From NCBI GenBank assembly GCA_003045895.1, contig PZPC01000004.1:2513-66512 (forward strand): a stretch of 64,000 nucleotides of DNA, read 5' to 3'. Below the pieces are notes generated by a model. That model ran no database searches, had not been told where the DNA came from, and saw nothing but the letters and a program-made list of their open reading frames with translations. The position numbers and the translations under genes were made by a program. Below are positions 1 to 64,000 of the stretch, piece after piece. Position 1 is the stretch's first letter. The number at the start of each line of letters is the position of its first letter. Source of the DNA: Bacteroidota bacterium. Its GTDB lineage: Bacteria > Bacteroidota > Bacteroidia > Chitinophagales > Saprospiraceae.

Positions 1-1686
1 GGTACCGTTGGCCCACCAGCGTTGACGTTGACCCTGGCCGACGTCCAGTCGATGCAGGGCGCACAGGTTTGTCTGCCTTTGACGGTGACCAATTTCACCG
101 ACATCAAGAGCATGCAGTTCAGCGTGAATTACAACGCGGCCATCCTCACCTTTACGGGCCCCCAGAGCTTCAACGCGACGCTACCCGGTTGGGGAGCGGC
201 CGCCATCACCAACCCCTCGGCGGGCAACCTGGTGATCAACTGGAGCAATGCCACCGGCGTGACCCTGGCCAATGGGGCTTCCCTCGTACAATTGTGTTTC
301 AATGTGGTGGGGAATACCACTTCCGATGTTACCATCACCGGCACGCCCACCCCGATCAGCGTGACCAACGGCAGCAATGCCGCCGTGACGACCACAACGA
401 ACAGTGGTACCATTACCCTTGATCCGCCGATCGTTGGCTTTGGCTTGTTGTTGCCCAGTGTGACGGCCATGACCGGTGCCCAGGTCTGCTTACCCCTTTC
501 GGTAACGGGCTTTGACAATATCCTGGGGATGCAGTTCAGCATCAACTTTGACCCGGCAGCCCTGACGTATACGGGCGCGCAGAACTTTTCTCCGCTGCTG
601 AGTGGTTTTAGCAACGGCTCTATTGGCAACCCTTCGGCGGGCAACCTGACCTTCACCTGGAACGATCCCAACGCCACGGGCGTGACCCTGCCCAACGGAA
701 CGGTGATTGCCGAACTGTGCTTTACGGTAGTGACTACCACGACGACGACGATTAGCTTCTCGGGTACGCCCACACCGATTGAGATAGTGGATGGCAACGA
801 GATGACGGTACCCTTTAACAGCAGAAATGGTCGGATTACGGTCGGTACCGTTGGCCCACCAGCGTTGACGTTGACCCTGGCCGACGTCCAGTCGATGCAG
901 GGCGCACAGGTTTGTCTGCCTTTGACGGTGACCAATTTCACCGACATCAAGAGCATGCAGTTCAGCGTGAATTACAACGCGGCCATCCTCACCTTTACGG
1001 GCCCCCAGAGCTTCAACGCGACGCTACCCGGTTGGGGAGCGGCCGCCATCACCAACCCCTCGGCGGGCAACCTGGTGATCAACTGGAGCAATGCCACCGG
1101 CGTGACCCTGGCCAATGGGGCTTCCCTCGTACAATTGTGTTTCAATGTGGTGGGGAATACCACTTCCGATGTTACCATCACCGGCACGCCCACCCCGATC
1201 AGCGTGACCAACGGCAGCAATGCCGCCGTGACGACCACAACGAACAGTGGTACCATTACCCTTGATCCGCCGATCGTTGGCTTTGGCTTGTTGTTGCCCA
1301 GTGTGACGGCCATGACCGGTGCCCAGGTCTGCTTACCCCTTTCGGTAACGGGCTTTGACAATATCCTGGGGATGCAGTTCAGCATCAACTTTGACCCGGC
1401 AGCCCTGACGTATACGGGCGCGCAGAACTTTTCTCCGCTGCTGAGTGGTTTTAGCAACGGCTCTATTGGCAACCCTTCGGCGGGCAACCTGACCTTCACC
1501 TGGAACGATCCCAACGCCACGGGCGTGACCCTGCCCAACGGAACGGTGATTGCCGAACTGTGCTTTACGGTAGTGACTACCACGACGACGACGATTAGCT
1601 TCTCGGGTACGCCCACACCGATTGAGATAGTGGATGGCAACGAGATGACGGTACCCTTCAACAGCAGGAATGGTCGGATTACGGTG
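1..1686 (+). repeat. Tandem direct repeat, 2 x 843 bp, inside the adhesin gene
   Basis: Copy 1 (1-843) and copy 2 (844-1686) differ at only two internal positions that I can see, 816 (T/C) and 825 (A/G), both synonymous, plus the junction codons. Each unit encodes two cohesin-like modules that are much less alike, so the duplication is recent or kept uniform by gene conversion. The window begins inside the repeat, so the true copy number cannot be read here. Confidence 0.95.
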
Positions 1687-4600
1687 GGCGGCATGGGCGA
1701 CCCTCCGGGAACGTTTGCCGGTAGCCTGGCTACGGTAGAAGCCTGTGCGGGGAATAATTTCTGTATGAACTTCACGGCATCGGCCTTTACCTTCATCCGC
1801 AGTGCTCAATTCAGTATCACCTACAACGCAGCAGATCTGAGTTTTACGCAGGTGAACAATTTGAACGCCAGTTTGCCAGGTTTGGTAGCGGGATCGTTCA
1901 ATAGCCCGATGCCTGGTGTGATCACTTTCCAGTGGACCAATTCGGGAAGTGGTGGTGTCAGCCTGGCACCCAACCAGGTGCTGTTTTCACTTTGCTTCAA
2001 TAAAATAACCAACAACGCCACTACGGTTACCATTGGTGGCACGCCTACGGCGATTGCCATCACCGATAGCGGAAACAATGCCGTGGCTTACGCCGGCGGT
2101 ACCGGACAAGTAACGTGTACATCCGTACTGCCCCTGATGATCGGTCAGGTGGATGTCGTCAACCTGACGTGTAGAAATCAGTCTACGGGATCGATTACCA
2201 TCGTGACCATGGTTAACGGTTCGGGTAACTACACTTACCGTTGGTCTTTGCCGGGCAACCCCACGACGGCCAGTGTGACGAACCTCGGGCCGGTGACCAC
2301 CACGGTAACGGTAACCGATACCCAAACCAGCCAGACGGCAACCGGAACCTACAACGTGACTTCCCCACCAGCCCTGACGGGCGCCATCACCAACATCACC
2401 AATATTTTGTGTGCAGGCGAAAGCACGGGTAGTATTACCATCAGCGCCAGCGGCGGTACGCCATCAGCTGGCAATACCTACAGTTACGACTGGAGTGGTA
2501 GCTTACCCGACAACGTGACCACCCAGAATAACCTGCCAGCCGGCACTTACAGCGTCACCATCACCGACAGCAACGGCTGTACCCAGCCGTTGGTCAACAT
2601 TCAAATCAATGCACTGGCTGGTCCGATTGTCCTGACGGGTTCCGTAGGGCTGATTCCGGGCGGCGGCATGCCCGGCAACATCAATCTAAGTGTGGCGGGT
2701 GGTAGCCCAGGCTTCACTTATGCCTGGACCGGCCCCAATGGCTACACCTTTGGCGGACAAGATCCGAACAACATCGTCCTTACCGGCGAATACTGCGTGC
2801 TGGTGACCGACGCTTTCGGTTGTTCATCGACGACTTGTTTTGACCAGTACGACGTGCTGCGCTTATCATCCTTCTTCATCACCAAGTCTTGTTCGGATGG
2901 TTCCAATGGAGCGATCGACATTTCGGTGGCGGGCGGTAGCTGTAGCAACATCACCTACCAGTGGTCCAATACATCTACGGGCCTGATGAACTTCAGCCAG
3001 GCGCAGGACGTCACGGGGCTGGCTCCCGGCAATTACCGGGTGGTGGTCCGGGATGCGTGTGCCAATACGTCGATTTCTGCCGATTTCGTGGTGGATGTCT
3101 TTGCGCCAATTGTCCTTACGGGAACGGTAACCGGGGTGGTAACCGCGGCAGATGGAACCGTTGACCTGATGGTCAGTGGTGGATCAGCACCTTTCACCTA
3201 CCGGTGGAACAATACCTTGATGACGCAGGATCTCAACAACCTGGTATCCGGCAACTACTGCGTAACGGTAACGGATGCCGCAGGTTGTACGTCGGAGTCG
3301 TGCTTTTTCGTAACACCGGCAGCGCTGGTGTTCAACCAGGTGGTTGCCGGTTCGGTTTCCTGCCCGGGTGATACCGATGGCTGTGTGTCCATAGCAGTGG
3401 GTGGTGGTGCCATACCCTATACCGTAACGGTAGCAGGTGTTGGCAACTTCCCGGCGGTGGGCGGACAAGTAGAAATTTGCAACCTCCCCGCGGGTGATTA
3501 CAATATTACGGTACAAGACGGACAAGGCTCCATGCTGAGCAATAGTTTTACCATTGCCGATCCTGCACCTTTGGCCGTGGAGGCCATCCTGGTCAACGAT
3601 ACCGAAGATGCCGGCGGTTCCGGTAGTGTATTCCTCACCATTACGGGGGGTACGGGTATACCCACGGTCACCTGGGACGGCAACCTGGGCACTGGCCGGG
3701 TACTCAACCAGCTCAGTGGTGGAATCGTTACGGGTGTTATCCGGGACGAGAACGGGTGTTCACTCCCCGTCAGTTATACCATCGGTACCCTGACGGAACA
3801 AGCGACCATTGTCAACGCAGGTTGTCAGGATAGTACCGACGGCGCCATTACCGCTACCGCTGGTGGGGGAACGGCGCCTTATACGTTCGTGTGGACCATG
3901 GCCGGCAGCCCCGACACCATTGCCGAAGTGGCTACGGTAGAGAATCTGGCACCGGGTATTTATTTCGTGGTCATCACCGATGCTACCGGCGCACCGCTGG
4001 TACGGGAGTACACTATCAGCACCCAGTCCAACTTCAACGCTACGGCAGCAGTCGTAAGTGGGGTACCGTGTTTTGACGCAGCAAATGGCCAATTGATGGC
4101 TAGTGTCAACAACAGTGGGGCATCAACTTCCTTCACTTACGAATGGGAGCGCAATGGCCAGTTGGTTGGTATGAACAGCACCCTCAACAATGCTGCTCCG
4201 GGCGATTATACGGTGTTCATCGTGGATAACTTTATGTGCCTGGATTCGGCCAATGTCAGCCTGACGGCGCCGGACCCAATAGCTTTGTCAGCGGTAATTT
4301 CGGGCATCGGTTGTGACGATAGCAGCAATGGTCAGATTCTTGTGACAGCTACCGGTGGCACGGGTTCGTTCAGCACCTACCAGTGGTCGGTGAACAACAC
4401 CCAGGGGCCGCAGTTGGCCAACCTGTCAGCCGGGACTTATACCATTACGGTGACCGACTCCAACAATTGTAGCGTAGTGGAAAACTACGTCATTGAAGCG
4501 GCTATACCGCTGATCGTGACCGTAACGACGGAACCCCAAACCGATTCTGAAAATTGTGACGGAGTGGTGAATGCCGTAGTCCTGGGTGGTAATGCACCTT

Positions 4601-5034
4601 ATAACTACGACTGGATGAACATTCCTGGCAACCCCAGTCAGGCCACGGTACCCAACCTGTGTTTTGGTACCTACTTCCTGGTGGTGACGGATGACAATGG
4701 TTGTACGTCGGCGGTGGTTTCCGGGGTGGTGGACAACAAGCAATTCGATTGTTTCGAGGAGCGGGTGGTGATTACACCCGATGGCAACGGTTCCAATGAC
4801 GAGTTCATCATCTTCTGTCTGACCGATCAGTACCAGGACAACCACCTGGAAATTTACAACCGGTGGGGGCAATTGGTTTTTGAAACCGACAACTACGACA
4901 ATACCTGGGAAGGTACTTCCCAGAATGGTGACGATTTACCGGAAGGGCCCTATTACTGGGTACTGGATTACACGAGCAATAATGGCGAAATGAATCAATT
5001 GCGCGGGTCTTTAACGATTGTCCGCGACCGCTAA
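1..5034 (+). CDS. Giant cohesin/SprB-repeat surface adhesin, T9SS type B cargo (5' end missing)
   Basis: The frame is open from the first base, so the start lies outside the window; 1,677 residues are visible. Order: two copies of a 281-residue unit (nt 1-843 and 844-1686), each holding two cohesin-like beta-sandwich modules with the signature GAQVCLPL; a diverged fifth module (about nt 1687-2115); then about eleven SprB-type modules of 70-90 residues (about nt 2116-4740), many with a C-x5-G-x-I pattern and ending GCTS or GC. The last ~95 residues (VVITPDGNGSNDEF, IYNRWGQLVFE, G-x-YYWVLDY) form a gliding-motility CHU_C domain, the type B sorting signal of the type IX secretion system. Family knowledge: such proteins are exported by T9SS and act as mobile or static adhesins. 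The PorP/SprF gene 87 bp downstream is the usual partner. Ligand unknown. Confidence 0.93.
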   Translation, partial: GTVGPPALTLTLADVQSMQGAQVCLPLTVTNFTDIKSMQFSVNYNAAILTFTGPQSFNATLPGWGAAAITNPSAGNLVINWSNATGVTLANGASLVQLCFNVVGNTTSDVTITGTPTPISVTNGSNAAVTTTTNSGTITLDPPIVGFGLLLPSVTAMTGAQVCLPLSVTGFDNILGMQFSINFDPAALTYTGAQNFSPLLSGFSNGSIGNPSAGNLTFTWNDPNATGVTLPNGTVIAELCFTVVTTTTTTISFSGTPTPIEIVDGNEMTVPFNSRNGRITVGTVGPPALTLTLADVQSMQGAQVCLPLTVTNFTDIKSMQFSVNYNAAILTFTGPQSFNATLPGWGAAAITNPSAGNLVINWSNATGVTLANGASLVQLCFNVVGNTTSDVTITGTPTPISVTNGSNAAVTTTTNSGTITLDPPIVGFGLLLPSVTAMTGAQVCLPLSVTGFDNILGMQFSINFDPAALTYTGAQNFSPLLSGFSNGSIGNPSAGNLTFTWNDPNATGVTLPNGTVIAELCFTVVTTTTTTISFSGTPTPIEIVDGNEMTVPFNSRNGRITVGGMGDPPGTFAGSLATVEACAGNNFCMNFTASAFTFIRSAQFSITYNAADLSFTQVNNLNASLPGLVAGSFNSPMPGVITFQWTNSGSGGVSLAPNQVLFSLCFNKITNNATTVTIGGTPTAIAITDSGNNAVAYAGGTGQVTCTSVLPLMIGQVDVVNLTCRNQSTGSITIVTMVNGSGNYTYRWSLPGNPTTASVTNLGPVTTTVTVTDTQTSQTATGTYNVTSPPALTGAITNITNILCAGESTGSITISASGGTPSAGNTYSYDWSGSLPDNVTTQNNLPAGTYSVTITDSNGCTQPLVNIQINALAGPIVLTGSVGLIPGGGMPGNINLSVAGGSPGFTYAWTGPNGYTFGGQDPNNIVLTGEYCVLVTDAFGCSSTTCFDQYDVLRLSSFFITKSCSDGSNGAIDISVAGGSCSNITYQWSNTSTGLMNFSQAQDVTGLAPGNYRVVVRDACANTSISADFVVDVFAPIVLTGTVTGVVTAADGTVDLMVSGGSAPFTYRWNNTLMTQDLNNLVSGNYCVTVTDAAGCTSESCFFVTPAALVFNQVVAGSVSCPGDTDGCVSIAVGGGAIPYTVTVAGVGNFPAVGGQVEICNLPAGDYNITVQDGQGSMLSNSFTIADPAPLAVEAILVNDTEDAGGSGSVFLTITGGTGIPTVTWDGNLGTGRVLNQLSGGIVTGVIRDENGCSLPVSYTIGTLTEQATIVNAGCQDSTDGAITATAGGGTAPYTFVWTMAGSPDTIAEVATVENLAPGIYFVVITDATGAPLVREYTISTQSNFNATAAVVSGVPCFDAANGQLMASVNNSGASTSFTYEWERNGQLVGMNSTLNNAAPGDYTVFIVDNFMCLDSANVSLTAPDPIALSAVISGIGCDDSSNGQILVTATGGTGSFSTYQWSVNNTQGPQLANLSAGTYTITVTDSNNCSVVENYVIEAAIPLIVTVTTEPQTDSENCDGVVNAVVLGGNAPYNYDWMNIPGNPSQATVPNLCFGTYFLVVTDDNGCTSAVVSGVVDNKQFDCFEERVVITPDGNGSNDEFIIFCLTDQYQDNHLEIYNRWGQLVFETDNYDNTWEGTSQNGDDLPEGPYYWVLDYTSNNGEMNQLRGSLTIVRDR

Positions 5035-5045
5035 GCTAATAAAAT

Positions 5046-5073
5046 GCCGGAAGGGATAGGCTTCCCTTCCGGC
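5046..5073 (+). promoter_or_regulatory. 11-bp perfect stem-loop between adhesin and porP/sprF genes
   Basis: GCCGGAAGGGA (5046-5056) pairs with TCCCTTCCGGC (5063-5073) around a 6-nt loop, 12 nt after the adhesin stop codon. No T-run follows, so it is more likely an mRNA-processing or stability hairpin than an intrinsic terminator. It could set different transcript levels for the adhesin and its secretion partner. Confidence 0.55.
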
Positions 5074-5121
5074 TACCATTCCACCCAAGAACATTATCCC
5101 AAAACTGAAAAGCTTCCCACA

Positions 5122-6051
5122 ATGAAAAAATTAATACTCCTTACCGGTCTGGTCTTCGTGGCTCAGGTCGTGTTGCGGGCCCAGGACGAAGCGGTTTACA
5201 TGCACTACATCGTCAGCCCCATCCTCGTTAATCCAGCTGCCGCCGGATTCAATGACACCTACAACCTGCAATTCAATGTCCGCACCCAGTGGACGGGTTT
5301 TGTCGATGCACCACGTACGTTTTCGGCGCGTTACAATGGTCCTTTGGGACGCACTTTCGGGCTTGGAATTGGGGTTTTCTCGGAAAAGGCCGCCCAGTTG
5401 AGCCGCAGCAAATTGCAGTTGGACTACGCCTTCCGCTACCCCATCAACGAAGACTGGAAGCTGGCTTTTGGTTTCTATACCGAATTTCAGCAAATGAGGA
5501 TAGATGGCGACATTACGAGTAGCCCTTTTTACGATCCAGCCGACGGTGTTCTCGAGGAGTTGCTCAATGGCAAAGGGCAGTTTGATGCAGCGGTAGGTAT
5601 TTACGGTACGTATCGAAAAAATACGTTCGGGGGAATGACTTTCAACAACCTGGTGAGCAGCCGCTTGTCCAATATTGCGGGAGTCAACAGTTCGGAGTCT
5701 TTCTTCAGCCATTATACGTTCAACCTGGGCCACCGTTTTGAAATGACCGACCAAAAAGTTACCCTGGAGCCCTCGATTATGATGCGCCAGATCAGAAATG
5801 CGCCATTCCAAATGGACCTGAACCTGAAAGCAGGCTTTCTGGATGAGCAGTTGATTGCGGGCTTGTCTTACCGGGCGGGCCTGGGGGCCATGGGGATTCT
5901 GTTGGGAACCAAGCTCACCAATTTTAATCTTTTTTACTCGTACGACGTGTCCTTCCAGCGTTTTCAGAAGTACAACACGGGTTCGCACGAACTCACCGTT
6001 GCAGTGACGCTGAAGAAGCGCGATAAGAAAAAGAATGGTCAGAACAACTAG
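5122..6051 (+). CDS. PorP/SprF family type IX secretion outer-membrane protein
   Basis: A 309-residue protein starting at ATG 5122 (MKKLILLTGLVFVAQ), which gives a clean signal peptide cleaved near RAQ; an upstream in-frame start would put a non-signal extension in front. The mature part opens with the family hallmark (HYIVSPILVNPAAAGF) and continues as alternating amphipathic strands to a KKRDKKKN tail, as expected for a ~14-strand outer-membrane barrel. In Flavobacterium, SprF is needed to deliver the adhesin SprB, and genes of this family sit directly after CHU_C-bearing adhesins, as here. Inferred role: cargo-specific anchor or export partner of the preceding adhesin. Probably co-transcribed with it; a strong terminator follows. 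Confidence 0.93.
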   Translation: MKKLILLTGLVFVAQVVLRAQDEAVYMHYIVSPILVNPAAAGFNDTYNLQFNVRTQWTGFVDAPRTFSARYNGPLGRTFGLGIGVFSEKAAQLSRSKLQLDYAFRYPINEDWKLAFGFYTEFQQMRIDGDITSSPFYDPADGVLEELLNGKGQFDAAVGIYGTYRKNTFGGMTFNNLVSSRLSNIAGVNSSESFFSHYTFNLGHRFEMTDQKVTLEPSIMMRQIRNAPFQMDLNLKAGFLDEQLIAGLSYRAGLGAMGILLGTKLTNFNLFYSYDVSFQRFQKYNTGSHELTVAVTLKKRDKKKNGQNN

Positions 6052-6080
6052 TTGCTGACTAACCAGCTGCGGAGCAGTAA

Positions 6081-6119
6081 TGACCCGTTATCCTGATGCA
6101 GGGGTAACGGGTCATTTTA
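6081..6119 (+). terminator. Intrinsic terminator after the porP/sprF gene
   Basis: TGACCCGTTA (6081-6090) pairs perfectly with TAACGGGTCA (6105-6114), extended by TCC/GGG, and is followed by TTTTAA. It lies 30 bp after the stop codon and closes the adhesin-sprF transcription unit. Confidence 0.85.
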
Positions 6120-6492
6120 ATTATTGGCACGATCCTTGAACACAAAGGTTATAAGAAGAATACGATAGCCCTGCCGGGCAAGCCGACCAAACAACGCTGG
6201 CAGAAAAGAGAAAAGAAAACGGTTAAATAGTGTTCTAATCCTGGTTCTTGGCAAAGTACCAGGCTCTGGTTAGGGGATTAATTCATCCTTAGGTTGGATT
6301 AATTGCCTGACTGGAGTTTTTTTATAAAATTATAAGAAAAAAGACAATACATACGCAACCTTACCGCTGGGCTTGCGTAAAAGAATTTTGATAAGGCGAT
6401 TGGATTGTATGTGATTCACAAGAACCGTTTTCAAGTGTATTCTTAAATCGGTTTTTGGGATGGCCTCTTCTCTTGAGAAGGGGCTTTTTTTA
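6120..6492 (+). ncRNA. Intergenic region with candidate small RNA ending in a terminator
   Basis: This 390-bp gap has no convincing coding sequence. A stem-loop TACGCAA/TTGCGTA lies at 6352-6379. The region ends in a strong plus-strand terminator: a 10-bp stem (6463-6472 with 6475-6484) followed by seven Ts, although no plus-strand gene lies upstream after the terminator at 6081-6119. A terminator with no gene suggests a short transcript starting roughly between 6300 and 6410. The 11-nt motif GTTTTTGGGAT at 6451-6461, just before the terminator, recurs at 18443-18453 in a similar setting. No clear TAnnTTTG promoter was found, so the 5' end is undefined. Confidence 0.35.
6463..6492 (+). terminator. 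Intrinsic terminator without an upstream plus-strand gene
   Basis: GCCTCTTCTC/GAGAAGGGGC stem with one G-T pair, then TTTTTTT. The nearest genes are the porP/sprF gene, already terminated at 6119, and a minus-strand lipoprotein gene ending at 6513, so it may serve a small RNA. Confidence 0.8.
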
Positions 6493-6512
6493 TGGCCTCA
6501 ACTCAGCAGCTG

Positions 6513-7202
6513 CTAATCAACCAGGTTAAACACCTGCTCCTGGGTATAGTATTCTACGCTGGCCTGGTAGTGGAAGTTGTCAATTGTCACTTCGGTTTCC
6601 TTGCTTTTTACCAGGTATACCCGGTAGGCCCCGGGGATAAAATGGAGCAGTGCATCGGGTGGGATAAAGAGGCCTTCCTGGTTGAGGGGCCCGGGCCGAA
6701 CAATGGTGCGTGCTTCCTGGTTGGGGTCGGTAAAGAGGAGGAGCAACGATTCGCCGGCTTCGAGACCGCCTTTCACCCGGAGCCGTAACCCTTGGGCTTT
6801 GCTGGCTTGCATGACCTCGAAGTTGTCTAGCCCAGCCATGTCCAGTTGCACCTGGGTGAGGGCTTCGCGCTGGGGCAGTTGGAAGCTAAAATTCGTGGGC
6901 GATAAGTAGGGAACCCGCAGGGTGCTCTCGTAACGGATCGCTCCTGGCAGGCGTTTTTCCTGGGTGCCGCTGCCCAGAAATGCAACCCCGCCAACGATGG
7001 CGAGGGGTTGGGCCACACTGCTGGAGTCGCCGGAAAACAATTCGGCCTGGCCCCGCAACTGCTGGTCTTCAGCGAGGTAGCGGATGTTAAAACGAGCAAA
7101 AACCGTTGGCGTATTGGTAGTGGTAGCCGTTCCCTGGCATTGCCAAAGCAGGAGGGAAAGGATGATGGCCAGCAATGCTGAAACGCTTGTTCTCCAATAC
7201 AT
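6513..7202 (-). CDS. Putative lipoprotein of unknown function
   Basis: A 229-residue protein beginning MYWRTSVSALLAIILSLL and reaching a lipobox-like LLLWQC at about residues 17-22, so it is probably acylated at Cys22 and exported. The rest is rich in beta-strand-forming stretches with no motif I recognise and no conserved metal- or nucleotide-binding residues. It is transcribed away from ruvA with its own start 175 bp upstream of it. Function cannot be assigned; it could be a small surface or periplasmic beta-sandwich protein. The reading frame and codon use match the GC-rich neighbours, so it is likely a real gene. Confidence 0.7.
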   Translation of the reverse strand: MYWRTSVSALLAIILSLLLWQCQGTATTTNTPTVFARFNIRYLAEDQQLRGQAELFSGDSSSVAQPLAIVGGVAFLGSGTQEKRLPGAIRYESTLRVPYLSPTNFSFQLPQREALTQVQLDMAGLDNFEVMQASKAQGLRLRVKGGLEAGESLLLLFTDPNQEARTIVRPGPLNQEGLFIPPDALLHFIPGAYRVYLVKSKETEVTIDNFHYQASVEYYTQEQVFNLVD

Positions 7203-7248
7203 AAGTGCTATTTTGCCACGAAATTAAGCTAATCCCTGCTATTCTTCT

Positions 7249-7256
7249 TACCTTTG
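7249..7256 (+). promoter_or_regulatory. Bacteroidota -7 element upstream of ruvA
   Basis: TACCTTTG fits the TAnnTTTG consensus of the Bacteroidota housekeeping sigma factor and is followed by GCC. It would give a leader of about 115 nt before the ruvA ATG at 7378. No clear TTG -33 element is seen. Confidence 0.5.
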
Positions 7257-7377
7257 CCAGCTGTTATTTACCGATACTTGCCCCCGGCGGAAGGTGATGC
7301 GTTCTCATCTTGTGCCCAGGCACAGCGCCAGTAGGTACAATTGAGAAAAACTGCCCGCGGGAGCCAAGCCCCAAGTC

Positions 7378-7971
7378 ATGATTACATACATCAAAGGAAA
7401 CCTTACCTTCAAGAATCCAACATTTGTTGTTGTTGAAGCTGGCGGTATTGGTTACCACATCCACATCAGTCTGCACACCTACGCTCAACTGGAAAAAGCG
7501 GAGCAGGTAAAGTTGCTGACCCATCTGCAAATCAAGGAAGATGCGCACACGCTTTTCGGTTTTGTCGAAGAGTCAGAGCGGAGTCTTTTCCGGCTACTCA
7601 TTTCGGTGAGTGGGGTGGGTACGGCAACGGCGCAGATCGCGCTTTCCACGCTGACCCCCGACCAGCTGCGGTCGGCGATTATCGGGGAAGATGTGGAGAC
7701 CTTTAACCGCATCAAAGGGGTGGGCCCAAAAACGGCGAAACGCATCATTCTGGACTTGAAAGACAAAGTTTTGAAAGATAGTGGTGATACGCCAATTCTT
7801 GGCACCATCCAGGACAATACCCTGCGCGAAGAGGCGTTATCTGCATTGCTGGCACTGGGTTTTGCCCGGCCTCAGGTGCAACGCGCCCTTAACCGCCTAC
7901 TGCGCGAGCAAGGGAGCATTACAAGTGCCGAACAATTGATCAAACAAGCCCTGCGAGAATTGGCAAACTAA
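7378..7971 (+). CDS. ruvA: Holliday junction branch migration protein RuvA
   Basis: A 197-residue protein, the usual RuvA length. It has the N-terminal OB fold (MITYIKGNL, GGIGYHIHIS), two helix-hairpin-helix motifs (SGVGTATAQIAL near residue 80 and IKGVGPKTAKRIILDL near 112-127), and a C-terminal three-helix domain (EEALSALLALGFARPQVQRAL) that contacts RuvB. RuvA tetramers bind the four-way junction and direct the RuvB motor during recombinational repair. The gene is followed 115 bp later by sprA in the same direction, an arrangement I recall from other Bacteroidota. Complete and unremarkable. Confidence 0.97.
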   Translation: MITYIKGNLTFKNPTFVVVEAGGIGYHIHISLHTYAQLEKAEQVKLLTHLQIKEDAHTLFGFVEESERSLFRLLISVSGVGTATAQIALSTLTPDQLRSAIIGEDVETFNRIKGVGPKTAKRIILDLKDKVLKDSGDTPILGTIQDNTLREEALSALLALGFARPQVQRALNRLLREQGSITSAEQLIKQALRELAN

Positions 7972-8086
7972 TGGCGTGAGCAATTAGTTAACGGCTTCGA
8001 TGTTAAATTTTGGGCAAGTTATCCACATCGTGGGCACTGCTCGTTTAAGGAAAGAACAATCGGCTTGAACCGAATAGCTAGAAAAA

Positions 8087-11000
8087 ATGATTAAACAACT
8101 TCTACTCTCAGGCATCTTCTTCACGTTGGTGATTTTGGGTACGTTAAGTGCCTGGGGCGGAAACCGTAAACTGGACGACCCCTACCAGCCCCGCTACGTA
8201 CAAGCTGCTGTTTTAGATACCGTGCCGCCGCTGGAGGATCGCTACGACGATTTTATCACCGACCCCAGTGTCAATCCCTTTGATCTGGCCGACCCCTCGG
8301 CGGTGGAGCAGACCGTAGAATACGACCCCGTCACGGGGCAGTACATCGTGACCGAACGCATCGGAGAAACCCTGTTTCGCCCGCCTACCTATATTTCTTT
8401 TGACGAGTACCTGGAAATTACGCGCAAGCGGGACCAAAAGCGGTACTTCGACCAACTGGGCGGCTTTGAAAGGGGCAGCGGACTGCGCATTGACGACCCC
8501 CTGGCGGGTATCGACGTACAATCCAGCCTGCTGGATCGCCTCTTTGGTGGCAACGAAATCAGCATCCAGCCTCAGGGAAGTATCGACCTCACCTTTGGCT
8601 TCGATTACCAGTACGTGGAAAACCCCATCCTCACCCAGCGGCAGAAGCGCAACGGCGGCTTCGATTTTGACATGGCCATCCAGATGAACGTCACCGGACA
8701 GATTGGCGAAAAGCTGAAACTCTCCACCAACTACAATACCCAGGCGACGTTCAACTTCGACAACCAGATCAAACTGGATTACAACAGCGATGCCTTTGGA
8801 GAAGACGACATCCTCAAGAAAATTGAAGCAGGTAATGTGAGTCTGCCCCTGCGCGGACAACTGATTCAGGGCGCCCAGAGCCTGTTTGGTCTGAAGACGG
8901 AACTCCAGTTTGGTCACCTGCGCCTGACGGCTATTGCTTCTCAGCAGCAATCGGAAAACGAAAATATTACCATCCAGGGCGGAAGCCAGGTGACGGAATA
9001 CGAGGTGAAGTCGGATGAATACGACGAAAATCGGCACTTTTTTCTCTCCCACTACAACCGGGCCGCCTACGAACCCGCGCTCAGCAACCTGCCCCAGATC
9101 AATACGCTCTTCCACCTGGAGAACCTGGAAGTGTGGGTCACCAACGACCGGAACGAAGTACAGGATGCCCGCGACATTGTAGCTTTTGCTGACCTCGCCG
9201 AACCCGAACGCTTTACCACCGAAGGGGTGATTCAGGCCCTGCCCGATCCCCGCTACCGCGAAATTTGCGACGGCCGGCCGCTGCCCGAAAACGGCGCCAA
9301 TGACCTGTACCGCCGCGTCATCAACAACGAAGATATCCGCAATATTGACCGGGCGGTGGCGATCCTGCAATCTTCGCAATTCAACCTCCGCCAGTCGCGC
9401 GATTTCGAAAAAGTGCGGGCCCGCAAACTCAATCAGCGGGAATATACCGTCAATTCCGAACTCGGCTTCATCTCCCTGAATATCCCGCTGCAGCCCGACC
9501 AGGTGCTGGCCGTTTCGTACCGGTACAAGTACAATGGCGAAGTTTTTCGCGTAGGCGAAATGGCGGTGAATACCGATGACGTGGCTACCGATACGACCCA
9601 GAATTCCCAGGTCCTGTTCACCAAGTTGTTGAAAAGTACGACCCAGCGCACGGACGTACCCGCCTGGGACCTGATGATGAAAAACGTCTACTCCATCGGC
9701 GCCTACCAGGTGAACCAGGAAGATTTCCGACTGGATGTGTTTTACGAAGATCCCGGACGCGGGGTGAAGCGCTTCTTGCCCCGCGGCGAGCTCGCCGGTA
9801 AGCCCCTGATTCGGGTGCTGAATCTGGACCGCCTCAACGTGCAGGGTGACCCCCAGCCCGACGGCGTTTTCGACTTTGTCCCCGGCGTGACCATCAACCC
9901 CACCAACGGACGAATCATCTTCCCGGTACTGGAGCCTTTCGGGAGCTTTCTGGCCCAACAGATTACGGATCCGGCCCTGCGCGACACCTTTGTGTACCAG
10001 GAGTTGTACGATCAAACGATCTTCCTGGCCCGCGAATTTCCCGAAAAGAACCGCTACGTGATCAAGGGCAGCTACAAATCATCGGTTGCGTCGGAGATAT
10101 CGCTGGGCGCTTTCAATATTCCCCAGGGATCGGAGCGCGTAACGGCGGGCGGGCAGTTGCTGCGCGCCAACATAGATTACGAAATCGATTACTCCACCGG
10201 TCGCCTCCGTATCCTGAACGATGCCATCCTCAGTTCGGGCGTACCCATCAATGTGTCTTTCGAAGACAGCACCGTCTTTGGTTTGCAAAACAAGACCATG
10301 CTGGGCTTGCGTGCCGACTACGAGATCAGCAAGGACATCAATATCGGGGCAACATTCCTCAACTTATTCGAGCGGCCCTTTACCCCCAAGGTCAACTACG
10401 GCGATGACCCCATCAACAACCGCATCTACGGGCTGGATTTCAACCTGAGCAAGGATGCTCCCTTCCTGACCCGACTGGTCGATAAGCTGCCTTTTTACAG
10501 CACGGCTGCTCCCTCTTCCATTTCCGTCAGCGCCGAGGCAGCTGCCCTGGATCCCGGCCATGCCCGCGCCATCAACCAGAGCCGCAAAGACAAATCGGGT
10601 ATTGTTTACGTCGACGACTTTGAGGGCAGCGCCAGCACCATCGACCTGCGCCAGCCCACCAACCAGTGGTTCATCTCCAGCGTGCCGCAGGGCGTTCCCC
10701 TCCGCTTTCCCGAAGCTACGGCCGACGGGTTATCCAGTGGTGCCAACCGCGCCTTGCTGAACTGGTACCGCATCGACCCGCTCGCCCGGATCAGCAGTGA
10801 CAACAGCAATGTCTACACCAGTTTGGTGCCCCAAACCGAGGTGTTTCCCAACCGCAATATCCAGCCCAACCAACGGGCGGATATCCAGGTTTTCGACCTG
10901 GCCTACTATCCCAATGAAAGAGGTCCCTACAACTTTGACGTACCGGGCGGTATCAGTGGCCTCACCCGGGGGGTACAGCTGAACTCGACCGATACCTTGT

Positions 11001-14000
11001 CTCCCGTGCAACTGAACGACCCAGCGACCCGCTGGGGCGGCATTATGCGCGCCATCACGACCAATGACTTCCAGACCTCCAACATTGAATTTGTGGAATT
11101 TTGGATGCTTTCTCCTTTCCTTTCCGAAACGAACGCCTTTGAGGCTGCCGACGACTACGAGCGGAAAGAAGGTACCCTCTACCTCAATTTTGGTAATGTC
11201 TCGGAAGATATCCTCAAGGATTCCCGCCGATTCTTCGAAAACGGATTGCCCGGGCCCGCCAACGAACGACGGCCGGTCAACGAAACCGTCTGGGGCCGGG
11301 TGCCGGTAGGGCAACAGATTACCCGCGCCTTCGACAACGATCCGGAGACCCGCGAACTGCAGGACGTCGGTTTGGATGGCTTGTCGGACGACCAGGAATT
11401 GTCCTTTTTCTCCGGCTACTGGAATACCATCAATGCCCTGAATCCCCAGGTCGGTGCCCAGATCCGCGATGATGTATCCAATGACAACTTTCGCTTTTAC
11501 GCCGATGGATTCGGTAGTTCCGACCCCCTGAAAACCCGGTACCGCGGGTTCAACAACACCCAGGGTAACTCGGGCGCTAACCAGGGTACGCAGTTGCGCC
11601 AGTCGGGTACCAACGTACCGGACGCCGAAGACCTGGATCGCGATAATACCCTGAACGAAACCGAGGCTTACTTTGAATACGCTATTCCCATCAAGGCCGA
11701 CCCCCTGAATCCCCGGGAGATCGACGTCGCCAGCAGCCCTTACATCACCGACCGCCGCGTAGATGGCCCCGAAGCAGGCAATACCGGCCGGATTTGGTAC
11801 CGCTACCGGATTCCGCTGAATGGCCCCACGAAAAAGAGTATTGGTGGAATCACCGACTTCCGCTCCATTCGTTTTATGCGCATGTACCTCAAGGATTTTG
11901 AGGCGCCGGTAACCCTGCGTTTTGCCAGCCTGGAACTCGTGCGCAACCAGTGGCGAACCTATACCCAGAATTTGAACGAACCGGGGGTGAATACCGTCTG
12001 TTCGCTGGACGGCGAAAACTTCCAGGTTGATGCCGTCAATATCGAAGAGAACAGCAGTAAGATGCCGTTCAACTATACCCTGCCCGCGGGCATTCAGCGC
12101 GAGCAGTCGCTCGGCGTTTTCAATACGCTGCAGAACGAACAGTCGCTGGCCCTGCGCCTCGACCAGTTGTGTGAAGGCAACGCCAAAGGAGTGTTCAAGT
12201 ACACCGAAATGGACATGCGCCTCTACGAGAAGATGCAAATGTTTGTCCACGCCGAGGAACGCGGTGGCGAGCCCGTGCCGGATGATGCGTTGAGCATGTT
12301 CATCCGCCTGGGTAGTGACTTCCAGAACAATTACTACGAATACGAAATACCCTTGAAAATATCGCGGGAATCGTTGGTGGATACCCTGAATGCCAACTCC
12401 ACGCGCTACAAGGCAGAAGTTTGGCGGGCGGAAAACCAGTTCGACTTCCCCCTCGAAGTGCTCAAAAACCTCAAGGTGGCGCGCAACGACATCAACTTCA
12501 GCGAAATTGAAGAATACGCCCAGTCCTACACCCCCGAAGGAAATTCGGCGGCCCTGCACACCATCAAGGTCAAGGGCAATCCCAACCTCGGCTTTGTGAA
12601 GGTGTTGATGATCGGGGTGCGCAATCCGAAGCAGGCCAACCAGACGGAAGGTCTATCGTACAACGTCGAAGTTTGGGCCAACGAGTTGCGCCTGACGGGC
12701 CTCAACGAAAAAGGCGGAGTAGCTGCCCTGGGGCGGGTGGATATGCAATTGGCCGACCTGGGCTCCGTTACCGTTGCGGGCAATTACAGCAGCATCGGAT
12801 TCGGCGCCCTCGACAACGGGGTGCAGGAACGCAGCCGGGAAAAAATTATGGGCTACGATTTTGCCACCAACCTGGCGCTGGACAAGTTCCTTCCCGAGAA
12901 ATGGGGCGTCCGCGTACCTTTCTACGCCCAGCGCTCCAACCTGACGAGTACACCAGAATTTGACCCTTACGACCTGGATATTCGCCTGAAAGATAAATTG
13001 GCGGCTACGGAAACGGTGACCGAACGCGACTCCATCCGCAACCAGGCGCAGGAGGTGACCGACATTGTCACCTATAACTTCACCAACGTCAGGAAAGAAC
13101 GCACGGGCGGCGGCGATGACAAACCCATGCCCTGGGATATTGAAAACTTTAGCGCTACCTATGGCTATACCAAAACCGATCGCAGTGATCCGCTCATCCA
13201 ACAGGATACCCGCGAGGAGTACACCGGTGGTTTTGATTATTCCTACAGCCGACCGACCAACTACATTGAGCCATTCAAGGGAATAGAAAGCAAGCAGCTG
13301 CGGTTGCTCAAGGAGTTCAATTTCAACCCCTTGCCGAATTCCTTCTCGTTCAGCACGGTCATGGACCGGCAGTTTGCCCAAACGCAGTACCGTTTCTCGG
13401 GGGTAGATGAACGGTTTAATACCTTTTTCAACAAGCGTTTCCTGTGGAACCGGACCTACGACCTGAACTGGGACTTTACCCGCTCGCTGAAGTTCAACTT
13501 CAACGCCAGCATCAATTCCGTGGTGGATGAACCCGACGAAATTACCCTCCTGGAAGATCCCAATATCCAGAACCGCGACCGCATTCGGCGCGACAGCATC
13601 TGGACCAATATTCGCAAACTGGGCCGACCCAAACTCTACGATCACAACGTGAGTTTGTCGTATACCCTGCCTATCCGCTACCTGCCCTACATGGACTGGG
13701 TACAGGTACGGGCACAGTACCAGGGAGGTTACACCTGGAATGCGGCCGCGCTGAACGTGGACAGCCTGGGCAACGTGATCCAGAACCGCCAGAACCGCCA
13801 GGTGAATGCCGACTTGAATTTCGACAAGTTCTACGATCAGATTCCTTTTCTGAAAAAATACAACCGGCCCGTGCGTCGCGGCCGGGCACCCGCCAATACG
13901 GGGGGGCGCACGAAAGATACCGGGGAAGAACCGGTAGAAACCGATAAGAAGGCCAGGCGCGATGATGACGTGAATCCGGGCATCCGGGCCATGGTGCGGG

Positions 14001-15481
14001 CGCTGATGCTGGTGCGTAAGGGGCGCTTCACCTACTCGGAACAACTGCGTACGGTGGTGCCTGGCTTCCTGCCGCAGACCTCCCTGATGGGGCTTTCCTC
14101 GGGCTTCGGTGCGCCGGGGTGGGGCTTTGTGGCGGGGCTACAGCCCAATATCCGCCAGCTGACCGACGAGGATCGGGCGGCAGCCAATGCCGGTAACCCC
14201 GTGGCCAATGACTGGCTGTACGAAAACCGCAACTGGATCACGGATAACGTCTTCATGAACCAGGACGTGGTGCAGGAATATTCACAGAACTACGAAGGCC
14301 GACTGACGATAGAACCGTTCCAGGACTTCCGCCTGGAGATTGAAGGGAACCGGTCGTTTACGGAGAATTACACGGAGAGTTTCAAAATCTTTGATAAAGA
14401 GAATGTCGGCGGCTACCAGCACCGGGTACCCACCTACGGCGGGCAGCTGACGGTATCGTACAATGCCCTGTCGACCTTGTTCAAGAGCAGTACCGAAGAA
14501 ATTCAAAGCCTGTTCCAGACCTTCCAGGATTACCGGCCGATCGTTTCCCAGCGGTTGGGTTCGGGCTTGCACGAAGACCCCGAACAGGCCCGCGAAGGCT
14601 ATACCTCCGGCTTCGGCCGCAACCAGCAGGATGTGCTCCTGCCCGCCTTTATTGCGGCTTACACGGGGCAGGACCCGGGCACCATCGATCTGGATCCGTT
14701 CAATACCGGGTGGAAGCCCAACTGGCGACTGACCTACAACGGCTTGTCCAAGTTGAAGGCGTTCCAGAAAATATTCTCGAGCTTCAACATCACCCACGGC
14801 TACAAGTCGACGTTCACCATCAGCAACTTCCGCACCAGCCTGGATTACCTGGCTACGCGGGAGGATCCGGTGGCGCAGGGCCGGGATACGGTTTTCTACA
14901 ATTTCTACCCGCGCATTGAAATTCCGGACATTACCATTCAGGAGAACTTTGCCCCCTTATTTGCCGTAGACATGCAGTTCCAGAACGGCATGTCGATCAA
15001 CTTCGACTACAAGCAGTCGCGGGCACTGGCGCTGAGTGTGACCAGCAAATTGCTGAGTGAAACCCGCACCTCGGAAGTGGTCACTGGCTTTGGTTACATT
15101 TTGCGGGGCGTACAGATCGGCTTCCTGGGCGGCAACAAAAACAAGGGCAAGAAACCGGCTGCGGCAGCACCACCAACGGCGCCCCAACGCGGGCGGCAAG
15201 GTTCGAGTGGTGGCCGCCTGAGTACGCAAGATTTAGACCTGCAGTTTAATTTCAGCTACCGCGATGACATCACGGTAGCCCAGAAATTGGATCAAAATAT
15301 TTTCGAGCCGACCCGCGGTTCTTTAACGGTGAGTTTGTCGCCTTCGGCCGAGTACCAGCTGAACAAGAGCCTGTCGCTGCGCTTGTTCCTCGACTACCGC
15401 CGGACCATTCCTAAAACCTCGGCCGGCTTCCCGCGTACGGATGCCTCCGGCGGGGTGGTGGTGCGCTTTCAGTTGAATTAG
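8087..15481 (+). CDS. sprA: SprA/Sov, outer-membrane translocon of the type IX secretion system
   Basis: A 2,464-residue protein, close to the ~2,400 residues of characterised SprA. A signal peptide covers about residues 1-24 (MIKQLLLSGIFFTLVILGTLS). The body shows the repeated barrel character of SprA: IDLTFGFDYQYVENPILT, QPQGSIDLTFGF, VYVDDFEGSASTIDLRQP, and a long C-terminal strand series ending VVVRFQLN with a terminal aromatic/aliphatic strand. SprA forms the very large single-chain barrel through which CTD-bearing cargo crosses the outer membrane, and it is essential for gliding and T9SS export. In this window its likely clients are the adhesin at 1-5034, the DUF1501 protein and the 252-residue CTD protein. 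No truncation or frameshift. Confidence 0.96.
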   Translation: MIKQLLLSGIFFTLVILGTLSAWGGNRKLDDPYQPRYVQAAVLDTVPPLEDRYDDFITDPSVNPFDLADPSAVEQTVEYDPVTGQYIVTERIGETLFRPPTYISFDEYLEITRKRDQKRYFDQLGGFERGSGLRIDDPLAGIDVQSSLLDRLFGGNEISIQPQGSIDLTFGFDYQYVENPILTQRQKRNGGFDFDMAIQMNVTGQIGEKLKLSTNYNTQATFNFDNQIKLDYNSDAFGEDDILKKIEAGNVSLPLRGQLIQGAQSLFGLKTELQFGHLRLTAIASQQQSENENITIQGGSQVTEYEVKSDEYDENRHFFLSHYNRAAYEPALSNLPQINTLFHLENLEVWVTNDRNEVQDARDIVAFADLAEPERFTTEGVIQALPDPRYREICDGRPLPENGANDLYRRVINNEDIRNIDRAVAILQSSQFNLRQSRDFEKVRARKLNQREYTVNSELGFISLNIPLQPDQVLAVSYRYKYNGEVFRVGEMAVNTDDVATDTTQNSQVLFTKLLKSTTQRTDVPAWDLMMKNVYSIGAYQVNQEDFRLDVFYEDPGRGVKRFLPRGELAGKPLIRVLNLDRLNVQGDPQPDGVFDFVPGVTINPTNGRIIFPVLEPFGSFLAQQITDPALRDTFVYQELYDQTIFLAREFPEKNRYVIKGSYKSSVASEISLGAFNIPQGSERVTAGGQLLRANIDYEIDYSTGRLRILNDAILSSGVPINVSFEDSTVFGLQNKTMLGLRADYEISKDINIGATFLNLFERPFTPKVNYGDDPINNRIYGLDFNLSKDAPFLTRLVDKLPFYSTAAPSSISVSAEAAALDPGHARAINQSRKDKSGIVYVDDFEGSASTIDLRQPTNQWFISSVPQGVPLRFPEATADGLSSGANRALLNWYRIDPLARISSDNSNVYTSLVPQTEVFPNRNIQPNQRADIQVFDLAYYPNERGPYNFDVPGGISGLTRGVQLNSTDTLSPVQLNDPATRWGGIMRAITTNDFQTSNIEFVEFWMLSPFLSETNAFEAADDYERKEGTLYLNFGNVSEDILKDSRRFFENGLPGPANERRPVNETVWGRVPVGQQITRAFDNDPETRELQDVGLDGLSDDQELSFFSGYWNTINALNPQVGAQIRDDVSNDNFRFYADGFGSSDPLKTRYRGFNNTQGNSGANQGTQLRQSGTNVPDAEDLDRDNTLNETEAYFEYAIPIKADPLNPREIDVASSPYITDRRVDGPEAGNTGRIWYRYRIPLNGPTKKSIGGITDFRSIRFMRMYLKDFEAPVTLRFASLELVRNQWRTYTQNLNEPGVNTVCSLDGENFQVDAVNIEENSSKMPFNYTLPAGIQREQSLGVFNTLQNEQSLALRLDQLCEGNAKGVFKYTEMDMRLYEKMQMFVHAEERGGEPVPDDALSMFIRLGSDFQNNYYEYEIPLKISRESLVDTLNANSTRYKAEVWRAENQFDFPLEVLKNLKVARNDINFSEIEEYAQSYTPEGNSAALHTIKVKGNPNLGFVKVLMIGVRNPKQANQTEGLSYNVEVWANELRLTGLNEKGGVAALGRVDMQLADLGSVTVAGNYSSIGFGALDNGVQERSREKIMGYDFATNLALDKFLPEKWGVRVPFYAQRSNLTSTPEFDPYDLDIRLKDKLAATETVTERDSIRNQAQEVTDIVTYNFTNVRKERTGGGDDKPMPWDIENFSATYGYTKTDRSDPLIQQDTREEYTGGFDYSYSRPTNYIEPFKGIESKQLRLLKEFNFNPLPNSFSFSTVMDRQFAQTQYRFSGVDERFNTFFNKRFLWNRTYDLNWDFTRSLKFNFNASINSVVDEPDEITLLEDPNIQNRDRIRRDSIWTNIRKLGRPKLYDHNVSLSYTLPIRYLPYMDWVQVRAQYQGGYTWNAAALNVDSLGNVIQNRQNRQVNADLNFDKFYDQIPFLKKYNRPVRRGRAPANTGGRTKDTGEEPVETDKKARRDDDVNPGIRAMVRALMLVRKGRFTYSEQLRTVVPGFLPQTSLMGLSSGFGAPGWGFVAGLQPNIRQLTDEDRAAANAGNPVANDWLYENRNWITDNVFMNQDVVQEYSQNYEGRLTIEPFQDFRLEIEGNRSFTENYTESFKIFDKENVGGYQHRVPTYGGQLTVSYNALSTLFKSSTEEIQSLFQTFQDYRPIVSQRLGSGLHEDPEQAREGYTSGFGRNQQDVLLPAFIAAYTGQDPGTIDLDPFNTGWKPNWRLTYNGLSKLKAFQKIFSSFNITHGYKSTFTISNFRTSLDYLATREDPVAQGRDTVFYNFYPRIEIPDITIQENFAPLFAVDMQFQNGMSINFDYKQSRALALSVTSKLLSETRTSEVVTGFGYILRGVQIGFLGGNKNKGKKPAAAAPPTAPQRGRQGSSGGRLSTQDLDLQFNFSYRDDITVAQKLDQNIFEPTRGSLTVSLSPSAEYQLNKSLSLRLFLDYRRTIPKTSAGFPRTDASGGVVVRFQLN

Positions 15482-16060
15482 CAGGAGGACGCGGGAAGTC
15501 AGTGGCTTTGAGCGCTGACTTCCCGTGTCGTCTTCCCGCGCCCGCGCTGGCAGACGTGGCAGGCTGCGCAAGCGGTCTCCTGAAGGAGAAGGCCCGCCCG
15601 CTCAGACGCGCGCGATCCCTTGATTACTGGGGCTGAGTTTACCCTCCAACGTAAAGATGCGTGAATACGTTTTACGGTGCTACCCTTCCGACTCCGATTT
15701 CGAATCGCCTTTCCTCCTCCGCGCACGCCTGGGCGTGCCACCTCCTCCAGAGGAGGACTTTGGACCGTCGTAAGTTGTTGGGAACGATCACACGCCGGCA
15801 CGGCCGAAAAATCGATCGGCCCAATGGCGGAGCAAGGTCAAGGTTCCCCTCCCCCTCTTTTACACTTTTACACTTTTTTCCCTTTTACACGGTCTAAAAT
15901 TTCCCACTTCCCATTTCCGACTTCCGACTTCGAAAACTTCCGACTTCGAAAACCTCCGACTTCCGACTTCGAACACCTTCTCTTAAATATCCGTTAAAGT
16001 AAGGTGTGCTGCGGCTAAATCCTTTAACTTTATATACCTTGATTGCGTTATAAAACCGAT
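15482..16060. repeat. Non-coding 580-bp gap with hairpins and short dispersed repeats
   Basis: Directly after sprA, CGGGAAGTCAG (15492-15502) pairs with CTGACTTCCCG (15515-15525), and a competing partner CTTCCCGCG lies at 15532-15540; this is probably the sprA 3' hairpin. Further on are hairpin units of the CACGC...GCGTG type (around 15541-15600 and 15720-15757), related in style to the array at 59.9-60.0 kb. At 15855-15985 there is a simple-sequence tract made of TTTTACAC steps followed by CTTCCGACTTCGAAAAC-type steps. Short frames in this gap are poor in codon usage and are not called. Confidence 0.6.
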
Positions 16061-17494
16061 ATGAATAAGCGAGTTATTTGGTTGATTATTGGCGTGATGA
16101 GCATGGCTGTCATAGGCGTGGTTGCCTTGCAGACGGACTTGATTTTGACGTCGATACGGGCCAACGAGGATGCTTTTGATAAAAATGTCCAGAATGCGCT
16201 CAGTGCGGTAGCTGAAAGAATAGAGAAAACGGCCACCTCCAAAGATGCGATGTTGGTGATCAATGGTTATTCGGTCGACTACGTACCGTCGGAGGCGGTG
16301 GTGGGGTTAGGGGGCGACGGCAACGGGGGGATGTCTATTCCCGTCACGGGGATTACTTCTTACGACCTGGTCAACGTGTACAGCCCGTTGGAAGAGCGGA
16401 TTGATGCGGCTATTTTGGCACAGGTGTTGAAGCAGGAGTTGCAGAACCACGCCATAAAAACCAATTACGAGTTTGGTGTTTTCAGCGAAGATCGCCAGGC
16501 TTTTATTATCCACGATGGTTATTACGTAGCAGACAATGTGCAGCCGCGTACACAGCCCCAGCCGGGGTATTCCAATTTGTCACTTACGGATTACAGCGTG
16601 ACCCTTTTCGAAAATGACCAGGGCGAAGCTGCGGGTAAGCTAAAAATATTTTTCCCCGAGAAATCGCGGGTGATGTGGAGTGCGCTGCTGCCCAGTTTCT
16701 TGGGCACCTTTCTGTTTGCGGCCCTCATTCTGGCGTGTTTTGGTTATACGGTATGGGTGATTTTTCACCAGAAGCGGTTATCTGAGATGAAGACGGACTT
16801 TATCAACAACATGACCCACGAATTCAAAACACCCATAGCGACCATCTCCCTGGCGGCCGATAGTATTACCAATCCGCGTATTTCAGGTGACATATCTAAG
16901 GTAGAACGCTTTGCCAACATAATAAAACAGGAAAATAAACGTATGAATAGTCAGGTTGAAAAAGTTTTGCAAATGGCCCAAATCGATCGCGAGGAATCCA
17001 AGCTCCGATTGGCCGAAGTTGATTTGCACGACGTGATCTCCCGGGCGGTAGAAAATATCGGCTTGCAGGTGGAACCCCGACAGGGAACAGCAACTGTCGT
17101 ACTCCGAGCAACCAACCCGATTGTACAGGGTGATTTGACGCATATTTCCAATGTGGTGAATAACCTACTGGACAATGCCAATAAGTATTCGCCCAATGTA
17201 CCCCACATTACGGTTACCACCAGCGACCTGAAAGACGGCGTGCAGGTGGTGGTTAGCGATGAAGGGATGGGGATGAGCAAGGAAGCCCGCAAGCATATTT
17301 TCGATAAATTCTACCGCGTGCACACTGGCGACCTCCACGACGTGAAAGGATTCGGATTGGGCCTTAGCTACGTCAAAGCTATTATGGATGCGCACCGAGG
17401 AACAGTGGAGGTTAGAAGTGAATTGGATAAAGGAAGTGATTTTGTGCTTTCTTTTCCCCGCCGGCAGGATGATGGCAGGTTAGTAATGACTTAA
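16061..17494 (+). CDS. Membrane sensor histidine kinase, RprX-like
   Basis: A 477-residue kinase starting at ATG 16061 (MNKRVIWLIIGVMSM). Transmembrane helix 1 spans about residues 5-27, then a ~185-residue periplasmic domain without a recognised fold, helix 2 at about 213-237 (SFLGTFLFAALILACFGYTV), then the HisKA region with the H-box THEFKTP (phosphoacceptor His253), N-box NNLLDNANKYSP, G1 box SDEGMGM, F-box FYRVHT and G2 GFGLGLSYVKAI. It autophosphorylates and passes phosphate to the response regulator encoded 60 bp downstream. By partner similarity it resembles the RprX/RprY system of Bacteroides; the signal is unknown. A near-consensus -7 element, TAACTTTA, lies at 16025-16032. Confidence 0.9.
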   Translation: MNKRVIWLIIGVMSMAVIGVVALQTDLILTSIRANEDAFDKNVQNALSAVAERIEKTATSKDAMLVINGYSVDYVPSEAVVGLGGDGNGGMSIPVTGITSYDLVNVYSPLEERIDAAILAQVLKQELQNHAIKTNYEFGVFSEDRQAFIIHDGYYVADNVQPRTQPQPGYSNLSLTDYSVTLFENDQGEAAGKLKIFFPEKSRVMWSALLPSFLGTFLFAALILACFGYTVWVIFHQKRLSEMKTDFINNMTHEFKTPIATISLAADSITNPRISGDISKVERFANIIKQENKRMNSQVEKVLQMAQIDREESKLRLAEVDLHDVISRAVENIGLQVEPRQGTATVVLRATNPIVQGDLTHISNVVNNLLDNANKYSPNVPHITVTTSDLKDGVQVVVSDEGMGMSKEARKHIFDKFYRVHTGDLHDVKGFGLGLSYVKAIMDAHRGTVEVRSELDKGSDFVLSFPRRQDDGRLVMT

Positions 17495-17554
17495 AATCAC
17501 CAGCAATGGCCTTTTAATTATTTTCTCAAAGACTTAGCAAACACCCGTTAATGT

Positions 17555-18280
17555 ATGGCAAATAAAATTCTCCTAGTAGAAGATGATCAGAATTTTGGCG
17601 ACGTCTTGCGCTCTTATTTGGAAATGAATGATTACGATGTAACGCTGGCCGTAGATGGCGAGCAAGGGTTGGACGCCTACCATCGCGGCGAGTTCGATCT
17701 GTGCATTTTTGATGTCATGATGCCCAAAAAAGATGGCTTCACCCTGGCGGCCGATATCCGGGAAAAAGATACTGCCATGCCCATCATTTTTCTCACGGCC
17801 AGGGGCATCAAGGAAGATGTCCTCAAGGGCTTCAAGATTGGGGCGGATGACTACATCACCAAGCCTTTTAATTCCGAAGAACTGTTGCTGCGCATCCAGG
17901 CTATCCTCAAACGCAGCACGAACCAGAAGCCCGATACCCAGGAAGACATCAAGGAATTCAATATCGGCAGGTACCATTTCAACTACCCCCTGCGTATCCT
18001 GACTTTTGATGGCGGCGGCCAGGACGAAGAAAAGGAAAAACTGTCGCCCAAGGAAGCACAACTGCTGCGCATGTTCGCCGTGAACCTAAACGATATTCTA
18101 CCCCGCAGCGAAGCGTTGAATAAGATATGGGGTGAGGATACCTACTTTACGGCCCGCAGTATGGATGTTTTTGTGACCAAATTGCGCAAATATTTGAAGC
18201 ACGATGAAAATATTGAAATTGTCAATATCCATGGCAATGGCTTCCAATTGCTGGTGAAAGCAGAGGAAGAGGCCTCTTGA
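17555..18280 (+). CDS. rprY: OmpR-family response regulator, RprY-like
   Basis: A 241-residue protein with a receiver domain (acidic pair Asp10-Asp11, phosphoacceptor Asp53 in FDVMMPKKDG, Thr81, Lys103 in ITKPF) and a C-terminal winged helix (LSPKEAQLLRMF, ARSMDVFVTKLRKYLK, IVNIHGNGFQL). The stretches MMPKKDGFTLA, GFKIGADDYITKPF and ARSMDV-x-ITKLRK match my recollection of Bacteroides RprY closely, hence the symbol, which is by similarity only. It is cotranscribed with the kinase (60-bp gap). An acidic DGGGQDEEKEK loop lies between the two domains. Targets cannot be deduced here. Confidence 0.88.
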   Translation: MANKILLVEDDQNFGDVLRSYLEMNDYDVTLAVDGEQGLDAYHRGEFDLCIFDVMMPKKDGFTLAADIREKDTAMPIIFLTARGIKEDVLKGFKIGADDYITKPFNSEELLLRIQAILKRSTNQKPDTQEDIKEFNIGRYHFNYPLRILTFDGGGQDEEKEKLSPKEAQLLRMFAVNLNDILPRSEALNKIWGEDTYFTARSMDVFVTKLRKYLKHDENIEIVNIHGNGFQLLVKAEEEAS

Positions 18281-18348
18281 GGAGCAGTTTAGTGCACAGT
18301 ATTACATTTTTTTTTAGTGCATAGTGCACTCGTAAATTAAATTATTGC

Positions 18349-18356
18349 TAAATTTG
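18349..18356 (+). promoter_or_regulatory. Consensus -7 element in the gap after the response regulator
   Basis: TAAATTTG fits TAnnTTTG exactly and stands 66 bp after the response-regulator stop codon. Its predicted start (about 18362) and the terminator at 18464-18497 would frame a transcript of about 135 nt. Confidence 0.45.
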
Positions 18357-18361
18357 ACGAT

Positions 18362-18497
18362 CAATTGTGCTGAATTCATTGATTCGGCTCTTGTGACACC
18401 CGCAATAAGTAAGATAATATCGGCAGGATGCCGTTAAGAATAGTTTTTGGGATTATGATTATGGCTAGACAGCGCTTAAGCTGTCTAGCTTTTTTTT
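18362..18497 (+). ncRNA. Candidate small RNA between response regulator and pyrD
   Basis: The segment is bounded by a consensus -7 element (18349-18356) and a strong intrinsic terminator (18464-18497), and holds no reading frame of note. Inside it, CGGCA/TGCCG forms a tight hairpin at 18421-18433, and GTTTTTGGGAT lies just before the terminator at 18443-18453, the same 11-mer found before the orphan terminator at 6463-6492. It does not match any RNA family I can name. It could alternatively be an attenuated leader of pyrD, since pyrD starts 48 nt after the terminator. Confidence 0.45.
18464..18497 (+). terminator. Intrinsic terminator before pyrD
   Basis: GCTAGACAGC (18464-18473) pairs perfectly with GCTGTCTAGC (18480-18489) around GCTTAA, followed by eight Ts. 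It terminates either the candidate small RNA or, if leader and gene are linked, transcription into pyrD. Confidence 0.9.
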
Positions 18498-18545
18498 GTC
18501 TTTTTCTTATTTTTTGTTTGGCGCGGTTTACCGGAAATACAGATT

Positions 18546-19589
18546 ATGTACTATAAAAAGCTGTTCAAACCCCTTCTCTTTCGGTTGGCACCGGAACAAG
18601 CCCATCACCTGACGGTAAAACTGTTGGAATACAGTTTGCTGGTTCCCGGTGTAGGTGCCCTCCTTAAATGGCTGTATGGTACCGATGATGTGCGCCTGCG
18701 CCGGCAATGTTTCGGGTTGGATTTTCCCAATCCGGTGGGTCTGGCAGCAGGCTTCGACAAAGACGGCCGCTACTATGCCGCCATGAGCCACCTCGGGTTT
18801 GGCTTTGTGGAGATCGGCACGGTAACCCCCCGCCCGCAACCCGGTAATCCGCAGCCCCGCCTGTTTCGACTGCCCGCCGACGAGGCCCTGATCAACCGCA
18901 TGGGCTTCAACAACGAAGGCGTGGACGCCCTGGTGCAACGGCTGCAGCAAGGCCGCCCACCCGGGCTGATCATTGGTGGAAACATAGGTAAAAATAAAGA
19001 TACCCCCAACGCGCAGGCCACCGAAGACTACCTGATCTGCTTCAATCAACTTTTCGACTACGTCGATTACTTTGTGGTCAACGTCAGTAGCCCCAATACC
19101 CCCAACCTGCGCGACCTGCAGGAAAAGGAACCCCTGACCCACTTGTTGGCGACGCTGCAGGCGAACAACCAGGCCCGGGCACAACCCAAGCCCCTGTTGT
19201 TGAAAATCGCCCCCGATCTGACGGATGGCCAGCTGGACGACATCGTCGAAATAGCTCAGACGACGGGCCTGGCGGGCGTCATTGCCACCAATACGACCAT
19301 TGGCAGAGCTGGCCTCCTGACGGCCGCTACAGCGGTAGCTGATATCGGTAACGGCGGCCTGAGTGGTGCCCCCCTGCGGGAACGCGCCACGGAAGTGATC
19401 CGCTACCTGCACCAAAAGTCGGGTGGCCAGTTGCCCATCATCGGGGTAGGCGGGATCGGTAGTGGCGCCGACGCCGTGGAAAAACTACGCGCTGGCGCTT
19501 GCCTGGTGCAGGTGTATTCCGGCATGGTCTACGCCGGGCCGGGTCTGGTGAAGGAGATCTGTACGGCCGTACTGGCCGAGTCGCAGTAA
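18546..19589 (+). CDS. pyrD: Dihydroorotate dehydrogenase (quinone), class 2
   Basis: A 347-residue enzyme of pyrimidine synthesis that oxidises dihydroorotate to orotate with FMN and passes electrons to quinone at the inner membrane. The N-terminal helical extension ([20 protein letters not shown]) that marks class 2 is present. Signatures: [13 protein letters not shown] (FMN/substrate loop), [29 protein letters not shown], and [14 protein letters not shown] near residues 179-192 with the catalytic Ser. Phosphate binding is by [11 protein letters not shown] and [11 protein letters not shown]. The gene stands alone; a terminator 48 bp upstream of its start leaves open attenuation-type control. 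Complete. Confidence 0.96.
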
Positions 19590-19678
19590 GGAGGCTGGCC
19601 CGTGCCTGCTATTGCCGGCACCACTTAACCCTGCGGTTAGGGCCTATTGTATTGCTAAATTTTTGAAAAACGTCGGCC

Positions 19679-20047
19679 ATGAAGCTCCGGATCACTACCA
19701 ATAGCATTCGCCTACGGGTGCGCAAGTCGGATTTGCAAGCGCTGGAAACGGCGGGTGCCGCCTACGGGCGGGTGGATTTCCCGCACGGGGAGTCGTTTCG
19801 TTACGGCCTGGCGCTGGGGGATGTCGCCAGCCTGCAGGCTCGTTGGGCGGATGGGATGCTGCTGGTGGAACTGCCAGCAACCACTGGTCAGGCCTGGATG
19901 CATTCCGATCAGGTTGGCCTGGCGCATCAGGTGTCGTTACCCGCCGGCGGGAGCCTGGAGCTGCTGGTTGAAAAAGACTTTCCCTGTAAGGACCGGGAGG
20001 AAGATATTGCCGATACCTTCTTTGAATTGGACGAGGGGAATTGTTAG
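19679..20047 (+). CDS. Small conserved hypothetical protein (DUF7009-like)
   Basis: A 122-residue cytoplasmic protein with no signal peptide or membrane segment, opening MKLRITTNSIRLRVRKSDL and closing with an acidic tail (DREEDIADTFFELDEGNC). I recall small Bacteroidota proteins beginning with the same K-x-RI-x-x-NS-x-RLR-x-x-x-S pattern, some grouped as DUF7009; the assignment is from memory. Predicted mainly beta. It lies 89 bp after pyrD in the same direction and converges on nhaD, 21 bp from its end. Function unknown. Confidence 0.65.
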   Translation: MKLRITTNSIRLRVRKSDLQALETAGAAYGRVDFPHGESFRYGLALGDVASLQARWADGMLLVELPATTGQAWMHSDQVGLAHQVSLPAGGSLELLVEKDFPCKDREEDIADTFFELDEGNC

Positions 20048-20068
20048 TTTTTGGGGTGGCACAAAAAA

Positions 20069-21370
20069 TTAGCCAGCCCCATTCAACAGGTAGTAGATCC
20101 CTACGCCCGAAAAATAACCCACCAACGCCAGCCAGCTGATCTTTTTCAGGTACCACAAAAAGTCGATCTTCAGAATCCCCATAATGGCAACGCCAGCAGC
20201 CGAGCCAATGATGAGCACACTACCACCAGTACCGGCACAGTAGGCCAGCAATTCCCAGAAGGTGTGATCCTGGGGGTAAACATCCAGGGTATACATGCCC
20301 ATCGCACCTGCTACCAGCGGGACGTTGTCGACGACCGACGACAATAAACCGATGAGGATGTTGATGGTGTAGATATTGCCGAAGGTCTGGTCGAGGGCCA
20401 GGGCGAATTGCCCGAGCAGACCGGCAGTTTGCAAACTGGCTACCGCCAGCAGGATGCCTAAAAAGAACAAGACGCTCGGGGTGTCAATGCGGCGGATAAC
20501 CCCCGCTACCGACAAGCCGTGGCGGTGATCCCGGGTTTTGTTCCGGTGCAGCATTTCTGTGATCACCCACAGCACGCCCAAGCTGAACAACATGCCCATG
20601 AAAGGAGGTAGGTGGGTAATGCTTTTGAAAAGCGGAACAAACAATAAGCCACCTACGCCGAGGCCTAAGATCAGTTGCTGCTCGAAGCTACTGGCGCCTT
20701 CGTTGGAGGTTGCCGAATGGGGCATTTCTTTGGGGCGTTTGAGTTCTCCTTTGAGGAACAGGGAGACCAGCAGCAGGGGGGCCAGTAAACAAGCCAGTCC
20801 GGGTAAGAAGACTTTGACCACAATATTGGCGGCCGTCACCTGCCCACCGATCCAGAGCATGATGGTCGTGACATCGCCGATGGGAGACCAGGCACCCCCG
20901 GCATTGGCCGCGATCACAACCATACCCGCAAAAAACCAACGGTCTTCCTGGTCGGCCAGCAATTTTTTCAACAAGGCCGCCATCACAATAGCGGTGGTCA
21001 TGTTGTCCAGAATGGCCGAAAAGAAGAAGGTGACGATACAAACCAGCCACAATAGCCGAACCCGATTGGCGGTGGCAATGTGATCCGTGATCACCGAAAA
21101 GCCATCGTGCGAGTCGACGAGCTCAACAATGGTCATGGCGCCGAGGAGGAAGAATAGGATTTCGGCAATTTCGCCGACGTGGTGCAGCAGGGCTTCATTG
21201 ATGAATTCGCCCTCGGTAGCCGGTAGGATAACTTCTTGCCCCAAGCCCAGCAACACCCAGCAAACCACGCCGGTAAGAATAGCAAATGCTGCTTTGTCTA
21301 CTTTTAAGGGGTGCTCAAAGGCAATGCCGAGGTAGCCAATGACGAAAATAGCAACAATTAGCAGAAGCAT
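20069..21370 (-). CDS. nhaD: Sodium:proton antiporter NhaD
   Basis: A 433-residue inner-membrane protein with about 12 hydrophobic helices. Diagnostic segments include HPLKVDKAAFAILTGV near residue 20, LFFLGAMTIVELVDSHDGF, the discontinuous-helix motif NAGGAWSPIGDVTTIML in the middle and SVVDNVPLVAGAMGMY with buried charged residues. NhaD exchanges cytoplasmic Na+ or Li+ for H+, giving salt and alkali tolerance, in keeping with a marine or brackish habitat. The start at ATG 21370 gives a membrane-entering N-terminus. It is transcribed divergently from htpG. Confidence 0.93.
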   Translation of the reverse strand: MLLLIVAIFVIGYLGIAFEHPLKVDKAAFAILTGVVCWVLLGLGQEVILPATEGEFINEALLHHVGEIAEILFFLLGAMTIVELVDSHDGFSVITDHIATANRVRLLWLVCIVTFFFSAILDNMTTAIVMAALLKKLLADQEDRWFFAGMVVIAANAGGAWSPIGDVTTIMLWIGGQVTAANIVVKVFLPGLACLLAPLLLVSLFLKGELKRPKEMPHSATSNEGASSFEQQLILGLGVGGLLFVPLFKSITHLPPFMGMLFSLGVLWVITEMLHRNKTRDHRHGLSVAGVIRRIDTPSVLFFLGILLAVASLQTAGLLGQFALALDQTFGNIYTINILIGLLSSVVDNVPLVAGAMGMYTLDVYPQDHTFWELLAYCAGTGGSVLIIGSAAGVAIMGILKIDFLWYLKKISWLALVGYFSGVGIYYLLNGAG

Positions 21371-21581
21371 AAGCGGCTTTTTTTCAGGTAAAGGAGGTGG
21401 GGGACGACTAAACGATACGGGATAAATCTGGTGAAATTTACGTCAAATATGTTTGCTTGTACACTTGCTGCTGCCTTTTTTTCTGCGAATAATGGGGATT
21501 GCTTGTCATTTTGGCAGGATTGTGCTTCTGGCACAGCCTTTGCCTGTTTACACTCGGTATAAAATATCTAAACCAAGTTTT

Positions 21582-23444
21582 ATGAAGAAAGGTAACATAG
21601 CAGTACAGACGGAAAATATTTTTCCGATTATCAAGCAATTTCTCTACTCCGACCAGGAGATTTTCTTGCGGGAACTGATTTCTAACGCGGTTGATGCTAC
21701 TACCAAACTCAAAACTTTATCCGCCAAGGGCGAACCCACCGGCGAACTGGGCGACCTGACCATCCAGATCATCCTCGACCAGGAAAACAAAACCCTGACC
21801 ATCCGCGACCGCGGCGTGGGGATGACGGAAGATGAGGTTGAAAAGTACCTCAACCAGGTGGCTTTCTCCAGTGCCCAGGAGTTCTTGGACAAATACAAGG
21901 ACGACGCCAATATCATCGGCCACTTCGGCCTCGGGTTTTACTCGGCTTTTATGGTTTCCAACCGCGTAGAAGCCGTGACCAAGTCTTACCAGGAAGGCGC
22001 TACCGGCGTAACCTGGTCGTGTGAAGGTGACCCCAATTACGAGCTTATCTCCAATGACAAGACCGACCGTGGTACTGACATTGTACTGCACATCTCCGAC
22101 GACAGCGTGGAGTATCTGCAGGAAAGCCGCATCGAGGAACTGCTCAACAAATATTGCAAATTCCTCCCCATCCCCATCCAGTTCGGTACCCGCCAGGAGT
22201 CGGTCACCGAAGGCGAAGGCGAAGAAGCCACGACCAAGGAAATCGAAGTGCCCAACATCATCAATGAGCACGACGCCATCTGGAAGAAGTCGCCCACCGA
22301 GCTGACGGACGAAGACTACAAGGCCTTTTACCAGGTACTGTACCCCTTCAGCGCACCGCCGATGTTCTGGATTCACCTCAATATCGACTACCCTTTCAAC
22401 CTGACCGGTATTCTGTACTTCCCCAAACTGAACAACACGTTTGAAGTACAGAAAAACAAGATCCAGCTCTACTCCAACCAGGTCTACGTCACGGATGAGG
22501 TGAAAGAGATTGTCCCCGAGTTCCTGACGCTCCTGCACGGGGTCATCGACTCGCCCGATATTCCGCTGAACGTGTCGCGCTCCTACCTGCAGGCCGATCA
22601 GAATGTGAAGAAGATCAACAGCCACATCACCAAGAAGGTGGCAGACCGCCTCAACGACCTCTTCAAAAAAGAGCGCCCCTCCTTTGAAGAGAAATGGAAC
22701 GACCTGAGTGTCTTCGTAAAGTACGGCATGATCTCCGATGAGAAATTTTACGACAAGGCCAACAAGTTTGTCCTCCTCAAAAATGTGGACAACGAAGTGT
22801 TTACCCTCGACGAATACCGCGCCAAGGTAGAAGCTACCCAAAAAGACAAGTACGAGCGCACGGTGATGATCTACGCCAACGATCCGGCTTCGCAGGATGC
22901 AGCTATCACCGCCGCCAAGAAGCAGGGGTACGATGTGTTGTTGCTCGACCACATCATCGACAACCACTTCCTGCAGGTCCTGGAACAAAAGGAAGACAAG
23001 ATCACCTTTGTGCGCATCGACTCCGATACGGTCGATAACCTCGTTCAGCAGGACGAAGCCAAGGAGTCTGTCCTCAATGAAGAGCAGACCAACCAGGTGA
23101 AGACCCTCTTTGGCGAAGTGGCTGGCGCCGGGAAATCCATCGAGGTGAAACCCCTCTCGCCCGAAGCCCAGCCCGTGCAACTCGTGCGGCCCGAATTCAT
23201 GCGCCGCATGAAGGAAATGCAGGCCATGCAAGGGATGGACCTGAGTGGCTTCCCCGACGACTACAAAGTGATCGTCAACGCCAACCACCCGTTGGTGGCG
23301 AACAAGATGCTGACCAGCACCGATGAAGCCCAGCAAAAGGACGTAGCGGACTACCTCTACAAACTGGCGCTCCTGAACCAGAACATGCTGAAGGGCAAGG
23401 AACTGACCGCTTTTGTAGCAAAGAGCCTGACGTTTTTGCAATAG
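21582..23444 (+). CDS. htpG: Molecular chaperone HtpG (Hsp90)
   Basis: A 620-residue Hsp90, close to the 624 residues of E. coli HtpG, starting at ATG 21582 (MKKGNIAVQTENIFPI); the longer upstream frame lacks Hsp90 similarity. The GHKL ATPase domain carries FLRELISNAVDA, IRDRGVGMT, and IGHFGLGFYSAFMV; the middle domain has LNVSRSYLQADQNVKKI with the catalytic Arg; the C-terminal dimerisation domain follows. The usual NASDA is NAVDA here, a conservative change. A Glu-rich insertion (EGEGEEATTKE) sits in the middle domain. It remodels client proteins with DnaK. No obvious heat-shock operator is visible upstream. Confidence 0.97.
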   Translation: MKKGNIAVQTENIFPIIKQFLYSDQEIFLRELISNAVDATTKLKTLSAKGEPTGELGDLTIQIILDQENKTLTIRDRGVGMTEDEVEKYLNQVAFSSAQEFLDKYKDDANIIGHFGLGFYSAFMVSNRVEAVTKSYQEGATGVTWSCEGDPNYELISNDKTDRGTDIVLHISDDSVEYLQESRIEELLNKYCKFLPIPIQFGTRQESVTEGEGEEATTKEIEVPNIINEHDAIWKKSPTELTDEDYKAFYQVLYPFSAPPMFWIHLNIDYPFNLTGILYFPKLNNTFEVQKNKIQLYSNQVYVTDEVKEIVPEFLTLLHGVIDSPDIPLNVSRSYLQADQNVKKINSHITKKVADRLNDLFKKERPSFEEKWNDLSVFVKYGMISDEKFYDKANKFVLLKNVDNEVFTLDEYRAKVEATQKDKYERTVMIYANDPASQDAAITAAKKQGYDVLLLDHIIDNHFLQVLEQKEDKITFVRIDSDTVDNLVQQDEAKESVLNEEQTNQVKTLFGEVAGAGKSIEVKPLSPEAQPVQLVRPEFMRRMKEMQAMQGMDLSGFPDDYKVIVNANHPLVANKMLTSTDEAQQKDVADYLYKLALLNQNMLKGKELTAFVAKSLTFLQ

Positions 23445-23472
23445 GTTCCTGACGGCAACGAACGTAGAATCC

Positions 23473-23508
23473 AAAAAGCCTCCGCAGTTAATTGCGGGGG
23501 CTTTTTTT
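23473..23508 (+). terminator. Intrinsic terminator after htpG
   Basis: A 14-bp stem (23473-23486 with 23493-23506, one G-T pair) with loop GTTAAT, followed by Ts and preceded by As, so it could act in both directions. It closes the htpG transcript. Confidence 0.9.
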
Positions 23509-23619
23509 ATGATCGCCAGGCTGGCAGCTGGCAGACTCGTCGAGTAGACTCTTCGTCCCATCGAAAAGAATAGACAACAGGTTGTCGCGAGCGTATTTTT
23601 AATAAAAAACCTTAAAAGC

Positions 23620-24603
23620 ATGAAAGCAAGTGTATACACCCGGTATGGTCCGCCCAGTGTGCTCACGGTCAAAACAATTGCCCGGCCGGTGCCCCAGGCC
23701 AACGAAGTTTTGATCCGCGTACACGCCACCACCGTGAATCGGACCGATTGTGCCAGGCTGCGTGCCAAGCCCTTTATTATGCGCTTCTTTACCGGATTTT
23801 TGCGGCCTACCAGACCTGTTCCCGGCACTGATTTTGCCGGACAGATAACCGCTATTGGGGAAAATGTAACCGCTTTTGCCGTCGGTGATCGGGTTTTTGG
23901 ATTCAATGACCAGGGCGTAAGTTCCCAGGCGACCTATATGACCATTGCTGCTGATGAAGCCCTGGCGGTCATACCCGCCAACGTGTCGTATGCGCAGGCC
24001 GCAGCCAGCCTGGAAGGCGTGCATTATGCGTATAATTTCATCAAGAAAGTGGCCATTGCGCCGGGGCAGAAAATCCTCGTTAACGGCGCCACGGGCGCCA
24101 TTGGGTCAGCCACCGTGCAGTTGTTGAAATATTGGGGGGTAGTGGTGACGGCGGTAGGCAACACGAAAAACCTGGCCCTGGTGCAATCGCTGGGTGCTAC
24201 CCGGGTGATTGATTATACCCAAACGGATTTCACCAGGGATGCTGAAAAGTATGCCTGTGTTTTCGACACGGTCGGCAAAAGCTCCTTTTTCAAATGCAAA
24301 CCGTTGCTCCAATCTGGGGGCGTGTACATCTCCTCCGAACTGGGGTGGTTGGCACAAAACGTTTTTCTGGCCTTGGTCACCCCCTGGCTGGGGGGGAGGA
24401 AGGTAATCTTTCCCATTCCTACCGATGTCAAGGGCAGTATAGCCTTAATAAAAAAGCTATTGGAGGAGGGGCATTTTCTACCCGTAATTGATCGGACCTA
24501 CCCCCTGGAAGCCATTGCCGATGCTTACCGGTACGTGGAAACGGGGGAGAAGACGGGGAATGTGGTGCTTTTGATCGGCGAAGATGGGGACGAAGAAAGT
24601 TGA
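23620..24603 (+). CDS. NAD(P)-dependent medium-chain dehydrogenase, quinone-oxidoreductase-like
   Basis: A 327-residue MDR-superfamily enzyme. The GroES-like N-terminal half carries PGTDFAGQITAIGENVTAF and VGDRVFGF, and the Rossmann half has the cofactor loop NGATGAIGSATVQL near residues 147-160. The structural- and catalytic-zinc cysteines of alcohol dehydrogenases are absent, so it belongs with zinc-independent quinone or enone reductases that use NADPH. The substrate cannot be read from sequence. It stands alone: htpG ends 175 bp upstream behind a terminator, and a dispersed repeat follows. A near-consensus -7 element TATTTTTA lies 25 bp before the start. Confidence 0.85.
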   Translation: MKASVYTRYGPPSVLTVKTIARPVPQANEVLIRVHATTVNRTDCARLRAKPFIMRFFTGFLRPTRPVPGTDFAGQITAIGENVTAFAVGDRVFGFNDQGVSSQATYMTIAADEALAVIPANVSYAQAAASLEGVHYAYNFIKKVAIAPGQKILVNGATGAIGSATVQLLKYWGVVVTAVGNTKNLALVQSLGATRVIDYTQTDFTRDAEKYACVFDTVGKSSFFKCKPLLQSGGVYISSELGWLAQNVFLALVTPWLGGRKVIFPIPTDVKGSIALIKKLLEEGHFLPVIDRTYPLEAIADAYRYVETGEKTGNVVLLIGEDGDEES

Positions 24604-24648
24604 TTGCTACTGAACGACAGAAAACACCAAGTTTTTATAAAAAAAATG

Positions 24649-24730
24649 TAGCCACTAAAGCACAGAAAGCACTAAATCCCACCAAAACTGTTTTTGTGAA
24701 ATTTTCGTGTCTTTGGTGCTTTTGTGGCTA
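24649..24730. repeat. Dispersed imperfect palindrome, CCACTAAAGCAC family, copy 1
   Basis: Left arm beginning TAGCCACTAAAGCAC (24649-24663) faces right arm ending GTGCTTTTGTGGCTA (24716-24730), with a central AT-rich portion. The same word set (CCACTAAA, GTGTAAATTTTGTG, TTTTGTG) recurs at 53813-53955. Similar palindromes are familiar to me from many Bacteroidota intergenic regions; their function is unknown. Confidence 0.75.
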
Positions 24731-24778
24731 AAAAACCGCCGTGCCTCCGTACCAAAAATCATCAAAGCAAAATTGCCC

Positions 24779-26461
24779 TTAAAACGGGGCATCCAACTGA
24801 AAGGTCATCCATTCCTTCGTGGCCGGGTGGCGGAAGGTGAGCGATTCTGCGTGGAGGCACAAGCGGTCGTGTTTGTTGCCGTAGAGGTCGTCGCCGATGA
24901 TGGGCGTATTGAGGCCCAAGGGATGCGCCGCGTGTACGCGCAGTTGGTGGGTGCGGCCGGTGTGCGGAAAGAAGTGGATGCGGGTTTGGCCGTGGGCGCG
25001 TTCCACCACCTGCCATTCGGTGTGGGCCTTTTTGCCGTGTTCGTAGCAGACGAGCTGGCGGGGGCGGTCGTCCAGGTCTACGCGCAGGGGGAGGTCGATG
25101 GTGCCCTGGTCACCCACGACGCCGCCTTCCAGCAGCGCTACGTACCGCTTCTGGATGGTGCGCCTGATGAACTGGCTTTGCAGGATTTTGTAGGCTTCCT
25201 GGGTCTTGGCCAGGAGCATGAGGCCGGAGGTCGACATGTCGAGGCGGTGGACGACCAGCGGGCCGGTCGCGTCGGGGTATTTGGCCTTTACCCGCAGCTG
25301 CACCGAATCCTGCACGTTGCGGCCCGGTACCGACAGGAACTCCGCGGGCTTATTGATAACTACTACCAGGTCGTCTTCGTAGAGGTAGTCGATGGTCTTG
25401 CCCTCGGCCATGTTGATCTTCATGGGGTTGACATCCATGTCGATACCCTGGAGCATGTGGCTCAGGATGGGCTCGCACTTGCCCCGGCAGGCGGGATAGT
25501 ACTGGCGGTGCTTGCGCACTTCTGATTTTGGCGATTGCCCCCACCAGAATTCGGCCAGCGCAATGGGCTTCAACCCGTGCAAGAAAGCGTACTGGAGCAA
25601 CTTGGGCGCTGCGCATTCGCCCGCGCCGGCGGGTGGGGGGATATCCTGGAAGATCGAGAGCAGGCTTTTGCGCGCGCCCTGCTGGTCGAGAAACTGGTAG
25701 GCGTCGAAGAGTTGCTGCTGCAGGTTGGCCGAATACGCTTTGCGGTCTTTTTTCAGGGTGGCTATTTCGTCGCGGTAGGTGGCCAGGCGGGCTTCGGCTT
25801 CCGCCTGGCGGGTTTTCCAGTAGCGGGTTAGTTGTTTGGTGTCCATGCGTTCGCGCTGGCTTTCCCACATCAAGGTGTCTTTTAGGGCCGCCAGTTCGGT
25901 GGCATCCAGGATAGCCTCGCCGGCCTGGCGGCGAACCTTGCGGGCCTGCTTGCCGGTTTTCAGGAGTTGCCGCAGGTTGGCCAGTTCCTGCTCGCACAGC
26001 GCCGTTTCGGTGGTGGCCAATTCCTGGCATTCCCGCAGGGCCGGCGCTTCCTCCAGTGCTTTGATGCGGCTGTTCAGTGGGTTGAGGACCATCATGCCCT
26101 GGTTGAAGAAACTACCTTCGGTGAGCATGTCAAAAACGGGCGGTACAAACCCGGCGTGGTGGTTGCTTTCCGCCAATTTGCCCGAAAAAGCAGCCAGGTA
26201 GCCCAGCTCACCGGCTTCGTCCTGCACCACCAATACCCCGAACATCTTACCGATGACCAGCCCGTCGGTGGGGCGCTCCGTGGGCAAGCCGAAATTGTGG
26301 TCCCAGGTGGTTTGGGTAGCGAGTTCCTGCTGCAGCTCCTCCGCCGCCAGCTGACTGAGCGGGTGCGGATCGTAGTAAAACGGAAACGTAAACCGCTCCG
26401 GCAGCGGCCAGTCGGCTACGGAAACCCGAAAAGAACGTAAGCATGGCGCAGACACAAGCAT
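24779..26461 (-). CDS. RluA-family RNA pseudouridine synthase with long N-terminal extension
   Basis: A 560-residue protein. The C-terminal ~220 residues are a complete RluA domain: YEDDLVVVINKPAEFLSVPG, the catalytic-Asp motif HRLDMSTSGLMLLAKT, RTIQKRYVALL, and PHTGRTHQLRVH. It should convert uridine to pseudouridine in rRNA or tRNA; which site cannot be told. The first ~330 residues form an extension with a coiled-coil-rich middle (many Glu/Arg/Gln between residues 140 and 290) and a Cys-containing stretch near residues 285-345. Two-part proteins of about this size occur in Bacteroidota and proteobacteria. The start at ATG 26461 is supported by the TATTTTTG promoter element at 26495-26502. 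Confidence 0.9.
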   Translation of the reverse strand: MLVSAPCLRSFRVSVADWPLPERFTFPFYYDPHPLSQLAAEELQQELATQTTWDHNFGLPTERPTDGLVIGKMFGVLVVQDEAGELGYLAAFSGKLAESNHHAGFVPPVFDMLTEGSFFNQGMMVLNPLNSRIKALEEAPALRECQELATTETALCEQELANLRQLLKTGKQARKVRRQAGEAILDATELAALKDTLMWESQRERMDTKQLTRYWKTRQAEAEARLATYRDEIATLKKDRKAYSANLQQQLFDAYQFLDQQGARKSLLSIFQDIPPPAGAGECAAPKLLQYAFLHGLKPIALAEFWWGQSPKSEVRKHRQYYPACRGKCEPILSHMLQGIDMDVNPMKINMAEGKTIDYLYEDDLVVVINKPAEFLSVPGRNVQDSVQLRVKAKYPDATGPLVVHRLDMSTSGLMLLAKTQEAYKILQSQFIRRTIQKRYVALLEGGVVGDQGTIDLPLRVDLDDRPRQLVCYEHGKKAHTEWQVVERAHGQTRIHFFPHTGRTHQLRVHAAHPLGLNTPIIGDDLYGNKHDRLCLHAESLTFRHPATKEWMTFQLDAPF

Positions 26462-26494
26462 GGCGGATTAAAGTTGTCGGTTGAGGGCAAGGCG

Positions 26495-26502
26495 CAAAAA
26501 TA
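26495..26502 (-). promoter_or_regulatory. Consensus -7 element for the pseudouridine synthase gene
   Basis: On the minus strand this reads TATTTTTG followed by CGCC, an exact TAnnTTTG match 34 nt before the start codon, implying a leader of about 27 nt. Confidence 0.6.
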
Positions 26503-26859
26503 CGAAGGATTTTGCTGGGTATCTGCCACTACGCGCTACGCGCTGGTGAACTTAGGGGTATTTGTATATTATCTAATGAAAATTAATAAGGCAGACTATG
26601 GTTCAATAAAAGGCCGTAAAATAATAACGGCCTCTGCTTGTATAAACGACAGCTACTTACCCTAAACGCCAGCCTACACCCCCCCTCCACACGTAAAAAA
26701 GAGTGGTTGGCCTAAAAAAACCAACCTAAAGGCCTATCTTAAGCGGTAGCAGGTGGGTGGTTCTTTGCGGAAAGGCGCGCTTCAAGGACAGATCGCGAGA
26801 CGCGATATTTACCTGTCCGCTCATTTTTTTCAATGGTTTTTACCCGATTTTTTTTCAAT
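26503..26859. other. Intergenic gap before the APC permease
   Basis: No gene is supported. Two short hairpins are visible: AGGCCGT/ACGGCCT around 26610-26635 and GGTTGG/CCAACC at 26705-26726. Part of the AT-rich end could serve as the promoter region of the permease, but no exact TAnnTTTG element is present. Confidence 0.5.
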
Positions 26860-28305
26860 ATGACAGTTCAAGACGAATTCGAAAGACCCCAATTACAGAA
26901 AGGAATTGGCAAAGCAGGTATGTTTAGTTTGGCATTTGGTGCAATGATTGGCGTTGGCTGGATAACCGCAATGGGCGCTTGGCTCTCTAATGCTGGGCCC
27001 CTGGGGGCCATCATTGCTTTTGCGTTGGGCGGGCTACTTATGTTAGCTATTGGCTTGTGTTATGCCGAAGTAACGGCCGCATTGCCGCTCTCCGGTGGTG
27101 AGGTGGCGTATGCCTATAAAGCCTACGGCACTTCGAAGGCCTTTATAGTGGGCTGGTTTTTGGTGTTTGGCTACCTGTCGGTTTCCGCTTTCGAAGCAAT
27201 TTCCATCAGCAAAGTGATTAGTTATTTAATCCCGTCCATTGATTACTGGCAATTGTATGCCGTGAACGGAAGCCCTATCTACTTGTCCCACATCGCTTTG
27301 AGTGCCTTTTTCGTTGTGGTGATTAGCGCGATCAATTACACCGGGGTAAAAAACGCGGCACGGTTCCAGGTAGGGCTGACCGTACTTTTTATAAGCCTAA
27401 CCTTCATATTTGTGATAGCCGGAATGGTGATGGGTGACTGGAACAACTTAAGTCCTTTGTTTTCCACCAACCATTCAGGCTCAATAGCTGCTGGTATAGC
27501 GATGGTTTTGGTCACGGTCCCCTTCTGGTTTGTAGGTTTTGACACCATTCCGCAGGCTGCTGAAGAAGCCAATGAGACTATTTCTGCTAAAACCATTGGG
27601 CTGCTCATTCCGATCTCCATTATGGCAGCAGTTTGTTTTTACATGCTCCTGATCATGAGCACTTCGATTGCTGCGCCGTGGCACGAAATTATCAGCGACA
27701 AATTACCCACTGCAAAAGCATTTGGCATAGCCACGGAATCTCCCTTTCTGGTGAAGCTCATTCTGGTCACAGCGATAGTAGGCTTACTCACCAGTTGGAA
27801 CGGCTTTTTTCTGGCGGGTTCACGCGTGCTTTTTGCCATGGGCAGGGGGAAGATCATCGCCCCTGTTCTCGGAAAATCGCACCTCAACTACCAGACGCCT
27901 TACAAAGCGGTGCTATTCAGCGGCGTGGTCACCTTTTTGGCTTCCCTGATGGGGCCGGGTGCCATGATATCCTTTGTAAATGTAGGCTCCTTGTGCATCG
28001 TGATTGCCTTTTTTGGGGTTTCGTCTTCGTTTCTAACCTTGCGTAAGAAATTTCCTAATTTGCATCGTCCTTATACAGCCCCAGGAGGAAGGCTTTTAGG
28101 ATACGTCGGCATGGTGGGTTCATTGGGTATCCTTTTACTAATGGTTGTTCCGGGTAGCCCGGTAGCGCTGGTTTGGCCATTTGAATGGGGCATATTTTTA
28201 ACCTTCTCCGTACTCGGCCTGCTATTCTGGCTGTTTGCTGCCAAGAGTCGGGATCGTGTGCCTAAAAAGGAGCGGGATTACTTGGTTTTAGAAAAATTTG
28301 TTTAG
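26860..28305 (+). CDS. APC-family amino acid permease
   Basis: A 481-residue inner-membrane transporter with about 12 helices; ATG 26860 (MTVQDEFERPQLQKGIGKAG) is preferred over the in-frame ATG at 26833, whose product would add a phenylalanine-rich leader. The first helix carries the unwound FGAMIGVGWITAMG motif of the LeuT-fold APC superfamily, followed by LPLSGGEVAYAYKAYG and, in helix 6, VPFWFVGFDTIPQAAEEAN. Family members carry amino acids or amines, usually by proton coupling; the substrate is not predictable here. It is monocistronic and begins the compositionally different stretch of the window. Confidence 0.88.
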   Translation: MTVQDEFERPQLQKGIGKAGMFSLAFGAMIGVGWITAMGAWLSNAGPLGAIIAFALGGLLMLAIGLCYAEVTAALPLSGGEVAYAYKAYGTSKAFIVGWFLVFGYLSVSAFEAISISKVISYLIPSIDYWQLYAVNGSPIYLSHIALSAFFVVVISAINYTGVKNAARFQVGLTVLFISLTFIFVIAGMVMGDWNNLSPLFSTNHSGSIAAGIAMVLVTVPFWFVGFDTIPQAAEEANETISAKTIGLLIPISIMAAVCFYMLLIMSTSIAAPWHEIISDKLPTAKAFGIATESPFLVKLILVTAIVGLLTSWNGFFLAGSRVLFAMGRGKIIAPVLGKSHLNYQTPYKAVLFSGVVTFLASLMGPGAMISFVNVGSLCIVIAFFGVSSSFLTLRKKFPNLHRPYTAPGGRLLGYVGMVGSLGILLLMVVPGSPVALVWPFEWGIFLTFSVLGLLFWLFAAKSRDRVPKKERDYLVLEKFV

Positions 28306-28550
28306 GCGGAATATTCCTTGCGAATGGAGATGCATCCATGAAAAATAATTACCCAAATTTTGAGTAAACACCATGCAGATGGCACAACAAATCGCAACTG
28401 CGCCCCATTTTACAGCTGTCGTATTTGATGAAGAAACGTTGAATCGAGTGAAAGAATAGAAAATTGATGCGAAATACAGCCCGGGAATGGGGGTGCGCAT
28501 GCCGGAATGTGCAGTGTAAACCATCGTCCTTGACGACATAAAAAAAAGCT

Positions 28551-29783
28551 ATGAAAGATGTATTGTTGTTTTTACTGATTGCATTTTTTAATACCACCTG
28601 TATTGCACAATGCAACGCTGCATTGGAAAAATATGCAGTCGGATTTGAAGATATACAATCAAATTCACTCTCCTTTCTCGACAACACCTTAAATGAGGTG
28701 AAAATTGTGGGTTTGGGCGAGGATACGCACGGGACAGCGGAATTCACCATTCTTGCCGGAGAATTAATGAAGTATTTGGCGGATAAACAGGGGTTTACGA
28801 TTCTAATCATCGAAACGGGCTTTGGCGAAGGACAATACTTAAATGACTATATTCAGGGAAAAAGAGATGACTTAAAAAACATCTTAGAAGTACACAACTC
28901 AACCTGGAGATACAAAACCAAAGAATTTCATCAACTGATGAATGGGCTAAAGGTATACAACCAAAACAGCACAGAAAAGATTTACCTGTATGGCTGTGAA
29001 ATGCAATACGTGATTTCAGATGTCAATAGAATTAAAGCTTATTTAGAAACAGTTGGTTCCGATTATAAAATAGAAGGATTTGAAAAGCACCTGTGGCAAA
29101 ATATAGAAGAAAGTGAAAAAGTAGATTATTACATCTCCTACGCAAAATTAAAGAATTATTTTTTTGATAACTATGAAGCATTCAAAAACAAGACGTCAGA
29201 AGAAGCTTTTAATGTAGCATACCACCATATTGAAGTTTTAGGACAATTTGTAACGGCAATTAATCAAAATGTGGAGCAGCGCAAGCACGATTTTAGAGAC
29301 ATTTATATGGGCGAAAATATCCAGTGGATTCTAAATTTTCACGGAGACCAAGCAAAAGTACTTTATTGGGCACACAATGCACACGTAGGAGATTGGGTTT
29401 CCAACGGAATTGTTGATGTGGCTGGTCATCAATTGAGGAAATTGTACGGAAACGCTTATTTTAATATCGCTACTGATTTTGGAACCGGATCGTTTTTAGC
29501 GTTTTCAAAAAAATGGGAAATGGAAACTTTTAGTTACGATCAGGTTTTAGAAAATAGTTTTACGAGTTGCTTGAAAAATATGGGAAACCCTAATACATTT
29601 TTGAATTTTAGAAAAGCAAAAGAAGAGAATGAATTGACCGGATTTTTAAACCAGAATTTAACCACTATGAGTGGCGCAGGGGCGCAAATTAACGATAGTC
29701 AAACGGAAACCAACGAGATCGGGAAAGCTTTTGATGGAATTATTTATCTTGATAGCACGCACAAAATTAATTGGGCAGAATAA
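28551..29783 (+). CDS. Secreted erythromycin-esterase-like protein
   Basis: A 410-residue protein with a signal peptide (MKDVLLFLLIAFFNTTCIAQ). Family signatures of the erythromycin esterase/succinoglycan-biosynthesis group: GLGEDTHGTAEF near residue 54 with the catalytic-type His, IIETGFGEG, RDIYMGENIQWIL, and WAHNAHVGDW. Most members are not proven macrolide esterases, and export argues against a cytoplasmic resistance role, so a resistance phenotype should not be assumed. The gene is strikingly AT-rich compared with the flanking ~55-60% GC genes, suggesting horizontal acquisition. A serine-esterase gene starts 11 bp after it, so the two likely form an operon. Confidence 0.87.
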   Translation: MKDVLLFLLIAFFNTTCIAQCNAALEKYAVGFEDIQSNSLSFLDNTLNEVKIVGLGEDTHGTAEFTILAGELMKYLADKQGFTILIIETGFGEGQYLNDYIQGKRDDLKNILEVHNSTWRYKTKEFHQLMNGLKVYNQNSTEKIYLYGCEMQYVISDVNRIKAYLETVGSDYKIEGFEKHLWQNIEESEKVDYYISYAKLKNYFFDNYEAFKNKTSEEAFNVAYHHIEVLGQFVTAINQNVEQRKHDFRDIYMGENIQWILNFHGDQAKVLYWAHNAHVGDWVSNGIVDVAGHQLRKLYGNAYFNIATDFGTGSFLAFSKKWEMETFSYDQVLENSFTSCLKNMGNPNTFLNFRKAKEENELTGFLNQNLTTMSGAGAQINDSQTETNEIGKAFDGIIYLDSTHKINWAE

Positions 29784-29793
29784 AAGGAATACA

Positions 29794-30618
29794 ATGAAAC
29801 AATTTTTGACTTTAATGATGCTGATTTTGAGTAGTCAACTATTTGCTCAAAATGAAATAGAAGTAAATAATATAATTCCACTGTCAATCGGAGAAAGTAT
29901 TGAGATTCAATCAGGAATTTTAAATGAGAAAAGAGTATTAAATATTTATTTGCCAAATGGATATTCCAGGGATTCGATAAAAAGATATCCCGTCATCTAT
30001 TTGCTAGACGGCTCCATAGATGAGGATTTTATTCACATTTCAGGGCTTGTGCAATTTGGTTCTTTTTCTTGGATCAATATGATTCCTGAATCTATTGTAA
30101 TAGGAATAGCTAACGTAGATAGAAAAAGAGATTTTACCTTTCCTACCAATAACAAGGAAGATAAAGCGGACTTTCCTGCAACTGGTGAATCTGAAAAATT
30201 TATCAACTTTATCGAAAAAGAATTGCGGCCATTTGTGCAAAACAGATATCAAACGGATTCAATGGAGACCTTGATCGGCCAATCACTTGGCGGACTTCTG
30301 GCGACAGAAATTTTGTTCAAAAAACCAGCCCTATTTGATAATTATATTATTATAAGTCCAAGTTTGTGGTGGGATGACGAATCATTGCTAAAATACACCC
30401 CCGTACCCTATTCGGCAAAAAAATCAATTTATATCGGAGTTGGGAAAGAAGGGGAAACGATGGAACGAGCTGCTAGGGATTTGTATGATAAGTTGACACT
30501 GCAAAAAGAGCAGCACACCAAGCTCTATTTCGAATTTTTCGAACACCAAAATCACGGAGATGCATTGCATTTAGCTGTATATGATTCATTTGAAAAAATA
30601 TTCAAGGTAGAACGGTGA
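29794..30618 (+). CDS. Secreted alpha/beta-hydrolase, esterase-D/siderophore-esterase type
   Basis: A 274-residue protein beginning at ATG 29794 (MKQFLTLMMLILSSQLFAQ), which gives a signal peptide cleaved near FAQ; the longer frame overlapping the previous gene is not used. It shows RVLNIYLPNGY, YPVIYLLDG, the nucleophile elbow GQSLGG (Ser), an IISPSLWWDDE segment and a late NHGD His-containing motif, matching the esterase family (IroE/BesA/Fes-like, DUF3327-free). It hydrolyses an ester outside the cytoplasm; the substrate is unknown. AT-rich like its upstream partner. Cotranscription with the erythromycin-esterase-like gene is inferred from the 10-bp spacing. Confidence 0.85.
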   Translation: MKQFLTLMMLILSSQLFAQNEIEVNNIIPLSIGESIEIQSGILNEKRVLNIYLPNGYSRDSIKRYPVIYLLDGSIDEDFIHISGLVQFGSFSWINMIPESIVIGIANVDRKRDFTFPTNNKEDKADFPATGESEKFINFIEKELRPFVQNRYQTDSMETLIGQSLGGLLATEILFKKPALFDNYIIISPSLWWDDESLLKYTPVPYSAKKSIYIGVGKEGETMERAARDLYDKLTLQKEQHTKLYFEFFEHQNHGDALHLAVYDSFEKIFKVER

Positions 30619-30932
30619 GATGGGCTTCGAGCCGGTCGAATGCCACTTAAAAAGCAGGCGTGCCATCCTGGCAGTTTTCTCAGATGGGATTAAAATGTTT
30701 TGGTGAACTACTATATGTAGGTTATATTTGATTGGTGATAAAGTTTCCCGCGAGAGCGGGTTCAATTAACAGTAGCTATACGTAATGCCGGCGCGAGTGC
30801 TAAAATAGCGTAATTACAAGAGGTAAGTTAAAGGGTATACGGAAAGTAAAGTGCCATTAGATCCCGCATTACGCATAGCCAATGCCCCTCAGAGGCCATG
30901 CAATAAAAATGATCACATAAAAAACAATCATT
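30619..30932. repeat. Gap with hairpin and a 105-bp imperfect inverted-repeat element
   Basis: Contains CCCGC/GCGGG with a GAGA loop (30747-30760) and a pair of 14-bp arms, GCTATACGTAATGC (30775-30788) and GCATTACGCATAGC (30866-30879), that are inverted with one mismatch. No target duplication is clear. It separates the AT-rich esterase pair from the haloperoxidase pair and could be the scar of a mobile element. Confidence 0.5.
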
Positions 30933-31874
30933 ATGAGTAAAATCAAATGCCTGTGTACGGCATTACTGGTCGTGCTGTCTTGTTATGCCAAACTTTGGGC
31001 GCAAACCCCAAGTGATGCCATTATGATGGAAGCCAGGCAAGCCTGCCTATTATTGGATTACAATCAGGGTAGCTTCGACCAGTATTGGGAAGGCACGCTG
31101 CTGCGAGAAAACCAAACCATTGCTACGGTCAAGAGGAATGCGGTGATGCCCATGGTAGCCGTGGGAATTTTGGACAAGCTCAATTTTTATGTTGGAGCAC
31201 CATTCATCAAAACGGAATCTTCGGAACCCAATGGGGGCAAATTTGCGGGAGCAAGTGGTTTTCAGGATTTGTTGGTTGCCTTAAAGTACCGAATCATAAA
31301 CAAGGTGACAGATAAAGGTACATTTTCAGTATTAGCGACGGTTGGTTTTTCTACACCGGTAACTAATTATTTACCCGATTATATGCCCTATAGTTTAGGG
31401 CTTGGTGCACCTGAACTTTCTTATCGGGCAATTGCTCAGTACAAGTGGAAAAGTGGCCTTTATTTGCGGGGAGCTGGAGCCTACTTATGGAGGGGGTATT
31501 CCGAAGCCGAACGGGAGTATTACTACAATAACGGCAGTTACTATACGCCTTGGATGGATGTGCCCAATGCCATAACCATTGAAGGTATTGTTGGCTTCTG
31601 GTTGTGGAATAATTCCATACAGTTGGAACTTAACTATTTGGGATCCAAATCCACAAGCGGAGACGATATCAGACCCTATAATGCTGCCCAACCCACCAAT
31701 GATATCGAAATGGATAGAGTTGGGTTACTTGCACATTACTATTTTTCAAAAATTAAAGGTCTTGGTGTAGTTGCTTATCACAATCGCGTGATCAATGGTA
31801 GAAATACAGCAAAAATCAACACTACAGGTGTAGGAGTAACTTATTTCTTTAATTATCTGAAAAAACAAAATTAA
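30933..31874 (+). CDS. Outer-membrane beta-barrel protein (transporter-like)
   Basis: A 313-residue protein with a signal peptide (MSKIKCLCTALLVVLSCYAKLWAQ) and a body of alternating strands rich in aromatic residues, ending YFFNYLKKQN. It resembles the phenol_MetA_deg-like family of outer-membrane barrels: early VGILDKLNFYVGAPFIK, GFQDLLVALKYRI, late LAHYYFSKIKGLGVVAYHN. Such barrels are thought to let hydrophobic compounds cross the outer membrane. The vanadium-haloperoxidase-like gene starts one base after its stop codon, so the two are surely cotranscribed; the barrel may supply substrate to, or position, the lipoprotein enzyme (inference). Confidence 0.8.
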   Translation: MSKIKCLCTALLVVLSCYAKLWAQTPSDAIMMEARQACLLLDYNQGSFDQYWEGTLLRENQTIATVKRNAVMPMVAVGILDKLNFYVGAPFIKTESSEPNGGKFAGASGFQDLLVALKYRIINKVTDKGTFSVLATVGFSTPVTNYLPDYMPYSLGLGAPELSYRAIAQYKWKSGLYLRGAGAYLWRGYSEAEREYYYNNGSYYTPWMDVPNAITIEGIVGFWLWNNSIQLELNYLGSKSTSGDDIRPYNAAQPTNDIEMDRVGLLAHYYFSKIKGLGVVAYHNRVINGRNTAKINTTGVGVTYFFNYLKKQN

Positions 31875-31875
31875 G

Positions 31876-33414
31876 ATGAAACCTATAAAATACGTTCTGC
31901 TGATTTTTTCGGGGTTACTCTTTTTCATTTCTTGTGAGAAAGAACTTCCAACGCTTCTATCTTATGATAGTTATGTTTTTTCATCTACCGATCAAGCTGG
32001 AGGAACTTGGAAGCCTATTTTAATGGGTAGTGGAGATGAAATAATCATTGCTGCGCCTGCAGCTGTAGCTTCATCAGAATACCTCCAGGAATTATCCGAT
32101 TTAAAACAGGCAATAGCACAAATGAGTGGGGCCGATCGACACGCAGTGGAATACTGGTCCGACAATTCCGCCATCCGCTGGAATGAGATTGCATTGGAAC
32201 TTATTGCTAAATACAACCTCATACCCGGACCGAATGCAGACGGCACCTATACCTTGCCGAACCCCAATAATCCATCAGGCCCACCCGCATTCCCATTTGC
32301 CCATCCACCTTATGCCGTCAGGGCCCTTGCTTATATGTCGGTAGCCCAGTTTGACGGATTGATCTCGGCATGGCATTATAAATATACCTATAACAGACCT
32401 GCACCATTCCACCAGGATAGCGACATAAACTACGCTTATACAGACAATACCATACCTTCCTATCCTTCTGACGGTGCGGTCATTGCAGTTGCTTCCAAAA
32501 AGATACTTACGGCCATGTTTCCTCTGGAAGCCGAATATCTTGCCGCCAAAGAAGCAGAACACCTACGCAGTCTTTTACTGTCTGGTGGATATGTACAAAG
32601 TGATATAGATGCGGGCAAGCAAATTGGAGAAGAGGTTGCCACAAAAGCATTGGCAAGAGCCGCAACGGATGGCATGAAAAATGCTCAGGCGCCCAAAGCC
32701 GTTTCTGATTCGCTAGCGGCAGCAGCTTTTGCCAGGTTTGGCTGGCAATGGATCAATCAGGAGCTACCACAGCGTCCAGTTGGACTAACACCACTATATG
32801 GAAAAGTAAAAATGTGGAACGTACCCAATGTGGAGCTTACCCGCCCAATACCACCTCCGAACCTTGACTCTCCCGAATATTTGGCAGACGTAGAAATTCT
32901 AAAGGACTATGCCGATAACGTGACCGAAGAAAGAAGGAGAATTGCTAATTTTTGGCAAGATGGACTGGGTACTTATACCCCTCCGGGTCATTGGAACGAA
33001 TTCACCAAAGAGTTTATCGTAAAATATAAATTAAATCCACTAAGGTCAGCAAGAACCTTCGCCTACCTTAATATGGCCATGATGGATGGTGGGATTAGTT
33101 GTTGGGATGCCAAGTATTACTATCACTATCCTCGTCCAATTCAAACCATAGAAGGGTTTAAAACTATTGCAGGTACGCCTAATTTTCCTTCTTATACCTC
33201 TGGGCATAGTGTGTTTTCGGCAGCAGGTGCGGAAGTGCTTGCTTATATTTTTCCGCAAGAGTCGGCATTAGTCAAAGGTTGGGCTAAAGAAGCAGCTTTG
33301 TCAAGAGTTTACGGCGGGATTCACTGGACTTTTGATGCGTTCATTGGAACAGACCAAGGCATCGATGTTGCTCAATATACGATTGGAGTGGCGGCAGTTG
33401 ATGGTGCGGATTAA
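31876..33414 (+). CDS. Vanadium-haloperoxidase-like lipoprotein (PAP2 superfamily)
   Basis: A 512-residue protein with a lipoprotein signal (MKPIKYVLLIFSGLLFFISC, Cys20). The C-terminal half has the full vanadate/phosphate site: K-x6-RP in KYYYHYPRP, PSYTSGHS with the acid-base His, and SRVYGGIHWTFD (SR-x5-H-x3-D). An N-terminal half-copy echoes it (KYTYNRP, PSYPSDGAV) but lacks the catalytic His, as in two-bundle chloroperoxidases. Members either oxidise halides with H2O2 using vanadate or act as acid phosphatases; the fold cannot separate these. It is the second gene of a pair with a beta-barrel protein. Acting at the cell surface or periplasm is inferred from the lipobox. Confidence 0.87.
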   Translation: MKPIKYVLLIFSGLLFFISCEKELPTLLSYDSYVFSSTDQAGGTWKPILMGSGDEIIIAAPAAVASSEYLQELSDLKQAIAQMSGADRHAVEYWSDNSAIRWNEIALELIAKYNLIPGPNADGTYTLPNPNNPSGPPAFPFAHPPYAVRALAYMSVAQFDGLISAWHYKYTYNRPAPFHQDSDINYAYTDNTIPSYPSDGAVIAVASKKILTAMFPLEAEYLAAKEAEHLRSLLLSGGYVQSDIDAGKQIGEEVATKALARAATDGMKNAQAPKAVSDSLAAAAFARFGWQWINQELPQRPVGLTPLYGKVKMWNVPNVELTRPIPPPNLDSPEYLADVEILKDYADNVTEERRRIANFWQDGLGTYTPPGHWNEFTKEFIVKYKLNPLRSARTFAYLNMAMMDGGISCWDAKYYYHYPRPIQTIEGFKTIAGTPNFPSYTSGHSVFSAAGAEVLAYIFPQESALVKGWAKEAALSRVYGGIHWTFDAFIGTDQGIDVAQYTIGVAAVDGAD

Positions 33415-33681
33415 AAATTGTTAGCGGCCCAAAATATTGTAGGAAAAGAAACAAACGATCACCCACAAAAGAGGATTAAAGCGAGACGGAGCACAGCAAC
33501 GGTCAGAGGCTTCTGTTTTGGCCAAAAAACCTTACGTTTAAAACGTCAAAAAGGAAGTGGCAAAAAACTGTTCCAACGAGTATACCAGTGGCCAATCGAC
33601 TGGCAACGGTTTCATTTAATTGACATCGAAGAAGGGGTGAAGCCAACTGCATAGTAACAAAAGCAATAAACCACAACACAC

Positions 33682-34869
33682 ATGAAACCCACACTATCAT
33701 TTTTTATGTGCTTAATACCCGTAAGTATTTTTGCTCAAATTGGCAGGGAATTCAAATTCGATAAAATTAATGGCGATACGGTGAAATCCACGGAAATAGC
33801 CTACGGAAATACTTCCTTAGACGAAAATGGCGTACCAATTTTACCTGAAAAAGGCGATAACGAAACGGTGAATTTTTACCAGGGCGGTTACCTTGTTGAA
33901 AGCCAGTATTTTGAATACCAAGGAGCGAAAAGGGAATTGTCCTCCCGGATTATATTAGCAAGAACCGATGCGGCCGTCCGACAAGCCACGATTTATACAT
34001 TTCATCGTGGGAAGGAATCACTGCTCCGGGCGCACAAGGCAGAAATAGCAAACGGTAAAGTTATTGCTGAAGAAATCCGCAATGACCGGAATGAAAACAT
34101 TGGCACTGTCCAATATGCCTACGGGAAAACCAGCGATGATTTGGACTATGAGTGGATCGATGCGGTGGGCAATCGAGGCAGCAGAAAATTTTACACGGTA
34201 ACGGACCAGCACGGTGTCGTTTTTTCCATGGAAACTTTTGCCAATGACACCTTGATCAGTCACCAACGCATAGAAGCACGAGGAGACACGCTCCACCGAT
34301 CACTGCTGGTCAACAAAAAAGGGGTTAACAACCTACCGGATTCTGTGCTGATCACCGTGCGCAAATGGCTTGATGGCCACGGCAACCCCGTCCTCGTTCT
34401 GACCCAGATGAAAGCACTCACCGAGCCGCCGCCAGGCGAGCCGCAAAGCATTAATTATGTCTCCGCTATTTCCTACGAATATGGCAAAGCTGCTCCGAAA
34501 GTAGGGGAGAATAGGCTTGATCCAATCGAGTTGTATGGCGCATGGCGCAGTGAATTCAACAATATGGAATTGTTTTTCGAGCCTAAAAGCGATGATGGCA
34601 CGCAAAGCCTTTATGGAAGTTCCTACCTGCTCAACGCAAATGAACCATCCGTTGAACAATACCTCGCTGAGGGTGAAATTTGGAAATTTATGCTTAAACA
34701 AGATTACAAACCAGGCAGTTGGTCGCTAGAGGAAGATGGCACCTTGAAGGTGATTTTAAGTAATGCGTCAATTTTAAGTTTTTGGGCCTATTTAGAATAC
34801 AATACGTTGGTACTAAGACCCCACATGAAGGATTTGAAGGGCGAACTACGCCTGGTAAAATCACGGTAA
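33682..34869 (+). CDS. Secreted protein of unknown function
   Basis: A 395-residue protein with a signal peptide (MKPTLSFFMCLIPVSIFAQ). The N-terminal ~280 residues contain repeated strand-turn units with YGNTS, YAYGKTS and YEYGKA echoes, loosely like bacterial repeat (YD- or MORN-type) proteins; the last ~110 residues (LYGAWRSEFNNMELFFEP onward) look like a separate small beta domain. No catalytic motif is recognised. It is preceded by a 267-bp gap without a convincing gene and followed by an unrelated small secreted protein. The gene lies in the compositionally mixed accessory stretch. Confidence 0.65.
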   Translation: MKPTLSFFMCLIPVSIFAQIGREFKFDKINGDTVKSTEIAYGNTSLDENGVPILPEKGDNETVNFYQGGYLVESQYFEYQGAKRELSSRIILARTDAAVRQATIYTFHRGKESLLRAHKAEIANGKVIAEEIRNDRNENIGTVQYAYGKTSDDLDYEWIDAVGNRGSRKFYTVTDQHGVVFSMETFANDTLISHQRIEARGDTLHRSLLVNKKGVNNLPDSVLITVRKWLDGHGNPVLVLTQMKALTEPPPGEPQSINYVSAISYEYGKAAPKVGENRLDPIELYGAWRSEFNNMELFFEPKSDDGTQSLYGSSYLLNANEPSVEQYLAEGEIWKFMLKQDYKPGSWSLEEDGTLKVILSNASILSFWAYLEYNTLVLRPHMKDLKGELRLVKSR

Positions 34870-35022
34870 GAATTTAATGAAAGCGCTTAACTCCGGGAAA
34901 AAAGTGAGGGTGAGGTGCACCGGCTGTACTTCGTCGCCGACCGGCTGGAAGTAGAGCAGGAATTGAACAGCCTGCGTGCCAATATATTGTCAAAAAAACA
35001 AATCCATTATATAGGTTATCTG

Positions 35023-35030
35023 TATCTTTG
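35023..35030 (+). promoter_or_regulatory. Consensus -7 element that fixes the next gene start
   Basis: TATCTTTG followed by CGGC fits TAnnTTTG and lies 32 nt before ATG 35062. It places the transcription start downstream of earlier in-frame codons, supporting the 154-residue protein with a signal peptide. Confidence 0.65.
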
Positions 35031-35061
35031 CGGCATACATCACCCCTTAAATTTCAAACAC

Positions 35062-35526
35062 ATGTACAAATGCTTAATCGTTGTTTTTTGCCTGCTGAAT
35101 GCAGGTACTACCTTTGCCCAGCAAGCTTATATCTGGGATGAATACGGTCTTGCCTTCACAGTGGCAGACGATTTTGTGGAAGTCGTCAACAACAGCGATG
35201 AATTTTCCATGGTGGGAGACGGCATGGAAATGACCATCATTCCATTTATAGACGAAACGATCAGCAACGATGATATAGCGGTCGTTACGATGGAGATAGC
35301 CGCTGCACTCGGACTGGACAGAATAGATGATATAAGTGTCATCATGCTCAACGGATTTAGAGGTGGTTATGCCGAAGGCGTATTGAATAATGAAAAAATA
35401 TTCCTGATGGGGCTGATTGATCCTCAATCGTACACTAATTTTTTCGTCATCATTACCTTTCTGGACGATGATCAGAATGCCATTGACGAGGCAGTCAACA
35501 TTTGTCTAAGTTTTCAGAAGCTGTAA
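35062..35526 (+). CDS. Small secreted protein of unknown function
   Basis: A 154-residue protein starting at ATG 35062 (MYKCLIVVFCLLNAGTTFAQ) with a clear signal peptide; a longer frame to 34915 is excluded because a promoter element lies at 35023-35030. The mature part is acidic (DDFVEVVNNSDEF, DDDQNAIDEA) and predicted alpha/beta, similar in feel to small secreted lipocalin- or LpqN-type domains, but no family is claimed. It ends before the ferredoxin-CDGSH gene, with 122 bp between them. Confidence 0.65.
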   Translation: MYKCLIVVFCLLNAGTTFAQQAYIWDEYGLAFTVADDFVEVVNNSDEFSMVGDGMEMTIIPFIDETISNDDIAVVTMEIAAALGLDRIDDISVIMLNGFRGGYAEGVLNNEKIFLMGLIDPQSYTNFFVIITFLDDDQNAIDEAVNICLSFQKL

Positions 35527-35648
35527 TTATCCAGCGGCCTTACGCGCCAATCCCCGCTTCGGGCATTTGTAATTTCAGCCCAATTCCAATATCTTGTGAG
35601 CGTTCATCACCAACCGCCCCGGCGGGCAGTCTACAAACATCAGCTGAC

Positions 35649-36083
35649 ATGGGAAAGGAAGAAATCGTAAAGCAATACAGTAACGGCGAGATCACCGTCG
35701 AGTGGCGGCCCACGCGCTGCATCCACGCCGCCGAATGTGTCAAGGCCCTGCCCCAGGTCTATAACCCTGCGGCCAAACCCTGGATAGCGATCGAAAACGC
35801 GACCTCCGAAGCGTTGCGGGCGCAGGTGCGCAAGTGCCCTTCCGGTGCCTTGACATTTTTCGAGAATAATGCCACCACCGGGGAAGCCACCGCCGTCGCT
35901 GCGGAAACAAAAATAGAGGTGTTCCCCAATGGGCCACTGCTCGTGCACGGTGCCTTGCAGGTGGTCGACCAAGCTGGCAACACGGAGACAAAATCCCCCA
36001 AGACGGCGTTCTGCCGCTGCGGCGCCTCGGGCAACAAACCCTACTGTGACGGCAGCCACGCCAAAGTTGGCTTTCAGGGGTAA
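35649..36083 (+). CDS. Divergent ferredoxin fused to a CDGSH iron-sulfur domain
   Basis: A 144-residue cytoplasmic protein starting at ATG 35649. The first ~70 residues form a mono-cluster ferredoxin-like domain (Fer4_19 type): C-x5-C in RCIHAAECVKAL and a later RKCPSGAL. After an Ala/Thr-rich linker, the C-terminal domain carries the CDGSH signature CRCGASGNKPYCDGSH, whose three Cys and one His bind a redox-active 2Fe-2S cluster. The combination is known in bacteria, commonly as a stand-alone small redox protein of unclear partner. The gene is isolated and convergent with the DUF1501 gene, so context adds little. Confidence 0.9.
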   Translation: MGKEEIVKQYSNGEITVEWRPTRCIHAAECVKALPQVYNPAAKPWIAIENATSEALRAQVRKCPSGALTFFENNATTGEATAVAAETKIEVFPNGPLLVHGALQVVDQAGNTETKSPKTAFCRCGASGNKPYCDGSHAKVGFQG

Positions 36084-36114
36084 TACCGGGCCAAGCCAAG
36101 CCAATACCGGGCAC

Positions 36115-36158
36115 AAAAAAGCAGGAAAATAATAACCGGGTGGTTACTATCTTCCTGC
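36115..36158 (-). terminator. Intrinsic terminator of the DUF1501 gene (minus strand)
   Basis: On the minus strand a 17-bp stem (36142-36158 with 36121-36137) includes two G-U pairs that would be A-C mismatches on the plus strand, and is followed immediately by six Us. The wobble pattern shows the hairpin is selected as minus-strand RNA. Confidence 0.9.
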
Positions 36159-36186
36159 GGAATAACGGTATGATAGCCTACTTTTA

Positions 36187-37746
36187 TTACAATTTTACCA
36201 CCCGCTGCGTCTGCACCCGTGGGCCCATCTGCAGGCGCACAAAATAAGCGCTGGCGGGCAGGCGGCTCAGGTCTACCTGCAGGCGGTGTCTGCCGGCGGG
36301 CAGCGGCTTGTTGGCCAGCACCCGCACTTCGGCGCTGAGGGCGTCGAAGAGGCTGAGGCGCAGGTGTTCGCCCAGGGTGATAAATTCCAGCGTAAAACCA
36401 CTGCGGCAAGGATTCGGGAAGGCTTCCAGCACAATGGCCGTCTGGGTGTCTACCGTGCTGGTGGCCACGTCGGCGCAGTTCCGGATGACGGGCAGGTAAG
36501 TGAAGTCCTGGTACAACAAACTCCGCACCAGGCTGTCTTCCACCCCAAACCAGTCGACGAGGATGGAGCCGTACACATCGCGAAAATCGAACTGCATGGG
36601 AATGCCCTCCGAATTGCCCAGGTGGCTGTCGATCTCCGGGTTTTCGCCCAGCACCTGCGGGTTCACACAAGGGCCGAAGAGCAGCATGGGCGAGGCGGTG
36701 CCGTGGTCGGTGCCGCGGCTGGCATTGGAGCGGATGCGGCGGCCAAACTCACTAAAGGTCATACTCACCACCCGCTCTTCCAATCCCTGGCGCTCGAGGT
36801 CCAGCTGGAAGGAGCGCACGGCGGCGGAGAGTTGCTTGAGGAGTTGGGCGTGGTCGCCACCCAGGGGAGCATCTTCCAGCACCTGGTCGGCGTGGGTGTC
36901 GAAACCGCCCAGGCTCACCACGTAGATCTTGGTTTGCAGGCCACCACTGATGAGCAGCGCTACGTTGCGCAGCTGGCGGGCCAGGCTGCTGTCTTCCGGG
37001 TACACAATGCGGTTGGTGCCGTTGTTGGCGGCCTCGGTAATGACCTCCCCGTAGGCGTTGGCCTGGGCAATAGACTGGCGCAGGAAGGCCAGCTCGTCGC
37101 CGTAGGGCGTCGCCGGCAGGGCGCCTGGTTCCCCTTCCAGCAGCGGCGTCAGCGAGAACGGATCACCTACCGTCATGCAGTAGTTGGCCGCCCAGCCCTG
37201 GCAGGTCTCCGACACGTTGCCACCCATGGTAATAGCAAAGGGGTGGGGGTGCTCCGTGTTGGGGTACCCTTCGGGGTAGGTCGTAAAACAGGTGTCGAGG
37301 TAGCGACCCAGCCAGCCGTCGGCCCAGGTTTCCTCGGCGGGCGACCCCGAGGTCCAGATGTCCATGCTCCGGAAATGGGAGCGGTTCTGGTTGGGGTAAC
37401 CCACGGCCTGCACCACGCCAGCCTTGCCGTCGTCGAACAGTGCATGGAGGGTGCTCAGCCCCGGATGTACACCCACGGTATCCGTCAGCGGGATAACCGT
37501 ACTTTCCGGGATCATGATATTGCTGCGCACCGCCGCCAGACCCGCATACTGGTCCAGGGGGATGATCGTGTTGAGCCCGTCGTTGCCGCCTTGCAGCTGG
37601 ATGAGGACGAGGATATTGTCATTTTCGGTGTCGATGCCACTGAAGAGGGCCGTCTGGGCCAGCGTTTGCAGGGGCATACCGTTGAGTACGAAGGGGGCGG
37701 AAGCAGCCGTGCCAGCCGCCGCTTTAAGGAAATTTCTCCTTTTCAT
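36187..37746 (-). CDS. DUF1501 protein with Tat-like signal and T9SS sorting domain
   Basis: A 519-residue protein. It starts MKRRNFLKAAAGTAASAPF, a twin-arginine-like signal, continues with the DUF1501 (sulfatase-like fold) core (VLIQLQGGNDGLNTIIP, SEFGRRIRSNASRGTDHGTA), and ends in a ~75-residue type A T9SS C-terminal domain (AFPNPCRSGFTLEF, LPAGRHRLQVDLS, QRVVKL). DUF1501 and DUF1800 genes are regularly paired in Bacteroidota and Planctomycetota; the biochemical role is not established. Here the partner lies 141 bp upstream in the same direction, and a strong terminator follows. Export by T9SS through SprA is predicted. Confidence 0.9.
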   Translation of the reverse strand: MKRRNFLKAAAGTAASAPFVLNGMPLQTLAQTALFSGIDTENDNILVLIQLQGGNDGLNTIIPLDQYAGLAAVRSNIMIPESTVIPLTDTVGVHPGLSTLHALFDDGKAGVVQAVGYPNQNRSHFRSMDIWTSGSPAEETWADGWLGRYLDTCFTTYPEGYPNTEHPHPFAITMGGNVSETCQGWAANYCMTVGDPFSLTPLLEGEPGALPATPYGDELAFLRQSIAQANAYGEVITEAANNGTNRIVYPEDSSLARQLRNVALLISGGLQTKIYVVSLGGFDTHADQVLEDAPLGGDHAQLLKQLSAAVRSFQLDLERQGLEERVVSMTFSEFGRRIRSNASRGTDHGTASPMLLFGPCVNPQVLGENPEIDSHLGNSEGIPMQFDFRDVYGSILVDWFGVEDSLVRSLLYQDFTYLPVIRNCADVATSTVDTQTAIVLEAFPNPCRSGFTLEFITLGEHLRLSLFDALSAEVRVLANKPLPAGRHRLQVDLSRLPASAYFVRLQMGPRVQTQRVVKL

Positions 37747-37887
37747 GAAGTTGCTATTTGAATACGGTGCTGAACGGGGGGATGCGGGTTGTTGCCAACC
37801 CGCTACTTAATTTTTCCCGGTGTTATCCGGCACTGTGTTGGATGTAATTAGTTGATGCGCCAATCCGTTTAATGCAGTAGCCAGCCG

Positions 37888-39540
37888 TCAGGACAAGTGA
37901 AATTCCGCCATATTGAACAAGCCGAGGAAAAAGTCCTCGAGCTTGCTGGCCAGCGCCTGGCGGAGGTTGTCGTCGGTAGGGTCGGCGAGGTAGCTGCCGT
38001 ACTCCACCGTCCACTCAAAGTCGGGCAAGCCCGGAATCAACAGTTCCTTGAGGGCCACCAGCTGCCCCAGCTCCAGGTGGAGGGGCAACAACAGTTGTAC
38101 GATTTCGGCGATCATCGACACCGGCTCCAGGGCGTTGTCCAGGGTCTCCAGAAAAGCCAGCGGATCCATGCGCAGGGGCACCTCGCCCGGTGTATACCCG
38201 GAGGTGACCAGGCGGCGCACGACGTCGCTGCGCTGGTGAAGCGTGATGGCATTGATCCAGTTGCGGTAGTACAGGGGCGGTTGGTAGTAAGCCTTCCAGC
38301 CCGCCACTTCGGGGATGTCGAAATAGGCCATCCCCATCCCCGCGATCAGCCGGTAAATCTGGTGCCCGTGGTGATAGCGTTCTTCCTGATCCTCCGGCAG
38401 CGGAATACCCGTTTGTTTGATGGGCGCCACCACGAACTGGAGCGGGTGCTTGATCATGGGCCCCAGGTTGAGGACATCAAAAAAGTGGGTGCTGCGCAGC
38501 AGGGTTTGCAGCACGGGCTCCAGCTCGTAGTCCTGCTCGATGAGGAGCTGGGCCAGCGGCGCGATAACTTGTGCCTCGGTGGCTTCGTTGATTTTGTAGT
38601 AGACGAAATGCCGGTACAGCTTGCGGCAGATGTGGGTGGCTACCGCGGGTTGGGCGAAGATCACGTCGATCAGATCGGCGTACTCCTGCTCGCCGGTATC
38701 GGTCAGCACCGCCTGGTTGAAGCGGGGCGAAAGCTGCTTGGCCCCCGGGTCGTGGCGCTCGGGTACGAAGGTGGCGCCAATGGCTTCCGCCGGGTCCTCC
38801 GTCAGGTAGCCGGTATCTACCCAGCCCGTCAGGACGCGGGCCATGGCCGCCACGTCTTGCTCGGTGAAAGTGGTATAGTCACCGGGGCCGGCCGCCGCTC
38901 CTTTACCCACGGTGTAGAGTTCGAGCAATTCCCGGGCGTAGTTTTCGTTCGGGGACTGCTCGTCGTTCTGGTTGCCGTTCAGGAAACGCAGCATACAGGG
39001 ATCGATGGTGATGTCCTTGACCAGTTGCCGGAAATTGCCCCAGGCTTGCGTCCGGATGGTGGTGATGTAGCGGTAGTGCAAACGGGGGTCCTCCACGTTG
39101 TTGTCTACGGCGAAGTGGTTGTGCCAGAACAGACACAGATTTTCGCGTATGGAAATGCCCTCCTGCCAGATGAGTTGCATGGTCCAGGATTGCAGGCTGC
39201 GCCGGCGGGGCTGTACCAGGTCTGCCTCGGAGCTGTACGGATCGTCAATCCAGGGGGCGCCCGGCGGAATCAGCGGTTCGTCGCCGGTATCGAAATAGAT
39301 CGGCGGTTCCGGCAAGGGTAGGGGGCTGAACAATTGGAGAATCGTAGCGTCAAGCCCCTGGTTAACGGCCGCCGAAAGCATGGCTTTGGTAGGGGCAAAG
39401 GTGGTGCGCCGCAACAGGTGAGCCGCCTGGGCAAATTCCCAGGGACCTGGGTAGGGCTCCAGTCCAGTGGTGACTAAAAAAGGCGTAGTAGCTGGCTGCC
39501 GGGGAATGAACCTACCGGCGAGTAAGGATCTGCGATCCAT
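37888..39540 (-). CDS. DUF1800 domain protein
   Basis: A 550-residue protein; ATG 39540 (MDRRSLLAGRFIP) is preferred to an upstream TTG. Family segments include AAHLLRRTTFAPTK near the N-terminus, the helix-rich core WHNHFAVDNN, NENYARELLELYTVGKG, DVAAMARVLTGWVDTGY and HICRKLYRHFVYYKI. No classic signal peptide and no C-terminal sorting domain are seen, unlike its partner. It is the first gene of the DUF1800-DUF1501 pair. The molecular function of the family is unknown; the two proteins are assumed to act together. Confidence 0.88.
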   Translation of the reverse strand: MDRRSLLAGRFIPRQPATTPFLVTTGLEPYPGPWEFAQAAHLLRRTTFAPTKAMLSAAVNQGLDATILQLFSPLPLPEPPIYFDTGDEPLIPPGAPWIDDPYSSEADLVQPRRRSLQSWTMQLIWQEGISIRENLCLFWHNHFAVDNNVEDPRLHYRYITTIRTQAWGNFRQLVKDITIDPCMLRFLNGNQNDEQSPNENYARELLELYTVGKGAAAGPGDYTTFTEQDVAAMARVLTGWVDTGYLTEDPAEAIGATFVPERHDPGAKQLSPRFNQAVLTDTGEQEYADLIDVIFAQPAVATHICRKLYRHFVYYKINEATEAQVIAPLAQLLIEQDYELEPVLQTLLRSTHFFDVLNLGPMIKHPLQFVVAPIKQTGIPLPEDQEERYHHGHQIYRLIAGMGMAYFDIPEVAGWKAYYQPPLYYRNWINAITLHQRSDVVRRLVTSGYTPGEVPLRMDPLAFLETLDNALEPVSMIAEIVQLLLPLHLELGQLVALKELLIPGLPDFEWTVEYGSYLADPTDDNLRQALASKLEDFFLGLFNMAEFHLS

Positions 39541-39851
39541 GGGCAATGCATTTTGCAGACTGGCGGTGGGGAACCGCAGCCTAGTTTTTGGGAATAGTTG
39601 CTAACAGTTGACCGGGGTCAACACGACGTGTTCAGTGGGAATAGTAATAACTGAGGCAAGGGAGCAGCCGCCAAGAACAGCGAACCGCGGTAGTAGTTTT
39701 AGGAATCCAGCAAGGGTAACTGATTCCCATGTTGAACGGCAGCAGCTTGTCGGTTGGTATCTCCTTTTATATATTTTTTATTTTAAATATGAAAAAGGCA
39801 TCAAGAAACCATTTGCGGCTACTGCTGTTTTACCACCTACAAACTGTGCTT
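39541..39851. other. Intergenic gap between DUF1800 and crtA-like genes
   Basis: About 310 bp between divergent genes. In-frame extension of the downstream gene is possible to 39789 or 39729, but these codons encode a sequence unlike the family. An AT-rich block at 39766-39790 may hold promoters; no exact TAnnTTTG element was found and no repeat is obvious. Confidence 0.5.
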
Positions 39852-40565
39852 ATGCCAACTCCGTCTTCCGAAATCGTGACCATGACCCTCCTCCGCTACA
39901 CGGGCCCGGTCGCCCGCTGGTGGGCTTTTACGCAGATGGGGTTGGGCCCCGGCCGGTTTCGCGGCGTAGCGGGTCTGCAAACGGCGAAAATGCTGGGTAG
40001 TGGAGCGGGCAACGGGTTCAGTATCCTCCCCAACCTGGGCGTCTACGCCTTGCTCGGCGTCTGGACCGACGAAGCGGCCGCCCGCACTTTTTTCGCCACC
40101 CATCCCTGGTGGGCTGCTGCCCGTCGGCGCAGTGTGGAACAGTATACGGTGTTCATGCGCACGGCCGTGGTCCACGGCGAGTGGGGGGGTAAAAATCCGT
40201 TTCAAACTACGACCGAATTTGTCGCTACCCAACCCGTGGCCGTCATCACCCGCGCTACCATCAAGCTGCGGCACCTGTTTGGCTTTTGGCGCTTCGTGCC
40301 CAGTGTCAGTGCTTTCGTCAAAGACCGGCCCGGGCAGTTGCTCAGCATTGGCGTCGGCGAATGGCCCCTCTTCATGCAAGCCACCTTCAGCGTCTGGACC
40401 AGCGCCGAAGCCATGATGGACTATGCTTACCGCAACCCCCACCACCAGGAGGTCATCCGCAAGACCCGCGAACTGGGCTGGTACCAGGAGGAGTTGTTTG
40501 CCCGCTTTCACCCTTATGCGAGCGCGGGGAGTTGGGCGGGGGGAGATCACCAGTTTAACCACTGA
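39852..40565 (+). CDS. CrtA-like (spheroidene monooxygenase family) protein
   Basis: A 237-residue protein taking ATG 39852 (MPTPSSEIVTMTLLRYTG) as start; ATG 39882 is also possible. It matches the CrtA pattern from memory: RWWAFTQMGLGP, GSGAGNGFSILPNLGVYALL, a WTVF-like YTVFMRTAVVHGEWG, ITRATIKLRHLFGFWRFVP, IGVGEWPLFMQATFSVW, and a final ELGWYQEELFARFHPY. CrtA oxygenates acyclic carotenoids in purple bacteria; some Bacteroidota homologues act on carotenoids, others are uncharacterised. No other crt gene is in the window, so the substrate is open. A gene for an AAA ATPase follows with its own promoter. Confidence 0.82.
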   Translation: MPTPSSEIVTMTLLRYTGPVARWWAFTQMGLGPGRFRGVAGLQTAKMLGSGAGNGFSILPNLGVYALLGVWTDEAAARTFFATHPWWAAARRRSVEQYTVFMRTAVVHGEWGGKNPFQTTTEFVATQPVAVITRATIKLRHLFGFWRFVPSVSAFVKDRPGQLLSIGVGEWPLFMQATFSVWTSAEAMMDYAYRNPHHQEVIRKTRELGWYQEELFARFHPYASAGSWAGGDHQFNH

Positions 40566-40650
40566 GGATACGAAGGGAGGGTAACCACAAAGGGTACCGT
40601 ATGTGCGGACAACGACTAAAAGAAAGCCCCTTCCCTTCCCCCACGTTGCG

Positions 40651-40658
40651 TATCTTTG
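40651..40658 (+). promoter_or_regulatory. Consensus -7 element of the AAA ATPase gene
   Basis: TATCTTTG fits TAnnTTTG and lies 20 nt before ATG 40678. It supports a very short leader and excludes the longer frame beginning at 40603. Confidence 0.65.
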
Positions 40659-40677
40659 TAAAAAACAAACCACCACC

Positions 40678-41778
40678 ATGGCCAAGGAACAGCAGACGCT
40701 GCGGCAACACGCCGAAGCCGCTTACGCTCACGAACTGCAAGCGCTCCAGAAGCTGGATGACAAGCCCCGGCCGCGGGGTTGGCAGCTGTCGCCCCAGGCG
40801 GTGGTCACCTACCTGCTGGGCGGAATCCTGGCGGACGGGACGGTGATTGAGCCCAAGTACTTCGGCCAACGCCGCCTCATCGAAGTGGCGGTAGCTACCC
40901 TGGTCACCGATCGTGCCCTGCTCCTGGTGGGCATTCCCGGCACCGCCAAGACCTGGGTGAGCGAACACCTGGCGGCCGCCGTGAGCGGCAACTCCAAACT
41001 GCTGGTACAAGGCACGGCGGGCCTCAACGAGGAAGCCCTGCGCTACGGCTGGAACTACGCCCGCCTGCTGGCCGAAGGCCCTTCGGAAAAGGCGCTGGTA
41101 CCCAGCCCGGTGATGGTGGGCATGCAGCAGGGGCTGGTGGTGCGCATCGAAGAACTGACCCGCATTCCCAGCGACGTCCAGGACGCCCTGATCACGGTGC
41201 TCTCGGAGAAAACCCTGCCCGTTCCCGAACTCAACACCGAAGTGCAGGCCATCCATGGGTTCAACGTCATCGCTACAGCCAACGACCGCGACAAAGGCGT
41301 CAACGAACTCTCCAGCGCCCTGCGCCGCCGCTTCAACACGGTGGTGATGCCCCTGCCCGACAGCCTGGAAGAAGAGGTGCTGATCGTGGAGACCCGCGTC
41401 AACCAGGCCCAGCAGCAGCTGCAATTGCCCGCCGCCGTCCTGCCCTCGGCGGAGGTGCGGCGACTGGTAACCATCTTTCGGGAACTCCGCAGTGGCCGGA
41501 CGGAAGACGGCCGGGTGCGCATCAAATCGCCCAGCAGTACCCTCAGCACCGCCGAGGCCATCTCGGTAATCAACAGCGGACAGGCGTTGGCTACCCACTT
41601 CGGCAACGGCGAACTGTTGGCTACCGACCTGGCCGCAAGCCTCACGGGGGCAATCGTCAAAGACAAAAACCAGGACGCCCCCATCTGGGAAGAATACCTG
41701 GAAACCGTCCTCCGCCAGCGCAAAGACTGGCAAGACCTCTACGCCGCCTGCCGCGAACTGATCACCCGCCCACAATAA
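40678..41778 (+). CDS. MoxR/YehL-like AAA+ ATPase without its usual partners
   Basis: A 366-residue ATPase. Walker A is GIPGTAKT (near residue 83), Walker B-like VVRIEELTR, sensor 1 NVIATANDRD, arginine finger LSSALRRRFNT. The N-terminal ~45 residues form a charged helix, and the C-terminal ~120 residues the lid plus an extra helical part. The closest system I recall is the E. coli yehL group, in which such an ATPase is encoded with a VWA protein, a SWIM zinc-finger protein and a DUF5682-type protein. None of these is beside this gene; its neighbours are a crtA-like gene and an Omp85 gene. Probably chaperone-like remodelling; target unknown. Confidence 0.87.
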   Translation: MAKEQQTLRQHAEAAYAHELQALQKLDDKPRPRGWQLSPQAVVTYLLGGILADGTVIEPKYFGQRRLIEVAVATLVTDRALLLVGIPGTAKTWVSEHLAAAVSGNSKLLVQGTAGLNEEALRYGWNYARLLAEGPSEKALVPSPVMVGMQQGLVVRIEELTRIPSDVQDALITVLSEKTLPVPELNTEVQAIHGFNVIATANDRDKGVNELSSALRRRFNTVVMPLPDSLEEEVLIVETRVNQAQQQLQLPAAVLPSAEVRRLVTIFRELRSGRTEDGRVRIKSPSSTLSTAEAISVINSGQALATHFGNGELLATDLAASLTGAIVKDKNQDAPIWEEYLETVLRQRKDWQDLYAACRELITRPQ

Positions 41779-41871
41779 AAAAAACCATTAAAAGTCGCAA
41801 CATCGCCAGGACACCACTACCCAACCCCGCAATATTTCCTTATTTTGTGTGTACTTTGTTGGCCGAACCAA

Positions 41872-43278
41872 ATGAAAAACATCATTCTCGCTATTATTGT
41901 CTACCTCCTCTCCGCCGGCGCTGTTCAGGCTCAGGCAGACTGGATTATAGTAGATCAGCTGACCTTCACGGGCAATAAACGCACGCGCACCGCCGTCATC
42001 CTGCGCGAACTTCCTTTTGCCGTTGGGGATACCATTTTACTGGCCGACTTGCCCGCCAAATTGCTGGCCGGCGAACGCCAGCTCCTGAACACGGGGCTCT
42101 TTATGACCGCCGCCATCACCTACAAAAAATGGGAAGGTGCCACCCAGCGGATTCACCTGGAAGTGGACCTGTTGGAGGCCTGGTACATTTACCCCATCCC
42201 CAAGTTCGAACTGGCCGACCGCAACTTCAACGTCTGGTGGAAAGAACAAAACCGCTCGCTGAAACGCGTCAATGTCGGCCTCAAATTCGATCACCTCAAC
42301 TTCACGGGTTGGGGCGATAAATTCGAAGTAGGCTTTGAGTATGGCTACACCCGGAGTTTTGAGGTGTCCTACAACCTGCCTTACCTCAACAAAGCTCAAA
42401 CACTGGGGCTTTTCCTTCACACCAGTTACAGCCGCAACCGGGAAATCAACTACCTCACCGCCGAAAATAAGCAGTTGTTTTTCAACAATGAAACCAACTT
42501 TGTGCGGAGCATCTTCTACAGCGAAGCAGGACTTTCCTGGCGACCAGCACTCTACGGCCAGCACAACGCCACCTTGGGGTATCACCAGAACTGGGTGGAT
42601 CCCACGGTGGTACAGGAATATAACCCCGGCTATTTTGAAGATGGAAAGAACAAGCAGCGCTTTTTTCGGCTGTTGTACGGCTACCGTTTCGACCTGCGCG
42701 ACAACCGCGCCTACCCCTGGGCGGGCTACCAGTTGGGTGGTTTTGTGGAAAAAGACGGCCTGGGGGTTTTTGGCGACCGCAACGCCCTGACGGTAAATCT
42801 TTTCGCAGAAAAATACTGGCCCCTGGGCAAACAGTGGAGCTTTTCCCTCGCCACGCGCACCAAGTACTCGCTAATCCGTCAGCCCCAGTCTTACCAGTTC
42901 AATCGGGGGATCGGCTTCGGCCGCAATAGGATTAGTGGGTATGAACTCTACGTCATCGACGGCCTGGACATGGCCCTGCTGCGCTCCAACCTGCGGTTCC
43001 AGATTTGGCGGGGAAACATTTCCTTTGGCAAATGGGTCTTTATCGATTCGTTCCGCGAACTACCCTTCCGCTTCAACCTGAGCCTGAGCAATGACCTCGG
43101 GATCGTGAATGATCCCTTTGGTACGCGCAGCGGCAATCCCCTCAACAACCAGTTGCTCTGGGGCGGAGGCCTGGGCCTGGACTTTGTCTTCTACTACGAT
43201 TTTGTCTTTCGCCTGCAGTACAGTGTCAACGAACTGGGCGAAGGCGGCTTTTTCCTCGATTTCAATATAGAAATCTAA
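41872..43278 (+). CDS. Omp85-type outer-membrane protein (POTRA plus barrel)
   Basis: A 468-residue protein starting at ATG 41872 (MKNIILAIIVYLLSAGAVQAQ, signal peptide). One POTRA-like domain (about residues 24-105: IIVDQLTFTGNKRTRTAVILREL, LLAGERQLLNTGLFMTAAI) precedes a barrel with the Omp85 hallmarks: DHLNFTGWGDKFEVGF and a C-terminal strand ending FFLDFNIEI. With only one POTRA and a short barrel it is not BamA itself but a small BamA/TamA relative, probably for insertion or export of particular outer-membrane proteins or lipids. It is convergent with the TlpA-like gene, 16 bp apart. Confidence 0.88.
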   Translation: MKNIILAIIVYLLSAGAVQAQADWIIVDQLTFTGNKRTRTAVILRELPFAVGDTILLADLPAKLLAGERQLLNTGLFMTAAITYKKWEGATQRIHLEVDLLEAWYIYPIPKFELADRNFNVWWKEQNRSLKRVNVGLKFDHLNFTGWGDKFEVGFEYGYTRSFEVSYNLPYLNKAQTLGLFLHTSYSRNREINYLTAENKQLFFNNETNFVRSIFYSEAGLSWRPALYGQHNATLGYHQNWVDPTVVQEYNPGYFEDGKNKQRFFRLLYGYRFDLRDNRAYPWAGYQLGGFVEKDGLGVFGDRNALTVNLFAEKYWPLGKQWSFSLATRTKYSLIRQPQSYQFNRGIGFGRNRISGYELYVIDGLDMALLRSNLRFQIWRGNISFGKWVFIDSFRELPFRFNLSLSNDLGIVNDPFGTRSGNPLNNQLLWGGGLGLDFVFYYDFVFRLQYSVNELGEGGFFLDFNIEI

Positions 43279-43294
43279 AAACGACCTTTTGTCC

Positions 43295-43792
43295 TTATTT
43301 TCCGGACAACTCCTTCAGTTTTTCTTCCAGCACGTACTCATCACCCGCGGTGTAGCCCGAGTGGTTGTACAGCACATTACCGGCCCGATCCACGACGTAG
43401 GTTTGCGGAATGGCCTGAAAGCCCAGTTGGTTTTTCAGGATGTTATTGGCGTCGGAGAGCACCGTATATTCCCATCCTTTGGTACTCAGTAAACCCGGAA
43501 CTTTGCTCAATTGGCGCTGGGTATCGATGGTAATCGCCACCATTTGCACGTTGAGGTTCTCCTGCCAGTCGGGGTAGAGGTCGGCAACAGCGTCCAATTC
43601 GGCCTGGCAAGGCTTACACCAGGTCGCCCAGAAACTGATAATGGTGAAATCCGTTTCCTGAATCACGTCGGCCAGGTCTACGGTTTGTCCCCCGAGGGTC
43701 TTCAATTCAACAGAGCCGATTTTTTGCTGGCCAAAGCCGGTCGTCGTGCAACATAAGATCAACAAAAGCGTAAAAAACGGGAATGAGCGCAT
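43295..43792 (-). CDS. TlpA-like periplasmic thiol:disulfide oxidoreductase
   Basis: A 165-residue thioredoxin-fold protein with a signal peptide (MRSFPFFTLLLILCCTTTGFGQ). The redox-active WCKPC motif follows SFWATWCKPCQAEL; the cis-Pro loop is AIPQTYVVD. It reduces or isomerises disulfides in the periplasm, possibly in cytochrome maturation or cell-surface protein folding. It is divergent from DUF6029, and the neighbouring Omp28 protein also carries a C-x2-C pair, an arrangement seen in other Bacteroidota. Short for the family because it lacks a DUF4369 or other N-terminal domain. Confidence 0.9.
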   Translation of the reverse strand: MRSFPFFTLLLILCCTTTGFGQQKIGSVELKTLGGQTVDLADVIQETDFTIISFWATWCKPCQAELDAVADLYPDWQENLNVQMVAITIDTQRQLSKVPGLLSTKGWEYTVLSDANNILKNQLGFQAIPQTYVVDRAGNVLYNHSGYTAGDEYVLEEKLKELSGK

Positions 43793-43894
43793 GGATGGTG
43801 TTTTTTGTTGTTGTATAAATGACTTTCTTCACAGAAAATTTTGGCCAGGCCAATTCAAGTCTGCAATATTGCTAAGTTTTTCATTATATAGACG

Positions 43895-43902
43895 CAAAGA
43901 TA
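43895..43902 (-). promoter_or_regulatory. Consensus -7 element of the TlpA-like gene
   Basis: On the minus strand this reads TATCTTTG followed by CGTC, an exact TAnnTTTG match, predicting a leader of about 95 nt. A similar but imperfect site (TAACCTTTG, one extra base) lies on the plus strand at 43912-43920 for the divergent DUF6029 gene. Confidence 0.6.
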
Positions 43903-44000
43903 GCTGATTTGTAACCTTTGCGACGGGGGAATTCGGGTATTAACAGACTGTTAGACTGATTTTTAGACTTTTTTTAACAAAACGAAACCACTATCTGCAT

Positions 44001-45716
44001 ATGAATATTTTTTTTACAGCCTGTTTTAAAAGGCAGCTCGCCCGTGCGCGGGTAGGCTTATTGGGCCTGCTCCTGGTTGTTAGCGTCGGCTTGTCGGCGC
44101 AGGAACAGCAAGGGCGCTTTTCGGGTAGCCTGGAAACCAACGCCAACTTTTTCTTACGCGATTCCCTCATTGGCGCCGCCAATACCCCCCAGTACGATCG
44201 CCAGCTGTTCGGCAGCGAAGGGTGGCTCAACCTCAATTACAGCAACTGGGGTTTCGACTTTGGCTTGCGCTACGATTATTTCAACAATTCCAACCTGCTG
44301 AACCCTACCGGATCGTATACCGACCAGGGGATCGGCATGTGGTACGTGAAAAAGCGCATCGATAAGCTCGGCTTTCAGGCGGGCTACATCTACGACCAGA
44401 TCGGCAGCGGGATCATCTTTCGCGCCTTCGAACAACGGCCCCTCCTCATCGACAATGCCCTCTTTGGCCTGAAGCTCGACTACCAGCTGGCCGAAAACTG
44501 GACCATCAAGGCCTTCACCGGCCGCCAGAAGCAGCAGTTTGATACCTACAATTCCGTCGTCCGCGGCCTCAACCTGGAAGGCTATGTGCAGGGCGATTCG
44601 CTCTCCAACTGGTCGCTGGCACCGGGCTTTGGCGTGGTAGCCCGCACCCTGGATGACGCCACCATGAGCAGCCTGGTAGCCAACCTGAACCTGTACCCCA
44701 CCACCGACGTTTTTGTGCCCAAATACAACGCCTACGCCTTCACCTTGTACAACACCCTGACGGCGGGCATCTTCTCCTGGTACGTCGAAGGTGCCTATAA
44801 GACCGACGATCCCATGAACGACCCTTTCGGGGAAATTGAACGCGACGGGGTGGTCACCGTAGGGGATAAATTTTTCAGCTCGGATGGCACCGTCGTCTAT
44901 TCGAGCCTCAGCATTGCCCCGCCCAAATGGGGAATCACGTTGGAAGCCAAACGCACCGAGAATTTCAGCTGGCGCACCCGGCCCCAGTCCCAGCTCAACC
45001 GCGGCCTCATCTCCTTTTTGCCACCCATGGCGCGGATCAATACCTACCGCCTGACCGCCCGCTACAACGCCGCGACCCAGGACCTCGCCGAACTGGCCTT
45101 CCAGGCCGACGTGCGCTACGCCCCCAGCCGGAAGTTGAGCTTCAACGCCAACTATTCCTACATCAACGACCTCGACGGGGTCAAGCTCTACCGCGAACTC
45201 TATACCGAAGTGCAATACAAACACGAAAAATTGTGGAGCCTCACCAGCGGGCTGCAACTGCAAAACTACAACCAGGAACGCTACGAGTTTAAGCCCAATG
45301 TGCCCATCGTGGAGACCGTAATCCCATACGCCGACTTTCTCTACAAGATCGATCGCAAACACAGTGTGCGCGTCGAAGGCCAGTACATGCTCACCGGCGA
45401 CGACACCAAGGCCGACGCCAAGCAGGACTACGGCGATTGGGTCTTCGGGCTGGTCGAAGTGTCCCTCAACGGGCATTGGAACCTGACGGCTTCGGATATG
45501 TTCAACGTGGCGCCGGGGAAAAATTCACCCGTCGACGAAAATGGCAAGAAGGAATCGCTCCACTTTCCGCGTTTCGACGTGTATTACACCACGGGCCCCA
45601 CCCGCCTGGCCATGAGCTACGTCAAGCAGGTAGAAGGTGTCGTCTGCACCGGGGGCATTTGCCGGCTGGAACCCGCCTTTAGCGGCGTAAAGTTTTCAGC
45701 CAACACGAGTTTCTAA
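44001..45716 (+). CDS. DUF6029 family outer-membrane protein
   Basis: A 571-residue protein with a signal peptide ending near LSAQ. The body is a long succession of amphipathic strands with outer-membrane-like aromatic girdles (LNYSNWGFDFGLRYDYF, FGLKLDYQLAENWTIKAF, KLSFNANYSYIND), opening with GRFSGSLETNANFFLRDS, and ending SGVKFSANTSF with a terminal aromatic residue. It fits the DUF6029 family of large barrels of unknown function. The Omp28-like gene follows 49 bp downstream in the same direction, and the TlpA-like gene is divergent. A role in surface assembly linked to redox folding is a guess from this context only. Confidence 0.85.
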   Translation: MNIFFTACFKRQLARARVGLLGLLLVVSVGLSAQEQQGRFSGSLETNANFFLRDSLIGAANTPQYDRQLFGSEGWLNLNYSNWGFDFGLRYDYFNNSNLLNPTGSYTDQGIGMWYVKKRIDKLGFQAGYIYDQIGSGIIFRAFEQRPLLIDNALFGLKLDYQLAENWTIKAFTGRQKQQFDTYNSVVRGLNLEGYVQGDSLSNWSLAPGFGVVARTLDDATMSSLVANLNLYPTTDVFVPKYNAYAFTLYNTLTAGIFSWYVEGAYKTDDPMNDPFGEIERDGVVTVGDKFFSSDGTVVYSSLSIAPPKWGITLEAKRTENFSWRTRPQSQLNRGLISFLPPMARINTYRLTARYNAATQDLAELAFQADVRYAPSRKLSFNANYSYINDLDGVKLYRELYTEVQYKHEKLWSLTSGLQLQNYNQERYEFKPNVPIVETVIPYADFLYKIDRKHSVRVEGQYMLTGDDTKADAKQDYGDWVFGLVEVSLNGHWNLTASDMFNVAPGKNSPVDENGKKESLHFPRFDVYYTTGPTRLAMSYVKQVEGVVCTGGICRLEPAFSGVKFSANTSF

Positions 45717-45765
45717 AGTAATCGCCGGCAAGGGTCCAACGACCTTCACGGAAAATAAAAGTAGT

Positions 45766-46611
45766 ATGACCAGTAAGTATTTTTTCTATTCCCTATTGAT
45801 CAGTTTCGTGTTGTTGGGCTTCGCCTGCGACGAAGTGGCCCCCGTCTTAAACCCCATTGATACCGGTGGCGGCCCCGTGCCCGTGGCCGAGCAGGAACGG
45901 CAGGTGCTGATCGAAGAGTTTACCGGGGTGCGCTGCGTCAACTGCCCGGCGGGTAGCGCAGCCATCGAAGCGTTGCGCGCCGTGTACGGCGTGAAACTGG
46001 TAGCCGTATCCATCCACGCGGGCTTTTTTGCCCAACCCTACGCCGAAAGCCAGGAAAACCTGGCCACGCCGATCGGAAATTCTATCCTGAGCCTGCTGGG
46101 CGAACCCTTGGGGTACCCCACGGCCGTGGTCAACCGTACCCGCTTCAACGGCGAAGAGAACCGCCAGGTCGGGCAGTCGACCTGGGCCGGCTACATTGCC
46201 GAAGAACTGCAGCATGCCCCCCAGGTGAAGATTGACCTGCAACGCACCTACAACGAAGCTACCCGCGAGGTGACTGTTCGTGCCGACTTATACATCGTAG
46301 AAAATATAACCGATCCGGACGTGCGCCTGACGGTCTACCTCACCGAAAACAACCTCTCCGATAGCCAGCTGACACCCGCCGGACAGCAAAACGACTACAT
46401 TCACAAACACGTCTTCCGCACCGCGCTGGGTGCCTTCGACGGCGACCAGCTCAGCGAAAGCCTCGTCGCGGGCGCCGTGGTCAGTCGCTCCTTTACCTAT
46501 ACCCTGGCTGCTAACTGGAATCCGGAAGAATGCCATATTGTTGCTTTTGTACACCGCGGGGGGAGTGACCTGAAGGTGCTGCAGGCGCACGAAGTGGGGG
46601 TAGTAGAATGA
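45766..46611 (+). CDS. Omp28-related lipoprotein with thioredoxin-like Cys pair
   Basis: A 281-residue protein with a lipoprotein signal (YSLLISFVLLGFAC, Cys21). The N-terminal domain carries VLIEEFTGVRCVNCPAGSAA, a thioredoxin-like active-site placement with C-x2-C, and the C-terminal half is a beta domain (VRADLYIVENITDPDVRL, YIHKHVFRTALGAFDGD). It belongs to the Omp28 family, first described as an outer-membrane protein of Porphyromonas. Likely cotranscribed with the DUF6029 gene. Function of the family is not established; the Cys pair suggests redox activity outside the cytoplasm. Confidence 0.87.
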   Translation: MTSKYFFYSLLISFVLLGFACDEVAPVLNPIDTGGGPVPVAEQERQVLIEEFTGVRCVNCPAGSAAIEALRAVYGVKLVAVSIHAGFFAQPYAESQENLATPIGNSILSLLGEPLGYPTAVVNRTRFNGEENRQVGQSTWAGYIAEELQHAPQVKIDLQRTYNEATREVTVRADLYIVENITDPDVRLTVYLTENNLSDSQLTPAGQQNDYIHKHVFRTALGAFDGDQLSESLVAGAVVSRSFTYTLAANWNPEECHIVAFVHRGGSDLKVLQAHEVGVVE

Positions 46612-46912
46612 AGGTGGAAAGGTGTAAGGGTGTAAACGTGTAAGTGCCGGGACAATAAGGTGGTTCTCGCTGCATTATCATAAAGGAAGCGTGCCTTTAG
46701 GTACGCGATATCGGTAGGAAATTGTTTCACCGATTGATTAGCCGTGCCGTAGGTACGGAATAGGCTTGCGTGCTATTGATTTAGATGCCGTACCTACGGC
46801 ACGGGAAGCATACATTTGGCCATTCTCTACCGATATTAAGTACCTACGGCACTTCGCACTTCGCACTTCCCACTTTTACACCTTTCCCCTTTTACACCTT
46901 TCCACCTCTCCC
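46612..46912. repeat. Composite palindromic repeat region between Omp28 and helicase genes
   Basis: Outer arms are TTTACACC-type simple repeats in inverted orientation (46611-46645 and 46868-46912). Inside lie two diverged, inverted copies of a ~70-bp unit with cores GTGCCTTTAGGTAC (46691-46704), GTGCCGTAGGTACGG (46744-46758), their complement at 46788-46804 and GTACCTACGGCAC (46840-46852), each with ATATCGGTAG-like words between. The left copy, preceded by GTGGTTCTCGCTGC, is repeated almost word for word at 63889-64000. The whole region can form a large cruciform. Confidence 0.85.
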
Positions 46913-48223
46913 CTAAATCTCCGTGATCCGAACTTTCTTATTCTTCAACTTGGTATTGTCGATGAGCTGCAGCAGGTGCTTCACCTTGTTGGCCTGAACG
47001 GCTACGAAGGCGCAATCCTGCTTGAGCTCGATGGTGCCGAGGTGCTCGGGCCGCAGCTGGCCCTGCTTGAAAAAGAGGCCGGCAATATCCCCTTTCGAGA
47101 TCTTGTCCCGGCGGCCACCAGACACGAACAGGGTGACCCACGCCGACGCCGTCGGCAGCGGGGCTGGTTGTAGTATTTCCACTTCCGGCTGCCCGATAAA
47201 ATCGGGTAATGGCTCGTCTGCCCATTGCAGGACGTAGGCCGTACCTTCCTGGTGCATCCGCGCGGTGCGCCCATTGCGGTGCGTGAACTCCTGGCTCCGG
47301 ACGGGCAGGTGGTAATGGATGATGAAAGAAATTTCGGGAATATCAATTCCGCGCGCAGCCAGGTCGGTAGCTAAGAGGAGCTGGTGGGTGCCGTTGCGGA
47401 ATTTGAGGAGGGCGCGCTCGCGGTCCTGCTGCTCCATGCCCCCGTAGAAACAACCGTGGGGGATATTTTTTTCCGTCAGGAAATCGCTGACGCGCTGGAT
47501 GGAGGCTTTGAAGTTGCAAAAAATAATGCCGGGATGGTTGCCCAGGTGGGCCAGGGCGTCTGCCAGGGTGGGCAGCTTGTCCTTGGTGGGAGAGAGGATG
47601 GTCTTGACCGTGAGCTGGGCAATCCCCTCGTCGAGGTAGTCGATGGTGGTGGGGTTGGTGAGGCGCACGAAGTCGGGCACGTCCACCTCCTGGGTCGCCG
47701 AAGTCAGCACCTTCTTTTCCAAGGCTGGCAGGGCGCGGATGATCTCCTCCATATCAACGGCGAAGCCGATCTCCAGGGATTTATCGAACTCGTCGAGCAC
47801 CAACGCCTGCAGGAAGCGGGTAGAAAACGTCCGCCGGCGCACGTGATCGGCAATCCGGCCCGGCGTGCCGATGAGGATAGCTGGCGGATGCTTCAGGTCG
47901 ACTTTGTCTTTGCCGACCGCCCGCCCGCCGTACACTGCGTTGGTCTTGTAGCCGGTGCCCATCTCGCGAACTACCTGCTCGATCTGGATGGCCAGTTCCC
48001 GCGAGGGTACCAGGATCAGCAGTTGCACCTCCTCCACGTTGGGGTCAAGGACAGCAAGGAGCGGCAAGAGGAAGGCCAGGGTCTTGCCCGTTCCCGTGGG
48101 GGAAAGCAGCATCACCTCCGCTACATTTTCGATGGCCAACTGGGCCTCTTCCTGCATGGCGTTGAGTTGGGTAATGCCCAATTTGTCCAAAATTTCCTGC
48201 TGGTTCTTCAATCGACTCGACAT
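46913..48223 (-). CDS. DEAD-box RNA helicase, DbpA-like
   Basis: A 436-residue helicase taking ATG 48223 (MSSRLKNQQEILDKLGI). Motifs: Q-motif ITQLNAMQEEA, I PTGTGKT, Ia PSRELAIQ, GG, Ib TPGRI, II DEFD (a DEAD variant), III SAT, IV IIFCNF, V ATDLAARGID, VI HRNGRTARM. The C-terminal ~80 residues (WVTLFVSGGRRDKISKGDIAGL to KKVRITEI) form a DbpA-type RNA-binding domain, which in E. coli and Bacillus directs the enzyme to 23S rRNA. Role: large-subunit maturation, inferred from that domain. A TACCTTTG promoter element lies at 48277-48284. Confidence 0.92.
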   Translation of the reverse strand: MSSRLKNQQEILDKLGITQLNAMQEEAQLAIENVAEVMLLSPTGTGKTLAFLLPLLAVLDPNVEEVQLLILVPSRELAIQIEQVVREMGTGYKTNAVYGGRAVGKDKVDLKHPPAILIGTPGRIADHVRRRTFSTRFLQALVLDEFDKSLEIGFAVDMEEIIRALPALEKKVLTSATQEVDVPDFVRLTNPTTIDYLDEGIAQLTVKTILSPTKDKLPTLADALAHLGNHPGIIFCNFKASIQRVSDFLTEKNIPHGCFYGGMEQQDRERALLKFRNGTHQLLLATDLAARGIDIPEISFIIHYHLPVRSQEFTHRNGRTARMHQEGTAYVLQWADEPLPDFIGQPEVEILQPAPLPTASAWVTLFVSGGRRDKISKGDIAGLFFKQGQLRPEHLGTIELKQDCAFVAVQANKVKHLLQLIDNTKLKNKKVRITEI

Positions 48224-48276
48224 ACGTATAACGGCTAGTAACGGCTGCTTACCTAAAAACAGGTGGTACAGCGCCG

Positions 48277-48284
48277 CAAAGGTA
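48277..48284 (-). promoter_or_regulatory. Consensus -7 element of the helicase gene
   Basis: Minus-strand TACCTTTG followed by CGG, 54 nt before ATG 48223. It lies downstream of the alternative start at 48319, so the shorter protein is favoured. Confidence 0.6.
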
Positions 48285-48319
48285 CGGGATGCCGGGGTAA
48301 CGGGCGTGGAATGTTTCAA

Positions 48320-48589
48320 CCTCCGAGGTTTACCCCGTGTAGCAGGGCTTTCTCATAAAAGTAAAATCCGCTCGAAAAGACAAAAATCACTAAAATTTGC
48401 CCCGACCCCTAAAGGGAGTTTTAGCGATTTTGCCTTTTCTCCCTTTAGGGTTGGGGCAAAAAGGCGAAAATTGCTAAAACGGTTTTTATGAGAAAGCCCT
48501 ACCCCGTGTAGACCTCCGAGGTTAGTATCGTTTTTAAGTGCGAGTACGGCGAATTTAACCTTCGAATTTGGCAGTAAACCTCGGAGGTC
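48320..48589. repeat. CCTCCGAGG palindromic repeats interrupted by the MITE
   Basis: CCTCCGAGGTT occurs at 48320-48330 and 48513-48523 and inverted as AACCTCGGAGGTC at 48577-48589. Removing the MITE and one duplication restores a continuous repeat, CCTCCGAGGTT-TACCCCGTGTAG-ACCTCCGAGGTT, so this repeat was present first. The remaining 48590-48798 stretch shows nothing I can name. Confidence 0.75.
48343..48500. mobile_element. 158-bp palindromic MITE-like element with 11-bp target duplication
   Basis: Terminal inverted repeats AGGGCTTTCTCATAAAA (48344-48360) and TTTTATGAGAAAGCCCT (48484-48500) are perfect over 17 bp, and inner arms around CCCTAAAGGGAG (48407-48418) and CTCCCTTTAGGG (48439-48450) also pair. 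The element is bounded by the direct repeat ACCCCGTGTAG (48332-48342 and 48501-48511), as expected for target-site duplication. It has no coding capacity. Its insertion splits a pre-existing CCTCCGAGG repeat. Confidence 0.85.
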
Positions 48590-48798
48590 GGGCAGGTTGC
48601 GAGCCGCTATCAAGCCATAGCGCAAGGCTTCTGTTTTTTGCGACCGGCGAGGCCGACCTGGTAACCCTCAATAGGTCCCCAACCGTACAAAGCTTATCCG
48701 TTCCGCCAGCCAACGACAAAACAAGGCGGCCTCTTTATCAGCAGTCAGGTACAAAAGGTGTATTTTACTTGCCCCATTTCCAGCTCAATAAATACCCT

Positions 48799-49557
48799 AT
48801 GAAACCGGCACTCTTCCTCCTCTTCCTGCTTTCTACCCACTGGAGCACCGCCCAGTACCTGCCCACCGTCGTAGACGGCCACCATTGGACGGTGCGGCAG
48901 TACCAGGGCATGGACAACTACGTGGACTACGAATACGGGCTGCGCTGCGACTCCACGGTAGCATCCGCCACCTACCTGCAAATTATCCGCGACGACGGCC
49001 AGTTTCTGGGCCTGGTGCGGGAAGATACCCTCGCGCAAACCATCTATTACCGCGGGGTAGGTGATACCACCGAGACCCTCATTATTCGCTACGACCTGGC
49101 CGTCGGCGATACCTTTTATATTTCCGGGGTACCGGTTATCTGCGAGCAGGTTTCCACCGTGGACCTCTACGGCGCTACCCGCAAATTGATTCGCTTCAAC
49201 CTGTCGCAAGGATTCATCGAAGGGGTGGGCAATTCTTTTTTCGGGGTGCACGACTTCGGTCAGTTCCAGGGCGTGGTGGGCTTCGATCCCAACGGGGCGG
49301 GGTGTAGCGTAACGAGCACGTCGGCGGAATACGCTCCCCAACCGGTCGCTGTTTTTCCCAACCCCTTTGGTGATTACCTGACTATTTATCTGCCACCAGC
49401 CACTACCGTGCAGTTTAAATTTGTGGATACCGTAGGAAGGACTATTTTGCGCGGCATTGCGCCGGGAACGACGACAATCCCCACCGCCGGATTACCGGCA
49501 GGGGTCTATTTTATCTGCTTGTCCAATGGGCAGGTGACAAAAGTCGTCAGGCATTAA
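48799..49557 (+). CDS. Secreted protein with T9SS type A C-terminal domain
   Basis: A 252-residue protein from ATG 48799 (MKPALFLLFLLSTHWSTAQ, signal peptide). The middle ~150 residues (LPTVVDGHHWTVRQYQG to DFGQFQGVVGFDPNGAGC) form a small beta domain seen in other Bacteroidota secreted proteins, function unknown. The last ~75 residues are a T9SS type A sorting domain: VAVFPNPFGDYLTIYL, FVDTVGRTILRG, LPAGVYFICLSNGQVTKVVR. Export through SprA and surface attachment or release is predicted. An in-frame extension upstream to 48568 is not used since it runs into repeat sequence. Confidence 0.85.
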   Translation: MKPALFLLFLLSTHWSTAQYLPTVVDGHHWTVRQYQGMDNYVDYEYGLRCDSTVASATYLQIIRDDGQFLGLVREDTLAQTIYYRGVGDTTETLIIRYDLAVGDTFYISGVPVICEQVSTVDLYGATRKLIRFNLSQGFIEGVGNSFFGVHDFGQFQGVVGFDPNGAGCSVTSTSAEYAPQPVAVFPNPFGDYLTIYLPPATTVQFKFVDTVGRTILRGIAPGTTTIPTAGLPAGVYFICLSNGQVTKVVRH

Positions 49558-49589
49558 AGGATTGTGAGCGAAGGAAAATCGGGAATTCA

Positions 49590-50084
49590 ATGGATCTTTA
49601 CAAAATACAACTAGCAGAAACCGTCATCGCCGTATTGGGCTTTCTGATTACCCGGAATCTGGTCAACCGGATAACGGATAAGGTGGGCCTGAAGTTTTCT
49701 TACCACAAGACCAGAATAAAAATAGTCAAGAAGGTCATTGCTGCTGTTTTTTACCTGGTGCTGGCGGGGTTGCTGCTCTTCATCTGGGGGGTCGATAGCA
49801 CGGAGTTGGTCTTTTTCATTTCCTCGTTGCTGACCGTGCTGGGCATTGCCTTTTTTGCCCAGTGGTCCATTATTTCCAACATCACTTCCACGCTGATCAT
49901 TTTCTTTTACCACCAGGTTAATATTGGTGACCAAATTGTCATACTGGACAAAGACTACCAGATTGAAGGGAAGATCAGTGACATTGGCGTCTTCTTCATT
50001 GTCATCAAGGTAGCCGAAGACGAGTACGTCTCTTTGCCGAGCAACGTGTTTATTCAGAAAATGGTCAAGAAGGTCAAGCAATAA
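49590..50084 (+). CDS. Minimal MscS-type mechanosensitive channel
   Basis: A 164-residue protein: three membrane helices (about residues 8-26, 48-66 and 72-105) and the MscS beta-domain core (VNIGDQIVILDKDYQIEGKI, YVSLPSNVFIQKMVKK). The pore-lining helix (LGIAFFAQWSIISNITSTL) matches the MscS pattern though with few Gly/Ala. The C-terminal alpha/beta vestibule domain (~90 residues) of E. coli MscS is missing; there is no frameshift, so the short form looks natural. It releases solutes on osmotic downshift if functional. Its stop codon is separated by one base from that of the convergent uvrB gene. Confidence 0.82.
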   Translation: MDLYKIQLAETVIAVLGFLITRNLVNRITDKVGLKFSYHKTRIKIVKKVIAAVFYLVLAGLLLFIWGVDSTELVFFISSLLTVLGIAFFAQWSIISNITSTLIIFFYHQVNIGDQIVILDKDYQIEGKISDIGVFFIVIKVAEDEYVSLPSNVFIQKMVKKVKQ

Positions 50085-50085
50085 A

Positions 50086-52113
50086 CTATACCAGCACCCG
50101 CTTCAGCTGGTCCCGGAGGGCGAGCACTTCGTCGCGGTACTGAGCAGCAGAGATGAAGTCCAGTTCCTTGGCGGCTTTTCTCATGCGGGCATCGGCATCG
50201 GCGACGGCCTTCTCCAGCTGATCACGTGACATGTAGCCAATGATGGGGTCGGCGGCCAGGCTGTTCTTTGCGGGCTCCAGGTAAGCATCTTTGACCCCGC
50301 GCACGTCGAGGATCGACTGCTTGGCCATGATTTCTTCCCGGGTCTTGCGCATGGTTTTGGGGATAATCCCGTGTTCTTCGTTGTAGGCCATCTGGATGCT
50401 GCGGCGGCGGTTGGTTTCCTCGATGGTGCGCTGCATGGAGTTGGTCACCTTGTCGGCGTAGAAGACCACGAGGCCATTGGCGTTACGGGCGGCGCGGCCA
50501 GCCGTCTGGGTCAGCGACCGTTCGTTGCGCAGGAAGCCTTCTTTATCGGCGTCGATGATGGCAACGAGGCTCACCTCGGGCAGGTCCAGGCCCTCGCGCA
50601 GGAGGTTAACGCCCACCAGTACGTCAAACTCGCCGAGGCGTAGGTCGCGCAGTATTTCCACCCGCTCCATGGTGTCCACTTCCGAGTGAATGTAGCGGAC
50701 TTTGATGTTCAGCTTGGTCAGGTACTTGGTCAGTTCTTCGGCCATGCGCTTGGTCAGGGTGGTCACCAGGGTGCGCTCGTCGCGCTTGATGCGCTCGTCA
50801 ATTTCTTCCAGCAAGTCGTCGATCTGGTTGATGCTGGGCCGCACCACAATGGGCGGGTCGATCAGCCCTGTCGGCCGGATGATCTGCTCAACGATCAGGC
50901 CACTCGTTTGCTCCAGTTCGTACTCGGCGGGCGTAGCGCTCACGTAGATGGCCTGGTTGATGAGGGTTTCAAATTCCGGAAAATTGAGGGGTCGGTTGTC
51001 CATGGCGGAAGGCAACCGGAAACCGTAGCTGACCAGGCTGAGCTTGCGGGCACGGTCGCCACCAAACATGCCGCGCACCTGGGGCAAGGTGACGTGGCTT
51101 TCGTCAACAAACATGAGGTAGTCGTCCGGAAAATAATCGAGCAAGCAGAAGGGGCGGGTACCCGGCTCGCGGCCGTCGAAGAAGCGGGAGTAGTTCTCCA
51201 CACCGGTACAATAGCCCAACTCCTTCATCATTTCCAGGTCGAAGTTGGTGCGCTCGCTGATGCGCCGGGCCTCTATCAGGCGGCTCTCGCGTTCGAAGTA
51301 TTTCTCCTGCTCGTGCAGTTCGTCCTGAATGCTATTGATGATGGATTTCAGGCGCTCCTTGGGCGCGATGTAGAGGTTGGCCGGAAAGATCGCCGCGTCC
51401 TCCATGTATTCAATGCGCTTACCGCTAGAAATTTCCAGCTTTTCAATGCTTTCGATCTCGTCGCCGAAAAAGGTGATGCGGTAGCCATATTCCACGTACG
51501 GCAGGTTGATGTCTACGGTGTCGCCCCGCACGCGGAACGTCGCCCGTTTGAAGTCGGTTTCCGTGCGCGAGTACAAACTGTCGACCAGGCGGTAGAGGAA
51601 GCCATTGCGGGAGATCGACTCCCCCTTTTTGATGCGGATAATCCCGCTCTTGTAATCCTCCGGGTTGCCCATACCGTAGATACAGCTCACCGATGCGACA
51701 ATGATGATATCCCGGCGGCCCGACAGCAGATTGGACGTCGCCCGGAGGCGCAGTTTATCTACTTCCTCGTTGATGGCCAGGTCTTTTTCAATAAAAGTAT
51801 CCGAAGAAGAAATGTAGGCTTCGGGTTGGTAGTAATCGTAATAGGACACGAAATACTCCACCGCGTTGTCAGGGAAAAAGTCCTTGAACTCGCTGTACAA
51901 CTGCGCGGTCAGCGTCTTGTTGTGGGTCAGGATCAGCACCGGCCGGTCCAGTTGGGCGATGACGTTGGCCATGGTAAAGGTCTTGCCCGAGCCCGTTACC
52001 CCCAGCAATACCTGGCTCTTATCACCACCTTGGATGCCGGTGATCAATTGCCGGATGGCTTCCGGCTGATCGCCCGTAGGCTTGAAGGGAGAAACGAGTT
52101 TGAATGACGACAC
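50086..52113 (-). CDS. uvrB: Excinuclease ABC subunit UvrB
   Basis: A 675-residue DNA-repair helicase, typical length. GTG 52113 gives MSSFKLVSPFKPTGDQPEAI, the standard N-terminus; upstream codons offer only TTG. Motifs: Walker A LGVTGSGKTFT, the beta-hairpin around YYDYYQPEAYI, DEAD-like FVDESHVTLPQ, GVNLLREGLDLPEV, QTAGRAARN, and a C-terminal UvrC-binding coiled coil (DQLEKAVADADARMRKAAKELDF shortened here as positions about 630-660). It verifies UvrA-bound lesions and recruits UvrC for nucleotide excision repair. Confidence 0.97.
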   Translation of the reverse strand: MSSFKLVSPFKPTGDQPEAIRQLITGIQGGDKSQVLLGVTGSGKTFTMANVIAQLDRPVLILTHNKTLTAQLYSEFKDFFPDNAVEYFVSYYDYYQPEAYISSSDTFIEKDLAINEEVDKLRLRATSNLLSGRRDIIIVASVSCIYGMGNPEDYKSGIIRIKKGESISRNGFLYRLVDSLYSRTETDFKRATFRVRGDTVDINLPYVEYGYRITFFGDEIESIEKLEISSGKRIEYMEDAAIFPANLYIAPKERLKSIINSIQDELHEQEKYFERESRLIEARRISERTNFDLEMMKELGYCTGVENYSRFFDGREPGTRPFCLLDYFPDDYLMFVDESHVTLPQVRGMFGGDRARKLSLVSYGFRLPSAMDNRPLNFPEFETLINQAIYVSATPAEYELEQTSGLIVEQIIRPTGLIDPPIVVRPSINQIDDLLEEIDERIKRDERTLVTTLTKRMAEELTKYLTKLNIKVRYIHSEVDTMERVEILRDLRLGEFDVLVGVNLLREGLDLPEVSLVAIIDADKEGFLRNERSLTQTAGRAARNANGLVVFYADKVTNSMQRTIEETNRRRSIQMAYNEEHGIIPKTMRKTREEIMAKQSILDVRGVKDAYLEPAKNSLAADPIIGYMSRDQLEKAVADADARMRKAAKELDFISAAQYRDEVLALRDQLKRVLV

Positions 52114-52252
52114 AGGTAACTTTTTTAAAGGATAGTAAGCCAACAAAAATAGCGAAAATTGTTTATTACAACTGATTTTGTTAGAAAAAACAAACAGTTT
52201 TCAGCATGATTAACAACTGAATTCCCCTAATGGTTAAAGAACAAGCGCTAAA

Positions 52253-53026
52253 CTATTTTCCCTTGAACACTGCGGGGCGGCGCTCCACGAACGAGGCCAT
52301 TCCTTCGGCCGCATCTTCGGTGGCCATCAGGTCGCGGGCTACGGGCAACAGGTTGGCCAGGGCTGCGGCCTGCCCTTCGGTCAGCAGTTGGTGGGCACTG
52401 GCCAGGGTAGCCTGCACCGCCAGTGGTGCTTGCTGCACAATGGTTTCGGCGATCGCCAGGGCGTGCTCGAAGGGGTCGCCAATGGTCATTTCCTGCACCA
52501 GCCCGATGCGGAGGGCTTCGGTGGCGTCGAAGAGGTCACCCGTCAGGAGGTAGCGCATGGCGTTGCCGTAGCCACAGCGCTGTACCATGCGTACGGTCGC
52601 ACCCCCGAAAGGAATAAAGCCTCGTTTGATTTCAATCTGCCCAAAGCGGGTGTTTTTAGCCGCCACGGCCACGTCGGCGGCCAGCAGCGTTTCGATGCCG
52701 ATGGTGAGGCAGTAGCCTTTCACGGCAAAGACGAGGGGTTTGGTGCGCGTCCGGCCCATGGTTTGGGCCGGGTCTACGAGGTCTTCCGTGAAGAGGGCGC
52801 TGCCATCCTTTACGGCGGGCCCCACGTCAGCGAGGTCCAGCCCCGCCGTGAAGTTGTCGCCGTGGGCGAAGACTAGTCCGCCCCAGAGGTCCGCCCGGTC
52901 TTCCAACTGGGTGTAGGCCTGGGCCAGCTCCTGGAGCATTTGCTGGTTGAAGGCATTCATCTTCTCCGGCCGGTTCAGCCCGATAAGGAAGAGGTGTCCG
53001 CGCGTTTCGGTGGTGATGTACTGCAT
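52253..53026 (-). CDS. Enoyl-CoA hydratase/isomerase family protein
   Basis: A 257-residue crotonase-fold protein: NRPEKMNAFNQQML near residue 20, the CoA/oxyanion loop FAHGDNFTAGLDL, and FAVKGYCLTIGIETLLAADV; the second oxyanion loop reads GFIPFGGATVRMVQRCG, without the usual catalytic Glu at the first expected position, so the exact reaction (hydration, isomerisation or other) is uncertain. It lies 23 bp downstream of the SDR gene on the same strand, with a 2,4-dienoyl-CoA reductase further upstream, suggesting a fatty-acid or related acyl-CoA degradation group. Cytoplasmic. Confidence 0.88.
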   Translation of the reverse strand: MQYITTETRGHLFLIGLNRPEKMNAFNQQMLQELAQAYTQLEDRADLWGGLVFAHGDNFTAGLDLADVGPAVKDGSALFTEDLVDPAQTMGRTRTKPLVFAVKGYCLTIGIETLLAADVAVAAKNTRFGQIEIKRGFIPFGGATVRMVQRCGYGNAMRYLLTGDLFDATEALRIGLVQEMTIGDPFEHALAIAETIVQQAPLAVQATLASAHQLLTEGQAAALANLLPVARDLMATEDAAEGMASFVERRPAVFKGK

Positions 53027-53049
53027 ATTTTTGGATTTAAATCGTTAGG

Positions 53050-53802
53050 CTAAGCCGTTTGCCCGCCGTCAATGGGCAGCGCCAGCCCCGTGACGTAGCT
53101 GGTTGCGTCGTCGGCCAGCCAGGTGATGGCGTTGACAATATCTGCTACCTCGCCGAAGCGCCGCAGGGGGATGGTGCGCAGGAATTTTTCGTCAATTCCT
53201 TCCTTGGCCGCAAAAAGTTGGTCCACCAGTGGGGTATGGGTAAATACCGGACAAACGGCGTTGACCCGAATGCCGAGCCGGGCATACTCGCCGGCAGCGG
53301 CTTTGGTCATGCCCACCACCGCGTGCTTGCTGGCGGTGTAGGCCAACTGCAGGGGGAGGCCACGCAGGCCAGCAATGGACGCGATATTGATCACACAGCC
53401 GCTACCCTGCCGGGCCATGACGGCCAACTGTTCCTTCATCCCGTAAAAGACGCCCGTCTGGTTCACCGCAATCACCCGATCCCAGTCGGGTAGCGCCACC
53501 TCAGCCGTAGGCGCCAGGGGTCCGCCAATGCCCGCATTGTTGATGGCCACATCCAGGCGGCCGAAATGTTGGACCGCCGTTGCCACCAGGTGCTGTACGG
53601 CGGCGTAATCGGCCACGTCAGTAGGCACGAAAATGGTGGCGTGGCCAGCCTGGCGCAATTGTGCGGCCACGGCTTCCCCCGTTTCCGCCTGGCGGTCGGC
53701 CAGCACCAGTTTGGCCCCCTCGGCGGCAAACGCCTGGGCAGCAGCTAATCCGATGCCCGAGGCCGAACCCGTGATGAGCACCACTTTGTCTTGAAATCGC
53801 AT
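53050..53802 (-). CDS. Short-chain dehydrogenase/reductase
   Basis: A 250-residue classical SDR from ATG 53802 (MRFQDKVVLITGSASGIG). NAD(P) binding by GSASGIG with Asp (VLADRQ) following the second strand, favouring NAD(H); NNAGIG; catalytic Ser in IASIAGLRG, and YTASK with Tyr and Lys. The C-terminal ITWLADDATSYVTGLALPIDGG is canonical. It would oxidise a hydroxyacyl or similar alcohol. Cotranscribed with the crotonase gene (23-bp gap). The FadH gene upstream is on the same strand, separated by a dispersed repeat of about 140 bp. Confidence 0.9.
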   Translation of the reverse strand: MRFQDKVVLITGSASGIGLAAAQAFAAEGAKLVLADRQAETGEAVAAQLRQAGHATIFVPTDVADYAAVQHLVATAVQHFGRLDVAINNAGIGGPLAPTAEVALPDWDRVIAVNQTGVFYGMKEQLAVMARQGSGCVINIASIAGLRGLPLQLAYTASKHAVVGMTKAAAGEYARLGIRVNAVCPVFTHTPLVDQLFAAKEGIDEKFLRTIPLRRFGEVADIVNAITWLADDATSYVTGLALPIDGGQTA

Positions 53803-53812
53803 AACGTGTATT

Positions 53813-53955
53813 TTAGCCACTAAAGCACTAAGTCTCATTAGAAGAGAGGAGCCACAGCAACACTAAAAACACAAAATTCCACTAAAATTGTTTGGTGTAA
53901 ATTTTGTGCCTTTCGTGCTTTTGTGCCTATAAAAAATTTGCGCTTTTGTGGTTGA
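53813..53955. repeat. Dispersed imperfect palindrome, CCACTAAAGCAC family, copy 2
   Basis: Starts TTAGCCACTAAAGCACTAAG and contains CCACTAAAATTG and GTGTAAATTTTGTGCCTTTCG, closing with CTTTTGTGGTTGA. The same words and arm order occur at 24649-24730. This copy looks double, with two right arms (53894-53930 and 53940-53955). It sits between FadH and SDR genes that otherwise look like one operon. Confidence 0.75.
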
Positions 53956-53967
53956 TATCCCTGCTGT

Positions 53968-56004
<2,037 letters not shown>

Positions 56005-56097
56005 TCAAAAGAGATCGTAGAATATACTCGCCGCGAAAGATAGGAGATTTAAGGCAAAAGAGCGAATTTTCGCTCGAACTAAAGAAAACCATATAGC

Positions 56098-56145
56098 TAT
56101 AAACGAGAAAAGCCTGGCAGCAATGCCAGGCTTTTCTCGTTTATA
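56098..56145 (-). terminator. 22-bp perfect hairpin with GCAA-type loop after the cold-shock gene
   Basis: Positions 56098-56119 and 56124-56145 are perfectly complementary around GCAA (TTGC on the minus strand). On the minus strand the 3' arm is U-rich (GGCTTTTCTCGTTTATA), so it can act as terminator for the cold-shock transcript. The stem is unusually long for a terminator. Confidence 0.85.
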
Positions 56146-56165
56146 AAAAAGGGAGGAAGCAAATA

Positions 56166-56357
56166 TTAAATTACTTTAACATTTACTGCGTTAAGTCCTT
56201 TTCTACCCTCCTGCAATTCGAATTCAACAGTATCACCTTCCCGGATCTCATCGATCAATCCAGAAATGTGGACGAAATATTCTTTGTTGGAGCCCTCTTC
56301 ACTGATGAAACCAAATCCTTTGGAATCATTGAAGAATTTTACTGTGCCTTTGTGCAT
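56166..56357 (-). CDS. Cold-shock domain protein (CspA family)
   Basis: A 63-residue single OB-fold protein. RNP1 is KGFGFIS and RNP2 is YFVHIS, the aromatic platform for single-stranded RNA or DNA; C-terminal KGLNAVNVKVI is standard. It melts RNA secondary structure, in cold adaptation or as a general RNA chaperone. A TACATTTG promoter element lies at 56388-56395 on the minus strand, and a 22-bp hairpin terminator follows, so it is monocistronic. Confidence 0.95.
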   Translation of the reverse strand: MHKGTVKFFNDSKGFGFISEEGSNKEYFVHISGLIDEIREGDTVEFELQEGRKGLNAVNVKVI

Positions 56358-56387
56358 TGGTAATTATTAATGGTATTATGTAAAGTG

Positions 56388-56395
56388 CAAATGTA
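56388..56395 (-). promoter_or_regulatory. Consensus -7 element of the cold-shock gene
   Basis: Minus-strand TACATTTG followed by C, an exact TAnnTTTG match, giving a short leader of about 25 nt. The long 5' leader typical of E. coli cspA is therefore not expected. Confidence 0.6.
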
Positions 56396-56588
56396 CGACT
56401 TTATTGGGCCAGATGCTAATAGTAGGCCATTTATTTTTTATTAAAGGCTCAAGATCAAGTAAGTAGCAGCTGCGTTATTGCTTTTTTTCGTCCAAAAGGT
56501 AGCTATTATTTGCCTTTGGTTTCGTTTTTGACAATAGTGAGGGGTGTTTGTTGTGAATGGCCAATTATTATTTTTTTTTGAATTTATT

Positions 56589-56996
56589 TCAGAGTTGCCG
56601 GTCGAGGGTCAGCCAGGAAGTCGTTTTTTGGATCGTTTTGATGACCAGGTACCAGCTTGCCGCCAGCACCAGGCCCACCGTCCAGTAGGGTTGCCAAAGT
56701 TGCCAAACGCCATAAGTGATGAAGTGGGCCAGGACTTTGAAGAGGAAAATAACCAAAAACAGGTTGAGGATACCACTTTTCTCCTGCCGGATAATCTTTC
56801 GCCAACTGAAGCTGTGCAAAGGTTTCTTCCACTTGCGGAAGTCACACACAAAGGCGGGGGTCTGTTTGGCCCAATCCGTGTAGGCCTGGCCGTACTGCTC
56901 GCGCAAAAATGCTTCCTCGGCGTACATGATGCGTTCGTAGTACACCACGTATAGGGTAGGATTGACCACAAAGTAAGCTTTAATAATTGGTTTCCC
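56589..56996 (-). pseudogene. 5'-truncated remnant of a phospholipid/isoprenylcysteine-type methyltransferase
   Basis: An open frame of ~135 codons without an ATG near its beginning; it opens right after a TGA at 56997-56999. The sequence (KAYFVVNPTLYVVYYERIMYAEE, then EAFLREQYGQAYTDWAKQTP) resembles the C-terminal half of membrane methyltransferases of the LmtA/isoprenylcysteine-methyltransferase type, followed by two membrane helices (FLVIFLFKVLAHFI, WTVGLVLAASWYLVI). The N-terminal membrane helices expected in a complete protein are absent, and the space upstream is occupied by the promoter of the divergent SulP gene. A GTG at 56969 could start a short protein, but a deletion remnant is more likely. 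Confidence 0.6.
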
Positions 56997-57007
56997 TCAG
57001 TAATAAT

Positions 57008-57015
57008 TACCTTTG
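57008..57015 (+). promoter_or_regulatory. Promoter of the SulP transporter gene
   Basis: TACCTTTG (exact TAnnTTTG) with TTG at 56987-56989, 18 nt upstream, close to the 19-nt spacing of Bacteroidota promoters. The leader is about 110 nt. Confidence 0.7.
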
Positions 57016-57129
57016 CCGCCCCTAAGTAAAAAATACGCGCACTACCCTGCACCTTACGCGCCATAACCAGGCATTTATCAGCTCCTGAAAGCCCGACTTT
57101 CATGGACGCATCACGACCTCAAAAAAACG

Positions 57130-58653
57130 ATGAAAAAATACTTCAACCTCTTCGACCTCACCCAAACCGTCAACTACCGCATCGAAATCCTCTCTGGTCT
57201 CACGGTGGCCATGGCGCTGATTCCCGAAGCAGTCGCCTTCGCCCTCATCGCGGGCCTCGACCCCCTTACGGGCTTATACGCAGCCTTCATGATGGGCCTG
57301 GTGACGGCCGTATTCGGCGGTCGCCCGGGCATGATTTCCGGTGCTACGGGGGCTGTAGCAGTAGTCATTGCTGCGTTGGCGTTGTCACATGGCAAAGAAT
57401 ACATTTTCGCAACCGTTGTCCTGGCAGGCCTCATCCAGGTCCTGGCCGGGGTCTTGCGCCTGGGCAAACTGATGCGGCTGGTTCCCCACCCCGTCATCTT
57501 TGGTTTCGTCAACGGGCTGGCCATTATCATCTTCAGCTCCCAGTTGGTGCAGTTCCAGGATGCTTCCGGCGCCTGGCTCACCGGTACCCCTTTGTACACC
57601 CTGCTCGGCCTGGTATTGGTCACCATGTTCATTATCTGGGGATTGCCCAAACTGAGCCGGGCCATCCCCGCTTCCCTGGTGGCCATCCTGTTCATCTTTG
57701 GGGTAGTCGTCTTTTTTGGTATTGATACCAAAACGGTAGGGGATATCGCCAAGATCCAGGGCGGATTTCCACCGTTCCATATTCCCGCCGTTCCTTTCAC
57801 GTTCGCAACGCTGATGCTCATCCTTCCCTATGCCGCCATTATGGCCGGGGTAGGATTGATCGAGAGTTTGCTAACCCTCAACATTATCGACGAAATCACC
57901 GAAACCCGCGGACGCGGCAACAAGGAAGCCGTGGCGCAGGGCGCAGCCAATATCCTGTCGGGCGTCTTTTCCGGAATGGGTGGCTGTGCCATGATCGGTC
58001 AGAGCCTCATCAATATCTCGGCGGGCGCACGGGCCCGCCTGTCGGGTATCGTGGCGGCGGTCATGCTGCTCATCTTCATCATGTTCGGGGCCAACCTCAT
58101 CGAAAAACTACCCATGGCTGCCCTCACGGGCCTGATGATTATGGTGGCCATTGGCACCTTCGAGTGGGCCAGCCTCAAGACCTTCAACAAAATGCCCAAG
58201 TCGGACATTTTTGTCATGGTCATGGTTACCCTCGTCACGGCCATCCTCCACAACCTGGCCCTGGCGGTCATCGTCGGGGTGATCATTGCGGCCCTGGTTT
58301 TCGCCTGGGACAACGCTAAGCGCATCCGCGCCCGCAAGCACATCGACGAAAATGGCGTTAAGCACTACGACATCTACGGCCCCTTGTTTTTCGGTTCCGT
58401 CACCGTTTTCAACGAAAAATTTGACGTCCTCAATGACCCCGACGAAATCATTATCAACTTTGCCGAAAGCCGGGTGGTGGATATGTCGGCCATCGAAGCC
58501 CTCAATAAGATGACCGAACGCTACCTCAAAGTAGGCAAAAAGGTCCACCTCCAACACCTCAGCCCCGATTGCCGCCGCCTGCTCGATAAAGCAGATGAGA
58601 TCATCGATGTGAACGTCATGGAAGATCCTACTTACAAGCTGGCGGTAGACTAA
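57130..58653 (+). CDS. SulP-family anion transporter with STAS domain
   Basis: A 507-residue inner-membrane protein: LSGLTVAMALIPEAVAFAL is the SulP helix 1 signature, ISGATGAVAVVIAAL covers the helix 3 region, and about 10-14 helices follow. The C-terminal ~110 residues are a STAS domain (IIINFAESRVVDMSAIEAL). SulP proteins move sulfate, bicarbonate or other anions, often with Na+ or H+; bacterial BicA-type members of this size carry bicarbonate. Substrate cannot be fixed from sequence. Monocistronic with its own promoter; it lies beside the truncated methyltransferase remnant, hinting at a rearrangement there. Confidence 0.92.
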   Translation: MKKYFNLFDLTQTVNYRIEILSGLTVAMALIPEAVAFALIAGLDPLTGLYAAFMMGLVTAVFGGRPGMISGATGAVAVVIAALALSHGKEYIFATVVLAGLIQVLAGVLRLGKLMRLVPHPVIFGFVNGLAIIIFSSQLVQFQDASGAWLTGTPLYTLLGLVLVTMFIIWGLPKLSRAIPASLVAILFIFGVVVFFGIDTKTVGDIAKIQGGFPPFHIPAVPFTFATLMLILPYAAIMAGVGLIESLLTLNIIDEITETRGRGNKEAVAQGAANILSGVFSGMGGCAMIGQSLINISAGARARLSGIVAAVMLLIFIMFGANLIEKLPMAALTGLMIMVAIGTFEWASLKTFNKMPKSDIFVMVMVTLVTAILHNLALAVIVGVIIAALVFAWDNAKRIRARKHIDENGVKHYDIYGPLFFGSVTVFNEKFDVLNDPDEIIINFAESRVVDMSAIEALNKMTERYLKVGKKVHLQHLSPDCRRLLDKADEIIDVNVMEDPTYKLAVD

Positions 58654-58740
58654 GGTTTTTCGCCACAAAAGTTTAGTACAACCATTGGGCACGATCTAAA
58701 GTTTAAACGGTATATTGTTGTTTGTTTTAGCCCCCCGCTT

Positions 58741-59709
58741 ATGCAACCCGAGAAAAGAGAACATCCCGCCGAGAAAGAAAACCTGCACCCCCGCAGCAAG
58801 CACCGGGAGCGCTACGATTTGCAGCAACTGGTAGCTACCCTGCCCGCGTTCGCGCCCTACGTGAAGGTGAACAACTACGGCGATGAATCCATCGATTTCT
58901 TCGATCCCCAGGCTGTGCGCCTGCTGAACGCCGCCCTGATCAAACACCACTACGGGGTCAACGATTGGGCATTTCCGCCCAACTATCTGTGCCCACCCAT
59001 TCCAGCCCGGGCGGATTACCTGCACTACCTGGCCGACCTGCTGGCCACCAGCAACGGCGGCAAGATTCCCCGCGGGAAAGGTATTATGGGCCTGGACATC
59101 GGCGTCGGGGCCAGTGGAATCTACCCCCTGTTGGGGAGTATGCTCTACGGTTGGTCTTTCGTCGGGACCGATATTGATTCCGTAGCCATTGGTGCGGCCC
59201 GCAAGATCGTGGCTGCCAATCCGACCCTGACCGACAAGATCAGTCTGCGGTTGCAAAAAGACAAAAATGCGATTATCAGGGGGGCCCTGGAGGCGGGGGA
59301 GTATTTTGACTTTGCCATTTGCAATCCGCCTTTCCACGCTTCCGCGGCCGAAGCCCAGGCCCTCGCCCGCCGTAAGCTGAAAAATTTAGGCCGTAAAAAA
59401 GCCGACCAGACGACCCTCAATTTTGGGGGCCAAAGCCACGAACTGTGGTGCGAAGGTGGCGAGGAACGCTTTATCGTGGACATGGTTCGCGAAAGCGCCG
59501 TATTTGCGACCTCCTGTTTCTGGTTTACGAGCCTGGTGGCACAGGAGAGTCATTTACCCGCTATCTACAAGGTGCTGGACAAATTCAAAGCCCACGATGT
59601 CCAAACCATTCCCATGGGGCAGGGCAATAAGACCAGCCGGGTCATCGCCTGGACCTTCCTCAACGACAAGCAGCAGAAAGCCTGGGCAGCGTTGCGGTGG
59701 AAGGGGTGA
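58741..59709 (+). CDS. rlmF: 23S rRNA (adenine1618-N6)-methyltransferase RlmF
   Basis: A 322-residue enzyme. It opens with the RlmF N-terminal HPRSKHRERYDLQQLV, then the AdoMet site GLDIGVGASGIYPLLG and the N6-adenine catalytic motif NPPFHASAAEA; WCEGGEERFIVDMVRES and a C-terminal KTSRVIAWTF are also typical. It methylates A1618 (E. coli numbering) in helix 64-region rRNA before ribosome assembly is complete. Stands alone, 87 bp after the SulP gene; the repeat/MITE region follows. Confidence 0.95.
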   Translation: MQPEKREHPAEKENLHPRSKHRERYDLQQLVATLPAFAPYVKVNNYGDESIDFFDPQAVRLLNAALIKHHYGVNDWAFPPNYLCPPIPARADYLHYLADLLATSNGGKIPRGKGIMGLDIGVGASGIYPLLGSMLYGWSFVGTDIDSVAIGAARKIVAANPTLTDKISLRLQKDKNAIIRGALEAGEYFDFAICNPPFHASAAEAQALARRKLKNLGRKKADQTTLNFGGQSHELWCEGGEERFIVDMVRESAVFATSCFWFTSLVAQESHLPAIYKVLDKFKAHDVQTIPMGQGNKTSRVIAWTFLNDKQQKAWAALRWKG

Positions 59710-59744
59710 CCTGTTTGCCCGGACAGACGACTTATCGGGCGAGG

Positions 59745-60120
59745 GGTGGTAGCGGTAGCCCGACGCAGGAGGGCTAAGAGCGGACGACCCGGTGACCCTG
59801 CGATAGCGGGGGCACGACCCCAGGGCTGTCGAATCTGGAAATATTTAATGCGTTATCGCGATATTTATCCGAAATGGCGCATTCAAGAAAACCCATCCCC
59901 CGCCCACGCTAAAAAGCGTGGCAAGCTCTTTCGCCCACGCTGAAGACGTGGCAGGCGCGAGCCGCCGACGCTGAAGACGTGGCAGGTTGCTGCGCTGTGG
60001 CGCCCATGCTGAAGACGTGGCAGGCGCGAGAACCAACTTTAGAAGAAAACGTTGTTGATCATATTATCTAATTCCAGATTCGACAACCCTAGGGCACGAC
60101 CCCCTAAAAGCCAGGCTTGG
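59745..60120. repeat. Dispersed GC-rich repeat after rlmF, split by a MITE
   Basis: The stretch with GGTAGCGGTAGCCCGACG, GGGCTAAGAGCGG and GCGATAGCGGGGGCACGACC resembles a repeat I recall after many Bacteroidota genes, with words such as TAGCCCGAC and GGGGGCACG. It runs from 59745 to 59821 and resumes at 60104 after the MITE. Its function is unknown. Confidence 0.55.
59822..60091. mobile_element. 270-bp MITE-like element with 12-bp target duplication and internal hairpin array
   Basis: Ends AGGGCTGTCGAATCTGGAA (59822-59840) and TTCCAGATTCGACAACCCT (60072-60090) are inverted repeats with one mismatch over 19 bp. GGGCACGACCCC flanks both sides (59810-59821 and 60092-60103). Inside are four ~30-35 bp units, three sharing GCTGAAGACGTGGCAGG and a first one of type CCCACGCTAAAAAGCGTGGC, each able to form a small hairpin. 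No coding capacity. Termini start AGGGCT as in the element at 48343-48500, and the duplication is 11-12 bp in both. Confidence 0.85.
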
Positions 60121-60136
60121 CGCTTGGTTGCAGACC

Positions 60137-60176
60137 AAAAAAAAGAGGCTGTCTCATGCTCTTGAGACAGCCTCTT
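60137..60176 (-). terminator. Intrinsic terminator of the sigma/DUF4097 operon
   Basis: A 14-bp perfect stem (60143-60156 with 60163-60176) around TGCTCT, followed on the minus strand by a run of Us (60137-60144). It lies 58 bp after the DUF4097 stop codon. Confidence 0.9.
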
Positions 60177-60233
60177 CTTTAGAGACATACCAGGTCGTAT
60201 TGCCCGGTGAATTCCAGGCTCCTAGCCAGGCGC

Positions 60234-61370
60234 TTAGTTCTTAGCCACCGTAATTCCACCGTAGCTCATGTGGGCGATGATGGTGCTCTTACCGCCGCTG
60301 CCCATGGTGCCACGTACCTGGTGGGAATTGCCATTCTGAGCGTCGTAGCTGGTGGTGACCCCCGACGAAGGCAGGCGAATATCGGCATAGTTGCCCGTCA
60401 GGTCCAACGTACAAGCAACCCCGTTGCCCATGTAGAGCTTAAAATCGGTATAGCGGCCATTGAGGTTGATCTCGCTGAAGCCAGCGTCCACCTGCATGGT
60501 TTTGGCCGATCCGTAGGCCATGTCGAGGCTCAGGCGGCGGGACAGCCGACCAACCTGTACGTTGGTGTAGTGGGTTTCGCAGACGACCTCCTCGGCAAAG
60601 CCAATTTCGACATTGTCGTATTTGCCGTTGTTGCGAAATTCGCGGATTTCACCCAATTTAAAGTTGGAGTAGCGGGATTCGCTGATGATGTCGCCAGCGC
60701 GTTCGACGCCGAAGTTGCCGTAGCGCACATCGATATTGACGTCACTGGCTTCACCCACATCCAGGTTGCCGTAAGCCAGGTTGACGCCCAGGTCGCGGAC
60801 TTTGCGGATGGTGCCGTTGCCGTAGGCCAACTCAATAGAGCTGTCTTCGCCCAGTCCGTCGAGTTTTACGTTACCGTATTTGATCGAAAACTCCCCTTTA
60901 CCAACGATAGCTGCGGCAAAGACGTCGCAGTATTTGGCCATCACTTCCAGGTTGCAACTGGCGGGCATGTACACTTCGTAGTTGATGGAGAATTCGTCAC
61001 TGTTGTTGCCCCAATCCCACCAACTGCTCTTCTTGTCCGCAATTTCGGTCTCGGCACCTACGGAACTCGCTGAGTTGTAGAAATTGATGTTGATGCGATC
61101 GAAGGTAGTTTGGGCGGCAGATTCATCTTTGGCGTTCACCACGATCTTTACCGAGATGCGTACGCTTTTTTGTTCCCAGGTCTTGATGTCGATTTTGCCA
61201 TATTTATTGGACAAATTGACGAGACCATCGGAGGTGATATTAAATTGTTTGTTGATGGTTTTGGAAAACTCCCTGACCGAAGGAGATGTGGCGGCCTTTA
61301 CCTGGCTTACCACCATCAGGGCCACCACCAATAGGCCGCATGTTCGGAGTAGTTTAAATACTGGTTTCAT
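60234..61370 (-). CDS. Secreted DUF4097-type beta-helix protein
   Basis: A 378-residue protein from ATG 61370 (MKPVFKLLRTCGLLVVAL), with a signal peptide cleaved near VKA. The body has repeated strands of the DUF4097 adhesin type: LVNLSNKYGKIDIKTWEQ, FSIKYGNVKLDGLGE, VNLAYGNLDVGEAS, IDVRYGNFGVERAG, with a recurring YGN step, predicted to fold as a right-handed parallel beta-helix. Its ATG overlaps the end of the putative anti-sigma gene, so the three genes sigma, anti-sigma and this form one operon. It may be the surface or periplasmic output, or a sensor input, of that system; which one is not decidable here. Confidence 0.85.
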   Translation of the reverse strand: MKPVFKLLRTCGLLVVALMVVSQVKAATSPSVREFSKTINKQFNITSDGLVNLSNKYGKIDIKTWEQKSVRISVKIVVNAKDESAAQTTFDRININFYNSASSVGAETEIADKKSSWWDWGNNSDEFSINYEVYMPASCNLEVMAKYCDVFAAAIVGKGEFSIKYGNVKLDGLGEDSSIELAYGNGTIRKVRDLGVNLAYGNLDVGEASDVNIDVRYGNFGVERAGDIISESRYSNFKLGEIREFRNNGKYDNVEIGFAEEVVCETHYTNVQVGRLSRRLSLDMAYGSAKTMQVDAGFSEINLNGRYTDFKLYMGNGVACTLDLTGNYADIRLPSSGVTTSYDAQNGNSHQVRGTMGSGGKSTIIAHMSYGGITVAKN

Positions 61371-61923
61371 CGTGGTTATCATTGTTTGGTGTACGGTTAG
61401 TTGGTTTCGATTCCTCAATCCGATCGAGGATACGTTCAAGAATTTGCAATTTCAAGCGGTAGGTTTCGATCAGTTCCTGCACAATTTGTTCTTCCCGGCC
61501 CCGAGGAGCCTGAGCCAGTTCGGCGCGTAGGTCGAGCATGGCCTGATCCATCTGAGCCAGATCGGCGTCGATCTCCGGATCCGTCGTGTAGGTGGTTAGT
61601 TTGGCGTATTTCTGGTCAATCAGCTGGTTGTAGTACTGTGCCATTTCGGAAAAATCTGGCGCAATTTCATCCAGCACCTGCTGGGCAACGGGTTGCGACG
61701 TCTGTAGGTTGTTGAGGTAGGCACCGCCAACTCCACCAAGGGAGAGCAGGAAGGCTATGGCGGCAGCTACCTGGTACCACGGCCGGGTGGTGCGCAACTG
61801 GCGGACGGGCGTCTTGTCATCGAGCTCGCGCTCGATTTCCGTCCAGAGTTTGAGACTGGGATAGGCGTCATCAAACGCATCCCGGTTGTCGTGGATGAAT
61901 TGTTCTAAATCGTTGTGTTGCAT
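61354..61923 (-). CDS. Putative anti-sigma factor, membrane anchored
   Basis: A 189-residue protein from ATG 61923 (MQHNDLEQFIHDNRDAF). The first ~60 residues are cytoplasmic (LEQFIHDNRDAFDDAYPSL is reminiscent of the short N-terminal domain of Bacteroidota anti-sigma factors), one transmembrane helix follows near residues 62-83 (VAAAIAFLLSLGGVGGAYL), and then a periplasmic helical part with a coiled-coil-like end (ELAQAPRGREEQIVQELIE). No zinc-binding ZAS motif H-x3-C-x2-C is present. Assigned by topology and position between sigma and DUF4097 genes. It probably holds the sigma factor at the membrane. Confidence 0.7.
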   Translation of the reverse strand: MQHNDLEQFIHDNRDAFDDAYPSLKLWTEIERELDDKTPVRQLRTTRPWYQVAAAIAFLLSLGGVGGAYLNNLQTSQPVAQQVLDEIAPDFSEMAQYYNQLIDQKYAKLTTYTTDPEIDADLAQMDQAMLDLRAELAQAPRGREEQIVQELIETYRLKLQILERILDRIEESKPTNRTPNNDNHDETSI

Positions 61924-61956
61924 TTTCACTCGCTTTATCCTAAAACACCAGGTCGG

Positions 61957-62529
61957 TTAGTCGAACATGGTGCGTTGTGATTGTAAAATTTCTTTCAATC
62001 GTTTTCTGGCCCGGCAATACTGCGATTTTGACGTGGCTTCGGTAATACCCAACACTTCGCCAATCTCCTGGTGGTCGTAACCCTCCAGGGCGTAGAGGCT
62101 GAAAACCGTCCGGTAACCATCGGGCAATTCATTCATCGCCCGTTTTACCCACTGTACATCCAACCCGGCCGGAACTGGCGGTTCGGAAGATTCGTCAACG
62201 GGGTCAAGGGTCGCATCCCATTCGGAAAATTTCAGCTTCCGCTGTTTCAAAAAGTTGATGCAATTGTTGATCACGATTCGCTTGATCCAGGCGCCAATGG
62301 CGCTTTCGAAGCGGAAGGTATCAATCTTGCGGAACACTTGCACAAAAGCAACTTGTAGCACATCTTCGGCGTCGTGGTCATTGGCCAGCATCCGTAAGCA
62401 AACATTGTACATGGCACGGCTATAGTGCTTGTAGAGGGCAAATTGGGCCTGGCGATCGCCAAGCTGACATTGCTCAATGAGGTCTCGATGCGTGTTTACG
62501 TAGTCCAAACTGGCCCTATTGCTTTTCAT
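61957..62529 (-). CDS. ECF RNA polymerase sigma factor
   Basis: A 190-residue sigma-70 family ECF factor starting at ATG 62529 (MKSNRASLDYVNTHRDLI). Region 2 has ALYKHYSRAMYNVCLRML and DAEDVLQVAFVQVFRKI; the linker is acidic (DPVDESSEPP); region 4 has the helix-turn-helix EIGEVLGITEATSKSQYCRA. It redirects RNA polymerase to its own regulon on release from the downstream-encoded membrane protein. The inverted repeat CATTCC/GGAATG at 62543-62559 just upstream may be part of its own promoter or an operator. First gene of the three-gene operon. Confidence 0.93.
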   Translation of the reverse strand: MKSNRASLDYVNTHRDLIEQCQLGDRQAQFALYKHYSRAMYNVCLRMLANDHDAEDVLQVAFVQVFRKIDTFRFESAIGAWIKRIVINNCINFLKQRKLKFSEWDATLDPVDESSEPPVPAGLDVQWVKRAMNELPDGYRTVFSLYALEGYDHQEIGEVLGITEATSKSQYCRARKRLKEILQSQRTMFD

Positions 62530-62783
62530 GACCAAATATTAACATTCCACCGGGGAATGATTTTTAAACAACTTACCTGGAAAATCCAGCTGGTGTTTGA
62601 GGTTTAAAATTAAGGAAATGCCGACAGCTTTTCCGACAAACCCTCAATTTACAGTCGGGTGATAGTTGATTGCTTACATTTCAAAGGACAAGGGGCTTCC
62701 ACCAGGGTTGCACAAGTGTTAAAATATTTTTTCCTTTGGTCTTATTTTGTTGTCAGGCACCGTTCCTGTTATTTACCATTGCT

Positions 62784-63803
62784 ATGCAGTTAACCATCCA
62801 CCCGTTCGACCTGCCCCTGCGGCACACCTTCACCATCAGCCACGAATCGCGGACGGTGCAACCCACCCTCATCGTAGCCCTTCGCGATGCGGCTGGCCAT
62901 ACCGGCTACGGGGAAGCCACCGTCACCACCTACTACGGCGTCACCATGGCGGGCATGCTCGCCGCCCTGGAGCGGGTGCGCCCCTGGCTGGCCACTTATA
63001 CACTCACTACGCCCGAAGCGTTTTATGCCGAACTGGAACAACGCCTCCCGGATGATTCTTTCGTACGCTGTGCCCTGGATATGGCCGCCAACGACCTCTG
63101 GGCCCGCCGCCACGGCCAACCCCTCTACGCCATGTGGGGCCTCGATCCGGCGCTGGTGCCCACCACCAGCTTTACCATCGGGCGGGCTACTTTGCCCGAA
63201 ATGGTCGCCAAACTCCACGAGAAGCCCTGGCCCCTGTACAAGATCAAGCTGGGTACCGACCACGACCTGGAGATTATCCGCACCCTCCGCGTCGAAACGG
63301 ATGCCGTCTTCCGCGTGGATGCCAACACAGCCTGGACGGCGGCGCAAACCATTGCCTATTCCCACGAATTGCGGGACCTGGGCGTAGAGTTCATCGAACA
63401 ACCTCAAAAAGCCGATGCCTGGGCCGATCACAAAATAGCCCTGGCGGGTAGCGTGCTGCCCATCATTGCCGATGAAAGTTGCCACGTCGAAGCCGACGTG
63501 GCCCGCTGTGCCGGTTATTTTGACGGCATCAATATCAAGCTGGTGAAATGTGGGGGCCCGACGCCCGCCCGCCGCATGATCGCGGAGGCCCGCGAGCTGG
63601 GATTGAAAGTAATGATGGGCTGCATGACGGAAAGCTCCGTTGGCATTTCGGCCATTGCCCACCTGGCGCCCCTGCTCGATTATGTGGATATGGACGGCGC
63701 CCTGCTGTTGTCCTACGATCCGGCCGTAGGGGTGGTGATCGACGACGACGCCAAATTGCATTATGCGGATGCCGCCGGAACCGGGGTGCGGTTGAAGGAA
63801 TAG
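62784..63803 (+). CDS. Dipeptide epimerase (enolase superfamily), L-Ala-D/L-Glu type
   Basis: A 339-residue enzyme from ATG 62784 (MQLTIHPFDLPLRHTFTIS). The barrel carries the acid-base Lys pair in YKIKLG, metal ligands in DANTAW, FIEQP and ADESCH, and a second Lys in NIKLVKCGG. The C-terminal VDMDGALLL contains the D-x-D motif that binds the substrate amino group in dipeptide epimerases. It interconverts L-Ala-D-Glu and L-Ala-L-Glu, salvaging murein peptides; specificity for other dipeptides is possible. Monocistronic. An N-terminal cap strand with residues before the ATG is not supported. Confidence 0.9.
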   Translation: MQLTIHPFDLPLRHTFTISHESRTVQPTLIVALRDAAGHTGYGEATVTTYYGVTMAGMLAALERVRPWLATYTLTTPEAFYAELEQRLPDDSFVRCALDMAANDLWARRHGQPLYAMWGLDPALVPTTSFTIGRATLPEMVAKLHEKPWPLYKIKLGTDHDLEIIRTLRVETDAVFRVDANTAWTAAQTIAYSHELRDLGVEFIEQPQKADAWADHKIALAGSVLPIIADESCHVEADVARCAGYFDGINIKLVKCGGPTPARRMIAEARELGLKVMMGCMTESSVGISAIAHLAPLLDYVDMDGALLLSYDPAVGVVIDDDAKLHYADAAGTGVRLKE

Positions 63804-63888
63804 CCCATGGTGATTGGGGTAGCGATGGGTCCCAGGGGGGGCGAATGATAAAAGCACTTCATAAAAGCAGTAGGTTTTTTCCTGAAAA

Positions 63889-64000
63889 GTGGTTCTCGCT
63901 GCGTGGTATCTCCGCGTAAACATCAGGGAAGCGTGCCTTTAGGTACGCGATATCGGTAGAAAATTGTTTCACCGACGGATTAGCCGTGCCGTAGGTACGG
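63889..64000 (+). repeat. GTGCCGTAGGTACGG repeat, second copy (cut by window end)
   Basis: From GTGGTTCTCGCTGC (63889-63902) through GCGTGCCTTTAGGTACGCG and ATATCGGTAG to GTGCCGTAGGTACGG at the end, this matches 46660-46758 nearly base for base apart from an insertion and a few changes. It continues beyond the window. Confidence 0.85.

Follow-up and report, generated by a model that had tools for sequence, protein, structure and literature searches.

Features of the locus

The element considered here is a non-coding insertion lying between two open reading frames that end at 59709 (+) and 60234 (-) of the window, by which the whole analysed stretch of 64,000 nucleotides from a Saprospiraceae bacterium (Bacteroidota) is meant, and it interrupts a repeat that is itself dispersed in the genome (Table 1). 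Judged by a SulP protein, whose best matches, at 84-87%, belong to uncultured Saprospiraceae, Lewinella and Flavilitoribacter, with differently named MAGs not far behind, the host is probably a member of Saprospiraceae. An earlier note, made from the letters alone, had described it as a MITE-like element with an array of four hairpin units, and its 19-bp inverted termini with one mismatch, its 12-bp flanking direct repeat GGGCACGACCCC and its lack of coding capacity were all found again, no listed ORF of at least 80 aa overlapping the element. The inverted ends sit within a pair of 32-nt arms that are 84% complementary. A search of positions 59600-60300 against Rfam (cmscan, E <=5) gave six matches, all of them below the gathering score and none located before 60091. 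Just past the element, between the convergent ORFs, there is an 18-nt inverted repeat (60139-60180; 94% complementary, with a 6-nt loop), which is perhaps their shared terminator.

Table 1. Features of the element and of its surroundings (positions in the window)
Feature	Position	Strand	Remarks
Host repeat, dispersed, GC-rich and hairpin-rich	59737..59821	+	Resumes at 60092 after the MITE; its terminal GGGGGCACGACCCC is the MITE target
ISAs1-type MITE	59821..60091	+	271 bp in a CAGGG...CCCTG frame; earlier bounds 59822-60091; basic form 207 bp
Left terminal inverted repeat AGGGCTGTCGAATCTGGAA	59822..59840	+	End pairing and end-pattern search
Right terminal inverted repeat	60072..60090	-	One mismatch to the left end
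Target duplication, left copy GGGCACGACCC(C)	59810..59821		
Target duplication, right copy	60092..60103		
U2 hairpin CCACGCTAAAAAGCGTGGCAAGC	59904..59926	+	23 nt; part of the basic MITE; elsewhere seen as a 22-23 nt indel
U1 21-nt unit, site 1 (TTTCGC^YGCGAG)	59935..59955	+	Comparison of empty and filled copies
U1 unit, site 2 (GAGCCG^TTGCTG)	59965..59986	+	22-nt addition; unit proper 59966-59986; folds poorly
U1 unit, site 3 (GTCGC^TGCGAGAACC in empty copies; flank varied here)	60004..60024	+	Folds poorly

The view that the host sequence is a separate dispersed repeat was borne out by further copies of 59737-59821 read elsewhere, namely L056:2767-2861, L118:397-481, L119:441-528, L121:463-550(-), L133:6110-6193 and, in a congener, L122:448-560 (L numbers denote loci and G numbers genomes). 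They have in common a constant core, GGGGTGGTAGCGG..GAGCGGACGACCCGGTG..CACGGCCCC, together with two hairpins that have a different sequence in the congener G003. In eight aligned sequences, one of which (L007) is a row without the 5' part, both-sided change was seen in 2 of 23 predicted pairs, which lends modest support to the impression that the repeat is a structured RNA; compared with Rfam, it gave no match above the curated score.

The earlier note had made its reading depend on further copies of the element and on a clean empty site, and both were found, the latter among paralogous copies. In the own genome (a draft assembly of 5.57 Mb in 161 contigs) 83 pieces match the element, 40 of the 172 first-look candidates having been scored, and since it is thus multi-copy, its inverted repeat is not due to chance. 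The host-repeat copies L118, L119, L120 and L121 keep a single GGGGCACGGCCCC-like end, unduplicated, at the position where the window has its MITE, and in L014 a MITE sits in the same terminal hairpin of a different host-repeat copy. No orthologous empty site was found in the congeners, where the neighbouring genes match but the intergenic stretch does not; in G002 these genes lie far apart, and the pieces of the repeats are matched elsewhere in the congeners.

The transposon shell and its family

The ends of the element are well represented in the own genome: the 14-mer end occurs 35 times exactly and 16 times with one mismatch, which at <=2 mismatches gives a total of 83 against 10 for the reversed pattern, and the 20-mer end at <=2 mismatches occurs 45 times against 0 for the reversed control. 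At least 23 right ends were examined, and 16 pairs of ends lie no more than 1500 nt apart in the fetched loci. Four copies (L011, L013, L014 and L021) are of 207 bp and free of any 21-nt unit, and the others extend from 212 to 1326 bp, the longer ones holding extra hairpins and reiterated blocks, as for example in L051. A left part like TTTAATGCGTTATCGCGATGTTTATCCGAAATGGCGCATTC is common to 12 of the 14 listed pairs, with L058 and L060 as the exceptions, and a different interior with GTGCCGTAGGTACGGCA hairpins lies between the same kind of ends in L055, L056, L057, L060 and L069. Two elements with the paired-GTGCCGTAGGTACGGCA-hairpin interior are also present in the window itself, at 46676-46856 and at 63917-64000, where the second runs past the window, and this interior adjoins the same ISAs1-type ends in L055 and L060. 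A plasmid search with the 207-bp form returned no match.

Flanking duplications, 10-13 nt as matched, accompany 12 of the 17 elements tested, and in three cases they contain 1-2 mismatches; the set comprised 15 elements from the own genome, one from the congener G003 and one from G081, another member of the family, with the L039 pair left out, the right end of L016 shifted by one base, and flanks swapped between elements serving as the control. A duplication score of >=7 was reached by 12/17 elements against 7/272 swapped pairs, and a score of >=9 by 10/17 against 0/272. At the remaining five elements (L009, L013, L026, L032 and L058) no flanking duplication was found. The pattern GGGN5(C/G)CC fits half of the twelve duplications, those of the window, L014, L016, L018, L031 and L240. 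Membership in the IS4/IS231 group, which the GGGN5CCC target had brought into consideration, was dropped once the transposase of G081 had scored as ISAs1; no more than these 6/12 duplications fit.

The same ends delimit a 166-bp MITE in the congener G003 and, in G081, a full element of 1249 bp (L240:272-1520) with the duplication GGGTGATAGCC(T), which encodes a 387-aa protein. The latter matches the NCBIfam ISAs1 model NF033564 with 286.7 bits (cut-off 70), the next model reaching 30.4 (cut-off 180), and in Pfam it comprises DDE_Tnp_1 and its associated domain. The 20-mer end (<=2 mismatches) is found in 5 of 149 family members, with L240 as the only full element, and in the other four the 2-3 kb examined held no second end at a suitable position. 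There were no matches to PF01609 in the own draft assembly, with 9 of 14 control genomes positive, and a tblastn search with the G081 transposase, run without a positive control, had no hit in the own genome or in any of three congeners. The inverted ends, the flanking duplications, the many copies and the full ISAs1 element that carries these ends in another member of the family bear out the identity as a MITE, and it is well supported that the shell is a non-autonomous transposon of the ISAs1 family. The transposase in trans, with matching ends and a duplication of its own, that the earlier note had supposed is upheld as the origin of the shell and is represented by the element in G081, but none was found in the own draft assembly or in the three congeners. 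The present mobility of the MITE is therefore doubtful, and, within what the draft assembly shows, the shell is an orphaned ISAs1 MITE. By what is known of the ISAs1 family, it would have been moved by a DDE transposase acting in trans on the CAGGGCTGTCGAATCTGGAA ends and leaving the flanking duplications.

An ORF beside a near-perfect end in L055 was considered as a transposase and rejected, as it is a gene for a glucosaminidase joined in frame to DNA of the repeat. In this locus (L055:3044-4381) the gene is in frame with the MITE-type repeat upstream, and a 446-aa open frame starts inside the repeat, which is possibly a protein extension, an own ATG further in being also conceivable. In the accessible text of a 2024 review on prokaryotic MITEs (PMC10969869), ISAs1 is not mentioned.

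Hairpin units added to the shell

The consensus of the unit U1 is of 21 nt and reads C(C/A/G)ACGCTGAAGACGTGGCAGG. Four units are indeed present in the window copy, but not as a single array with units of 30-35 bp: the first is a separate 23-nt hairpin (U2) of the basic MITE, and the remaining three are U1 split by backbone stretches, with a start-to-start spacing of 31 and 38. The statement that each unit folds did not hold, as in DNA folding only two of the four beat the shuffles, namely U2 (-7.8 kcal/mol, z -4.6) and the U1 of site 1 (-3.9 kcal/mol, z -1.8), the second (CGACG) and the third (CCATG) U1 being no better than shuffles (z +0.4 each). The 207-bp copies read TTTCGC-CGCGAGCCG-TTGCTGCGCTGCGTCGC-TGCGAGAACC, and at the three hyphens the window has CCACGCTGAAGACGTGGCAGG, C-CGACGCTGAAGACGTGGCAGG and CCATGCTGAAGACGTGGCAGG, with otherwise small differences. 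Two of the three sites are filled with U1 in L009, a CAAG-ended variant of the unit recurs at site 3 in L009, L018 and L023, and apparent 38-bp losses between the site 2 and site 3 units are seen in L010, L020, L027 and L032. The unit lies inside MITE copies with duplications of their own (L010, L016, L018 and the window), and the same backbone is found outside the MITE, both filled and empty, in L017, L019, L029, L033 and L046. Among 23 MITE right ends, a forward U1 was present in 11, reversed units in one (L058), and none in 11, two of them cut by contig ends.

The same unit is present or missing among the copies of a second repeat (L085, L098 and L101, with L039 for one site) at three points: at AAGCTAT^CGTTCCTACGG, where the joint is exact and the 60 letters to its left are identical; at GATGTTT^CGTCCCTCCGG, with an alignment to L039 that extends over no more than about 50 nt; and at ATCTT(C/T)^CGCTCCTACAG, where the 60 letters to the right are identical. 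The first and the third point are about 90 nt apart in L098, so that they amount to one further background, and a count of three unrelated backgrounds besides the backbone was rejected, all three sites belonging to this one repeat. In a third background, TTTTAGACC^GTGTAA of L083, the step is close but inexact, needing 23 nt, and another exception at the edges is the addition at site 2, which needs 22 nt.

In 18 of the 53 isolated units, cutting out the 21-nt U1 and joining its flanks (12+12 letters, <=2 edits in 24) restored a sequence found elsewhere in 305 kb of fetched loci, a result given by none of 300 random cuts and by one of 212 that were displaced by 6 or 9 nt; the other 35 had no empty partner within 2 edits in these 305 kb. 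The 18 restored units fall in few kinds of site, namely sites 1-3 of the MITE/mosaic backbone and the three sites of the second repeat, and single cases could be precise losses, because the filled and the empty sites are paralogous. A catalogue of indels of 12-80 nt between aligned repeats, built without using the unit, contains 127 indels, 74 of them of 21-24 nt; U1 is carried by 29, U2 by 24 and U3 by 19 (72 together), leaving 55 others, and these figures give no genome-wide rate, since redundant registers of one event are included and the loci were picked for the MITE or the unit. Clean indels of the kind seen for U1 also occur for its two relatives, U2 (23 nt) and U3 (24 nt), which have a stem and a tail in common with it.

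Over 93 copies of U1 aligned with their flanks, 20 of the 21 positions hold 1.4-2.0 bits of information, position 2 being lower at 0.81, and positions outside the unit hold 0.1-1.1 bits; the sharpness of the edges is partly built in, because units were picked by likeness to the consensus. In single-linkage clustering of the flanks, one cluster holds 50/93 of the left and one holds 77/93 of the right flanks, and since the flanks are not diverse, recombination between repeats may have copied many of the units. Where the empty site is known, the joints are scarless, the edges near-fixed and the target not duplicated. It is well supported that the three units of the window are copies of U1 added separately, without target duplication, at three points of the 207-bp backbone, and equally well supported that the same U1, with the same edges, has been added at three points of the second, unrelated repeat. 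Probably, then, the element is to be read in two layers, as a MITE shell of the ISAs1 family and U1 units added into its older backbone.

Distribution of the units

In the own genome, U1 occurs at 217 places with <=3 mismatches in 20 (reversed control: 1) and in 193 copies with <=2 mismatches in 21. With the latter threshold no copy was found in three congeners, and 56 other relatives gave a single 2-mismatch place, in one of them; a collection covering 84,980 species, in which the own record or very near ones are possibly not included, gave no exact match to U1. The U2/U3 pattern is present 52 times in the own genome and gave no match in 39 relatives. In 344 kb of the own genome (280 kb taken from two long contigs, plus the window) there are four U1, three of them in the window MITE, which is about a third of the even-spread expectation from 193 copies. 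The lone exact U1 outside the own genome, in a phage-like viral contig of IMG/VR (L238:2681-2701), lies inside an ORF and may be there by chance.

In 400 kb sampled from the congener G002, 165 HSPs showed no indel of 12-80 nt between repeats. A search of G002 and of seven further loci from congeners for five background strings of U1 (<=2 mismatches) found none of them; AAGTCGGAAGTGGGAAGT and GTGTAAAGGTGTAAAAG, two of the modules, are present in G002. In L082-L101, L017, L019 and L033 the intergenic stretches are mosaics in which many small modules recur (AAGTCGGAAGTGGGAAGT, GTGTAAAGGTGTAAAAG and GTCCTCCTTTGGAGGAGG). We tentatively propose, at slightly below an even chance, that within one Bacteroidota species the sister hairpins of 21, 23 and 24 nt are independently mobile, entering intergenic repeats, the carrier transposon included, without target duplication, with about 245 copies (193 of U1, 52 of U2/U3) gained since the split from the congeners. 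With its many copies here and none found in the three congeners, U1 is a candidate for one of the smallest mobile pieces of DNA known.

Folding and possible mode of spread

The U1 consensus folds as DNA with -3.9 and -4.9 kcal/mol on its two strands (z -1.8 and -3.0), which is a modest hairpin, and the CAACG form, like CGACG and CCATG, folds no better than shuffles; such poorly folding forms may be old, decayed copies, or the stem may be less important than supposed. The stems of U2 and U3 are strong (z -5.0 and -3.6), with one compensatory pair between them. If the hairpins are mobile, their mover must read one folded strand, because the units are too short for two separate recognition ends. 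By inference, U1 would spread as a single strand that folds and is inserted at a nick without duplication and, once within the MITE, would travel along whenever the MITE is copied. As the agent, an enzyme of the Y1/HUH class that works in trans, either a RAYT or IS200-like, is ranked first in our judgement, somewhat short of an even chance; template switching at a replication fork is ranked second, as appreciably less likely, and an RNA copy made with a reverse transcriptase third, as slightly less likely again.

Two PF01797 genes are present in the own genome, both beside other hairpins. One, a Y1 gene, adjoins at least seven tandem TCATCCCTACGGGATTC...GTAGGGATGA hairpin units (L067:2101-3390) in what looks like a RAYT-REP locus; the second (L068:1600-2540) is preceded by GGATTGTCGCGGATTGTATCCGCGATACTGTACGCTCAT repeats and followed by a fragment of one, and hairpins similar to these lie, together with five U1, inside the MITE copy L058.

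Alternative explanations

It is unlikely, although worth serious attention, that the hairpins are ordinary REPs moved, in the RAYT-REP manner, by one of the two Y1 (PF01797) proteins of the genome. Both genes adjoin hairpin repeats, and U1 has no target duplication, as Y1 chemistry is expected to leave none; however, no U1 (<=4 mismatches) and no U2 or U3 (<=3) was found in four overlapping loci of 3.2-5.1 kb around both genes (L048, L049, L067 and L068), and neighbouring U1 stand mostly head to tail in the loci read, not in inverted doublets. The ends of U1-U3 are also without the GTAG or CGTC tag that the accessible text of PMC3733652 gives for REPs. The earlier suggestion of recruited REP-like hairpins thus stands for the recruitment, as 21-nt additions to an older backbone that are dispersed outside the MITE as well, but not for the REP tags or the neighbourhood of the gene. 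A rather small probability is given to a U1 that is now immobile, with mosaic repeats swapping blocks by homologous recombination or gene conversion, and with empty sites as precise replication losses. The backbone GCGAGCCGTTGCTGCGCTGCGTCGCTGCGAGAACCAAC, occurring in and out of the MITE both filled and empty, the few clusters of flanks, and the four copies resembling 38-bp losses between two units (L010, L020, L027 and L032) are in line with such an exchange. Against it, the 21 nt also occur, with unchanged edges, at three points of the second repeat, in which no likeness to the backbone is visible, and the flanking direct repeats that a slippage loss normally requires were not seen at the U1 joints.

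That the hairpin cluster is functional, as a protein-binding or RNA element kept for that purpose, we consider improbable. Positions 9-14 of U1 are invariant in 93 copies, picked though these were by likeness, and a compensatory stem difference distinguishes U2 (T-A) from U3 (C-G); yet the low divergence is also explained by a recent spread, two of the three window units fold poorly, and not more than 11 of the 23 right ends carry U1 in the forward direction, the reversed, empty and cut ends making up the remainder. Growth by slippage of a minisatellite inside the MITE, as in BrickBuilt of Porphyromonas gingivalis, is very improbable as a general account. There are tandem 21-bp runs of U1 elsewhere, with five U1 in the MITE copy L058, and these runs may still fit it. 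For the window copy it is disfavoured, as the three units are split by pieces of the 207-bp backbone that the empty copies have joined, and slippage does not place a unit in an unrelated repeat with exact joints. Separate addition of U1 to an older MITE backbone remains the preferred reading of the window copy.

Comparison with known systems

In its ends and flanking duplication the MITE matches the full ISAs1 element of G081, and differs from ISAs1 insertion sequences in being non-coding and in duplications of about 11-12 bp, those of the family being of 8-10 bp. MIC231/IS231 of Bacillus is a non-autonomous cassette with a duplication of 11-12 bp at GGGN5CCC, and the likeness is one of target only, the transposase family and the ends being different. 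According to the accessible text of PMC4596501, BrickBuilt of Porphyromonas gingivalis is a MITE with tandem 23-nt repeats without spacers, IS5-like ends and 19 copies; both are thus intergenic MITEs of Bacteroidota with repeated units of about 20 nt inside, whereas the present one has separate additions with backbone spacers and ISAs1-like ends. With the REP/REPIN-RAYT systems (accessible parts of PMC3116915 and PMC3733652) it shares short dispersed hairpins in families of narrow range, the GTAG and CGTC tags marking the two REP superfamilies, and REP dimers inserted within palindromes being described in the latter source; U1-U3, in contrast, are without these tags, mostly head to tail and away from the PF01797 genes.

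No account of such a hairpin-in-MITE system was found in the literature searched, most subscription journals being beyond its reach. The nearest to U1 in size and behaviour, compared by description, is the SDR of Nostoc punctiforme, which Elhai et al. are said to have reported in 2008 as a hairpin-forming element of 21-27 nt with many copies and a narrow host range, found also inside minitransposons. In the accessible part of PMC4390886, SDR insertion is described as precise, and the 21-nt U1 agrees with this through its empty sites, which are paralogous copies only. The present case differs in the phylum, in that no fixed HIP1-like target was seen, and in having three sister hairpins (21, 23 and 24 nt) with a common stem and tail. 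We know of no such mobile hairpins outside the cyanobacteria, and, if the proposal is true, these would be, as far as is known to us, the first such elements beyond them. How pieces of DNA of about 20 nt multiply has, to our knowledge, been an open question since the Nostoc SDRs, and here a case in another phylum combines many copies, several unit types, exact within-genome empty sites and congeners that yielded no copy of the unit, so that the joint, the target and the enzyme become directly studiable. The case also illustrates that an orphaned MITE can serve as both the vehicle and the archive of smaller elements.
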